This document shows positions 1-42,644 of a DNA stretch of 42,644 nt, piece by piece. The notes under the pieces were generated by a model. It was not told the DNA's origin. It did no database searches and saw nothing but the letters and a program-made list of their open reading frames with translations. The translations under genes were made by a program, and so were the position numbers. Positions within the stretch are counted from its first letter, which is position 1. Every line of letters starts with the position of its first letter. The stretch comes from Deltaproteobacteria bacterium (lineage in GTDB: Bacteria > Desulfobacterota > Binatia > UBA9968): the NCBI GenBank assembly GCA_016874755.1, contig VGTH01000047.1, positions 1 to 42,644 of the forward strand, read 5' to 3'.

Positions 1-194
1 GCTGACCAGTCGCCGGGTCACCCGCTCGATTATACCGCCCCAAACTGCCGCCCAGCATCCGCGTCTACGTATGTGCCGTTGACCGTCGGTGCGGAACCTT
101 AGAGCGGAGTTATGGACGATGCCAACGTGTATGGCTTGGCCTCGATGAGTATGCTAAGAAACTCCGACTCTTGGTCTGTGTTAGGAGTGTGGGA

Positions 195-1172
195 ATGCTA
201 AAGCTCGTTGTTATCGGCTTACTATTTCTGTGCCTTTCATCGGTAGACGCGACGGCCCAAACCAAGCGCATCGCCGTCGCCTACAGCGCGGTCAGCGCGA
301 CACAATCTTCGTTCTTCGTCACCAAAGAGGCTGGCCTGTTTGAAAAGCATGGCCTCTACGTCGATCCGGTTTACGTCGCCAGCGGCACCAAGGTCGCCCA
401 AGCGGTCATCGCCGGTGAGTTTCCCGTCGCTCTGGCCGGCGGCACCGTGGTCAACGCGACGTTAGCGGGCGGTGATATCGTCATCATCGGCGGCTTGGTC
501 AACGTGCCGTCGTTCTACGTTTACGTTCATCCGTCGATCAAACGCCCTGAAGATCTCAAAGGCAAAGCCATCGGCATCACCACCTACGGTTCGTCCACGG
601 ATTTCTCAATCCGCTATTTGATCAAGAAATGGGGCATGGAGCCCGAACGAGATATCAAAGTCTTGCAAATGGGTGGGCAGCCGCAGATCGTCGCCGCCAT
701 GATCGGCGGCAGCGTGCAAGGCGGCGTGTTGTCATCGCCGTCCAACTACCGCGCTGCGAAGGCGGGATTTAGCCTGCTAACGGATTTCAAAAAAGTTGGC
801 CTCGACTACCCAACGGTCAGCATCGTCTCGACGCGCTCGTTCATCAAGAAAGATCCGCAAACGGTGCGCCGCTTCATGATGGCCTACAGCGAAGGCGTCG
901 AGCGGCTCTATCGCGACAAAGAGTTCACCATGAAAGTCATCGGCAAATACACCAAGACCGATGACCGTGAAGGCTTGGAGTCCGGCTACGCGTTTGCGAC
1001 CACGTTCATCGAACGCCCGCCGCGCCTGCCCTACAAAGCCGTCGAAACCATCCTGGCGCAAATCGGCGAAAAGGATCCCAAAGCCCGCGAAGCGAAACCG
1101 GAAGAATTCATCGACGCGACTTTTTACAACGAAATGGAAAAAAGCGGCTTCTTCAAGAGCATCGCTCGCTAA
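195..1172 (+). CDS. NitT/TauT-family ABC transporter substrate-binding protein
   Basis: This is a periplasmic solute-binding protein of the NMT1/THI5-like (SsuA/TauA/NitT) type, 325 aa. Residues 1 to about 22 form a Sec signal peptide (LVVIGLLFLCLSS core, likely cut after DATAQ). Family features follow: an AGLFEKHGL segment, a GEFPVALAGG stretch, and a lobe beginning KRPEDLKGKAIGI. I chose the ATG at 195 because AGGAG lies 8 nt upstream; a TTG at 171 would only add a hydrophilic leader. It heads a run of three SBP genes, 22 nt before the next start, with no permease or ATPase nearby. The ligand cannot be read from sequence; small organic or aromatic acids are inferred from the neighbours. Confidence 0.85.
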   Translation: MLKLVVIGLLFLCLSSVDATAQTKRIAVAYSAVSATQSSFFVTKEAGLFEKHGLYVDPVYVASGTKVAQAVIAGEFPVALAGGTVVNATLAGGDIVIIGGLVNVPSFYVYVHPSIKRPEDLKGKAIGITTYGSSTDFSIRYLIKKWGMEPERDIKVLQMGGQPQIVAAMIGGSVQGGVLSSPSNYRAAKAGFSLLTDFKKVGLDYPTVSIVSTRSFIKKDPQTVRRFMMAYSEGVERLYRDKEFTMKVIGKYTKTDDREGLESGYAFATTFIERPPRLPYKAVETILAQIGEKDPKAREAKPEEFIDATFYNEMEKSGFFKSIAR

Positions 1173-1194
1173 GTTTAGGTCACAGGAGTACGAA

Positions 1195-2199
1195 GTGAGA
1201 TTAATTATTTTGACTATTACTTTTGCGTTTTTTGCGTCTTTTGCGGCCACTCCTCCGACTCCACTCTACGCCGGCGAAGCCGGCCTGACCACCATTCGCT
1301 ACGCCGTCAGCGGCCGCACCGCCGCCGACTGGCCGGTGCAGGCAGCGAAAGAGAAGAAGTTTTTCCACAAACACGGGCTTTTCCTAGAGGAGATCATCAT
1401 TCCCGGAGGGCCGAACACTGTCCGCGCCGTCATTAGCGGCACTGTGCCGTTGGGCCGGATTAATCCGGACCGGATCATCGAAGCCGCCGAAAAAGGCGCC
1501 AAGGCCAAAGTCATCTCCGGCGATCTGCAAAAGCTGCCCTACGATTTTATGGCGCGCAGCGAAATCAAAACCGGCGCAGAGCTGAAAGGCAAAGTGATCG
1601 GCGTCGACTCCCTCACTGGCGGCACGACGTTCATGCTCACCGAGGTGGCGCAAAAAGCGTTCAACCTTTCTGAAAAAGACTACAAGCTGCTCGTCGTCGG
1701 CACATCGCCAGAGCGCTACGCCGCGCTCAAGGGCGGCTCGGTGCACGCCTCCTTCATGGGGCCGCCATTTAACATCCGCGCGATCAAAGATGGCTTTACC
1801 AAGCTGACCAACTTTCACGACTACCTCGGGCCCATTCAATTCGTCGGCACCTTCGCCCACGAAGACTTTCTAAAGGCCAACCGCGGCGACGCCGTACGGT
1901 TTGTCCGCGCCATCATCGAAGGCACGCGCTGGCTCTACGATCCGCGCAACAAAGAAGACGCCCTGGCGCTGCACATGCAAGCGCTGAAATCGAACCGCGA
2001 AGGTGCCGAGGCCGACTACAAATACATGGTCGAGGAGTTCAAACCGTGGCCAACAGACGGCGCGATCAATAAACAAGCGATCGCGAAAACCATGGAGCTG
2101 CGCGTCAAAGCCAACAAGTACGAGCCCGGCAAAGTGCCGCCCTACACGAACTATGTCGATCTGTCGATCGCCGAGGAAGCGGTGAAGGGGCTCAGATAA
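1195..2199 (+). CDS. NitT/TauT-family ABC transporter substrate-binding protein
   Basis: A second periplasmic binding protein, 334 aa, clearly paralogous to the next gene: both carry RYAV-GRT, VVGTSP-RYAALKGGSV, EFKPWP and KTMELRVK blocks along their whole length. The frame stays open upstream into the previous gene, but the GTG at 1195 has AGGAG 7 nt before it and starts a proper signal peptide (LIILTITFAFFASFAA, mature from about AGEAG). It lies 22 nt after the previous stop, so the two are probably co-transcribed. Part of the signal peptide is coded by a TTTGCG-rich tract resembling an intergenic repeat found elsewhere in the window. The ligand is unknown. Confidence 0.85.
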   Translation: MRLIILTITFAFFASFAATPPTPLYAGEAGLTTIRYAVSGRTAADWPVQAAKEKKFFHKHGLFLEEIIIPGGPNTVRAVISGTVPLGRINPDRIIEAAEKGAKAKVISGDLQKLPYDFMARSEIKTGAELKGKVIGVDSLTGGTTFMLTEVAQKAFNLSEKDYKLLVVGTSPERYAALKGGSVHASFMGPPFNIRAIKDGFTKLTNFHDYLGPIQFVGTFAHEDFLKANRGDAVRFVRAIIEGTRWLYDPRNKEDALALHMQALKSNREGAEADYKYMVEEFKPWPTDGAINKQAIAKTMELRVKANKYEPGKVPPYTNYVDLSIAEEAVKGLR

Positions 2200-2278
2200 G
2201 TTTTGAGTTCCGGGTTTCGCGTTTCGGGTCATTCAAAAAAGCCACGACGCAACCTCAACAAGAACAAGGAGACTTCTG

Positions 2279-3307
2279 ATGAGGAGCAATCAAACTAGTT
2301 TGACTGCGCGCGCGGCGCGCGCCTTTGCGCTCTTTGCGTTCTTTGCGGTTAACCATCCGAATCTTCTCTCCGCCGGTGAAGCCAACCTGGCCACCGTGCG
2401 CTACGCGGTCACTGGGCGCACCTCCACCGACTGGCCGTGGTTCATCGCCAAAGAGAAGCGGCTCTATCAGAAACACGGAATTTTTCTTGAAGACATCATC
2501 ATCCAAGGCGCGGCCAACACCACCCGCGCCGTGATCAGCAACACGCTGCCCGTGGGCCGCATCGCGCCGGATTTCGTCATGGAAGCGGTCGACCGGGGCG
2601 CCAAAACCAAAATCATCGCCGGCGACATGAATAAAATTCCCTACGACCTCTACGCCCGCGCCGATATCAAAACCGGCCAAGAGCTGCGCGGCAAGACTCT
2701 CGGGGTAAGCGCCCTCTCGGGCGGCACGACAGCGATGCTCGAAGAAGTTTTGGAAAAAGCCTTCGGCCTGACGCGCAAAGACTACCAGGTGCTCGTCGTC
2801 GGCACCTCGCCGGACCGCTACGCCGCGCTCAAAGGCGGCTCGGTTGCGGCGACCATCATGGCGCCGCCGTTCACCTTCCGCTCTCAAAAAGATGGTTTTC
2901 GCCGGCTGGTGCAATTTCACGACGTGCTTGGCCCCATCGATTTCGTCGTCTCGTTTGCCCACGACGACTACGTCAAAAACAACCGCGCCGAGTTGGTGAA
3001 ATTCACCAAGGCAATGATCGAAGCGGCGCGCTGGCTCTATGATCCAAAGAATCGAGAAGAGGCGCTGGCCATTCACATCAAGTATCTCAAAGGCAACCGC
3101 GAAGGCGCTGAGAACGATTACAAATATCTGGTCGAGGAATTCAAACCCTGGCCCCTCGACGGCACCACCAGTAAACAGGGCATGGACAAAACCATGGAGC
3201 TGAGAGTCAAAGGCGGCAAATACGAAGGCAAAAAAGTCCCGCCGCTCGGCCACTACATCGACTACACCATCGCCGAAGACGCCAAAAAGGAGCTGGGAAT
3301 AAAATAG
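2279..3307 (+). CDS. NitT/TauT-family ABC transporter substrate-binding protein (paralogue of upstream gene)
   Basis: A third SBP, 342 aa, co-linear with and roughly 60 percent identical by eye to the gene before it, so a tandem duplication is likely. The ATG at 2279 has AAGGAGA 6 nt upstream. The signal peptide is built on ARAFALFAFFAV, coded at about 2319-2350 by a CTTTGCG-repeat tract. The mature part has the two-lobe NMT1-like layout with KTGQELRGKTLGV, LVVGTSPDRYAALKGG and a C-terminal EFKPWP block. The 79-nt gap before it holds a GTTTCGGG-type repeat unit (2205-2230) that recurs at 19378-19404. The gene is followed by a palindromic repeat at 3317-3391, which may end the transcript. Confidence 0.85.
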   Translation: MRSNQTSLTARAARAFALFAFFAVNHPNLLSAGEANLATVRYAVTGRTSTDWPWFIAKEKRLYQKHGIFLEDIIIQGAANTTRAVISNTLPVGRIAPDFVMEAVDRGAKTKIIAGDMNKIPYDLYARADIKTGQELRGKTLGVSALSGGTTAMLEEVLEKAFGLTRKDYQVLVVGTSPDRYAALKGGSVAATIMAPPFTFRSQKDGFRRLVQFHDVLGPIDFVVSFAHDDYVKNNRAELVKFTKAMIEAARWLYDPKNREEALAIHIKYLKGNREGAENDYKYLVEEFKPWPLDGTTSKQGMDKTMELRVKGGKYEGKKVPPLGHYIDYTIAEDAKKELGIK

Positions 3308-3316
3308 CTCGGATTA

Positions 3317-3391
3317 TCTCGCGCAGAGGCGCAGAGCGCGCTGAGGAAATAAGTTTTCCGAACTCTGCGCCCCCTGCGCCTCTGCGCGAGA
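3317..3391. repeat. Palindromic intergenic repeat (GCAGAGGCGCAGAG family)
   Basis: An inverted repeat lies between the third SBP and the dehydrogenase. The left arm (3317-3336) starts TCTCGCGCAGAGGCGCAGAG and the right arm (3363-3391) is its complement with a small insertion. The same core flanks the broken GxxExxY gene at 4468-4497 and 4895-4916, and a related one lies at 37164-37241. It could act as a bidirectional terminator; it looks like a MITE or REP-type element. Confidence 0.8.
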
Positions 3392-3416
3392 CATTTTCCG
3401 ATTCCGAAAACCTCGA

Positions 3417-4451
3417 ATGAAAGCTATCGTTTTACGCCAACACGGCGACCCCGACGTTCTTAAACTCGAAAACGTCCCCGAACCTAAAGCCGCTCCCGGC
3501 GAGATCGTCATCAAAGTCCACTCCGTCTCGGTCAACCGCACCCTCGACTGCGCCGTGCGCGCTGGCGAATATCCGGTGAAGATTCAAATGCCGCATGTGC
3601 TGGGCGTCGATCCGGCTGGCGAAGTCGTCGCGGTCGGCAGCGGCGTGAATAAATTTAAAGTCGGCGACCGCGCCGCGACGATTTCGATCATCCGCTGCGG
3701 TAAGTGCAAGCAATGCGCCCGCGGGCTCGAAGCCAATTGCCTCGCCAGCCAACATATCGGCCTGCACCGCTGGGGCGGCTACGCCGAGTACGTCGCCGTA
3801 CCGGAATACAACGCTTTTCACATCGCTGATAATTTGTCCTACGCCGAAGGCACGGTGATCACACGCCATTACCCAATGGCATTCAACCTGCTCACGAGGA
3901 AGACTCAGGTCAGACCCGGCGAATGGGTTTTAGTCATGGGCGCCACCGGGGCGCTAGGGACCTGCTGCGTGCAAGTGGCGAAGATGTTCGGCGCCAAAGT
4001 GATCGCTGGCGCTGGAGCGGACGGGCGCGTTGAGCTAGCCAAGCAAAACGGCGCCGACTACGGCATCAATTATCGTACGCAGGATCTCGCCGCCGAGGTG
4101 ATGAAGATCACCGATGGCGACGGTGTCGACATCGTCTGCGAAAACATCGCCGACCCAACGCTCTGGCCCGGCGCCTTCAACAGCATGGCGATCGGCGCCC
4201 GCATGGTCACCGCCGGCGCCCACGGCGGCGGCAACGTGACCCTCGACGTCAAACGCATGTACCTGCGCCGCCAAAGCATCCACGGCGCGGCAGGAACCAA
4301 TCCGCCCGATGTCGAGAAGGCGTTAGAAGCGGCGCGCAGCGAAAAGATAAGGGCTATTCCCTACCAGACAATGCCACTTCGCGAAGCCTCTGAAGCACAT
4401 CGGCTTGTCGAAGCGAATCAGGTGATCGGGAAAATTGTGCTCGAACCGTGA
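3417..4451 (+). CDS. Zinc-binding medium-chain dehydrogenase/quinone oxidoreductase
   Basis: An NAD(P)H-dependent alcohol dehydrogenase/quinone oxidoreductase of the MDR superfamily, 344 aa, full length. The N-terminal GroES-like domain carries the structural zinc lobe C94, C97, C100, C108. The Rossmann motif GATGALG is at 175-181. The usual catalytic-zinc GHE motif is replaced by GVDPAGEV, as in quinone oxidoreductases, so catalysis probably does not use zinc although the structural site is kept. Substrate unknown; aldehydes or quinones from aromatic breakdown are possible. The ATG at 3417 has only a weak ribosome site and lies just after a palindromic repeat, so it may have its own promoter. 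Confidence 0.85.
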   Translation: MKAIVLRQHGDPDVLKLENVPEPKAAPGEIVIKVHSVSVNRTLDCAVRAGEYPVKIQMPHVLGVDPAGEVVAVGSGVNKFKVGDRAATISIIRCGKCKQCARGLEANCLASQHIGLHRWGGYAEYVAVPEYNAFHIADNLSYAEGTVITRHYPMAFNLLTRKTQVRPGEWVLVMGATGALGTCCVQVAKMFGAKVIAGAGADGRVELAKQNGADYGINYRTQDLAAEVMKITDGDGVDIVCENIADPTLWPGAFNSMAIGARMVTAGAHGGGNVTLDVKRMYLRRQSIHGAAGTNPPDVEKALEAARSEKIRAIPYQTMPLREASEAHRLVEANQVIGKIVLEP

Positions 4452-4467
4452 GGGAGATTCTCATTTT

Positions 4468-4916
4468 GCCTCGCGCAGAGGCGCAAAGGACGCAAAGAGA
4501 AGAATTTTGATGACTGAGAACGAGATCAGTAAGGTTGTCATCGGCTGCGCAATCGCGATTCATCGCGAACTTGGCCCTGGCCTTCTAGAAAGCGTCTACG
4601 AAGTCGTTTTAACCCGTGAGCTAAAAGAGCGACGCCTTGACGCGGAGCGGCAAGCGCCTGTCCACATCCAGTACCTGGATTGCAGTTTGACGCAGCGTTT
4701 AGAGCAGACATGGTGGTTGAAAACAAAGTCATCCTGGAACTCAAGTCCATTGAAAAGGTCAATCCGGCACACAAGAAGCAATTGCAAACATACGTCAAAC
4801 TAACGGCTTCAAGCTCGGATTGTTGCTAAACTTCGGCGAGTCGTTGATGAAGCACGGTATTACGCGAATCGTCAACGGCCTCGATGAATCCTAACCTTTG
4901 CGCCTTTGCGCGAGGC
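4468..4916. mobile_element. Possible small mobile unit: GxxExxY gene between inverted repeats
   Basis: The left repeat at 4468-4497 starts GCCTCGCGCAGAGGCGCAAA. The right repeat at 4895-4916 is its reverse complement over 22 nt with one mismatch, and begins at the base after the stop codon of the enclosed reading frame. The unit contains nothing but the frameshifted GxxExxY gene. Terminal inverted repeats closely framing a single small gene suggest a passenger-type or non-autonomous element; no transposase is present. Target-site duplications were not clear. The mobile status is an inference. Confidence 0.45.
4510..4894 (+). pseudogene. GxxExxY family protein (PD-(D/E)XK-like), two frameshifts
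   Basis: The reading begins MTENEISKVVIGCAIAIHRE with GPGLLESVYE, the hallmark G-x-x-E-x-x-Y motif of this small family (usually about 125 aa, thought to have a PD-(D/E)XK nuclease-like fold). The frame is lost near 4675; the expected continuation FDAAFRADMVVENKVILELK and the KKQLQTYVKLT block read on in another frame. A second shift near 4806 is needed to recover FKLGLLLNFGES and TRIVNGLDES, ending at TAA 4892-4894. Two independent single-base shifts argue for a decayed gene rather than one sequencing error. Its flanks are inverted copies of an intergenic repeat. Confidence 0.8.
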
Positions 4917-4989
4917 AATCTCTTCCATCCATTTACACGCACAAATCCCGCGTGCTACAAAATCTGTAACGCCACAGCGGAGGTAACCC

Positions 4990-5835
4990 ATGGCCCAGAT
5001 CGTTTCGATCATCGGCATTACGCACAATCCGTTCATGCCGCGGCTCTTCCAACAGCCGCAGCAGCCGCCTGGCGCGGCCAAGGTCAAAGAGCGCATCGCG
5101 ATGATGCGGCAAAAGCTTGCCGAGGCCAAAGTCGACGTGCTGGTCTGCATTGGCAACGATCATCTGCATCAGTTTTTCATGGACAACATGCCGGCCTTCA
5201 TGATCGGCAAGATGGATCAATACGACGGCACGTTCCACGACGAAGAGCGCGAGTTTGGCATACCGAAGTGTAAGCTCATTGGCGATCTGGACACCTCCGA
5301 CGCGATCATGGAAGGCGCCTTCGACCGCGGCGTCGACTTTTCCTATTCCAACGAGCTCACCATCGACCATTCCATTGTGGTCCCAATGATGTTTGTTCGT
5401 CCTGAGATGGACATTCCCATCGTGCCGATCCTCACCAACTGCATCGCGCCGCCGATGCCGCGCCCGCGGCGCTACTATGAAGTCGGCAAAGCGCTGCGCG
5501 CCGCCATCGACAGCCTGCCGACCAACAAGAGAATCGGCGTGCTGGTGAGCGGCCATCTGTCATTGGAAATCGGCGGCCCGAAAATGTTCGAGCCAAAATT
5601 TACTGATCCAAATTTCGACGCCAACGCCGTGGGTTGGATCGTCAACGGCAACATTGACGCGGCGGCGGATGCTTGCGCTCCAGATAAAGTGATCCAGTAC
5701 GGCAATATGACCACCGGTTATCTCAATTTCATCATGATGATGGGCCTCGCCAACAGCACAAAGCCCTCCTATGCCGAAGGCCTCGACGCCGGCTGGCCGG
5801 CGATACCGTTTTTTAGCTATGAGAATCCCAAGTAG
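4990..5835 (+). CDS. Class III extradiol ring-cleavage dioxygenase, LigB-like catalytic subunit
   Basis: A 281-aa LigB-superfamily protein that would open catecholic rings next to the diol using non-haem Fe(II), cytoplasmic. Candidate metal ligands are H12 (GITHNPF) and H58 or H60 (IGNDHLH); H189 (VSGHLSLE) matches the catalytic histidine region, and an IDH at 125-127 is also typical. GGAGG 7 nt before the ATG at 4990 supports the start. It is followed by a UPF0016 gene and then a LigA-like gene, so it probably forms a two-subunit protocatechuate 4,5-dioxygenase-type enzyme. The exact substrate (protocatechuate, gallate, or a methylated or carboxylated relative) is open. Confidence 0.85.
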   Translation: MAQIVSIIGITHNPFMPRLFQQPQQPPGAAKVKERIAMMRQKLAEAKVDVLVCIGNDHLHQFFMDNMPAFMIGKMDQYDGTFHDEEREFGIPKCKLIGDLDTSDAIMEGAFDRGVDFSYSNELTIDHSIVVPMMFVRPEMDIPIVPILTNCIAPPMPRPRRYYEVGKALRAAIDSLPTNKRIGVLVSGHLSLEIGGPKMFEPKFTDPNFDANAVGWIVNGNIDAAADACAPDKVIQYGNMTTGYLNFIMMMGLANSTKPSYAEGLDAGWPAIPFFSYENPK

Positions 5836-5841
5836 GTGGGT

Positions 5842-6114
5842 ATGGATTTCAAAGTACTGACAACTGTCTTTACCTCGGTCTTCATCGCCGAGCTCGGCGA
5901 CAAGACCCAGCTGGCAACCATGCTGTTCGCCTCTGACAAAGACATCAGCAAGCTAACCGTCTTTCTCGGCGCCGCCGCCGCACTGATTTTGACCTCCGCC
6001 ATCGGCGTCGCAGCGGGCTCGGTTGTTTCGCAATATGTCAGCGAGAAGACATTGCAATATGTAGCCGGTATAGGATTTATCGCGATTGGCATCTGGACGC
6101 TGTTCAAAGCCTAG
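5842..6114 (+). CDS. UPF0016/GDT1 family cation transporter (single-domain form)
   Basis: A 90-aa integral membrane protein with the family signature E-x-G-D-K-T (AELGDKTQLA) in the first helix and further hydrophobic segments (FLGAAAALILTSAIGVAAG and the C-terminal YVAGIGFIAIGIW). Members of this family move Mn2+ or Ca2+; one-domain bacterial forms are thought to work as oligomers. A GTG at 5836 directly abuts the previous stop, but the ATG at 5842 matches the family's MDxK start. Sitting between the two dioxygenase subunit genes, with 6 nt before it and 13 nt after, it is almost certainly in the same transcript. Confidence 0.85.
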   Translation: MDFKVLTTVFTSVFIAELGDKTQLATMLFASDKDISKLTVFLGAAAALILTSAIGVAAGSVVSQYVSEKTLQYVAGIGFIAIGIWTLFKA

Positions 6115-6127
6115 CCAAGGAGCCCCC

Positions 6128-6439
6128 ATGAGCAAATACCTGATGAACAAACTGATCCACCTTGTCAACATGGACGAGAAAGCCGAAGAAAAATATTGCG
6201 CCAACCCACGCGCGTTTGTTGAAGAGTGGGAGAAAACCCAGAAACTAAAATTGACAGACGATGAGCGCGAAGCGTTGGCGACCAAAGACTACGGCAAGCT
6301 CTATGCCCTAGGCGCGCATCCGTTCACGCTCTGGAGCTTCACTGAAGCCGTCTGGGTGCATCAAATCCCGAGGCCGGAGCTCGTCGCCGACTACAAAGCC
6401 AAGGCGGCCAAGGCGGGATATCCGGATTTTAAAACCTAA
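6128..6439 (+). CDS. Aromatic ring-opening dioxygenase, LigA-like small subunit
   Basis: A 103-aa protein with the LigA-type helical layout: FVEEWEKTQKLKLTDDERE, a basic-acidic linker, then LYALGAHPFTLWSFTEAVW. In protocatechuate 4,5-dioxygenase the alpha subunit covers the active site of the beta subunit, which here would be the LigB-like protein at 4990. AAGGAG 5 nt before the ATG at 6128 settles the start; an upstream in-frame ATG at 6086 lies inside the previous gene. The stop lies 6 nt before the inverted repeat at 6446-6530, which separates this run from the convergent Rieske gene. Confidence 0.85.
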   Translation: MSKYLMNKLIHLVNMDEKAEEKYCANPRAFVEEWEKTQKLKLTDDEREALATKDYGKLYALGAHPFTLWSFTEAVWVHQIPRPELVADYKAKAAKAGYPDFKT

Positions 6440-6445
6440 CAAGCA

Positions 6446-6530
6446 GGCAATAGGCACTGGGCAATAGGCAATAGTTTGGAAGTTCCGAATCCGGGTTCTT
6501 ACTATTGCCTACTGCCTCTTGCCTATTGCC
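6446..6530. repeat. Inverted repeat between convergent operons, probable bidirectional terminator
   Basis: Two 29-nt arms, 6446-6474 (starting GGCAATAGGCACTGGGCAAT) and 6502-6530, are near-perfect reverse complements separated by 27 nt. It lies between the ligA-like gene ending at 6439 and the minus-strand Rieske gene. The TAG stop of the Rieske gene (6523-6525) lies inside the right arm, so the last codons of that gene derive from the repeat. The position suggests transcription termination in both directions. Confidence 0.75.
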
Positions 6531-7791
6531 GTCCCCCAGCCTGTTGCCTCGTGTATTCTTTACAATCGCCGACGTTCTCGACCAAATCCGAAATCACCAG
6601 CAAGTGCCCGAGTCGGTTCTGTTCCACGTTGCGAATGACGTGCGGCGGTTCGCGGCCTTCTTGAATATCTTTGATGCCCTTTTCCATCAGCTTGCGCGCA
6701 GCGATAATCGCGATATCCGACGACACGACATTTTCCTGGGTGCGGTCTTGCACCACCCCTTGGCTGCCCGTTGCAAAGACATCGTGGGTTTGAAAGCCGT
6801 TGCCCATGCCAGTGTAGGTCTGCGTCTTCATCTGCTCGCGGTTCTGCATGAATTTGTTGCCCTCGTTGCGCACGGGGCGATAGTGTTCGTCGATCTCAGC
6901 GCGGGCGCGGTCGATAACGACTTGCGATAACGGCGCTTCGCGATTGAAGAAGAAGCAAAATTTCCAGTGGTGCGTGTCATCGATGGGCACATGCCAGTTG
7001 ACACCGTAGCCATGCCCGCCGGTTTGCCCAGGGAAAGTGCTTAGATTGGGCATGACGAAATTGGACACGCGCAGATAGCTCTTGTTCTCGCCCATGTCAC
7101 GGACAGAATAAATCCGCACACCGAAGTCGGTGATTTCAACGTCGAGTTTCGGCAGCAGGCTTCGACCAATCAAATTGTAGTGAGATTCATTGGCGCCGCG
7201 TACGCCAGTGTAAGGCTCATCTTTATGTTCCAGGAACCGGTGCAAAAACGACAGATGCACCGGATCGATATTGCCTTCATTCGACTGCAAGTAGTTGCAC
7301 TCGTGATAAATCTTGTAGACGCAAGCATGGCCTGCAGGCTGGTTGATAAATTCATAGTTCGGCAGCAGCGGCGGATCGCCAGGGCCCATGTAAGTAAAAA
7401 TGACTCCGCCCTTTTCCTGGCAAGGATAAGCAAGGTGTTTGATCGCGTCGCGATTGGAGCCGCCGCCAGGTTCGCCAGGTTGTTCCAAACAGCGGCCGTG
7501 AATGTCGTAGAGCCAGCCGTGATAGAGGCAGCGCAACCCGCCGTCTTCGACGCGGCCGTAGCTCAAGTCGGTGCCGCGGTGCGCGCAATGAATGCCGAGC
7601 AAGCCGATCCTGCCCCTGTCATCGCGGAACAACGCCAGCTCGTCACCCATGATCCGCACGGGAATCGGCGCGCCGCCCGGCGGCAATTCCTCTGACAAAG
7701 CCACCGGCTGCCAATAGCGGCGTAAAAGCTGGCCCGCCGGTTTGCCGCGGTTGGTTTGGGTTAGCAGTTGGTTCTCTTCGTCACTGATCAT
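6523..7791 (-). CDS. Rieske aromatic ring-hydroxylating oxygenase, large (alpha) subunit
   Basis: The oxygenase component of a Rieske non-haem iron system, 422 aa, resembling phthalate/phenoxybenzoate-type (class IA) alpha subunits. The Rieske [2Fe-2S] ligands are C69, H71, C88, H91 (CAHRG then CLYHGW). The mononuclear iron site is D176, H179, H184 (NIDPVHLSFLH). It would hydroxylate or demethylate an aromatic acid. No reductase gene is adjacent. It ends a minus-strand run with two SBPs, UbiD and an Old Yellow Enzyme. The start MISDEENQLLTQTNRG is standard for the family and is echoed by the fragment at 18471. The C-terminal tail and stop lie in an inverted repeat. Confidence 0.9.
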   Translation of the reverse strand: MISDEENQLLTQTNRGKPAGQLLRRYWQPVALSEELPPGGAPIPVRIMGDELALFRDDRGRIGLLGIHCAHRGTDLSYGRVEDGGLRCLYHGWLYDIHGRCLEQPGEPGGGSNRDAIKHLAYPCQEKGGVIFTYMGPGDPPLLPNYEFINQPAGHACVYKIYHECNYLQSNEGNIDPVHLSFLHRFLEHKDEPYTGVRGANESHYNLIGRSLLPKLDVEITDFGVRIYSVRDMGENKSYLRVSNFVMPNLSTFPGQTGGHGYGVNWHVPIDDTHHWKFCFFFNREAPLSQVVIDRARAEIDEHYRPVRNEGNKFMQNREQMKTQTYTGMGNGFQTHDVFATGSQGVVQDRTQENVVSSDIAIIAARKLMEKGIKDIQEGREPPHVIRNVEQNRLGHLLVISDLVENVGDCKEYTRQQAGGRQ

Positions 7792-7830
7792 AATGTGCCT
7801 CTGTGCTCGGTCTGGAGCTAGCCCATGCGC

Positions 7831-7851
7831 GGGCAGGTTTTAAACCCGCCC
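7831..7851. repeat. Short palindromic repeat
   Basis: GGGCAGGTTT pairs with AAACCCGCCC around a 1-nt centre, with one mismatch, in the 66-nt gap between the SBP and the Rieske gene. This resembles the widespread GGGCGGGTTT-AAACCCGCCC type of intergenic palindrome. It may attenuate read-through from the SBP into the oxygenase gene. Confidence 0.5.
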
Positions 7852-7857
7852 TACGAA

Positions 7858-9129
7858 CTACTTTAATAATTTGTTGGCCAGAGCGACGGCGGGGCCTCTG
7901 ATTTTTTTCACCGACGATTCGAGATGCGTTTCCAAACGGAGATAATCATCGACGGTCATCACGTCCTTGCATCCCTGGATGCCGGCCTCTTTCAACCAAG
8001 TTGTGTTAACGTCGAGGCGGCGCGTGCCTTGGGTCATGGCCTTGCCGTAAAGCTCTTGCCCTTCTTTGCTCAATAACCAATTGACGAAAATTTTTGCCGC
8101 ATTGGGATGGGGCGGATTTTTCACCACCGTTACGACGCCGCTGCCATTGTTGGCATGTGCGCCTTCTTTAATGCGCGACACCGGCTTCACCGGCAGGCCC
8201 GCTTTGATAAACGGCACATAGGTATAGTGGCTCAAGCCCAGCGTGAACGCGAGCTTGCCCTTTGCCAACCCGTCGGCAAGCTGCCTGAGGTTTTGATTGA
8301 TCAGCAAATCCTGCTGCGCCAGCTTGGCGAGATATTCTTCGCCCTTGACCTTCCAGATAAATGACCAAGTATTCTGTCCCGAGCCAGGGTTGCGCGGATC
8401 GAGCAAACCGATGCGCCCTTTCCATTTGGGATTGAGCAAATCGTCGTAGGTGCGGGCCTCGTTCATGTCCGCTTGGCTTGAGTTATACCACCAGGTTTCA
8501 CTGGTGTAGCAGAGGAAGGCATAACTATAGCGTTCGGTACTGACGTTATCTTCCCAGATATGGCCGCCCCACCAGTATTTGGGATCTTTCACTTCCGGGA
8601 GAATCATATACTGCGTGAAATCCTCTGCCGCACCCGCCGCTATCATTGGCAGTGGCGTCGCGCCGCCGGCGACAAGCACGTCGTAGTAGCGCACGCCGGC
8701 ACTGTACTCGGTCAAAATGCGCGTGACGTTTTCAGGTCCGCGCGCGGCAAGCAGCTCGATCGAGATGCCAAATTTGTTTTTGAACTTTTCGCCGATCAGC
8801 GTGCGCAGCTCGGTGCTGGCGGGAATGCCGACGACCACGATGCCTTCTTTTCGTGCGGCGGCGAGAGTTTGTTCCCATTCGGTGGGAGACTGGGCGGCGA
8901 GCGTGAGCTGTGTAAAGAAAACAAAGCTGAGCGCGAGCACGACAACAAAAACCTTGTTCCTTCGGTTATCCGATCCGACCGACTTTCTTACTTCCTCTCC
9001 CTCTGGGAGAGGACTGAGGTGAGGGCACGCTTTGGCTGTGAATTTTCCGCTTCGAACAGCCCTCACCCTTACCCTCTCCCAGGGGGCGAGGGAATCGAAT
9101 CGGAAGTTCTGTATAAACTTCAAAACCAT
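7858..9129 (-). CDS. Extracellular solute-binding protein family 1 (Fe3+/polyamine-type SBP)
   Basis: A 423-aa periplasmic binding protein of the AfuA/FbpA-like (SBP family 1) type, with TEWEQTLAAARKEGIVVVGI, the ALADGLAKGKLAFTLGLSHY region and NPPHPNAAKIFVNWLLSKEGQ, which is characteristic of the family. The signal peptide is RRNKVFVVVLALSFVFFTQL. The frame extends 5' through a palindromic repeat (8993-9092) to the ATG at 9129, placing about 34 repeat-derived residues before the signal peptide; a GTG further in would give a short leader lacking basic residues. It starts 19 nt after the UbiD stop, so one operon is likely. Clearly related to the SBP at 10746-11975. Ligand unknown. Confidence 0.8.
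   Translation of the reverse strand: MVLKFIQNFRFDSLAPWERVRVRAVRSGKFTAKACPHLSPLPEGEEVRKSVGSDNRRNKVFVVVLALSFVFFTQLTLAAQSPTEWEQTLAAARKEGIVVVGIPASTELRTLIGEKFKNKFGISIELLAARGPENVTRILTEYSAGVRYYDVLVAGGATPLPMIAAGAAEDFTQYMILPEVKDPKYWWGGHIWEDNVSTERYSYAFLCYTSETWWYNSSQADMNEARTYDDLLNPKWKGRIGLLDPRNPGSGQNTWSFIWKVKGEEYLAKLAQQDLLINQNLRQLADGLAKGKLAFTLGLSHYTYVPFIKAGLPVKPVSRIKEGAHANNGSGVVTVVKNPPHPNAAKIFVNWLLSKEGQELYGKAMTQGTRRLDVNTTWLKEAGIQGCKDVMTVDDYLRLETHLESSVKKIRGPAVALANKLLK
8993..9092. repeat. Palindromic repeat inside the 5' part of an SBP gene
   Basis: The arms 8993-9024 (CCTCTCCCTCTGGGAGAGGA and onwards, to GAGGG) and 9060-9092 are imperfect reverse complements. This is the very common 'LSPLPEGE' intergenic repeat seen in many proteobacterial genomes (recalled, not searched). 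Here the reading frame stays open through it in front of the signal peptide of the SBP. Confidence 0.8.
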
Positions 9130-9147
9130 TTTCTTTGTATGGACCGG

Positions 9148-10602
9148 TTAAACTCCCGGAAACGGAATCACGCCGCGAAATTTCTTGATCACTTGCTCGC
9201 GCAGCTCGCGGCTAGAGCGGCTGACCTTCGGAAACCTATCTTTCCACTCAAATGGCCGCACCGCATAAACGATCGCCCGGCTGTTGGTGTGATCCTTCGA
9301 CTCGCGTTTGCTTGGCGGCATGCGCGGGTCGAGCGGCGTGCTCCAGGCGCCGTCGATCAGATCGATATTGGTCTTGGGATCGACCCGGGTCATCATCGCC
9401 CAGAGCACTTCTTTCATGTTGGTGACGTCGATGTCTTCGTCGACGATGACGACGTAGCGGCCGTTGCGTGCCGCGGCAGCGCAGCTCACCGCCGACAGGC
9501 CCGCTTGCTTGGCATGGCCGGCATATTTCTGTTCGATGGCAACCACGGTCATGTAAGGTGAATGATTGTAGACACCGACGACGTTTTGAACGCCGGCGGC
9601 TTCCAACTGATCCCAAAGTATCCCCGCCGTCGGATTGCCGTCGATCTTCATCGCGCCGGTCCACAGCGGCGCCTCCTCTTCAAGGATCGGATCGTTGCGG
9701 TGATAAATCGCTTGAACGCGGATCACAGGCTGCGCTTCGCCTGTACCGATGGTACCGCCGGAGTAGTAGCCAGGCCACTCGCCAAAGGGCCCTTCTGCCG
9801 CCGCCTGTTCGCTCGGCGGCGGGATTTCGCCTTCAAGCGCGATCTCCGCGCCAGCGGGAATCGGTAAGCCCGTCAGCGGCCCGCGAACATATTCCAGCGG
9901 CCTGCCTATGAGCCCGCCAGCAAGTTCCAGCTCGGATTTGCCGAAGGGAACTTTCGTGTGCGCCAGCGTGAACAACATCGGATCGGTGCTAAACGTGACA
10001 ACGACAGGGCAGCTCTTGCCCTGGGACCAATACTTGGCGCAAATCAGCCGCCCATCTTGACCCGGGCTCATCCAAAGCCCGAGAAGATTTTTGCTGTGCA
10101 GTTGAATCCGGTAGGTGCCGGCATTGATAAATCCACTGTCGGGATCGGCGTTGATCACGCAATCGCCGGTGCCGATGTAGCGCCCGCCGTCGCCGTGGTG
10201 GAAATGCGGGGCTGGGAATTTTAGAAGGTTAACCTTGTCACCTTGCATGACGTTTTCCATCAGCGGCGCGGACTTGATTTCTTTGGGCGCGATGGCTTTG
10301 CCCGATTTCATTTTGCGCGCCAACAAACGCACCACTTCAAGCTTGGTCTTGTCTGGAGGGATCCCGAAGGCCAGCGCCGTACGCTTGTAGTTGGCGAAGG
10401 CAAGGCTGACCAATCTGAACCCCGCGGGATAATCTTTGATCTTGTCAAAGATCAGCATCGGGCGCTCGTCGAGTTCCGCGGTCGCCTCGATCAGCGCGCC
10501 GATCTCGTTGCCCCAGTCGGCGTTTTCGATCAGGCGCCATTCAGCGACTTTCTTGGCTTCTTCGATGAAGCTGCGAAAGTCGGGGTAGGGAAGAGTTTCC
10601 AT
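9148..10602 (-). CDS. UbiD family (prenylated-FMN) decarboxylase
   Basis: A 484-aa UbiD-family protein, full length, reversibly decarboxylating aromatic or unsaturated acids with prenylated FMN. Visible family blocks are GDCVINADPDSGFINAGTYR (cofactor and metal region), the EGPFGEWPGYYSG motif with the conserved glutamates, and the C-terminal VIVDEDIDVTN and DPKTNIDLIDGAWSTPLDP. UbiX, the flavin prenyltransferase needed to mature the cofactor, is not in the window. It lies between two SBP genes on the same strand; the 143-nt gap upstream holds an inverted repeat. Substrate unknown, but a protocatechuate- or phthalate-type acid would suit the neighbouring oxygenases. Confidence 0.9.
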   Translation of the reverse strand: METLPYPDFRSFIEEAKKVAEWRLIENADWGNEIGALIEATAELDERPMLIFDKIKDYPAGFRLVSLAFANYKRTALAFGIPPDKTKLEVVRLLARKMKSGKAIAPKEIKSAPLMENVMQGDKVNLLKFPAPHFHHGDGGRYIGTGDCVINADPDSGFINAGTYRIQLHSKNLLGLWMSPGQDGRLICAKYWSQGKSCPVVVTFSTDPMLFTLAHTKVPFGKSELELAGGLIGRPLEYVRGPLTGLPIPAGAEIALEGEIPPPSEQAAAEGPFGEWPGYYSGGTIGTGEAQPVIRVQAIYHRNDPILEEEAPLWTGAMKIDGNPTAGILWDQLEAAGVQNVVGVYNHSPYMTVVAIEQKYAGHAKQAGLSAVSCAAAARNGRYVVIVDEDIDVTNMKEVLWAMMTRVDPKTNIDLIDGAWSTPLDPRMPPSKRESKDHTNSRAIVYAVRPFEWKDRFPKVSRSSRELREQVIKKFRGVIPFPGV

Positions 10603-10637
10603 GGCAGTGGTCCTACTTCATGGGGCTAATTCTTATC

Positions 10638-10734
10638 TCCACCCCCGCCTTGGCGGAGGACTAAGTTGGGGGCAACGTGGCGGCGTTGCATTGACGGCCC
10701 CCATCCCAACCTTTCCCCGAGGCGGGGGAAGGAG
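10638..10734. repeat. Palindromic intergenic repeat
   Basis: The arms CTCCACCCCCGCCTTGGCGG onward (10638-10672) and the complementary CCCGAGGCGGGGGAAGGAG region (10697-10734) pair around a 24-nt loop. It fills the gap between the SBP at 10746 and the UbiD gene. Its sequence differs from the other repeats nearby, so it is a separate family. Confidence 0.75.
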
Positions 10735-10745
10735 GCAATAGCACA

Positions 10746-11975
10746 TTATTGCAAAACACTCGCCGCAAATTTCTGCGCTTTCATCCGCACGTCGACACAC
10801 TTGTCTTCGAGATAATTCCGTTTCCGCTCATTATCCGCGACGCTCAGATAGTCCTTCGAGGCCTCGACCCCCTGTTTGGCCATCCATTTGGTGTCGACGT
10901 CTAAACGCCGCGTGCCGTGCAAGAGCACTCGGCTATAGATTTCCTGACCTTCTTTGCTGAGCAGCCAATTGACGAAAACTTTTGTCGCGTTTGGGTGGGG
11001 CGGATTCTTAACAATGGCGAGCGTGCCATAGCCATTGCTCGACGGGTTGCCTTCCACGGGATCAGGCAAATCTTTCAGGGGCAAACCCGATTTCACGAAC
11101 GGTTCGACTTGCGCCAAGCCAATGCCAAGTGTAATGGCGAGCTTTCCTTTCGCGAGCGACTCAGCGAGCTGGCGCAAGTTCTGAGTGACGAACAACTCCT
11201 GCGCCACGAGCTTCTTCAAAAACTCTTCACCTTTGCTCTCCCAGAGATAAGACCAAACAGATAAACCTGACCCTGCCACGCGCGGATCACTCAAACCAAT
11301 CTTGCCCTTCCATTTGGGATTCAAAAGGTCTTCCAGTGAACGGAACTCCTCCGGCTTCGCCAGGGTCGTGTTGATCCAATAGCCCTCCGTGCTTTTCGTC
11401 GCGATGAACGAGTAGAACAATTTCGAATTCGTCACATTGTCCATCCACACATGCCCGCCCCACCAATTCTTCGCGTCCTTCACCTCGGGTAGAATCATGT
11501 AAGGCTCGATCGGATCGAAGTGGCCCGACTTGATCAGCGGCACACCTGTGCACGAGCCGAAGATAAAAGAATCGAAGTAGCGCACCCCAGCCTTCGCTTC
11601 CGTCACGATACGATTAGCGATCTGCGGCCCGGTTGCCTGGAAGATTTCCATCTCGAAGCCGAAGCGATTCTTAAACGCCGGCTCTAGTTCTCTTCTCAGT
11701 TCTGCGCTCGGCGGCAAGCCAACGACGACTTTGCCTTCTTTCTTAGCCGCAGCGATGGTTTTGTCCCATTCCTGCTGCCAGTTGGATTGCGTCTGGGCCG
11801 ACGAATGTCCGCCACAAAGGGCAGAAACAATGATCAGGCAAACCACCGCGATCCGCTTCCCCCTTTGAAAAAGGGGGATTGAGGGGGATTTGAACTCTGC
11901 GCACAGGGGGAAATCCCCCCTTCCCCCCTTTTTCAAAGGGGCGACAGATAAAACTCCATGCAACATACTTCGCAT
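10746..11975 (-). CDS. Extracellular solute-binding protein family 1
   Basis: A 409-aa paralogue of the SBP at 7858-9129, sharing ILPEVKDAKNWWGGHVW, LNPKWKGKIGLSDPR, NLRQLAESLAKGKLAITLG and NPPHPNATKVFVNWLLSKEGQ. The signal peptide is RIAVVCLIIVSALCGG, cut near SSAQT. The frame runs 5' through a second, unrelated palindromic repeat (11859-11941) up to the ATG at 11975, as in its paralogue. It is followed by UbiD and preceded by a pseudogene ending 18 nt upstream. The ligand is unknown; duplication with a UbiD gene between the copies suggests related but different substrates. Confidence 0.8.
   Translation of the reverse strand: MRSMLHGVLSVAPLKKGGRGDFPLCAEFKSPSIPLFQRGKRIAVVCLIIVSALCGGHSSAQTQSNWQQEWDKTIAAAKKEGKVVVGLPPSAELRRELEPAFKNRFGFEMEIFQATGPQIANRIVTEAKAGVRYFDSFIFGSCTGVPLIKSGHFDPIEPYMILPEVKDAKNWWGGHVWMDNVTNSKLFYSFIATKSTEGYWINTTLAKPEEFRSLEDLLNPKWKGKIGLSDPRVAGSGLSVWSYLWESKGEEFLKKLVAQELFVTQNLRQLAESLAKGKLAITLGIGLAQVEPFVKSGLPLKDLPDPVEGNPSSNGYGTLAIVKNPPHPNATKVFVNWLLSKEGQEIYSRVLLHGTRRLDVDTKWMAKQGVEASKDYLSVADNERKRNYLEDKCVDVRMKAQKFAASVLQ
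11859..11941. repeat. Palindromic repeat inside the 5' part of an SBP gene
   Basis: Arms CCCCCTTTGAAAAAGGGGGA (from 11859) and CCCCCCTTTTTCAAAGGGG (to 11941) form a long inverted repeat. In the minus-strand frame it encodes APLKKGGRGDFPLC and SPSIPLFQRG, the familiar translation of a widespread intergenic repeat. It sits between MRSMLHGVLS and the hydrophobic core of the signal peptide. Confidence 0.8.
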
Positions 11976-11993
11976 CCTACTCGAGCCTCGCGC

Positions 11994-12760
11994 CTATTTA
12001 AACACCGCCTGCTTGTTTAAATAAAACTTGGTCATCGCGGCGCGATACTTGTCCGTGATGTCCTTGTAAAGGTTGACCGGCGCTTTGGCATCTTCTGGCA
12101 GCAGTGAAAAATATTTCGTGTCGCCGGTATCCTGTTCGAACTGTTTTTTGGCGGAGGCCAACAGCTCGCTAGACGTCAGCAAATCGAGCACCGACGCGGC
12201 GATCACTTTCGCGCCGACAACCGCGTCTTTGTGGCCGATGGACATGGCAGGCGTGACGCCCGCCGACCAATGATGCGCCTGGATGCCTGGCACCACTGAG
12301 GGGAAGCGCACCGTCGCAGAGGGCACCACCCAGGTGATGTCGCCGATGTCGTTGGACGAAGAGTTCTGCCGGCCCGCCACTCACGCGGTGAAAAAAGCGA
12401 TGGAGCAGTTCAAGCTCCCAGGCACCGTATTCCGGCGCTGGGGCAAAAAACATCGACGTTGTCGGCATGCCGAAGTGGACCGATGACGAACAGAAGTTTG
12501 CCAAGGATCTGCAGAAGTCGATGATCCAAAAAGAAGTGGGCCTGTCGGCCAAAGTGCTGCCGCTAGAGCCGCGCCGACAGCGGCAGCCGCCATCAAGTTG
12601 TGCCCTTCCATGTGACCCGGCGCGCCGTCAACGAGCGGCTTGCGCGGAATCGACCCGGGCGTTTGCGAGCCTTCCGGCAGCGCGTCCATTTCCGTCCCGA
12701 TCGCAATCACCGGCTTGCCGGAGCCCCAGGTCGCCCAAACATTTCCTTTCGATAAGAGAC
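11994..12760 (-). pseudogene. M20 family peptidase/AbgB-like amidohydrolase, rearranged
   Basis: Remains of a p-aminobenzoyl-glutamate hydrolase B-like (M20) metallohydrolase, normally about 450-500 aa. On the minus strand, 12752 to about 12565 encode the N-terminal part (VWATWGSGKPVIAIGTEMDA, then GAPGHMEGHN), and 12380-11994 encode the C-terminal part (SSSNDIGDITWVVP, VPGIQAHHWSAGV). Between them the homology is on the plus strand: HAVKKAMEQFKLPGT (12382-12426) and DVVGMPKWTDDEQKFAKDLQ with GLSAKVLPLE (about 12453-12568), with a frame change between. The middle 150 or so residues and the extreme N-terminus are missing. The gene cannot make a working enzyme. Either a real inversion plus deletions, or an assembly fault. 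Confidence 0.8.
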
Positions 12761-12869
12761 TGCTTCTACATAAAGAACCCGAGCTGCGCTTGTCAACCGG
12801 CGCCACCGCTCGCGCACGGATGGAAGTTCGTATGGGTCGATAGGTTCGCCGGCTTTGCTCCGGCTGCCA

Positions 12870-14210
12870 TCAATCGCACTCTGTGTTTGGCCCGCCGGTC
12901 CACCAAAGAATCTGTGCTTCCATCTCATCTTGTGAGGAGAAACGCGAAGCATCGTAGCAGCCCAGCGGATGGACGGCGGTGGCAATAGAGCAGCGGTTGC
13001 AGTGAGTGCAGGGTCGCTCGGGCTTGTCGAAATTCTGTTCAAAGAGCCGCAGCAGATTTGGGTTGGCGAGCAGCGGGCGCGCCATCGCGACGAGATCGCA
13101 CTGGCCATTGGCCAGTGCATGCTCGATGGTTGCCTTGTCTTGAAAGCCGCCATTGCCGATCACCGGCAATTTGAGCGTGTGCTTAAAGATCCGCGCATGC
13201 TCGGCGTTCACAGCCGGCACGTAGTCCCAACCGATGCTGAAGATCCGTTGCAACAACCAGCGCGGCAGAACATTCGCCATGATCGCGCGGAGATTTGCCT
13301 TGGTGCTCAAGTGCCGCGTCGAGTTGACATAGTGGCGCATCTCGTCGATGGGCCAACCTCCAGGGCTTTCTTTGGGATTGATGAACCCGAAACCGTTGCT
13401 GATGTGCAAGTAGTCGACGCCAAGCTGCGCCAACTCTTCACCGTAGTAAAGCGTCTCGTCGAGGGTGTTGCCCATCCAGTAGTCACGCAGCGGCCAAACC
13501 ACCGGCAGCCGGATATTCACCGGCAAATAGTTGTAGTCCAGCGCCGACAAACGCACACCGAAGAGAAAATCGTTGCCCACCGTGCGCCGCACGGCGTGCA
13601 CGATCTCCCGCAAAAACTGAAATCGCCTGGCCACCGAACCACCATATCTATCGGTGCGGCGATTGGTCGCTGGATTCAAGAACTGGTGAATGATGTAGCC
13701 TTTGGACGCGGTGATCTCGACGCCGTCGCAGCCGGCCTCGCGCACGCGCCGCGCCGCATCGGCAAAGTTCCGCACCGTCCGTTCGATCTCTTCGGTCGTC
13801 ATGGCGATACTGCGATTGCCGTAGCCGAAAAGAAAATCAAAGCCGCTCGATGCGGACTGGCAATCTTCCGCCTGCGGAAACAGGCTCGTCTGCGTATGGT
13901 AACCGGCATCGCCCAATTGCAGGATATAGCGGCAGTCGAGCGCCTGCACAGCGCGCACGACTTCGCCGATCGGCTTGATAAAACGGTCGTGCGAAAGCTT
14001 GGGATACTCCAACGGCGACCAGCGTTTGTCATCGACCGTAACGGTTGCAGAAATAATGCCGCCGACACCGCCTTCAGCGAAACGGGTCTCGAAACGCTTC
14101 CATGCCGGGTTCACCGTGCCATCATAGTAGCTGGTGCGACCGCCAATGGAGGAACGTAAGATACGATTTTTGAACGTGACGTTCTTGATCGTGAAAGGTT
14201 GGAAAATCAT
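12870..14210 (-). CDS. Old Yellow Enzyme family NADH:flavin oxidoreductase
   Basis: A 446-aa FMN-binding TIM-barrel ene-reductase. Visible blocks: IFQPFTIKNVTFKNRILRSS at the N-terminus, GCDGVEITASKGYIIHQFLNP with the NRRTDRYGGS active-site signature, LPVIGNGGF for phosphate binding, and CTHCNRC plus a cysteine 11 residues on, like the Fe-S motif of 2,4-dienoyl-CoA reductase-type members (one residue shorter in spacing than usual). The NADH-binding domain of the long forms is absent. The last residues after EMEAQIL do not look native and run into the rearranged pseudogene region, so the C-terminus is probably altered. It heads the minus-strand aromatic run. Confidence 0.85.
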   Translation of the reverse strand: MIFQPFTIKNVTFKNRILRSSIGGRTSYYDGTVNPAWKRFETRFAEGGVGGIISATVTVDDKRWSPLEYPKLSHDRFIKPIGEVVRAVQALDCRYILQLGDAGYHTQTSLFPQAEDCQSASSGFDFLFGYGNRSIAMTTEEIERTVRNFADAARRVREAGCDGVEITASKGYIIHQFLNPATNRRTDRYGGSVARRFQFLREIVHAVRRTVGNDFLFGVRLSALDYNYLPVNIRLPVVWPLRDYWMGNTLDETLYYGEELAQLGVDYLHISNGFGFINPKESPGGWPIDEMRHYVNSTRHLSTKANLRAIMANVLPRWLLQRIFSIGWDYVPAVNAEHARIFKHTLKLPVIGNGGFQDKATIEHALANGQCDLVAMARPLLANPNLLRLFEQNFDKPERPCTHCNRCSIATAVHPLGCYDASRFSSQDEMEAQILWWTGGPNTECD

Positions 14211-14275
14211 TCGGCCGCCCTACGGCTGGGTCTATGCTTCTTGATACCAGAAGTCGTTGAACTTACAATCCGTCG

Positions 14276-15613
14276 ATGATTTTCGAATGGATGAAAAAAG
14301 CCGGAGCCGCCAAGTCGATCGTTTTCGTCGCCTGCCTGACCGCCTACCTGATTGCGGCCTTTGTCTGGACAACGGTTCCGGTTCCTGACTACTCGCCCAG
14401 CACCCAGGTTTTGTTGGTTGCGCTGCTTTCAACCTTTTTTAATTTTTTCGTCGTTTTCTACCACTACACCCGTCCCGCCCATCCGAAATTCTTGATGCTG
14501 CCGCGACGGCGTCTCTCGCTGGTGTTGCACCTCATCGGTGGCAGCGTAGAGCTGGTCGCCGCCATCGCTGCCTACGCCACCGGCAGCCATGTGCTCGGGT
14601 TGATTGCCGCGTTGGCCGCGTTGTTGTTGCACACGCCGACCGCTATTTACCAGACGCCGATCGTCTTCGGTTCCAAAGCAGTGATGACACCGAGCTATAT
14701 TTTCGTCACGGCGCTGCATGCCTACTGCGCGTTTCATCTGCTCCAAAGTCCGAGCTCAACCTATTGGCTGATGAACACATACCTCGCGCTCAACACCTAT
14801 GTGTGGTGCCGAGTGTTTTTCGTCGCGCTGCGCCATCTTGGCTTGTTTCGCGATTCACTCTACACCGCGGCGATCACGCTCGCTCCCTTCGTGACCTACC
14901 CGGCGATCATGGGTCCCATCGGCCCGCTGCTGCATATAGGTTTCGTTTTGTTATTCACAGTGCTGGCACGTTGGCTGTTTCGCCCCAGCTCAGAACAATA
15001 CCGCAATCTTGCGCGCGAATACGGCCGCGCGACGGTGATCGATCCCGGAGCCAAATCGCTCTGGATGTCGAAGCGGCTTTACGCCGCGGGCGTGGCAGAT
15101 CCGACGCGCGTTGACCCGTGCGAAGAGACCTACGTCAGAAAGATTTTCGACCAGCTCGACACAGACCACGATGGCGTCCTCAGCGGCGAAGAAATCAAGA
15201 GCATCCTTGCCGACTGGGACATGCCCATCGACTCGGTGCAAGCTTTCTTACGTCAGTACTGCGACAACGGGCGCATCGACTTTAACACCTGCTACAAGAA
15301 ACTCTGGCGCATCGAGTCGATCCAGGATCGCCTGACCCAACCGCTCCAACCGGGCAAGAAATACTCGGAGCGCGAGCAAGCCGATTTTGTCTTCGATCAG
15401 GTCGACATCGATCGCAGCGGCTACCTGGAGGCGTTTGAGATTCGCATGCTCTTGATCGAATGGGGTCTACCCGAAAAAGAAGTTACCGGCTACGTGCGCC
15501 TCTTCGACATCAATCACGACAACCGCTTCTCCCGCGACGAGTTTTACCAACACTTTCGTGCCATCTGGCGCCACTGCTTTCACCAGATTCAAACCGGCCA
15601 GACGACGATGTGA
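14276..15613 (+). CDS. Membrane protein with three C-terminal EF-hands
   Basis: A 445-aa two-part protein. Residues 1 to about 245 contain some six or seven hydrophobic helices (AKSIVFVACLTAYLIAAFVW, TQVLLVALLSTFFNFFVV, and later GPLLHIGFVLLFTVLARWLF). The soluble C-terminal third has three canonical EF-hand loops: D-T-D-H-D-G-V-L-S-G-E-E (about 295-306), D-I-D-R-S-G-Y-L-E-A-F-E (about 377-388) and D-I-N-H-D-N-R-F-S-R-D-E (about 411-422). It should bind Ca2+ on one side of the membrane and affect the helical domain. I do not recognise the membrane domain. The start ATG at 14276 lacks a clear ribosome site. It is divergent from the OYE gene, 65 nt away. Confidence 0.8.
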   Translation: MIFEWMKKAGAAKSIVFVACLTAYLIAAFVWTTVPVPDYSPSTQVLLVALLSTFFNFFVVFYHYTRPAHPKFLMLPRRRLSLVLHLIGGSVELVAAIAAYATGSHVLGLIAALAALLLHTPTAIYQTPIVFGSKAVMTPSYIFVTALHAYCAFHLLQSPSSTYWLMNTYLALNTYVWCRVFFVALRHLGLFRDSLYTAAITLAPFVTYPAIMGPIGPLLHIGFVLLFTVLARWLFRPSSEQYRNLAREYGRATVIDPGAKSLWMSKRLYAAGVADPTRVDPCEETYVRKIFDQLDTDHDGVLSGEEIKSILADWDMPIDSVQAFLRQYCDNGRIDFNTCYKKLWRIESIQDRLTQPLQPGKKYSEREQADFVFDQVDIDRSGYLEAFEIRMLLIEWGLPEKEVTGYVRLFDINHDNRFSRDEFYQHFRAIWRHCFHQIQTGQTTM

Positions 15614-15660
15614 CGCTTGACAGGGCGGCGCCGAGCGATTGACGCGCTAGTTAATCTTTT

Positions 15661-15793
15661 GACGGAAGTCCGGTGCCGCGAGCTTGAGGGGAGGGGGTGT
15701 CCCCCGGGGAAGGGACACCCACGGGAAGTCGCAAGCTGGACAGAGGAGGTAAGCCCGGCTTGCGCTGGGGAAACACGGTCGGAAACGTTAACG
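15661..15793 (+). ncRNA. Probable group II intron 3' remnant (domain V/VI-like)
   Basis: GGAAGTCCGGTGC at 15664-15676 followed by a TTGAGGGGAGGGGG tract and a strong hairpin (GGGTGTCCC 15695-15703 with GGGACACCC 15712-15720) resembles the domain V to domain VI end of bacterial group II introns, as remembered. The 3' strand of the domain V stem is missing, so it would be a dead relic. The following 70 nt (AGTCGCAAGCTGGACAGAGG, GGTAAGCCCGG, TCGGAAACG) also look structured and intron-like. No reverse transcriptase ORF is present. It may instead be another structured RNA or a simple terminator of the EF-hand gene. Confidence 0.3.
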
Positions 15794-16012
15794 CATTCTA
15801 CCCATTGCGTATTGCAGTCTTTTCAACTCGCCTTCTAGGTACAAGTCCTTCAGTTGATGACGATCCAGATGTGCTTCGAGCGAATGAGCCGGGTAAATTT
15901 TGGTGCCGCACCGATGACAGACTGCCGCTGCAAAAATCTCGTTGTCAAAGTGAATGTCGCTGACCTGAAAATTGGTCGGCATCTCTAAATTGGTGGATAC
16001 TTCTGCTTCCAT
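15788..16012 (-). CDS. Small C2H2 zinc-finger protein
   Basis: A 74-aa protein with a classical zinc-finger spacing: C32-x2-C35-x12-H48-x3-H52 in VCHRCGTKIYPAHSLEAHLD followed by RH. It starts at an ATG with GAGGGA about 4 nt upstream, which supports real translation. The rest is acidic N-terminally and helical and basic C-terminally. Prokaryotic C2H2 proteins are DNA- or protein-binding regulators in the few known cases (Ros/MucR), but this one is shorter and not obviously Ros-like. Its neighbours give no hint of a target. Confidence 0.6.
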   Translation of the reverse strand: MEAEVSTNLEMPTNFQVSDIHFDNEIFAAAVCHRCGTKIYPAHSLEAHLDRHQLKDLYLEGELKRLQYAMGRMR

Positions 16013-16259
16013 TTTGTCCCTCTCTGTCGAGAATTAACTACTCGTTTCCGAATAGCTAGCAACGGCAGTGCCAACGGCGCGCAGAATGCGCAAGTAGCTG
16101 TTATTACAAGGGATACGTCCGGCAACCCGAAAGTGAGCAAAACCCCATTGGCGCGCCCCTACGCGGAAAATTTGACGCCCCCTCACAGATTTGTACGTTC
16201 AGCCTCCCTCTTTTCGGCTCCGAATCGAGCCGTTGTTTCCAGGCAAAAGCTAGTGTCTA

Positions 16260-17399
16260 ATGCGCGCTATGAGTGAGCCATTGCAGCAGCAAAACGTGGG
16301 CATACAGTTTACCGAGCGGCGAGCGGGAAAGTCGTCAATCGGCATCATCACCCTCGACAATCCGCGCGCGCTCAACGCGCTCAACCTCGCCATGTTTGCG
16401 GCCATGGAACGCCAGCTGCTCGATTGGCGAGCGCGCGATGAGATGGCTTGCCTTATCTTGCACGCCGACTCGGAGAAAGCCTTCTGCGCCGGCGGCGATG
16501 TCAAGGCACTGGTGCTCGGGCTGCAAACCGGCCCCGGCATCCAGATCGGCGTCGACTACTTCACCGCCGAATATTTCGTCGATTACTTGATCCACACTTA
16601 TCCTAAACCGATTCTTTGCTGGGCTGACGGCATTACGATGGGCGGCGGCATCGGCATTATGAACGGCGCGTCCTGCCGCGTGGTCACCGAGCGCACCATG
16701 CTAGCAATGCCGGAGATCGGCATCGGCCTTTATCCGGACGTCGGCGGCACGGCATTTTTAAACCACATGCCGGATGGCACCGGTCTGTTTCTTGGCCTCA
16801 CCGCCGCACGCTTCGGCGGCGCCGACGCGGTGGCCATCGGCATGGCTGATTTCTTGATGCACGCCGACGGCAAGCAGCAAGCGTTAGCCGGCTTAGAAGC
16901 GCTCCCGTGGACCAGTGATGGCGCCGCCAACAAGAAAATGCTGCGCGACTATCTGGTGAAGACCGCTGCCCAAGCCGGCCCATCCGACGTGATCGAACGC
17001 CACGCGCAGATCAAACAACTCACGCTGCACCCGACGATGGATGCCGTCGATAGCGCCCTGCGCCATTGGCAAGGTGACGATGTTTGGATGAAAAACGCCA
17101 TTCACGGATACCTCAGCGGCTCGCCAACGTCTGCCAAAGCCATCTTCGAGCAAGTGCGCGGCGGCAAGAATCTTTCATTAAGAGAAGTCTTCCTGCGCGA
17201 GTGGGACATGTCGCTTAACTTCTGCGCCAAGTCCGACTTTCGCGAGGGCGTGCGCGCGAGATTGATCGACAAAGATCAAAAGCCGCAATGGAACCCGCCG
17301 ACGCTAGCCGCAGTGGACGACAACGAGATCGCCAGGGTGTTTTCCAAGCAGCACGGCCAGCCGGATTTGCTGGCGGCAAAATTCAGCCGGCAAGTTTGA
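16260..17399 (+). CDS. Enoyl-CoA hydratase/isomerase family, 3-hydroxyisobutyryl-CoA hydrolase-like
   Basis: A 379-aa crotonase-fold protein of the longer HIBYL-CoA hydrolase group. The oxyanion-hole regions are [10 protein letters not shown] (about residues 79-88) and MGGGIGI. The catalytic region reads [17 protein letters not shown], with the E and D that in HIBCH replace the hydratase pair. It would hydrolyse or hydrate a branched or hydroxyacyl-CoA. ATGs at 16260 and 16269 are both possible; neither has a strong ribosome site. The 247 nt upstream hold no gene and probably the promoter. It opens a plus-strand run that continues, after 11 nt, with the SBP-fold protein at 17411. Confidence 0.8.
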
Positions 17400-17410
17400 A
17401 CGGGAGTGCC

Positions 17411-18379
17411 ATGAGCCAACCCATCGAAGTCGAGTTCCCCGTGATGCGCTACGACATCACGATGCCGCTGCTCGAAGGGCGAGTGCCCATCGACGGGGTC
17501 ACGCTAAAACCGGTTAAGTCGTCATCGATGATCAACAAGGAAGACCCCAAGCTCAAGGCCGGCGATTTCGGCCTGATGGATTTGAACATTGGCTATTTTC
17601 TGCCGGCCATCGAGGCGGGCTGGGAAATCATCGGCCTGCCGGTCTTCTCCAAGCGCAAGCCGGTTTATCAGCTAGTTTTTTGCCACGTCGACTCGGGCAT
17701 CCGCGCGCCGAAAGATCTCGCCGGCAAAAAGATCGGCTCGCGCACTTATCGCACCGCGCTGACGGTTTGGGCGCGCGGACTCTTGAAAGAACGCTACGGC
17801 GTCGATTTCTCGCAAGTCCAATGGGTGCTGCAAGCCAAAGAAGTTTTTCCCGTGCATGACGACAAAGTGAAGATCGACTACGTCGACGAGAGCAAGAATA
17901 TGTCACAGCGGCTGATTGCCGGCGAGCTGGACGCGCTGATCACCGACATCTCCGACACCAAGATGTTCGAGAATTTAGAGAACAATCCCAAGATCAAGCG
18001 GCTGTTTCCCGACTACGTGGAGGAAGATCTCGACCTCTACAACGACACCGGCATTTTCACGCCGGTGCATATGATCGTCATGAGCCGCGAGCTCGACCGC
18101 GAGCGGCCAGAATTGGCGGCGAAATTCTGCGCCGCCTTTGAGAAAGCCAAGGCGCTCGCTTACGACGATAGTCTAAGCGACCGCGGCGGTTTCTCCGTGG
18201 TATACCTGCGCGAGCAGCTAAAAGAACAACTGGCAAAGTGGGGCGACCCCTGGAAGTACGGCATCAACGCCAACAAGAGCACGATTGACGCGTTTGTAAG
18301 ATACAACGTCGAGCAAGGAATGGTTCGTAAGGCGATGTCGTATGCCGAGATGTTTGCAGCAGGAACCCTGGAGACCTGA
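17411..18379 (+). CDS. 4,5-dihydroxyphthalate decarboxylase-like / NMT1-like solute-binding fold protein
   Basis: A 322-aa protein without a signal peptide. It has the type II periplasmic-binding fold features seen in proteins annotated as 4,5-dihydroxyphthalate decarboxylase: YDITMPLLEGRVPIDGV at the N-terminus, FGLMDLNIGYFLPAIEAGW, IRAPKDLAGKKIGSRTYRTA and GELDALITDI. The real activity of this family is uncertain; members may be enzymes or cytoplasmic ligand binders. The ATG at 17411 has GGGAG 5 nt upstream, 11 nt after the HIBCH-like gene, so the two are co-transcribed. The phthalate-type link fits the Rieske and ring-cleavage genes elsewhere in the window. Confidence 0.7.
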   Translation: MSQPIEVEFPVMRYDITMPLLEGRVPIDGVTLKPVKSSSMINKEDPKLKAGDFGLMDLNIGYFLPAIEAGWEIIGLPVFSKRKPVYQLVFCHVDSGIRAPKDLAGKKIGSRTYRTALTVWARGLLKERYGVDFSQVQWVLQAKEVFPVHDDKVKIDYVDESKNMSQRLIAGELDALITDISDTKMFENLENNPKIKRLFPDYVEEDLDLYNDTGIFTPVHMIVMSRELDRERPELAAKFCAAFEKAKALAYDDSLSDRGGFSVVYLREQLKEQLAKWGDPWKYGINANKSTIDAFVRYNVEQGMVRKAMSYAEMFAAGTLET

Positions 18380-18470
18380 AACAGCTGAAACGCGGAAAGC
18401 TGAAAATGAGAAATTTTCGATCCGACCAATCCGTCGGATCCGACCGATTAGGCTGAACCAGGAGTAGTCC

Positions 18471-18626
18471 ATGTTATCGCGCGAAGACAACGAACTAATC
18501 ACCCAAACCAACGCCGGCACGCCGGCCGGCAACTTGATGCGCCGCTACCGGATCCCGGCGCTCTTAGATGTCCTACTGGGCGCGCAAGAAGGCCGTTTCC
18601 CAAATCATTCACTGAGCCCAAGATGA
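18471..18626 (+). pseudogene. N-terminal fragment of a Rieske aromatic oxygenase
   Basis: The 51-codon reading MLSREDNELITQTN...GTPAGNLMRRY...IPALL matches the start of Rieske alpha subunits, including the intact one in this window (MISDEENQLLTQTN...GKPAGQLLRRY). Homology ends after about 32 residues; the Rieske cluster and iron site are gone, and the tail GAQEGRFPNHSLSPR is unrelated. AGGAG lies 9 nt before the ATG, so the start signals survive. The stop overlaps the ATG of the class II aldolase gene (TGA 18624-18626, ATG 18623), which suggests that the deletion joined the oxygenase start to the aldolase leader. Confidence 0.75.
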
Positions 18627-19369
18627 AAACCAACAACCCCAAAACCAGCCGCGCTCAAGTCAAAGTCGCCGAACAAGAGCTCGCCATCGCCTGCAAGATT
18701 CTCGAATGGGAGATCGGCGACATCTGGGGCCACGTCGGCGTGCGCCTCCCCGACAACAAAGGCATCGCGGTGCAAATGTTTCGCCCCGCCGATGAAGACA
18801 AAAAGCCTTGGGTCGTCCACTTCGACTATAATATCAGGAAGCTTGCCGGGGTCGGTACGCCGCCCCGCGAAGCCGTTATCTACACGGAAATCTTCAAAGC
18901 GCGCCCCGACGTCAAGGCCGCGGTGCATTGCCACGCCTCCACCTGCGTTGCCATGAGTCTTGCCGACAAACCGGTTTCCTGTGTGCACATGCAATCGGGA
19001 CGTTTCGGCACCGGGGTGCCGATCTACCCGCGGCCGATCTATATTCTAGACGAGGACGAGGGCGCCGATCTGGCGCGCACCTTGGGCGATGCCAAGGGCA
19101 TGATGATCAAAGGCCACGGCATCGTCACCGTTGGGACATCGATCGACGAAGCCTGCTTCAACGCGGTCTACATGGAGCGTACGGCGAAAATCATGACCAC
19201 CGCCAACTCCTTCGGCTTCCGCGCGGTTCCGGCGGATTTCATCGACACTTTGGCCGGCAGCAAAGAGAAACTTCTCCCCCGTGGCAAGCCCATGTCCCAT
19301 TCGGCGGAGTGGAAATACTACGCCGCCAAAGTCAGGAAGGGAGAGACCTGGAATCGCGGCGGATTATGA
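18623..19369 (+). CDS. Class II aldolase/adducin family protein
   Basis: A 248-aa class II aldolase-like enzyme, expected to bind Zn2+ through H-x-H in VHCHASTCVAM and a third histidine in MIKGHGIVTVG. Relatives cleave or epimerise phosphorylated sugars (fuculose, ribulose) or decarboxylate or retro-aldol-cleave hydroxy acids; 4-hydroxy-4-methyl-2-oxoglutarate-type or HCOMODA-type chemistry would fit aromatic catabolism but cannot be read from sequence. The start overlaps the stop of the Rieske fragment. A hairpin terminator lies about 75 nt downstream. Confidence 0.8.
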   Translation: MKTNNPKTSRAQVKVAEQELAIACKILEWEIGDIWGHVGVRLPDNKGIAVQMFRPADEDKKPWVVHFDYNIRKLAGVGTPPREAVIYTEIFKARPDVKAAVHCHASTCVAMSLADKPVSCVHMQSGRFGTGVPIYPRPIYILDEDEGADLARTLGDAKGMMIKGHGIVTVGTSIDEACFNAVYMERTAKIMTTANSFGFRAVPADFIDTLAGSKEKLLPRGKPMSHSAEWKYYAAKVRKGETWNRGGL

Positions 19370-19444
19370 GAATCGTTTCGAGTTCCGGGTTTCGCGTTTC
19401 GGGTTGAGAATGCATTCAACGCCAAGTAGACGTATCCGACGTAT

Positions 19445-19472
19445 GGGCGCGATTCATCGCGCCCTTCTTTTT
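19445..19472 (+). terminator. Rho-independent terminator
   Basis: GGGCGCGAT (from 19445) pairs with ATCGCGCCC (to 19464) around a 2-nt centre, followed by TTCTTTTT. It lies after the class II aldolase gene and 25 nt before the next SBP gene, so the downstream SBP probably has its own promoter or is reached by read-through. The stem also resembles a common GGGCGCGATTCATCGCGCCC intergenic repeat. Confidence 0.65.
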
Positions 19473-19496
19473 GTGACCACAAAATGAGGGGAACAC

Positions 19497-20480
19497 ATGT
19501 TCAAAAGATTCTTCGCCGTCGCGTTCCTGATTTTCGCACTCCCTATTATTGTCCGCGCCCAGGAAACCAACCTGGTCGCCTACGCCGGCTTCGCCGGCTT
19601 CCAAGCGCCGGTCTGGGCGCCCAAAGATTTAGGATTGTTCAACAAATACGGCTTCAACGGCGATCTGGTTTTTATCTCCGGCTCGGTGCGCCAGCTCCAA
19701 GCGCTGCTCGCCAACAGCATACAATTCGGCCAGGTTGACGCCGCGACAGCGCTCAACGCGATCAATAACGGCGCCGAACTGGTAATCATATCGGGCTCGC
19801 TGAATAGCTTTCCATACAGCTTCGTAACGACAAAAGAGATTCGCCGACAGGAAGATTTGGTTGGCAAAAAAATCGGCATCCTCGCCGTCGGCGGTGCCAC
19901 CGAAACCGCGACGTTCCTCATGCTCAAAGCATGGAACATCCCGCGCACCGCGGTGACAATTTTTCCCGCCGGCGATTCCGCTTCGCGCATCATCGGCATT
20001 TCCACCAAAGCCATCGACGGCACCATGCTCTCCTACCCTGATATTAATGAAGCGCTACGGTTGGGCATGCACGAGCTCGCCAAAATGAATGAAGTCAAAG
20101 GCACTTCATTCCCGATGAACGTCATGGTGGCGCGCCGTTCTTTCGTCGAAAAAAATCGCGAGACTGTAAAACGCTTTCAACAGGCCCATGCCGAAGGTGT
20201 CTACCAGTTCATGAACAACAAAGAGCGCGGCTTGGCCGTGCTGTCGAAGTGGCTCCGTTTCAAAAACCCGAAAGCGATCGAAGAGACCTACCAGTATTTC
20301 GCCAAGAGCTTTGCCTTCCCCACCCGCGTCTCCCACGAAGGCCTGCGCAACACGCTGGAGATCATCGCTCAACGTACGCCGTCCAGCAAAGTCGACATGA
20401 CCATCAGTAAGTATCTCGATGAAAGCACCCTCGACGAGCTCGAGCGCGAGGGCTTCTTCAAACGGCTGGCGGGGAAATAA
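19497..20480 (+). CDS. NitT/TauT-family ABC transporter substrate-binding protein
   Basis: A 327-aa periplasmic SBP. The signal peptide is MFKRFFAVAFLIFALPIIVR, cut near RAQE. The mature part has APKDLGLFNKYGFNGDLV, QALLANSIQFGQVDAATAL, IRRQEDLVGKKIGILAVGG and the TRVSHEGLRNTLE C-terminal block usual for this family. GAGGGG before the ATG supports the start. It follows a terminator and is followed, after an 88-nt palindromic repeat, by a family 1 SBP. No transporter membrane or ATPase genes are nearby. Ligand unknown. Confidence 0.85.
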   Translation: MFKRFFAVAFLIFALPIIVRAQETNLVAYAGFAGFQAPVWAPKDLGLFNKYGFNGDLVFISGSVRQLQALLANSIQFGQVDAATALNAINNGAELVIISGSLNSFPYSFVTTKEIRRQEDLVGKKIGILAVGGATETATFLMLKAWNIPRTAVTIFPAGDSASRIIGISTKAIDGTMLSYPDINEALRLGMHELAKMNEVKGTSFPMNVMVARRSFVEKNRETVKRFQQAHAEGVYQFMNNKERGLAVLSKWLRFKNPKAIEETYQYFAKSFAFPTRVSHEGLRNTLEIIAQRTPSSKVDMTISKYLDESTLDELEREGFFKRLAGK

Positions 20481-20483
20481 GAA

Positions 20484-20571
20484 CTCACCACGAAGTGATT
20501 CATGTGCTCACGCGCGCCCAAAACTTCTTTTTTTCCGAACTTCGTGCCCTTCGCGTCTTCGTGGTGAAAAG
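20484..20571. repeat. Palindromic intergenic repeat (CTTCGTGGTGAAA family)
   Basis: The left arm CTCACCACGAAGTGATTCAT (20484 on) and the right arm with TTCGTGCCCTTCGCGTCTTC then GTGGTGAAAAG (to 20571) are imperfect inverted copies. The same family appears at 21672-21692 and at 28783-28816, each time next to an SBP or amidohydrolase gene. Confidence 0.75.
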
Positions 20572-20645
20572 ATCCCTTTCTCCTTGACTGCTCAAGTCAC
20601 GCGAGATAAAGCCTGTCGCATAGACGTTATGCCCGGAGGCAACTC

Positions 20646-21653
20646 ATGCGAACATTCTTTGCTCTCGCAATTGGCTGTTTGGTATTCGCCCAAGGGTCGG
20701 CGGTTTTCGGCCAATCGGCGCAAACCGTCGCCGCCGCCAAGAAAGACGGCGGCAAGGTGATCGTTTACACGTCCATGGAAACCTTCACCGCCGATGCGCT
20801 CAAGGCCGCCTTCGAGAAGAAAACCGGCCTGCAGATGGAATATTGGCGCGGCGGTTCAACAGAGGTCATGGACCGTGTGCTCGCCGAACACCGCGTCGGC
20901 AAGCCCATCTTTGACGTGGTCGCCACCACCGGCGATCACATGCATGTGATGGCGAAAGAAGGAGCCTTCGCGAAATACGAATCGCCAGCGCTCAAAGGCT
21001 TCGCCAAGGACGCCATCGATCCGGTACTCGGCGCGCGCTATCGCAACGTGCTCTATGGCGTGATTTTCAATAAAGCCGGCGTCAAAGCGGCCGAGGCGCC
21101 GAAAACTTTGGAGGACGTGGTTAAGCCAGAGTATCGCGGCAAGCTCGTCATGCCCCACCCGGTCAACCACACGCTGACGACCCAGTGGCTTGGCAGCTTG
21201 GACAAAATCATGCCCAAGGAGCGGGCTGAAAAATTCATCCGCGATCTCGCCGCCGCCAAACCGCAATTTGCCGAGTCCATCGTCCCCGCGGCCGACAAAG
21301 TCGGCACCGGCGAGGTGCCCATCGGCATCACCTTCGTGCGCTTCGTGCTAACGTACAATAAACAGGGGGCGAGTTTAGACTATGTGCGCGACTACCGCAT
21401 GCTCGGCGACGGCCAATATATCAGCCTAGCCGCCAAAGCGCCGCGGCCCAGCGCGGGCAAGGCGTTCATCGATTTTTTTCTCGACGAAGAGAGCATGAAA
21501 ATCCAGGCCTATACCGGCGAGTTCGTCAACCGCAGAGGCATCTACCCTGCGCTGCCCGACGCGGAGAAAATCAAATTTGTCCAGATGTACCAGTTCACCA
21601 AAGAGGACTACGAAGTAAAAAAGAAAGATTACCAAAAGATCTTTTTGCAGTAG
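20646..21653 (+). CDS. Extracellular solute-binding protein family 1 (iron(III)-type)
   Basis: A 335-aa periplasmic SBP of the FbpA/AfuA fold. The signal peptide is MRTFFALAIGCLVFAQGSAV, cut near VFGQS. Family blocks are GKVIVYTSMETFTADALKAA, EKKTGLQMEYWRGGSTEVMD and PRPSAGKAFIDFFLDEESM near the C-terminus. Tyrosines typical of iron ligands are not obvious, so iron is not assured; relatives bind organic anions. GGAGG 6 nt before the ATG settles the start. An amidohydrolase follows after an 85-nt gap with a repeat half-unit, probably in the same transcript. Confidence 0.8.
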   Translation: MRTFFALAIGCLVFAQGSAVFGQSAQTVAAAKKDGGKVIVYTSMETFTADALKAAFEKKTGLQMEYWRGGSTEVMDRVLAEHRVGKPIFDVVATTGDHMHVMAKEGAFAKYESPALKGFAKDAIDPVLGARYRNVLYGVIFNKAGVKAAEAPKTLEDVVKPEYRGKLVMPHPVNHTLTTQWLGSLDKIMPKERAEKFIRDLAAAKPQFAESIVPAADKVGTGEVPIGITFVRFVLTYNKQGASLDYVRDYRMLGDGQYISLAAKAPRPSAGKAFIDFFLDEESMKIQAYTGEFVNRRGIYPALPDAEKIKFVQMYQFTKEDYEVKKKDYQKIFLQ

Positions 21654-21738
21654 CAAAACAAGACATCAGGACTCACCACGAGGCACGAAGGACAAGAGTT
21701 TCTTTTGTTATTTCACACCGACCAAGGAGACCCAGACA

Positions 21739-22812
21739 ATGGCAAAGTTCGTTATCGACGCCGACGGCCACATCATGGAAGACCACAAGGACATCTTCTC
21801 TCACATCAAAGGTAACTTTGGCGAAATGAACTGGCATACGACCTGGCCGATGTTCGACGCCGACGGTTGGCAGCGCGGCTTGTCACGCAAAGGGAAGCGG
21901 GAAGATCCCGACGCCGAGCGCTGGATCAAATTTCAGGACGAGAACGGCGTCGACATGGCAGTGCTCTATCCAACTTCGGCGTTGGCACTGGGAATGATCG
22001 CCCTGCCCGCCTGGGCGTCGGCGCTCGCCCAGGGTTACAACGATTGGCTCTATCACCGATTCACTAGCCAGTCGCCGCGGCTCAAAGGCGTCGCCCTCCT
22101 CGCGCCGCAAGATCCGCAGGCGGCAGCAGCGGAACTGCGCCGCTGCGTCAAAGACCTGGGCTTCTGTGCCGGGCTTTTACCATCGGTCACGAACAACCGC
22201 GTGCCGCTCTACGGCTCACCGGAATTTCACGTCATCTACGACGAAGCACAACGATTAGACATCCCGCTGACGATCCACGGCGGCGTCAGCCAAAATCTTG
22301 GCTTGGACCGCGTGCAAAGTTTCCTCGAAGCGCACATGCTCGAACATCCAGTGGGTTTGTTCCTGCAATTCACTAACATGATGTTCCAGGGCGTGTTTCA
22401 AGAATTTCCCAAGCTGCGCATGGCCTACCTCGAAGCCGGCGCCGGTTGGGTGCCGTTCATGATGGACCGCATGGAGGAAGACTATGAAAAGTTTGCCGCT
22501 CGCCTCGCACCGCATTTGAAACATCCGCCCAGCCATTTTTTCGAGAGCGGCAACATCTTCGTCACGATGGAAGTGGAAGAACGCACGGCGCCGTACGTCA
22601 TTAAGTTATTGCGCGACGACACGATTATGTGGGCCTCAGACTTTCCCCACGAGCGCGAGCGCGACCAATTCGGCGGCGATCTACCGACGTTGCGCGCGCG
22701 CAAAGATCTGACTGACGAATTTCGCAACAAAATGCTGTGCGACAACCCGGTGCGGTTTTATCGCCTGAGCGAAGGCGACATCGCCGCGGCACGGAAAGCG
22801 AAAACGCACTAA
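21739..22812 (+). CDS. Amidohydrolase 2 family metal-dependent hydrolase/decarboxylase
   Basis: A 357-aa TIM-barrel enzyme of the amidohydrolase-related family that includes ACMSD and 6-methylsalicylate or gamma-resorcylate decarboxylases. Metal-site elements: the N-terminal DADGHIMED (residues 7-15), HGGVSQ in mid-protein, and WASDFPHERE near the C-terminus with the conserved Asp. AAGGAG before the ATG at 21739 supports the start. It closes the plus-strand run and meets malate synthase end to end, with 24 nt between the stops. It is related to the enzyme at 28826-29869. Decarboxylation of a hydroxy-aromatic acid is the likeliest role. Confidence 0.85.
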   Translation: MAKFVIDADGHIMEDHKDIFSHIKGNFGEMNWHTTWPMFDADGWQRGLSRKGKREDPDAERWIKFQDENGVDMAVLYPTSALALGMIALPAWASALAQGYNDWLYHRFTSQSPRLKGVALLAPQDPQAAAAELRRCVKDLGFCAGLLPSVTNNRVPLYGSPEFHVIYDEAQRLDIPLTIHGGVSQNLGLDRVQSFLEAHMLEHPVGLFLQFTNMMFQGVFQEFPKLRMAYLEAGAGWVPFMMDRMEEDYEKFAARLAPHLKHPPSHFFESGNIFVTMEVEERTAPYVIKLLRDDTIMWASDFPHERERDQFGGDLPTLRARKDLTDEFRNKMLCDNPVRFYRLSEGDIAAARKAKTH

Positions 22813-22836
22813 AGGGTCGGTCGAAAAAAATCGCTT

Positions 22837-25035
22837 TTAAGTTCGAGTCCGCCCCCTGCTGGCCGCCTTGATTTGCCGGCGGCAGGTGTGCAGCACCGCT
22901 TCGGTGTAGCCGTTGGCGCTTTGCCAGCCAGTGAAAACTAGATCCAAAGCAGCTTTGAAGGCGATGCTTTGATCGAAGTTCGGCGCCATGTTGCGGTAAT
23001 TTTGATCGCCGCAGTTTTGCCGGTCGACGATGCCCGCCATGCGCTTGAAAGTCTCGATCACTTGAGCGCGGCTGACAATGCCATGGTGCAGCCAATTGGC
23101 GATGTGCTGGCTGGAGATGCGCAGAGTGGCGCGATCTTCCATCAGCGCAGTGTCGTGGATGTCGGGGACCTTTGAGCAACCGATGCCTTGATCGACCCAG
23201 CGCACCACGTATCCCAGAATCCCTTGGGCGTTGTTATCGAGCTCGCTTTGAATCTCCGCGCTGCTCAGTGCGCGATCGAGCAGCGGCGGTGTCAGGATCG
23301 CGTCCAGATCGGCGCGACGCCGCTGCGCCAGCGCCGCTTGTTTCTTGCACACATCGACGCGGTGGTAATGCAGCGCGTGTAGCGTGGCGGCGGTCGGCGA
23401 CGGCACCCAGGCCGTGTTCGCGCCCGCCTCCGGGTGGGCTTGCTTGGCATCCATCATCTTGCGCATCTCGTCGGGCATGGTCCACATCCCCTTACCGATC
23501 TGCGCTTTGCCTGGCAGGCCGGTGGCGATGCCGATGTCGACGTTGCGATCTTCGTAGGCGCCCAGCCACGGATAATTCTTGATCGCTGTCTTCGGCGCCA
23601 TCGGCCCGAGCTCCATGCTGGTATGAATTTCGTCGCCGGTGCGATCGAGAAATCCGGTGTTAATAAAGACGACTCGTTCGCGGGCCGCGCCGATCGCTTG
23701 CTCTAGGTTGACCGTCAGACGGCGCTCTTCGTCCATGATGCCGATCTTGAGCGTGTTGCGTTTCAGTCCCAGCGCGGCTTCGACGCGCTCGAACAATTCC
23801 ACCGTTGCGGCCACTTCTTCGGCGCTGTGCTGCTTGGGTTTGACAATATAGACACTGCCGCTCCGACTGTTGACCACCGTGCCCGAGCGCCGCAAATCGT
23901 GCAGCGCTGCCAACGCAGTCACCATGGCGTCGAGAAAGCCCTCGGGAATTTCTTCGCCCGCCATCGTCGTTACCGCATCCGTATACATGTGCAGGCCAAC
24001 ATTGCGCACCAGCATGAGACTGCGCCCCGGCAGAGTTCGGCTCTCACCGTTGGGCGCAGTAAAGCTAATATCGGCATTCAAGCAACGCTGCATTTCCCGC
24101 CCACCCTTTTCAAAGCTGGCGGTTAACGTTCCTTTCATGAGGCTGGTCCAGTTGCGATAGACGCGGACTTTATCGCCGGCATCAACGGCTGCCACTGAAT
24201 CTTCGCAGTCTTGGATCGTCGTCACCGCGGCTTCGAGAACCACGTCTTTGACGCCGGCTGCATGCGCCTTGCCGATGGGATGAGCGCGATCGATAATAAC
24301 CCTGATATGCAATCCGTTGTTCCTAAAAATTACTTCGAATAACTCCCCTGCGGCTTCCCGGTAGCCGACAAACTTCCTGCCGTCAGCCAAACCAGCCTCG
24401 CGGCCGTCCTTGAGCTGCACGGCTAATCGCTTGGTGCCATTGACATCTTTTAACTCATAAGCGGCGACCTCCGAGAACTTTCCTCCGGCGAGGCCGACGG
24501 CTTCATCTAAAAATGCCTCGGCATAGGCGATCACCTTGGCACCGCGCCGTGGGTTGTAGCCTTCGCCTTTTTCAGCACCGTCGCTTTCAGGGACGACGTC
24601 GGTGCCGTAGAGCGCGTCATAAAGACTGCCCCAGCGGGCGTTGGCGGCGTTGAGCACGTAGCGCGGGTTGTCGAGCGGCACCACGAGTTGCGGCCCTGAG
24701 ATCGAAGAGATTTCTCGGTCCACATTGGCGCTGCATATTTGAAAATCTTCGCGTTCTGAAACCAGATAGCCGACTTGGGTGAGGAATGCTTTGTACTCAC
24801 CCACGTCGAAGGCTTTGCCTCGCTGCGCTCGGCACCAGTCATCAATTCGCCTTTGCAGCCGATCACGGTGATCCAGTAGCGCACGATTTCTCGGCGCCAA
24901 GTCAGCGACAACCTTGCTCAAGGCATCCCAAAATGAATTGGGATCGATACCCGTGCCAAGCGCGATTTCATCCTCCACCAAACGGTAGAGCCGCGCGTCA
25001 ATGCGTAAACCAGAAGTTTCGATGTAGTGAGCCAT
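22837..25035 (-). CDS. glcB: Malate synthase G
   Basis: A 732-aa malate synthase of the G isoform: glyoxylate plus acetyl-CoA to malate, the second step of the glyoxylate shunt. Landmarks: [20 protein letters not shown] near the N-terminus, [35 protein letters not shown] and [16 protein letters not shown] near the active site. I chose the ATG at 25035 because the family starts about here; a GTG at 25071 just after the ICL stop would add 12 residues. It follows the ICL2 gene with a 38-nt gap, so a two-gene operon is likely. Confidence 0.95.
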
Positions 25036-25073
25036 GGACCGATGCCCTGCACTCCCAACCTGTTGCGGCACAG

Positions 25074-27536
25074 CTAAGCGCTGCGCCGGGCCGTGCGCCG
25101 CGTCTCACTGCGACGCTTCACGGGTTTGAACTGCGCTCTGATGAAGCGCCTGATCGAATCTTCATTGGCAAAAATCTTTTGCCCCCGTGCATGGTCGACT
25201 TCGATGGCGATCATGTTCGGATCGTCGGTGCGCGCGGCGCGGAACACACCGTTCTGGATCATGCGCTGCACCGACAAGCGGTTGTCGTCGGTCGGCGTGA
25301 CATAGTGCACGACCTCGGTTTTGTAGCGGTGCAGGAGGAAAAAGTGCATTAAAGTCATCAGCCGCCGCGAGCGAAACTTTTTCATCGTATTCTGGTCTTT
25401 GACGGCAAGAAATTTTCGGCCATCGCGATCTTTATCGACACGAAAGATAATTTCGGCAATCTTGTCTTTGGCCTCGTCGAAGACATTAAGCATCATGTCT
25501 TCGGAACCAGCCCAGCGCTCCTTCAATTCAACCGCCAGAGCGCCGCCATGATAGAGTTTCTGCTGGTGCCAGTGCTCCGCCCACACGCTGAGCCATTTCT
25601 CCAAAACGCTCGTGGGCACCTCGACGGCTTTGCGATGCTGCGTTTCGGTCGACTTGCCGCCCATGGAAGAACTGGTGAGCGAAGCGCCGCGCGCGGCGCG
25701 CCGGAAACGGTCGGCCCAGTCACCGCCGACAAAGCTCTGCGGGAACTGCGCCGGGTCGTGCGCCAAGCGCAAAGCGCGCTGAATCAATCGCACGAAGCCG
25801 AGCACACCCTCTTCTTTTAGAGCGCGCGCCAATCGGCCATTCATCAACGCTTCAGTCTGATGGCCGCCGTAGGTGATGAAATTAAAGACGTAGCCCATCT
25901 TGCCCAACTCGTTGGCGAAGTTACGGATCTGATCGTCGGTAAAACCCCAGATGTCCCAATTCCAGGACGGCGATAAATTATAGGCCAGCATCTTTTCTGG
26001 ATGCAGCGCATGAATCGCATCCGCCCAGGCTTTGTCGTCGACGAGATCGGGCTTGGCCGTTTCACGCCAGATAAGATCGGCGAATGGCGCCGTGGCTAAC
26101 CCTCTCGCCGTGGCCATATCGCGACCGCCGGTGATGATGTAGAAACCCTCTGGGGTTCTCGGCAAGTGCCAATCCCAGAAAATATCGATACCCATGGCAG
26201 CAGCGCGGGCCCGCGCTTCGGGATACGAAACACCAGCGGCATACTTCTTCCATTCCTCGACGGACACGGCACGCTTGCCCTTCCCCTTAGTACCGTTCTC
26301 CATCGCCGCTGCGACGGCCTCGGCAAAGGTCTTGAGCCCAGCTTTCTCCGCCCACGCTTGCCGGACGTTGGCCACCACGCCATCGACGGTTTCTTCGACC
26401 ACCTTCTTCACGTTGATTTCCAGGGCGGCTAGCTGTTCACGAAAATCCCGCTGGCCTTTCCCAACTCGGCGCGCCTGCTGGCGCAATTTCTTAAGCGCGG
26501 CGATTTCCCGCTCGATGTGCGCTATCCCAGCAGCGATGGAGCCGTCGAGACGCTCGCGTTTGAGCCATTTTTCCGCGTCGCGGTAGGCCAGTTCGGAGAG
26601 CTTGTAAAGAAGATGGCCGTTAATTTCCTTGAAGCCTTTTTGGTAAAACCGGCGAATCACCGCCAGGCTCACGTTTTTGAACGGCACGATGTCAGGATTG
26701 GTGGCGCCATAAATAAACGGATGATCGCGCTCGTCGTCGGCGCTGTCGATCGCCGTGGCATCGTGGGAATCGGTGCGAGCGACGATCACGCCCGGCACGT
26801 TCATGATGTCGTATTGCAGCCGCGCGGCGTTCAGCCGCGAAATCATCTCGGCCGTCGAAACCAAAACTTTTTGACCTTGATGGCCGCACACTTTGCTACC
26901 GCCGCGCTGGTCTTCGATGTGGATCGCGCCGATGTTGTTTTCGACGAAGGTCTTCACCAGGTTGCGCGTGTGGTGCTCGCCGCCGTGGCCGGTGTCGCCG
27001 TCAGGAATGATCAGCGGCGGGCTAAACTCGATGGCGCGACTCTTTTTTCTTTGCAGCGACGACATGCGGATGCGCCGGGAGCGCTGCACTTCGTCTTGAT
27101 GCATTAGGGCACGCACCCAAGCGCCGCCTTCTTTGGGCACCCGGTCCAACGCATAGTTGGCCAAGTCGGCGCCCGGGTCCTCCGCTTCAGATCCCTTAGC
27201 CGATGTAGCCCAGCCGCCGAGATACAAAACTTTGATTCCTTCCATGACCGCGCGCACCGCGCCCGTGGGTGAATACGGTCCGTAGGTTATTTCCTGTTTC
27301 TTGTTGCGAAACAGAGACTGCAAGTAGTCAAAGAGTTTTATGGCTGACTGCTTGGCGATGGTGTAGTCGGTCTGCAAGTTTCCTCGCAACGAAACTACTT
27401 CGGCGGCCGTATGCAGCCGTGTGATGTGCCGGAAACGTGGGCTGTGAAACCAGACTTCGGTATCGTGTAACTCGTTAGCCCATGCGATTGCCTCGAGATC
27501 GCGCCGCGAATCCAAACGAATGATTTTGTCCGCCAT
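25074..27536 (-). CDS. aceA: Isocitrate lyase, long ICL2 (AceA2) type
   Basis: An 820-aa isocitrate lyase, aligning from memory along its length with mycobacterial ICL2 (766 aa): [60 protein letters not shown] and [10 protein letters not shown]. The C-terminal region ([20 protein letters not shown] onward) corresponds to the domain that in ICL2 binds acetyl-CoA and activates the enzyme. The catalytic motif K-K-C-G-H reads K215-V216-C217-G218-H219: the cysteine and histidine are kept but the second lysine is valine. A charged helical insertion (about 345-385) makes it longer than usual. First gene of the glyoxylate-shunt pair. Confidence 0.9.
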
Positions 27537-27749
27537 GTCGCAAACCTTCCTGTTAAGGATGTAAAGTCGGCTATTCTGACAAGCCCGTTTAGCCGCCGTG
27601 GGAAGGGAACTCTACAAAACGAATTCGATGAGTCAAGTCAGCCGGGCACGCAGAATTTCGCGCTGCGGGCTATTGGTCAAACACTGGAGATGAAGGCAAA
27701 CGCTTGCTTTGAAAATCGAAGACCTAGTTTCGCCGGAGAACACCAACGC

Positions 27750-28442
27750 TCAGTCAACAGCAAACACGACATCCTTGTTACGAATGGGCCGGATCGGTGT
27801 ACTCGATTGAGATCTGGTCAGCTCGAAGGCCTTAAATAGAGACTTGCCTTCGGCAAGAAAGCCGTAAAAACACTCCTCCCACTCGGCGGCCTGCTCGCCG
27901 GTGATCGTCGCGTCCGCCGCCGCCATGTTGGCGATATGCGACACCTCGACGCCGAGCAGCAATGCCTTGCACGTCGCCAAGACGACGAGCTTAGTGTTGG
28001 ACTCTTTAAGCAAAACACCGAATCCCTCGGCTGACATCTTGTCCACCGCTGCGGTGGCTGGTTTGTTGGTCCCGAAGTCGATAGGACTGAAGATCAGATC
28101 GGCGTCATCGGCATCGACCCCGAGCACCAGATGCACGATATCGAAGCGCTGCTTGGTCAAGAGCTCGCGGAGCCGCTTGGCGGTAAGGCTGCGCTCCACT
28201 TCCACACACTTGGGAAAAGTTTTTTCCAGGACGGCGACGTCGAGATCGAAGCCCAAACTGGGCTCGGCGAATTGCTCGCTGGCGGCGCACAGAATGCGCG
28301 GGTTCTTGATGATCTCAGCGCTCTCACGCGCTGCGATATATTTTTTTTCGATCTGGTTTAGCTCGGCGGCGATCTTGGTGAAGTCCGCGTCGGGAACTTT
28401 AACGTTCGCTAGCTCCGCAAAAGCGTCGAAAAACTTTTGCAA
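27750..28442 (-). CDS. CHAT-like (caspase/HetF-associated) domain protein
   Basis: A 230-aa ORF starting at TTG (AGGA about 9 nt upstream). The C-terminal half reads like a CHAT protease domain: FDIVHLVLGVD where family members have an H-x-x-G-H-G, LVVLATCKALL at the catalytic cysteine, then WEECFYGFLAEGKSLFKAFE as in the usual FY-x-x-L-x-x-G-x-S segment. The GHG histidine seems lost while the cysteine is kept, so activity is doubtful. The ORF begins inside the truncated SBP reading frame, so it may be an N-terminally cut protein joined there by rearrangement. Function unknown. Confidence 0.5.
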   Translation of the reverse strand: MQKFFDAFAELANVKVPDADFTKIAAELNQIEKKYIAARESAEIIKNPRILCAASEQFAEPSLGFDLDVAVLEKTFPKCVEVERSLTAKRLRELLTKQRFDIVHLVLGVDADDADLIFSPIDFGTNKPATAAVDKMSAEGFGVLLKESNTKLVVLATCKALLLGVEVSHIANMAAADATITGEQAAEWEECFYGFLAEGKSLFKAFELTRSQSSTPIRPIRNKDVVFAVD

Positions 28443-28725
28443 CCCGGATGATCCTATCGTCGGTCATGGCGACATAGGTGATATCCGCGCCGCGCAAATT
28501 CGCCGTCACCCCCGGCGGACCGGTGAGCTGCCCCAAATCCACTTCACCCGAAAGCATCGCCTGAATCACCGTGCTGCCGCCGGGAATGTAAACCACCGTG
28601 GAAGCCAAGCCGTATTTCGTATACAGCCCGCGCTTCTCCGCCAGCGAAACCAGCAACGCGTGCGGATCAACGGAACTGTACGCAATCCGAATACTATCGG
28701 CGGCATGCACAACGCTTGCACACAA
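28399..28725 (-). pseudogene. N-terminal fragment of a NitT/TauT-type substrate-binding protein
   Basis: About 90 residues are recognisable: SIRIAYSSVDPHALLVSLAE, KRGLYTKYGL, GGSTVIQAMLSGEVDLGQLT, GPPGVTANLRGADITYVAMT. Homology stops at about TDDRI (around 28455), and the frame then runs into the CHAT-like gene and ends. Upstream, the signal peptide continues as KFFLVVWLWLLCASVVHA without an in-frame ATG or GTG; a TTCGTG-type repeat sits where the start should be. It is therefore damaged at both ends. Confidence 0.75.
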
Positions 28726-28782
28726 TAGCCAAAGCCAAACTACTAAGAAAAACTTTCTGACTCTGACTCGACTCCCTCTTTT

Positions 28783-28816
28783 CCGAACTTCGTGTCCTTC
28801 GTGCCTTCGTGGTGAA
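28783..28816. repeat. Repeat unit of the CTTCGTGGTGAAA family
   Basis: CGAACTTCGTGTCCTTCGTG followed by CCTTCGTGGTGAAAG matches the right arm of the repeat at 20540-20571 and the complement of 21672-21692. It lies between the amidohydrolase stop and the truncated SBP, apparently where the SBP start codon was. Confidence 0.65.
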
Positions 28817-28825
28817 AGTGTATTC

Positions 28826-29869
28826 TCACAACGCGAACAGCTCCTTCGCGTTCTTGTACAAAATCTTTTCCTTCGCGTCGTTGGACAACTGCTTGTGGTC
28901 GCGCAGATCGGTCAAATTATGCGGGAACTCATTATCCCAATGGGGAATATCCGAGGCATAGAGAAAATGCTCGGCGCCGACGTAGTCGACCGTATGAACC
29001 AACTGCGACTCACCAGGCTCGACGCTAAAATACAGCTTCGACTGGCGCACCAAGTCGCTCGGCTTTTTTTTCAGCAGCGGCATTTCAATTTCAGCGCGCT
29101 TCTCCCAATGCTCGTCCAGGCGATCGAGATAGTAAGGCAGCCAGGTCGCGCCGATTTCCAAGAAGGCTAGCTTCAACTTTGGAAAACGCACCGGCAGACC
29201 CTGGCAAACTATGCTGGTGAACTGCAAGAGAATGCCGACCGGAAACGCATAACTGTGCACTTCTGAAAAAGTCGATAACCCCGAGGTCCCCAGCTCGCGC
29301 GAGGTGTTGCGCGTGCCGTGGATGCCGAGCACCACGCCGAGCTTTTCTGCCTCTTCGTAAATTGGATCGTAGAACGGATCGCCCAAAGCCAGCGGCAACC
29401 CTGTCGGCAAAATCTCGAAGCCCTTCAAGCCCAACTCCGTCACCGCGCGGCGCAGCTCCTGCGCCGCCGCCTGCGGCGCGCGCATCGGCAGACAGCCGAC
29501 ACAAGACAAACGATTCGAGCGCGCATTGTACTCCTTGGCGAAATGGGTGTTCGAGGCTTTTGCAACCGCGATTTGGTACGGCACCTCCTGGTTTTTTGCG
29601 ATATTGCCCGAACCAGTCGGAAAGCAGATCGCTTTTTCGATGTCGTACTCGTCCATGATCTTGTGCCAGTTATCGACCTGCTGCGCCGCGCTCAAGCCGC
29701 GCCAGTTCCGTGCCATCTCGAAGGAATCCATCATGTCGTTGTCCCAAGGCTGATCGCCCGGCCACAAACTCGTCGGCCGCTTGACCCAGGGCTCTTCGAG
29801 ATACTTGCGAATGTCCGATTGCCGTTCGAGCACGTGACCATCGGTGTCGATGCAAGGAATGTTTGCCAT
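28826..29869 (-). CDS. Amidohydrolase 2 family metal-dependent hydrolase/decarboxylase
   Basis: A 347-aa paralogue of the enzyme at 21739, with the N-terminal DTDGHVLERQSDIR, the mid-protein LGIHGTRNT, a LQFTSIVCQGLPVRFPKLKL stretch and ASDIPHWDNE holding the C-terminal conserved Asp. GGAGG 6 nt before the ATG is a strong ribosome site. Relatives decarboxylate or hydrolyse aromatic acids. It is followed on the same strand by the broken SBP, the same SBP/amidohydrolase pairing as at 20646-22812. Confidence 0.85.
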   Translation of the reverse strand: MANIPCIDTDGHVLERQSDIRKYLEEPWVKRPTSLWPGDQPWDNDMMDSFEMARNWRGLSAAQQVDNWHKIMDEYDIEKAICFPTGSGNIAKNQEVPYQIAVAKASNTHFAKEYNARSNRLSCVGCLPMRAPQAAAQELRRAVTELGLKGFEILPTGLPLALGDPFYDPIYEEAEKLGVVLGIHGTRNTSRELGTSGLSTFSEVHSYAFPVGILLQFTSIVCQGLPVRFPKLKLAFLEIGATWLPYYLDRLDEHWEKRAEIEMPLLKKKPSDLVRQSKLYFSVEPGESQLVHTVDYVGAEHFLYASDIPHWDNEFPHNLTDLRDHKQLSNDAKEKILYKNAKELFAL

Positions 29870-29985
29870 CGGTTCCTCCTTTGGCGTTGATCGATTTAGT
29901 GCTGTTTTAGTCCCGACCGGAGCGCAGTGTCAACGTGCCGCGGTTGGCTGAGGAAAACTCGCAACCCGAAACTCGAAACCGCGCG

Positions 29986-30837
29986 CTATGCGCGCACGTA
30001 CTCCAGCAGCGCCGCCTGCCAATCGCGCATGGGCGGCAAGCCAATCTGCTCTGACAAGATGCAGCGCATCGGAGTATAGCGCGGCCGCACCGCGACGCGC
30101 TGCATATCGCGTTCGTGTGTAACGTCGATCAGCGCGTCGATCTGCGCGCGGCTTAAGCCGGCGAGCTTGCCCGCTTCGAGGGCGTACTCGTAATAGGTGC
30201 ACACCCCTTCGTTGACCACGTGAAAGGTTCCGTAGGTTTGTTTGCTTCGGATTGCCAGCACCCGATCGACGAGATCAGCGGCGTAGGTCGTGCTCGACCA
30301 GATATCGTCGATCGCCCGCACCCGCTTTCCGGAGCGCAGATCGTCGCGCACCGTGCAGAGAAAGCTGTTCTTGCCACGGCCATAAACCCATGAAGTGCGG
30401 ATGATGTAGCTGCGCGCGCAGGCCTCGCGCACCGCTGCCTCGCCGGTAACTTTGAACTTGCCATAGTTGTTCACTGGGTTTGGTTGGTCGTTGATCGTGT
30501 AGAAGGGCCGATCGAGAGGCTCGCCATCGAAGGCGTACTGGGTGCTGAAGTGGATGATCTCTGCGCCAAGCTCGTTCGCCGCCCGCGCGAGAAACCGCGG
30601 CCCTTCGACATTCACAGCGTGGGCTTTGGTGGGATTTTCCTGTGACTCGTCCACCTGGATCACCGCACAATTGACGATCAGACCAGGGCGTTCAGCCCGC
30701 ACACATCGATGGACCGCGTCTCGATCGGTAATATCGAGGTCTGAGCGCTTGAGCGCAACCACGTCATATTCGCGCGCAGCGCGCGCGGTGAAATAGCCGC
30801 CGACAAGCGCGGCAGCACCGGTGACTAGGATTTTCAT
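29986..30837 (-). CDS. dTDP-4-dehydrorhamnose reductase-like SDR (RmlD family)
   Basis: A 283-aa extended short-chain dehydrogenase. The NAD(P)-binding Rossmann motif is TGAAALVGGYF at residues 6-16, followed by DLDITDRDAV and a VNCAVIQVDESQENP block typical of RmlD. The catalytic Y-x-x-x-K is YGKFK. It would reduce dTDP-4-keto-L-rhamnose to dTDP-L-rhamnose for surface polysaccharide, but no other rml gene is near, and an S-adenosylmethionine synthetase beta-like role is also possible. A repeat-like tract sits in the 116-nt gap downstream. Confidence 0.8.
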   Translation of the reverse strand: MKILVTGAAALVGGYFTARAAREYDVVALKRSDLDITDRDAVHRCVRAERPGLIVNCAVIQVDESQENPTKAHAVNVEGPRFLARAANELGAEIIHFSTQYAFDGEPLDRPFYTINDQPNPVNNYGKFKVTGEAAVREACARSYIIRTSWVYGRGKNSFLCTVRDDLRSGKRVRAIDDIWSSTTYAADLVDRVLAIRSKQTYGTFHVVNEGVCTYYEYALEAGKLAGLSRAQIDALIDVTHERDMQRVAVRPRYTPMRCILSEQIGLPPMRDWQAALLEYVRA

Positions 30838-30880
30838 TACCCTTCGACTCTAGGACGAGCCGAAGAAGTCATCAAGAGAT

Positions 30881-30909
30881 TTCAGGGGAGCGCCAAGCGC
30901 TCCCCTGAA
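30881..30909 (-). terminator. Strong hairpin, probable terminator
   Basis: A perfect 13-bp stem, TTCAGGGGAGCGC (30881-30893) with GCGCTCCCCTGAA (30897-30909), and a 3-nt loop. It lies 37 nt after the stop of the minus-strand lipoprotein gene and before the RmlD gene. The T-tract on the minus strand is weak, so Rho-independence is likely but not certain. Confidence 0.65.
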
Positions 30910-30946
30910 ACATTGTGGGGACTGTGGGAGTCGAGCGGGGCTCGGG

Positions 30947-31309
30947 TTAGTATTCGCTGCGCTGGCGGCGCAAGCGCTCCAGCTCGGCACGCTGGCGCTC
31001 GACTTCCGCCTGGTTCTGGTAAATTTGCCGGTCCTGCTCATTGGCCTGATTTTCGCGACCTTGCAGCTGATCGCCGATCAAAGCGCCAGCGCCAAGGCCA
31101 AGCACCGTGCCGATCCCCGCACCTGCCGCCGGCCGGCGAACCGCTGTGCCAATAATGCCGCCGGCCGTGGCACCGCCAAGGGCGCCGATGGCGGCGCCTT
31201 TCTCTCGGGTCGTAATCTGCCCGCCGGCGCAACCCACCAGCAAGCTCCCGCACAATACCGTTACAACCATGGAACCGGAGAGTTTCTTTAAATTCAATTG
31301 TTTGTTCAT
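30947..31309 (-). CDS. Glycine-zipper outer-membrane lipoprotein
   Basis: A 120-aa lipoprotein. The signal peptide ends in the lipobox LLVGC, so it is lipidated and sorted to the outer membrane. Residues about 35-80 are a glycine zipper (GAAIGALGGATAGGIIGTAV, then GAGIGTVLGLGAGALIGDQL), the SlyB/YMGG-like feature that inserts in the outer membrane. The C-terminus is a charged coiled coil rich in E, R and Q. AAGGAG lies 9 nt before the ATG at 31309; an ATG at 31318 abuts the same site too closely to be used. A role in envelope integrity is likely. Confidence 0.8.
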   Translation of the reverse strand: MNKQLNLKKLSGSMVVTVLCGSLLVGCAGGQITTREKGAAIGALGGATAGGIIGTAVRRPAAGAGIGTVLGLGAGALIGDQLQGRENQANEQDRQIYQNQAEVERQRAELERLRRQRSEY

Positions 31310-31526
31310 GTCCGACATCTCCTTTCCTGGATTAGACGGGTGACCCTGCGAAACGTTACAACAAGAACATTAGGAAATCGGAAAAGAGAGGAAAGCGGCC
31401 GCGAAAAGAAAAACTACTAAACTTGCGAAACAAGCTAAATTTTGGCTAACCGGCCATCCGATGGCGTGATTTTCGTGGGTTTTGCTGTTGGTGTGCAGGA
31501 TGGCGCCAAGAGCGCCGCAGGCAGGA

Positions 31527-32387
31527 CTACGATGCCGGCAGCTGCGGCTCCAGCGCCGTCGACTGCGTGCCATGCTTCTGGTCGACAAGTTCCATGTAGA
31601 CGGTGCCAAAAACGATTTTGCTGGTAAGCATCACCGGCACGCGCCGCTCGTCGGCGGAAATCCAGATGGCCGCCTCGTTTAGCCGCTGCGCGTAACCGTT
31701 TTTCATCAAATTCTTTACCCGCGGCAAGATTTTAAAAGCGTCGACGTTGCCGGATTTGATCTTGATCGTCTCACGCTTCTCAACTTCAAGGTCGAGCAGA
31801 TAGCGGTACTTACCGCCAAAGATGTGAAAATAAAGGTGGTCGCCAACTTTGATGTCCTGGCTGCGCGCCAGGTACACTGCCGTAATTGGGTCGAGGGTGT
31901 TCAGCGGCTGATCGAAATCGTAGTTTTTGACTTTCTTCCGCTCATCGCGCCGCACGGTCCACTTCTTGGTGGGGGCGTCATATTGCGCCACGGTATCGAT
32001 CACTTTGGAGTTCTCGCGCTGGCTGAAGGTAAACTTGCTGGGCGCAAGGGTCTTGGCTTCGATGGTCGAGGTGATCGTGTCGCGCATCTTCCAGACGAAG
32101 TCCAGGGCGCGCGACGACTTCGCCTCGACCCGAACGTTGTAGAACTTTTTACCGTCGATGATTTGCGGCGTCGTGACAATCTCGGCGCGCGCCACCGAAA
32201 TCAGGCCGTTCCAGTTGGTGTCATAGACCACTCGCTCACCGGAGTCGAAGGGATAAAACTTCGGCTGGTAGACGGGTACGCTTTTCGCTTCCGCGCCGGC
32301 CTGGGCGGCCCAAACGCTGCCGGAAGACAGCACCAAACCGAGCATAACCCGGCAACTCGTCTGCCTGATGGTTTTGGCAAGATTCAT
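31527..32387 (-). CDS. DUF3108 domain-containing exported protein
   Basis: A 286-aa exported protein of the DUF3108 family. The signal peptide has MLGLVLSSGSVWAAQAGA as its core. The mature part begins PFDSGERVVYDTNWNGLISV, the family's opening strand, and ends with AAIWISADERRVPVMLTSKI, also characteristic. It is a beta-rich periplasmic protein of unknown function. An ATG at 32414 is also in frame; I prefer 32387 because AAGGTG and GAG precede it and it gives a normal leader (MNLAKTIRQ). It is divergent from the Cys/His-rich protein at 32528. Confidence 0.8.
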   Translation of the reverse strand: MNLAKTIRQTSCRVMLGLVLSSGSVWAAQAGAEAKSVPVYQPKFYPFDSGERVVYDTNWNGLISVARAEIVTTPQIIDGKKFYNVRVEAKSSRALDFVWKMRDTITSTIEAKTLAPSKFTFSQRENSKVIDTVAQYDAPTKKWTVRRDERKKVKNYDFDQPLNTLDPITAVYLARSQDIKVGDHLYFHIFGGKYRYLLDLEVEKRETIKIKSGNVDAFKILPRVKNLMKNGYAQRLNEAAIWISADERRVPVMLTSKIVFGTVYMELVDQKHGTQSTALEPQLPAS

Positions 32388-32527
32388 CTCACACCTTAGA
32401 CGTCTGATTTCCAATACTATTTACTGCGCTTGCCGCTTTGAGTAAAGCCATCGGCGCCTGGATTAATTGCAGCGAAAGGGGAGCTGGGCTAGTATTTTGA
32501 CAATTTCCCGAAAAGGAGTCCCCGTTG

Positions 32528-33697
32528 GTGACGCGCCTTCGAATCGCATTGGCTCGCTCGTTCTGGTTATCGGTAGTTTTGGGCTTTTATTTTGCCGCAA
32601 CCGCACACGGTCAAGCGACCGTTCCTGACAAATCCACGACGCTACCGTCTGCCCAGGCCATCAAAGCCTGTATGGGCGGTGCCCAGAGCGCCGAATGCTT
32701 GGACCAATTGTTTCGCGATGCGCTGAAGAAGCACTCCACCCTCGACGTTCTCAAACAAATTCAGCGCTTCGAAGCGACCGATACCGACCTGCGCCGCGAC
32801 TGCCACCCGGTGGTCCATGCTGTCGGACGCGAGACCTTTCTCCTTAAGGGCACCATTCACGATTCGTTCTCGGCCTGCGATCAGACCTGCCATTCCGGCT
32901 GCTACCATGGCGCGGTGGAGCGCTTTCTACGCGGCGATGCCGTTTATGGTCAGACCTATCGACATCCCAACCAAAATGAGCTTAAACAAAAGGCCGCCGC
33001 GGCCTGCGACCCCAAAACACCGCTGCGCTTTCGCTATCAATGCCTGCACGGTCTCGGCCACGCTATCATGTATTTCGCGAGCTACAATCTGACCAACTCG
33101 CTGGAAATCTGTGACGCCCTCGAGGACGAATGGAGCCGGAGCTCCTGCTATGGCGGCGTGTTCATGGAGAACGTGTCCAACGCCATCAACGAAAAAAAGA
33201 ACTTCAGCCCCACCGACTATCATGCTCCCTGCAATCGCTTGGATGCCAAGTACCGCAACGACTGCTACATCATGCAAACCTCGCGCATGACCGAAATGGG
33301 CTTGTCCGCCGAACGGGTGTTGGAGGAGTGCGCCAAAGCCGGCGAGTTTGCCGACTCCTGCGCGCTCTCGCTGGGTCGCGACCTGTCCAACGATTCGCGC
33401 GTCGGCAAGAGCCCGGCGGTCGCGAAAAAGTGCGAGATGGCGAGCGGCTCAACCCTCCAAGCCTGCGTCCGGGGCGTGATCTTCGCACTCATCGATAACA
33501 CTTGGGACGGCCGCTACGCCCTTCCCTTTTGCCATCGTCTCGCCAGCGCGCTGGACCAAGACTATTGCTTTAAGGAAAGCGGGCAATACATTGCCGGCTA
33601 TTTTCCGGAACCCGCCGCAGACATGGGCCAGCAGTGCGCGCGCTATGTGCCGGAGTCGCCGCGCTGCACCGGCAACCCGGTGGCGCAGAACCAATAG
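32528..33697 (+). CDS. Exported Cys/His-rich repeat protein of unknown function
   Basis: A 389-aa exported protein: signal peptide ARSFWLSVVLGFYFAATAHG, cut near GQA. The mature part has 20 cysteines, mostly in short helical units, and repeated Cys/His motifs: CHPVVHAVGRETF, TCHSGCYHGAVERF, CLHGLGHAIMYF and CYGGVFMEN. One stretch, CDQTCH, has a C-x3-C-H arrangement. The layout suggests a disulfide-stapled helical repeat with a His cluster that could bind metal or haem. I recall similar motifs in uncharacterised archaeal and bacterial proteins but know no function. AAGGAG 9 nt before the GTG at 32528; a TTG at 32525 is the alternative start. Confidence 0.75.
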   Translation: MTRLRIALARSFWLSVVLGFYFAATAHGQATVPDKSTTLPSAQAIKACMGGAQSAECLDQLFRDALKKHSTLDVLKQIQRFEATDTDLRRDCHPVVHAVGRETFLLKGTIHDSFSACDQTCHSGCYHGAVERFLRGDAVYGQTYRHPNQNELKQKAAAACDPKTPLRFRYQCLHGLGHAIMYFASYNLTNSLEICDALEDEWSRSSCYGGVFMENVSNAINEKKNFSPTDYHAPCNRLDAKYRNDCYIMQTSRMTEMGLSAERVLEECAKAGEFADSCALSLGRDLSNDSRVGKSPAVAKKCEMASGSTLQACVRGVIFALIDNTWDGRYALPFCHRLASALDQDYCFKESGQYIAGYFPEPAADMGQQCARYVPESPRCTGNPVAQNQ

Positions 33698-33805
33698 CAC
33701 CGTCCTAACGCACTTCCAGCCATTTCACTTGCACTGCGGGACAGTTGATGCCACAGTAGGCGCAATCAGCTGCACCGTTTTTACCGCCCCGGAAGATGAA
33801 ATTTC

Positions 33806-34210
33806 ATGGCTGAAGCTGTTTTGATGGTCATCGACGATGAGCTCGGCGTACGCGAATCGCTCAAGATGGTTTTCTCCAACGACTTCCGGCTCATCGAGGC
33901 AGACGCGGTGGATGTCGCTCTGCCGAAAATCGACAGCGAGCGGCCCCATGTGATTCTTTTAGACGTCCTTCTGCCGCGCACCGATGGCATCGCAGCGCTC
34001 AAACAAATCAAAGCACTCCACCCTGCCTGCGAGGTGATCATGCTCACGGCATTGAACAATCGCCAGATCGCCAGCGCCGCCTTGGACTACGGCGCCTTCG
34101 ACTTTGTCGGCAAGCCGTTCGACGTCGTCGACCTGCGCGCCAAGGTCAACCGCGCGTTGGTCAAGATATTTCAAGCCCGCGCCGTTCCCGTCGCCGAAAC
34201 CTCTGAATGA
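33806..34210 (+). CDS. Stand-alone response regulator receiver domain
   Basis: A 134-aa CheY-like protein with only the receiver domain. The acidic pocket is D10 and D11, the phospho-acceptor is D53 (VILLDVLLPRTDG), the switch residues are T81 and K103 (GKPFD). No output domain and no histidine kinase are in the window, so it must relay a signal from elsewhere. The nearest genes (the Cys/His-rich protein upstream, a methyltransferase-fold lipoprotein downstream) do not suggest a target. The ribosome site is weak (GGAAGATGA). Confidence 0.85.
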   Translation: MAEAVLMVIDDELGVRESLKMVFSNDFRLIEADAVDVALPKIDSERPHVILLDVLLPRTDGIAALKQIKALHPACEVIMLTALNNRQIASAALDYGAFDFVGKPFDVVDLRAKVNRALVKIFQARAVPVAETSE

Positions 34211-34304
34211 GTTCATAACGTGAACGGCTAGTTTCAACCGTGCCATGGTCTCGGGCTGGTCGAGGTTTCCAAGGCGCGGCCGCTTCTCGGTGAGTTTTCG
34301 TCCC

Positions 34305-34976
34305 ATGAAATCAGCGCAAACCCAGTTTGCTCTCTGCTTGCTGCTACTGCTCGCCGGCTGCGCTACCCTCAAGCAGTGCGCCTACGAGGGCGTCAACCGC
34401 GACCAGTGGCAACACCCCGACAGGGTGATCGCCGCGCTTAAGATAGCACCGGGAGCCCGGGTCACCGATCTCGGCGCCGGTAGCGGCTACTTCACCTTTC
34501 GCCTGGCGCACGCAGTGGGCGCAGAGGGCGTTGTCTATGCCGTCGACGTCGACCAGGACATGATCGCGCTGGTGCAAGCCAAAGCCACAGAGCAAAACGC
34601 TGGCAACATCCGCACCGTGCAAGCTAAGAGCGACGATCCCCAGTTGCCGGAAAACGTCGATCTCGTTTTCACCAGCAACACCTACCATCACATCGATGGC
34701 CGCGTGGTCTATTTCAAAAACCTGCAAAGACATCTGCGGCCGGGCGCCCGCGTCGCGATCATCGATTTCGACCGCCGTGCCGCCTGGCTCGACCGCCTGT
34801 GGACCCACTACACGCCGAGCAGCTTCATCAAGAGCGATATGCAGCAGGCGGGCTACCTGCTCGCGCAGGAGTTCGACTTTCTCGATCGGCAATCGTTTCT
34901 CATTTTCACGCCACTGGCTCAAGCTCCGCGAGCTGGCCGAGCAGACTCTCCACCTCGCGCGGCTCCCGCAAGTTGA
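34305..34976 (+). CDS. Lipoprotein with class I SAM-dependent methyltransferase fold
   Basis: A 223-aa protein joining a lipoprotein signal (FALCLLLLLAGC, lipobox LAGC) to a methyltransferase domain. Motif I is VTDLGAGSGYFTF, followed by YAVDVDQDM (the acidic residue that would bind the SAM ribose) and a VDLVFTSNTYHHI motif. SAM is not expected in the periplasm, so either it uses another ligand or the fold is reused. The ATG at 34305 gives a clean leader; an upstream ATG at 34245 would bury it. The last 71 nt overlap the 3' end of the convergent trehalose gene. Confidence 0.8.
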   Translation: MKSAQTQFALCLLLLLAGCATLKQCAYEGVNRDQWQHPDRVIAALKIAPGARVTDLGAGSGYFTFRLAHAVGAEGVVYAVDVDQDMIALVQAKATEQNAGNIRTVQAKSDDPQLPENVDLVFTSNTYHHIDGRVVYFKNLQRHLRPGARVAIIDFDRRAAWLDRLWTHYTPSSFIKSDMQQAGYLLAQEFDFLDRQSFLIFTPLAQAPRAGRADSPPRAAPAS

Positions 34977-37143
34977 AGCGCGCCAGGGTGCGCGCAATGC
35001 CGACGCGGATCGACCAGGCATCCTTGGGCAGCATCGCGAATAGCTCTTCGTCGTCGAGGTCGTCGCCGATGGCCAGCACAAAGTCGCTGGGCCGATCCAC
35101 CGAGAGTTGCCGCACTGCGTTGGCTTTGCTAATGCCGGAGTTGCGCACTTCCACCGTCTTGCTGCCCTGGACCACTTGCACATCGATATTGCCGGTGAAG
35201 TTGAGCAAATCATCGGTCAGCTCGCGCGCCATGACCATCCCTTGCTCGGCGTCAGCGCGGCGATAGTGCCAGACCAACGACAGTTCTTTTTCTTCGACGA
35301 ATGCCCCCGGCAAGCGGTCGCTGTAGAGCTGCAAGATCGGCAGCAGCTTGCTTTTCCAATCCGCGCCGGCGCTCTGTGAGGCGCGCCAACAGGCGGTTCG
35401 CGACCTGACCCAGGCGCCATGTTCCGCGACCAAACCGATCGGCAGCGCACCGAACCATCTTTGCAGCGTTGCCCGGTCGCGGCCACTGACGATCACCAGG
35501 CGATTTTCTTTGGTGGCGCCGAGCCGCAGCAGCACATCGAGCAAAGCCGGTCCGGGTTTCGCCGACTTGGGCTCTGGCGTAAGCGACACTAGCGTGCCGT
35601 CATAGTCGAGCAAAAGCAGTCGCGCACGGCTGTTGCGGTAGGCCTCGATCAGCGCTTTGCGCTCAGTGTCGCCCAGGAGCTTGGCGAAAACGCGGTCACG
35701 GTTAGGCCGCGCCGCTTGCAGCTCGCTCAAAAAGTCGGCCGCCCAGCGCGCCAGGTCGTAGCGCTGCAAACGGCTTTGCATGATTTCCATGCGCCGGCGC
35801 TGTTCCTCCTCCGGCATCTCCAACGCTTCTAGCAACGCCTGGGCAATCTCCTGGCGATTGTTCGGATTGATCAAGATCGCCTCGCCCAATTCGCGCGCCG
35901 CGCCGGCCATTTCGCTCAATACCAAGACACCGGTTTGGTCGCGCCGGCAGGCGACATATTCTTTGGCGATCAAATTCATGCCATCGCGCAGCGGCGTGAT
36001 TAGAGCCACGTCGGCGAGCGCGTAGAGGGCGACCAACGCGTCGAAGGATTGCGCCCGGTACTGATAGAGAATCGGCGTCCAGCCGACGCTGCCAAAGCGG
36101 CCGTTGATCTGGCCGACGCGCTCTTCGATTTCCTTTTTCATGCGCTCGTAGTCTTCGATACCGATGCGCGACGGCACCACCACCATCAACAACGTGACTC
36201 GTCCGCGCCACGCCGGATACAGTTCGAGCAGCGTTTCAAAGCCGAGGAGCCGATGCAGAATTCCCTTTGAATAGTCTTGGCGGTCGATCGACAGAATCAC
36301 GCGGCTGCCCGCCAGGGTTTGTTGCAGGGTCGCTCTCTCTCCCGCCACCCCAGCGCTCGCCGCCGCTGCGCTAAACTTGTCGAAGGGCACGCCCATCGGA
36401 AACGTGCCCGCCTTTACAGTGCGGTCTTGGACCAGCAGCTTGCCCATTTGGTGTTCGTGCCCGAGGACACGCAGGACGCAGCGCAGAAAGTATTGCGCGT
36501 AGTCGAAGGTATGAAAGCCGATGACGTCGGCTCCCAACAAGCCGGTGAGAATTTCACGGCGCCATGGCGCCGGCAACAGACGAAACACTTCGTAATGCGG
36601 AAACGGAATATGGAGAAAAAAGCCGATGGACAATGGCGGCATCTGCGCGCGAATCAACTCCGGCAACAGCATCAGATGGTAGTCATGAATCCACAAGAGA
36701 TCGCCCGGCTTGAGCACCTCCAGGGCGGCATCGCAAAACGCCTGGTTGACTCTGCGATAGTGCTCCCAGAATTCCGGCTCGTAGCGCGCATAGAGCGGGA
36801 AATAATGAAACAACGGCCAGATCGTCTTGTTACAAAAACCCGCGTAGAACGCTTCGACGAGGTCGGGAGAGAGAAACACCGGATAGGCATGAAAGCGCGC
36901 CTGCGCTTCGGCCTTCACGTAGCCGCGCAACTTGGGACTGACCGCATCGCCCGGCCAACCGATCCAGAGATACTCGGCCTGGCCAATGTCGGGCAGCTTC
37001 GAGGGCTGCAGCAATGCTTGCAGGCCGGTGGCGACACCGCCGGCGCTCTCCTTGAACGCGACGGTGCCGCTACTCTCCTCCACCGTGAAGGGCAAGCGGT
37101 TTGACACCAGCACGATGCGTTTGGCGGCGCCGTTGTTGTCCAT
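34906..37143 (-). CDS. Bifunctional trehalose-6-phosphate synthase/phosphatase
   Basis: A 745-aa fusion. Residues 1 to about 470 are a GT20 trehalose-6-P synthase (RIVLVSNRLPFTVEE, WIGWPG, WIHDYHLMLLPELIR, LHIPFPHYEVFRLLP, DYSKGILHR, ITPLRDGMNLIAKEYVAC). Residues from about 500 are a HAD-type trehalose-6-phosphatase (LLLLDYDGTLVSL, IVSGRDRATL, AEHGAWVR, AIGDDLDDEELF). Together they turn UDP-glucose and glucose-6-P into trehalose, an osmo- and desiccation protectant. Fused forms are known in several bacterial groups and in eukaryotes. Three small exported proteins are transcribed towards it from upstream. Confidence 0.95.
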   Translation of the reverse strand: MDNNGAAKRIVLVSNRLPFTVEESSGTVAFKESAGGVATGLQALLQPSKLPDIGQAEYLWIGWPGDAVSPKLRGYVKAEAQARFHAYPVFLSPDLVEAFYAGFCNKTIWPLFHYFPLYARYEPEFWEHYRRVNQAFCDAALEVLKPGDLLWIHDYHLMLLPELIRAQMPPLSIGFFLHIPFPHYEVFRLLPAPWRREILTGLLGADVIGFHTFDYAQYFLRCVLRVLGHEHQMGKLLVQDRTVKAGTFPMGVPFDKFSAAAASAGVAGERATLQQTLAGSRVILSIDRQDYSKGILHRLLGFETLLELYPAWRGRVTLLMVVVPSRIGIEDYERMKKEIEERVGQINGRFGSVGWTPILYQYRAQSFDALVALYALADVALITPLRDGMNLIAKEYVACRRDQTGVLVLSEMAGAARELGEAILINPNNRQEIAQALLEALEMPEEEQRRRMEIMQSRLQRYDLARWAADFLSELQAARPNRDRVFAKLLGDTERKALIEAYRNSRARLLLLDYDGTLVSLTPEPKSAKPGPALLDVLLRLGATKENRLVIVSGRDRATLQRWFGALPIGLVAEHGAWVRSRTACWRASQSAGADWKSKLLPILQLYSDRLPGAFVEEKELSLVWHYRRADAEQGMVMARELTDDLLNFTGNIDVQVVQGSKTVEVRNSGISKANAVRQLSVDRPSDFVLAIGDDLDDEELFAMLPKDAWSIRVGIARTLARFNLREPREVESLLGQLAELEPVA

Positions 37144-37163
37144 GATGTCCGCTGGGAAAATTC

Positions 37164-37241
37164 GCCACAGAGGCGCAGATCTCCCACGAGAGAGAATGCC
37201 CTTGCAATCTTTTTTCCGCCTGCTCCACGCCTCTGTGGTAA
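37164..37241. repeat. Inverted repeat upstream of the trehalose gene
   Basis: GCCACAGAGGCGCAGA (37164 on) and the complementary ...CGCCTCTGTGGT (to 37241) form arms around a central spacer. The core GAGGCGCAGA is shared with the repeats at 3317-3391 and 4468-4497. It lies between the trehalose start and the next upstream gene. Confidence 0.6.
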
Positions 37242-37265
37242 ACCATCAGGCTGCTAAGCCTCTGC

Positions 37266-37532
37266 TTACTGTGCCGGCGCGATCCCGCTCACTTTCGCGA
37301 CGCCGTCCTTCTCGCTGAACTTCACCATGACTTTGGAGCCTTCCTTGGCGTGCTCGACTCCCTTGGTGTCTTTGACAAGCTCCAAGGTCTCTTGTCCCTT
37401 GTCGGTGCGCACCACGATCAGGTTCTTTGCCCGGTCAACTTTCGCCACCGTTCCAGTCAATTCTGCGCTCCACAGCCTCGCTGCCGGAGAAAGCGCCATC
37501 GCAAAGATCAAACTTCCGATAATTTTCTTCAT
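37266..37532 (-). CDS. Small exported protein (DUF1344/OB-like)
   Basis: An 88-aa exported protein: signal peptide MKKIIGSLIFAMALSPAA, then a short beta-rich domain (ELTGTVAKVDRAKNLIVVRT, GSKVMVKFSEKDGVAKVSGI) that looks like a small OB-type barrel of the DUF1344 or DUF5666 kind. AAGGAG 6 nt before the ATG at 37532 settles the start within a much longer open frame. First of three consecutive small exported-protein genes reading toward the trehalose gene. Function unknown. Confidence 0.7.
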   Translation of the reverse strand: MKKIIGSLIFAMALSPAARLWSAELTGTVAKVDRAKNLIVVRTDKGQETLELVKDTKGVEHAKEGSKVMVKFSEKDGVAKVSGIAPAQ

Positions 37533-37566
37533 GATGTTGCTCCTTTCTCGTTCGCTGCACCGCGGG

Positions 37567-37836
37567 TTAGAAACTCTTCTTGGTGTTGTCGCCTGCGCCG
37601 GCGGCCAGCGGTTGCTGGTTTTTAGCGGCGTCCGGCTCATTCGTGACGGCAGCGCCAGCATTCGGTGCGGCCTTAGCCACCGGTTCACTGGCCGGTCTTT
37701 CCAGCGTGCCCGGCGGCGGCGCTTCCGCTTTGGTCGCGCTGGGATTTTCCACCGCCGGCCGATCGCGGCAGCCGGCGCCCAGTGCCAGTGCGACGGCAAC
37801 GGCGGTCAACTGCCATCGAAGCATTGCTTTTGTCAT
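37567..37836 (-). CDS. Small lipoprotein
   Basis: An 89-aa putative lipoprotein: MTKAMLRWQLTAVAVALALG leads to the lipobox LGAGC. The mature part is short, rich in Ala, Pro and Glu (EAPPPGTLERPASEPVAK) and probably unstructured. AAAGGAGGG before the ATG at 37836 is a strong ribosome site; an upstream ATG at 37872 lies before it. No family is recognised. Confidence 0.65.
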   Translation of the reverse strand: MTKAMLRWQLTAVAVALALGAGCRDRPAVENPSATKAEAPPPGTLERPASEPVAKAAPNAGAAVTNEPDAAKNQQPLAAGAGDNTKKSF

Positions 37837-37879
37837 AGTCTCGCCCTCCTTTACCGAATCGTTACGCTGCACACTGTCG

Positions 37880-38272
37880 CTACGAAGACTTGCTGCGCTC
37901 CTGCGTGATCAAGTCCAAAGTTTTCTGCCTGAGTTTTTCATCGGTGCTGAGCAGCGCGAAGATTTGATTGTAGCGGTCGGCGCTCAATCCTTCTTTCTCG
38001 AGCAGACTGGCGATTTTGCCATTGACTTCGGCGACGATCTCTTGTTTTTTTTCCGGCTCCTGGACCGCGTCGAGACTCTGCTGATAATTTGCGCGGATTT
38101 TTTGCAGGCCAACGTAGGTGCGCGCAAAGGCATTCAAGTCACGGTCGGTCGGCACCGTCTGCGGGCTGCTCGTTGACGGTGCCTCTTGGCTAAAGGTCGT
38201 GGGTAGGGACGCCGCCAACGTCGAAACGACGGCTAGTCCCAACGCAATGTTTCTAACTCGATGTAAGTGCAT
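37880..38272 (-). CDS. DUF4168 domain-containing exported protein
   Basis: A 130-aa exported protein. The signal peptide is built on IALGLAVVSTLAASLPTTFS. The mature helices (LNAFARTYVGLQKIRANYQQ and AEVNGKIASLLEKEGLSADR, then YNQIFALLSTDEKL) match the DUF4168 pattern, a small helical periplasmic domain of unknown function. AAAGGGA before the ATG at 38272 supports the start; the longer open frame upstream has no leader. Probably in one unit with the two small exported genes downstream. Confidence 0.7.
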   Translation of the reverse strand: MHLHRVRNIALGLAVVSTLAASLPTTFSQEAPSTSSPQTVPTDRDLNAFARTYVGLQKIRANYQQSLDAVQEPEKKQEIVAEVNGKIASLLEKEGLSADRYNQIFALLSTDEKLRQKTLDLITQERSKSS

Positions 38273-38630
38273 AGTTGTCCCTTTCGCCTTTTCGCGACTG
38301 GCGCGAAACCTCGTTGTCGCTCGATTCAAGGCTGCTGTGTTGTAAACACACCTAACCGCAAGGCGCATACCAACTCTGCACAGGCGCCCTAAGCCGCTTG
38401 AATCAAAGCACAAACGTGAGAGCCGAGTTTTCTTGCGAAAATTTACTTTGTAGGGGAATTCCTACGTGAATTTTTTCCGGTGAGAAAATTGCGCTGCGAA
38501 TTCGATGTGTTTAGCAGTAGGAGAAAGCTTCACGACAAGCGCTGCGCGGCCGTGGCGAAACCGATTGCGTGAAAAGAACTGAGTCGATTTTTCGATTCCG
38601 ATGAATCGAGCGAACGTTCGGTGCCGCGTC
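38273..38630. other. Gene-free stretch with a near-palindrome
   Basis: No convincing gene in these 358 nt, which are richer in A and T than the surroundings. A near-palindrome GTAGGGGAATTCCTAC at 38450-38465 is followed by GTGAATTTTTT. It could be the promoter region for the DUF4168 gene plus a terminator for the MFS pair, or an operator. Confidence 0.4.
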
Positions 38631-39941
38631 TCAGCGGATATAACGCGCGCGAGGGATGGCCAAATAAATTCCTAGCATGCTGAGCGTCCCCGCTACACTC
38701 ATCAACGCCACCGCCCATTGCGCGCCCACCCACGAGGCAAATGCGCCGATGATCAAGCCGCCGATCATCAAGATCACTTGCATCATGTGAAACAGCGCAG
38801 TCGTGCGGCCGCGCATTTCGCGCGGCGAGTAGGTTTGAATGACCGTTTGCACCAACGCATGGGAGGCCACGTGGCAAAGCCCAACCAAGGCCATCAGCAC
38901 GAGGGCGACGGAGAACCACGGACAGACAGCAAAGCCAACGACCAGCAAACCGTAGAGCCCCACGCCACATAACATCACCATGCCGCGTGGCAGACGATCG
39001 CCGAGTGTGGCGATCAACACCGAACTGGCCAACGCGCCGATGCCCATGGCGGTAAGCAGCAAGCCCTGCCCTTTCGCGCCGACGTTGAGCAAGTCGCGAG
39101 CGAACACCGGCAGCAGGGTGTTAAACGGAATGATGAACAACGAAGCAAAGGCCGTCACCAGGAGACCGGTGCGCACTTCGATGTTGCGCCAACTGTACTG
39201 CCAACCTTCGACGATGCTGCGCAGAAAACCCTCGTCATGGCCGCTGTGGCCGTGGCCTGCCGCCGCCGCCCTCTCCTCGGCGCGCAGCTTGATCGTCCAG
39301 ATGATCGCCAACACATAGAATATCGCTTGCACGGCGTAGGCGCCGCCGGTGTTCCAGCCGGCGATGATGAGTCCAGCGATCGCCGGCCCGGTGATGCGCG
39401 CGACGTTGAACATCATCGCATTCAAACCGATGGCGTTAGTCAACGATTCCTTGGGCACGGCATCGGACACCAACGCGGCGCGCGACGGCTGTTGAAACGT
39501 CTGCACGCAGGCCATGACGACCGCAGTAAGATACACGTGCCAGGGCACGATGTTGCCGGCAAAGATCAGAATCGCTAGCAAACCGTAAAGGATCGCATCG
39601 ACAACCTGGGCGATCATGATCTGTGCTTTGCGCGAATAACGGTCCGCCGTGCTGCCGGCAATCGGTGAGAGCAAAAGGATCGGCAGCGCCTGCACACCGC
39701 GCACCATGCCCAGTTGAAACGACGAATTAGTCAGTTCGTAAATCAACCAGCCGCGCGTGACCTGATCCATCCAGGTCGCCATCGAAGAAAACACATGGCT
39801 CGTCCAGAGCAACTGATAGTCCGGATGGCGCAGCGCTTCGAACGTCTTGAAGCGCAATATCCAAGCAAACAAGCCGCGCGCTTCGCGCACGACTCTGGTA
39901 TTGTCCGACGGCTGCGCCCCTTCGCTTTCACGCGTGTCCAT
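38631..39941 (-). CDS. MFS transporter (DHA3/EntS-like)
   Basis: A 436-aa twelve-helix major-facilitator transporter. It shows WLIYELTNSSFQLGMVRGVQ in the first helices, DRYSRKAQIMIAQV as the loop 2-3 motif, FQQPSRAALVSDAVPKESL after helix 4, and GDRLPRGMVMLCGVG mid-protein, all as in the MFS_3 (enterobactin exporter-like) group. An N-terminal hydrophilic extension of about 35 residues is present. It follows its close paralogue on the same strand with a 56-nt gap. Substrate not predictable; siderophore or drug export are common roles. Confidence 0.85.
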   Translation of the reverse strand: MDTRESEGAQPSDNTRVVREARGLFAWILRFKTFEALRHPDYQLLWTSHVFSSMATWMDQVTRGWLIYELTNSSFQLGMVRGVQALPILLLSPIAGSTADRYSRKAQIMIAQVVDAILYGLLAILIFAGNIVPWHVYLTAVVMACVQTFQQPSRAALVSDAVPKESLTNAIGLNAMMFNVARITGPAIAGLIIAGWNTGGAYAVQAIFYVLAIIWTIKLRAEERAAAAGHGHSGHDEGFLRSIVEGWQYSWRNIEVRTGLLVTAFASLFIIPFNTLLPVFARDLLNVGAKGQGLLLTAMGIGALASSVLIATLGDRLPRGMVMLCGVGLYGLLVVGFAVCPWFSVALVLMALVGLCHVASHALVQTVIQTYSPREMRGRTTALFHMMQVILMIGGLIIGAFASWVGAQWAVALMSVAGTLSMLGIYLAIPRARYIR

Positions 39942-39997
39942 AGGTCATGCCGCGGCGACGCTCGCTCCGCCGGTTTTCAATTTTCCATTCTCACTTG

Positions 39998-41227
39998 TTA
40001 GCGGATCTGCCGCGCCTTGGGCATCATCAAAGAAATCGCCACCATCAGCGCCGTGCCCGTCAACGCCATCGAAGTTGCCGCCCAGCGCGCGCCGATGATC
40101 GCCGCTAGACCGCCGATGGCCATGGAGCCGATCACCAGAATCACTTGGGTCATGTGAAAGATGGCCATGGTTCTACCGCGAAACTCCGGCGGCGAGTAAG
40201 ACTGAATCACGGTTTGGATCAGGGCATGGGATGTCACATGGCACAGGCCGATCAGAAACATCGCGATGAGCGACAGCGGATACCAGGTAGAAGCCGAAAA
40301 AATCATCACCAGGATACCGTAGAGCGCGACGCCCCCCAGCATAACGACGCCGCGCGGCATGCGGTCGCCGAGCGAGGCCACAAGGATCGAGCTAAACAAG
40401 GCGCCGATACCCATCGAAGTGAGCAGCATTCCTTGGCCCGAAGCGCCGACATGGAGAATGTCGCGGGCGTAGACCGGCAGGAGCGTGGTAAACGGAATCA
40501 GCAAGAACATAGAAATCGTCACGATCAAGAGACCGATACGCACCTCGTCATTGCGCCAGCTAAACTTCCAACCTTCAACCATGTTGCGGCTGAAGGATTC
40601 GGCGGGGCCGCCGTGACCTTTTCCCACCGGCGCAGCGCGGTTGTCGGCGCGCAGCGCGATTGTCCAGAACGTCGCCAGTAGATAGAAAAGCGCCTGCACC
40701 GAATAGGACGCGCCGGTGCCGAAAGCCGCGATGAGAATGCCGGCCAACGCCGGGCCGGCGCTGCGCGCTGAGTTGAACACGACGGCATTCAAACCCAGCG
40801 CATTGGTCAAGTATTTCGGCGGCACCGTATCGGACACCATCGAAGCGCGCGACGGCTGCTGAAAGGCCTGCACGGTGGCCAACCCAACGGACGTGACATA
40901 GACGATCCACGGCTGGATCTGACCCGTGAAGATCATCGTCGCCACCCACCCATAGAGGACCACATCGGCGAGCTGCGCCACGATCATCTGGGTCTTGCGC
41001 GAGTAGAGATCGGCGGCGCTGCCCGCAATGGGTGAGAGCAAAAGCGTCGGAATAGCCTGCACGCCGCGCACCAAGCCCAACTGCCACGACGAGTGCGTCA
41101 GCTCATACATAAGCCAGCCGCGCGCGATGGAGTCCATCCAGGTTGCCATCGAGGTAAAAATCGTGCCGTACCACAGCAGGCGAAACTCTTTGTGGCGCAG
41201 CGCTTCGAGCGCGCGCAGGCGCAGCAC
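39998..41227 (-). CDS. MFS transporter (DHA3/EntS-like), tandem paralogue
   Basis: A 409-aa MFS transporter co-linear with the one downstream: WLMYELTHSSWQLGLVRGVQ, DLYSRKTQMIVAQL, FQQPSRASMVSDTVPPKYL, GDRMPRGVVMLGGVALYGIL. The GTG at 41227 is the first usable start; the frame stays open about 45 codons further up, to about 41362, without an ATG, GTG or TTG. The pair may be two homodimers or heteromeric partners. A possible hairpin lies upstream at 41337-41374. Confidence 0.85.
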   Translation of the reverse strand: MLRLRALEALRHKEFRLLWYGTIFTSMATWMDSIARGWLMYELTHSSWQLGLVRGVQAIPTLLLSPIAGSAADLYSRKTQMIVAQLADVVLYGWVATMIFTGQIQPWIVYVTSVGLATVQAFQQPSRASMVSDTVPPKYLTNALGLNAVVFNSARSAGPALAGILIAAFGTGASYSVQALFYLLATFWTIALRADNRAAPVGKGHGGPAESFSRNMVEGWKFSWRNDEVRIGLLIVTISMFLLIPFTTLLPVYARDILHVGASGQGMLLTSMGIGALFSSILVASLGDRMPRGVVMLGGVALYGILVMIFSASTWYPLSLIAMFLIGLCHVTSHALIQTVIQSYSPPEFRGRTMAIFHMTQVILVIGSMAIGGLAAIIGARWAATSMALTGTALMVAISLMMPKARQIR

Positions 41228-41336
41228 AGCATCTACCGGGCGGGAAAACGACGAGGATTCGTGAGAGTCAGCTTCGCTTTGAGCAGATTCGTTCGATGGG
41301 TTCTTTGAAGTCGAGGGATCCAGCGTACACTCCGAG

Positions 41337-41374
41337 TCCGGCGCACAAGTAGTATTTACTTATCACGCGCCGGA
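41337..41374 (-). terminator. Possible hairpin terminator
   Basis: TCCGGCGC (41337-41344) pairs with GCGCCGGA (41367-41374), and the loop holds a second small stem (AAGTA with TACTT). It lies downstream of the HhH gene, which ends at 41425 on the minus strand, and upstream of the MFS pair. There is no clear T-tract, so this is tentative. Confidence 0.35.
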
Positions 41375-41424
41375 TCGGAGCGTCCAGTTATGCGGCTTGG
41401 ATGAGCAGAATTTATTACCGGCTT

Positions 41425-42060
41425 TTAATTCAGCGTGACGTATTTCTCTAACCGGGCAACTTCTTTCTTGTCGACGTACTTGCCGATCTCTTTGCGGAAC
41501 TGCTCGATGTGGCTGTAGGGCCGATACTCTTTGAACTCACGCACCATGCGCCGGCCCGCGCCGGGGATGCTCAAAATATCCTCGTCGCTCGCCGCATTGA
41601 GACTCACCGGGACAAAGACGTATTGCTCCAGGCGCGCGACCTCTTTGTCGTCGACGTACTTGCCGATCTCTTTGCGAAATTGAGTCAGGACTTTGTAGGG
41701 CCGGTACTCTTTGAACTCGCGCAGCATCCGTTTGCCGGCGCCGGGGATCATGAGAATCTCTTCGTCGCTGGCGTTGTTGAGATTGATCTGCACAAACATC
41801 TTGCCGTAGAGCTCGCTCAACTGCTCCGGCTTGAGAACTGGCGCGAGCCCCGCGTTCAAATCGGCCATTCTCAGAAAGGGCCTGCGCTCGATCAATGTTT
41901 TGACCAGCGCCGGCGTCATGTGCGGCAGTGCCGCGAGCTCTTTCTCATTGGCAAGATCCGGATTGATCAGCTCCGACTTACCGACCTGCGCCTGCGTCGG
42001 TTCCCTAAAGCCCAACAGCAGCGCCAGCACAACACCTGCGAATGCAACAATCTTTTTCAT
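41425..42060 (-). CDS. Exported protein of three helix-hairpin-helix repeats
   Basis: A 211-aa exported protein: signal peptide KIVAFAGVVLALLLGF, cut near TQAQ. The mature protein is three units of about 60 residues (about 31-90, 91-150, 151-211). Units 2 and 3 are nearly identical in layout, each with ASDE-I-IPGAG-RM-REFKEYRPY-FRKEIGKYVD-KEVARLE; unit 1 is a diverged copy. IPGAG is the hairpin of ComEA-like HhH motifs. GAGGAG before the ATG at 42060 settles the start. ComEA binds DNA during uptake; whether this protein binds DNA in the periplasm is unknown. Confidence 0.8.
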   Translation of the reverse strand: MKKIVAFAGVVLALLLGFREPTQAQVGKSELINPDLANEKELAALPHMTPALVKTLIERRPFLRMADLNAGLAPVLKPEQLSELYGKMFVQINLNNASDEEILMIPGAGKRMLREFKEYRPYKVLTQFRKEIGKYVDDKEVARLEQYVFVPVSLNAASDEDILSIPGAGRRMVREFKEYRPYSHIEQFRKEIGKYVDKKEVARLEKYVTLN

Positions 42061-42070
42061 GATTTTCTCC

Positions 42071-42496
42071 TCATTGTATCGCTTCCCGCGACAAAGCTGG
42101 ATGACGGTAACAAAACGCCAAGCCGACCAAGCCGAGTTGCACCATGACGCCGGGCGCCAATGGCGGCGGCGCTTTGCTGCGCATGGCGGCCCAAAACAAC
42201 GGCCAACCGGCAAGCGAGCGGTTGGATTCCAGTTTGAACTCAACGCTGCCTTGATAGTGAAAATAAACCCCGGCAAAGCCGGCGACAATGCTGGCCAGCA
42301 TCAAAACTTGAATCAGCCGCAAACTCGCCGCCACGCCGGTGAGCAGGTACCAGACGATGGCCAGCAAACACACCGCGATCAATAAGAGCGGTGCCCATTG
42401 GGTGAATTCTTCCATGTGATCGAGCAGCAAAAGCTCCGTTCCGGTGCCGACCAAACCGAGAGTAAGAATTGCGAGTAGTATGCGGCGAAGGGTCAT
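42071..42496 (-). CDS. Small membrane protein
   Basis: A 141-aa protein with about four hydrophobic helices (RRILLAILTLGLVGTGTELL, WAPLLLIAVCLLAIVWYLL, LRLIQVLMLASIVAGFAGVY, PGVMVQLGLVGLAFCY). Between helices 3 and 4 is a short polar loop. No family recognised. The gene ends 10 nt before the HhH gene start, so the two are probably co-transcribed, which hints that the membrane protein and the exported HhH protein share a task. Confidence 0.65.
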   Translation of the reverse strand: MTLRRILLAILTLGLVGTGTELLLLDHMEEFTQWAPLLLIAVCLLAIVWYLLTGVAASLRLIQVLMLASIVAGFAGVYFHYQGSVEFKLESNRSLAGWPLFWAAMRSKAPPPLAPGVMVQLGLVGLAFCYRHPALSREAIQ

Positions 42497-42644
42497 GGTA
42501 GCGTCAAAGACTTCTTCGAGCTATGATCAAAGCGTGTGGAAATAGGAAATAGGTAGGCGTACCCTTTCGCGAATCTAAAAACGAAAGGCTGCCTGTTGGC
42601 GCAGGCAGGAAAGGATACGCCGATGAGAGAAAAGCACACTGAGG

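What the first reader, a model, noticed from the sequence alone, without database searches (positions are those of the whole stretch)
32528..33697. Exported protein with 20 cysteines and repeated Cys/His motifs, function unknown
The motifs CHxxxHxxG, CxSGCYHG, CLHGLGH and CYGG recur through the first half, with paired cysteines in helical units throughout. The histidines cluster in the same segments, pointing to a metal or haem site inside a disulfide-rich solenoid. I know of no characterised member.
Basis: partly seen in the sequence, partly recalled or inferred. Interest (0 to 1): 0.6.

Follow-up and report, generated by a model that had tools for sequence, protein, structure and literature searches.

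The report
Exported five-histidine, ten-disulfide copper-linked protein
This gene encodes an exported protein from an undescribed family, found in bacteria and archaea, whose chain is probably pinned by ten disulfide bonds and carries five almost unchanging histidines; relatives are fused to known copper proteins, so it most likely binds copper outside the cell membrane.

Summary
In detail: window 32525-33697 (+) encodes a 390-aa, probably exported protein with 20 cysteines (5.1%; 27 other window ORFs have 0-2.3%). No Pfam, NCBIfam, PHROGs or PDB sequence family matches it. Relatives are widespread but patchy: Binatia, Gemmatimonadota, Patescibacteria, Actinomycetota, Chloroflexota and several archaea.

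In 105 non-redundant rows, five histidines (94, 98, 128, 175, 179) are all kept in 104; the window protein's other aligned histidines in at most 36. The 20 cysteines fall into ten pairs that come and go together (one pair: both 48, one 0, neither 46), so they are most likely disulfides. AlphaFold2 gives a confident all-helical repeat protein (pLDDT 92.8) with no convincing PDB relative.

Gene fusions hint at the chemistry: relatives are joined to CopC-CopD copper-import domains, to a four-histidine cupredoxin (25 genes), and to cytochrome c (3 of 3 Solirubrobacteraceae). One sits beside the oxidase assembly factor CtaG.

Best reading: an extracytoplasmic copper-binding module, stiffened by disulfides, that captures or hands over copper, perhaps redox-active. 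Copper binding and clustering of the histidines are inferred, not shown. Haem is less likely. New family; new variant of a known kind of system.

The parts
32525..33697 (+). CDS of the exported five-His / ten-disulfide protein, 390 aa (TTG 32525 or GTG 32528 start)
   Evidence: family
32512..32518 (+). ribosome-binding-site-like aaaggag
   Evidence: read from sequence
32525..32614 (+). probable Sec signal peptide (residues 1-30)
   Evidence: by eye; no predictor run
32801..32830 (+). residues 93-102, CHxxxHxxGR: His94 and His98; Cys93 pairs with Cys122
   Evidence: H94 105/105, H98 104/105; C93-C122 both 48, one 0, none 46, 1 gap
32876..32920 (+). residues 118-132, CxxxCxSGCYHGxxE: His128, Glu132; Cys118-Cys126 pair
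   Evidence: H128 105/105; E132 E72 Q19 D6 of 105; C118-C126 both 78, one 0, none 16, 1 gap
33041..33061 (+). residues 173-179, CLHGLGH: His175 and His179; Cys173 pairs with Cys161
   Evidence: H175 and H179 105/105; C161/C173 both in 95/95
33146..33172 (+). residues 208-216, CYGGVFMEN: Met214; Cys208 pairs with Cys196
   Evidence: M214 98/105; C196/C208 95/95
33230..33667 (+). residues 236-381: five further disulfide hairpins (236-247, 269-279, 303-314, 336-348, 371-381)
   Evidence: helices in model
31527..32414 (-). divergent DUF3108 gene, with like genes beside the family gene in four close relatives (L065, L077, L090, L091)
   Evidence: Pfam PF11306 E 4.1e-36; cluster 32
33806..34210 (+). 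downstream receiver-domain-like gene; similar genes in L065, L077, L091
   Evidence: cluster 16 (which also holds L062, L070, L074); function by eye

Best explanation
It is an exported, extracytoplasmic copper-binding protein. Shown by computation: ten cysteine pairs that co-occur as disulfides would, an all-helical repeat fold (confident model), five near-invariant histidines at like positions of the first three hairpins (HxxxH, HxxxE/Q, HxxxH) followed by a near-invariant Met, and joining of the same domain in other lineages to CopC-CopD, to a four-His cupredoxin and to cytochrome c. Inferred: the disulfides staple each helical hairpin into a stiff scaffold; the histidines of the first three hairpins face the same side and form one mono- or polynuclear copper site; the protein takes up, holds or passes on copper (to or from a CopC/cupredoxin-type domain, or to copper enzymes of the periplasm), possibly with a redox step, which would explain the cytochrome c partner. 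In the window's organism it acts as a single free-standing protein whose partner is unknown.
For: All five His kept in 104 of 105 non-redundant rows against 1-36 of 105 for the window's other aligned His; also in 42 of 43 rows that lack both genome-scan seed patterns. Co-occurrence of Cys pairs without exception in nine pairs. AlphaFold2 pLDDT 92.8, pTM 0.91, all helices. CopC over Pfam cut-off in L133-L136, CopD over cut-off in the same ORF in L133 and L135 and L134. Cupredoxin_1 over cut-off in L064, L100, L137, L139; 30 of 152 family ORF rows, 25 distinct genes, carry such a domain. Cytochrome c domain in L055, L057, CXXCH also in L084. Kitasatospora member next to Caa3_CtaG, E 7e-74. B. 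subtilis YcnJ is CopC-CopD-YtkA, with Cu(II) bound by CopC (PMC12362106, abstract and passages), YtkA linked to CuA assembly (PMC13344008, passages); here the new domain takes YtkA's place.
Against: No metal has been measured and no coordinates were available to show that the His cluster. The window protein itself has no copper domain, and no copper gene was recognised beside it; its genome has four CopD matches, three over cut-off, all on other contigs. CopD was not found in 8 of 17 family-carrying genomes searched. The fused cupredoxin lacks a Cys next to its HxH in 24 of 25 genes, so it is not a standard type 1 electron carrier. Most kept relatives (Binatia, Gemmatimonadota) have no recognised fusion. 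Fusions show that domains work together, not which metal this domain binds.
Confidence: 0.5

Rival explanations
1. A secreted oxidoreductase: the five-His site is a catalytic (copper or di-metal) centre, and the cupredoxin or cytochrome c domain fused to relatives is its tethered electron partner, as in NirK fusions (recalled).
For: Two unrelated redox-type domains are fused to the same module in different lineages; five His plus an E/Q and a Met is more than a simple carrier site usually needs; haem neighbours in L160 (protoglobin E 3.9e-26; cytochrome b5-like, below cut-off).
Against: The cupredoxin lacks the usual Cys ligand in 24 of 25 genes; no known enzyme fold was seen; the CopC/CopD fusion speaks for copper handling.
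Confidence: 0.28
2. A haem-binding protein: His pairs ligate b-type haem in a disulfide solenoid (part of the first reader's suggestion).
For: Near-invariant His pairs; cytochrome c and protoglobin partners in some loci.
Against: No CXXCH in the domain itself; five conserved His where haem needs one or two; copper-type domains are by far the commonest fusion.
Confidence: 0.08
3. A zinc or other non-redox metal site, or a purely structural/ligand-binding solenoid in which the His are part of the repeat motif.
For: The His lie in a motif that recurs in the repeat register; all-helical repeat proteins often bind ligands or partners.
Against: Repeats 4-8 have no conserved His while repeats 1-3 keep them in 104 of 105 rows; copper and redox fusions.
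Confidence: 0.14

Closest known systems
YcnJ of Bacillus subtilis (CopC-CopD-YtkA) and YcnI (DUF1775)
   Same: In L133-L135 the family domain follows CopC and CopD on one chain, in the place of YtkA; extracytoplasmic; linked to copper.
   Different: The window protein matches no Pfam model, so none for YtkA, CopC, CopD or DUF1775, and none of these is listed for 14 members; helical and disulfide-rich; no membrane domain in the window protein.
Cupredoxin_1 (PF13473) proteins
   Same: 25 relatives carry such a domain N- or C-terminal to the family domain.
   Different: Cupredoxin is a separate beta domain (recalled), here with HxxH and HxH and, but for L070, no Cys beside the HxH; absent from the window protein.
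Sel1-like disulfide repeat proteins such as Helicobacter Hcp (recalled)
   Same: Exported, helical hairpins, one disulfide per repeat.
   Different: No Sel1 match in Pfam at E up to 10; no invariant His known to me there; here ligand-like His in repeats 1-3.
NirK-type enzymes with fused cupredoxin or cytochrome c (recalled)
   Same: Same logic of tethered redox domains.
   Different: NirK is itself built of cupredoxin domains; this domain is helical and matches no cupredoxin model.

Membership tests
YcnJ/CopCD copper-import family | CopC domain (PF04234) with His-brace copper site | tested here: not met
   No Pfam match of the window protein at E <= 10; met only in relatives L133-L136
YcnJ/CopCD copper-import family | CopD membrane domain (PF05425) | tested here: not met
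   Window protein: none; relatives L133, L135, L134 have it
Cupredoxins | Cupredoxin fold / Pfam cupredoxin models | tested here: not met
   the window model is all helical
c-type cytochromes | CXXCH haem-attachment motif | tested here: not met
   CXXCH in only 3 of 152 family ORF rows, N-terminal to the family domain; none in the window protein
Sel1/Hcp repeat proteins | Sel1 repeat (PF08238) | tested here: not met
   No Pfam match of the window protein at E <= 10; Sel1 not among the two families listed for 14 members at E <= 1
Any solved alpha-solenoid family | Fold match covering most of the domain | tested here: inconclusive
   Foldseek best E 3.9e-2, TM 0.21 and 0.57 for the His half; VIA best Z 6.7, rmsd 5.2, 174 aligned, and Z 5.9, rmsd 4.9, 126 aligned
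Copper-binding protein (function, not family) | Binds copper with defined stoichiometry | not testable with these tools
   Needs metal analysis of purified protein
Copper-binding protein (function, not family) | Ligand residues close in space | not tested
   Model coordinates were not returned; helices and register only

The most novel reading that the evidence does not exclude
A new class of extracytoplasmic metalloprotein: a helical solenoid pinned by about ten disulfides that builds a polynuclear copper centre from three HxxxH/E-type steps, shared between bacteria (including Patescibacteria with up to eight copies) and archaea, and plugged as one module into copper import, cupredoxin and cytochrome c systems.
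Probability: 0.3. Interest if true: 0.85.

Novelty: new variant of a known kind. Interest (0 to 1): 0.62.

Why it matters
How bacteria recognise and take up copper outside the membrane is poorly understood (stated in the opening text of PMC12362106). This family, which I could not match in Pfam, NCBIfam or PHROGs, gives a testable new copper-linked module in many uncultured lineages, among them small-genome Patescibacteria, of which two had seven and eight matched domains. Its fusions make the hypothesis cheap to test: express one domain, measure metals, then mutate five histidines.

Tried and rejected
Family look-ups: Pfam and NCBIfam for the window protein, PHROGs and Pfam for 14 members (two weak Pfam hits, each in one member), NCBIfam for 8 diverse members (hits only to the CopC and cytochrome c parts, below cut-off), PDB sequences (two chance hits at E 0.46 and 1.5): no family for the domain. 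PADLOC was not searched. Phages: no match. Viral contigs: 31 and 60 pattern hits, none confirmed. First genome-contig scan with the single protein: 37 pattern hits, none confirmed.

Dropped or uncounted rows: L016 and L017 are wrong-frame chance hits, as their translations show. 17 of 163 domain rows do not cover all five His columns: cut contigs, split or broken ORFs, masked DNA (L138) and L147. L147 reads in full but appears by eye to have no His at position 94; its aligned row starts behind that column, so it is not in the count, and it is a likely second exception. L149 (HYHHH) lies in a broken ORF and is the one counted exception. Of 144 confirmed relatives only the best 80 were kept, so distant ones are under-sampled.

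Cupredoxin caveat: the 26 copies from which I built the cupredoxin profile were picked with a pattern that already demanded the HxxH and HxH, so their invariance there proves nothing by itself. Two further genes found by the profile alone (L100, L173) keep both motifs.

Gene neighbourhood: clustering of neighbours of 81 loci gave no convincing conserved partner; clusters that span phyla were ordinary types by eye (an enoyl-CoA-hydratase-like enzyme, receiver domains, ABC transporter ATPases). My simple gene caller fails in GC-rich loci and missed some family genes themselves, so this is weak. In four close relatives (L065, L077, L090, L091) DUF3108, Gly-zipper and M48-like genes recur (the last name is by eye). 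No copper gene was recognised near the window gene.

Fold searches: full model and His half alone gave only generic helical repeats.

Papers: searches gave listings only (one gave none). I read passages of PMC12016527, the abstract, opening text and passages of PMC12362106, and passages of PMC13344008, PMC12931201 and PMC6744442. Nothing I saw describes this family; the library lacks most subscription journals.

Full report
What is there. The window codes, at 32525-33697 on the + strand, for a 390-residue protein with 20 cysteines and 12 histidines. TTG 32525 and GTG 32528 are both possible starts behind a GGAG. The first 30 residues look like a signal peptide (by eye). Cys content is 5.1%, against 0-2.3% in 27 other ORFs of the window. 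One copy was found in its genome.

No known family. The window protein has no match in Pfam, NCBIfam or PDB sequences at E up to 10, nor do 14 members, the window's included, in PHROGs at E up to 0.1. A profile finds nothing convincing in the PDB.

Distribution. Among 97 relatives of the genome, itself included, 14 have the gene. In a spread of 395 genomes of the phylum 3 were reported, the own genome and two that I reject as wrong-frame hits; with a profile 2 of 297, the own genome and one weak hit at E 5e-4. A scan of GTDB genomes with a seven-member alignment matched 525 stretches, of which 144 encode relatives; the best 80 were kept. By record titles they come from Binatia, Gemmatimonadota, many Patescibacteria lineages, Woesearchaeota, Micrarchaeota, a Nitrosopumilaceae archaeon, Chloroflexota, Solirubrobacteraceae and other Actinomycetota, Myxococcales and 'Deltaproteobacteria'. 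In the phyla of L084 and L094 the family occurs in 9 of 246 and 10 of 239 genomes, counting the two centres. So it is widespread but patchy. On a quick tree of 109 domains the window sits with Binatia-type sequences, and in a set of 12 (SH-aLRT 98) with Parcubacteria, a Sungiibacteriota, a Giovannonibacteria and a Myxococcales sequence, which are 45-52% identical to it. Transfer between distant lineages is likely, though misplaced contigs in metagenome bins cannot be excluded.

Disulfides. In an alignment of 95 domains (A3) the 20 window cysteines fall into ten pairs that come and go together: C93-C122 both in 48, one alone in 0, neither in 46; C118-C126 78/0/16; C269-C279 and C303-C314 93/0/2; C161-C173, C196-C208, C236-C247 and C336-C348 both in all 95; C371-C381 86/0/0 with 9 gaps; C49-C58 63/2/1 with 29 gaps. 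Nine of the ten pairs are 8-12 residues apart. This is the pattern of structural disulfides and argues against Cys as metal ligand.

Histidines. Of 163 domain rows found in the loci scanned, 146 cover the five columns and 145 have all five His. After thinning at 70% identity to 105 rows, the window's included, H94, H128, H175 and H179 are kept in 105 and H98 in 104; the window protein's other aligned His are kept in 1 to 36; Met214 is kept in 98; position 132 is E in 72, Q in 19, D in 6. The genome scan was seeded with patterns around two of the motifs, which could inflate this, but 43 thinned rows contain neither pattern and 42 of them keep all five. L147, not counted because its aligned row starts too late, seems by eye to lack the first His. 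In repeat register the first three hairpins read HxxxH, HxxxE/Q and HxxxH, the fourth carries Met214, and the later ones have no conserved His. Cys93, next to His94, co-occurs with Cys122, six residues before His128, in 48 of 94 sequences, which would put these two segments close together (inference).

Structure. AlphaFold2 on A3 gave pLDDT 92.8 and pTM 0.91, all helices; the His half alone gave 93.4 and 0.88. The five His lie on three long helices, separated by shorter ones (model residues 68-83, 96-111, 142-159; add 25 for window numbering). PDB searches found only generic helical repeats: best Foldseek E 3.9e-2 with TM 0.21, best VIA Z 6.7, rmsd 5.2 over 174 residues; for the half, E 0.57 and Z 5.9, rmsd 4.9 over 126 residues, to a designed repeat protein. 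This does not show that the fold is new. Coordinates were not returned, so clustering of the His is untested.

Fusions and neighbours. Three kinds of fusion appear. (1) CopC-CopD: in genomes of the phylum of L084, L133-L136 carry CopC over Pfam's cut-off (only the C-terminal part of CopC in L133); L133 and L135 also CopD, and L134's ORF too in a genome-level search. (2) Cupredoxin: 30 of 152 family ORF rows, which are 25 distinct genes, in Patescibacteria, Woesearchaeota, Chloroflexota, genomes of the phylum of L084, one 'Deltaproteobacteria' MAG (L063, which groups with Patescibacteria) and one unassigned bacterium (L092). It is over Pfam's cut-off in L064 and L100, L137 and L139, below it in L058, L087 and L092, and not listed for L146. 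These copies carry WPAS, HxxH and HxH; 26 were picked by a pattern that demanded the two His motifs, and two more genes found by profile alone keep them too. Only L070 has a Cys beside the HxH, so they look like type 2 rather than blue copper sites (inference). (3) Cytochrome c: three of three Solirubrobacteraceae members (L055, L057, L084) have one CXXCH N-terminally; two were tested against Pfam and pass the cut-off. The Kitasatospora member lies just before a Caa3_CtaG gene (E 7e-74) and after a carbonic anhydrase gene. In Patescibacteria there are proteins with two family domains, tandem arrays, and free cupredoxin genes nearby.

How it most likely works. B. subtilis YcnJ is a CopC-CopD-YtkA protein; its CopC binds Cu(II), a CopD histidine is needed for its function, and YtkA is linked to CuA assembly (PMC12362106; PMC13344008). 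In L133-L135 the new domain takes the place of YtkA. With the cupredoxin fusions and the CtaG neighbour, the simplest account is an extracytoplasmic copper module: a stiff disulfide-stapled solenoid presenting a five-His (plus Met/Glu) site that takes, holds or passes copper, perhaps with electron transfer where cytochrome c is attached. That the domain binds copper, that the His form one site, and the direction of transfer are inferred. The main rival is a copper (or other metal) oxidoreductase with a tethered redox partner; haem and zinc are less likely.

Verdict. The protein is not a member of the CopC, CopD, cupredoxin, Sel1 or cytochrome c families by the tests made. Nothing I saw in print describes it, within a library that lacks most subscription journals.

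Noticed in passing
L094:2827-9863; L170 (G913:C1:66000-83999); L096:1165-4594; L071:6460-10188: Patescibacteria carry tandem arrays of family genes, with 7 and 8 matched domains in two genomes of about 1 Mb; the divergent copies that cover the columns keep the five His.
   Followed up: partly
L058, L064, L069, L083, L086, L094, L098, L100: Proteins of 670-900 aa with two family domains in one chain; seven of the eight also carry a cupredoxin domain (the ORF of L098 starts at the locus end).
   Followed up: partly
L083, L086, L094 (genes next to the family genes): Another exported Cys-pair protein type ('YPVxELGxCxxxxxCxxFCxDPVNYxxCxxFAKxxGFY') sits beside the family genes in Microgenomates; no Pfam match for the one tested (L086:4935-7367).
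   Followed up: no
L160:246-2457: A family gene is followed by a cytochrome-b5-like gene (Pfam E 0.0068, below cut-off) and a protoglobin gene (E 3.9e-26).
   Followed up: partly
L058:1276-2147: An ArsR-type regulator and a small, by eye exported, protein lie divergently upstream of the Woesearchaeota two-domain member, suggesting metal-responsive control.
   Followed up: partly
L011-L014; L019: Extra His-rich stretches (such as PHHTHQGEHHHA) in Binatia-type members and Gemmatirosa, possibly further metal binding.
   Followed up: no
window 171-3307, 17288-20480: Several NMT1/ABC-type substrate-binding-like genes in one window, recognised by eye.
   Followed up: no
window 34906-37143 (-): Looks like a fused trehalose-phosphate synthase/phosphatase (by eye).
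   Followed up: no
window 31527-32414 (-) with L065, L077, L090, L091: DUF3108 gene recurs beside the family gene in four close relatives; functional link unknown.
   Followed up: partly
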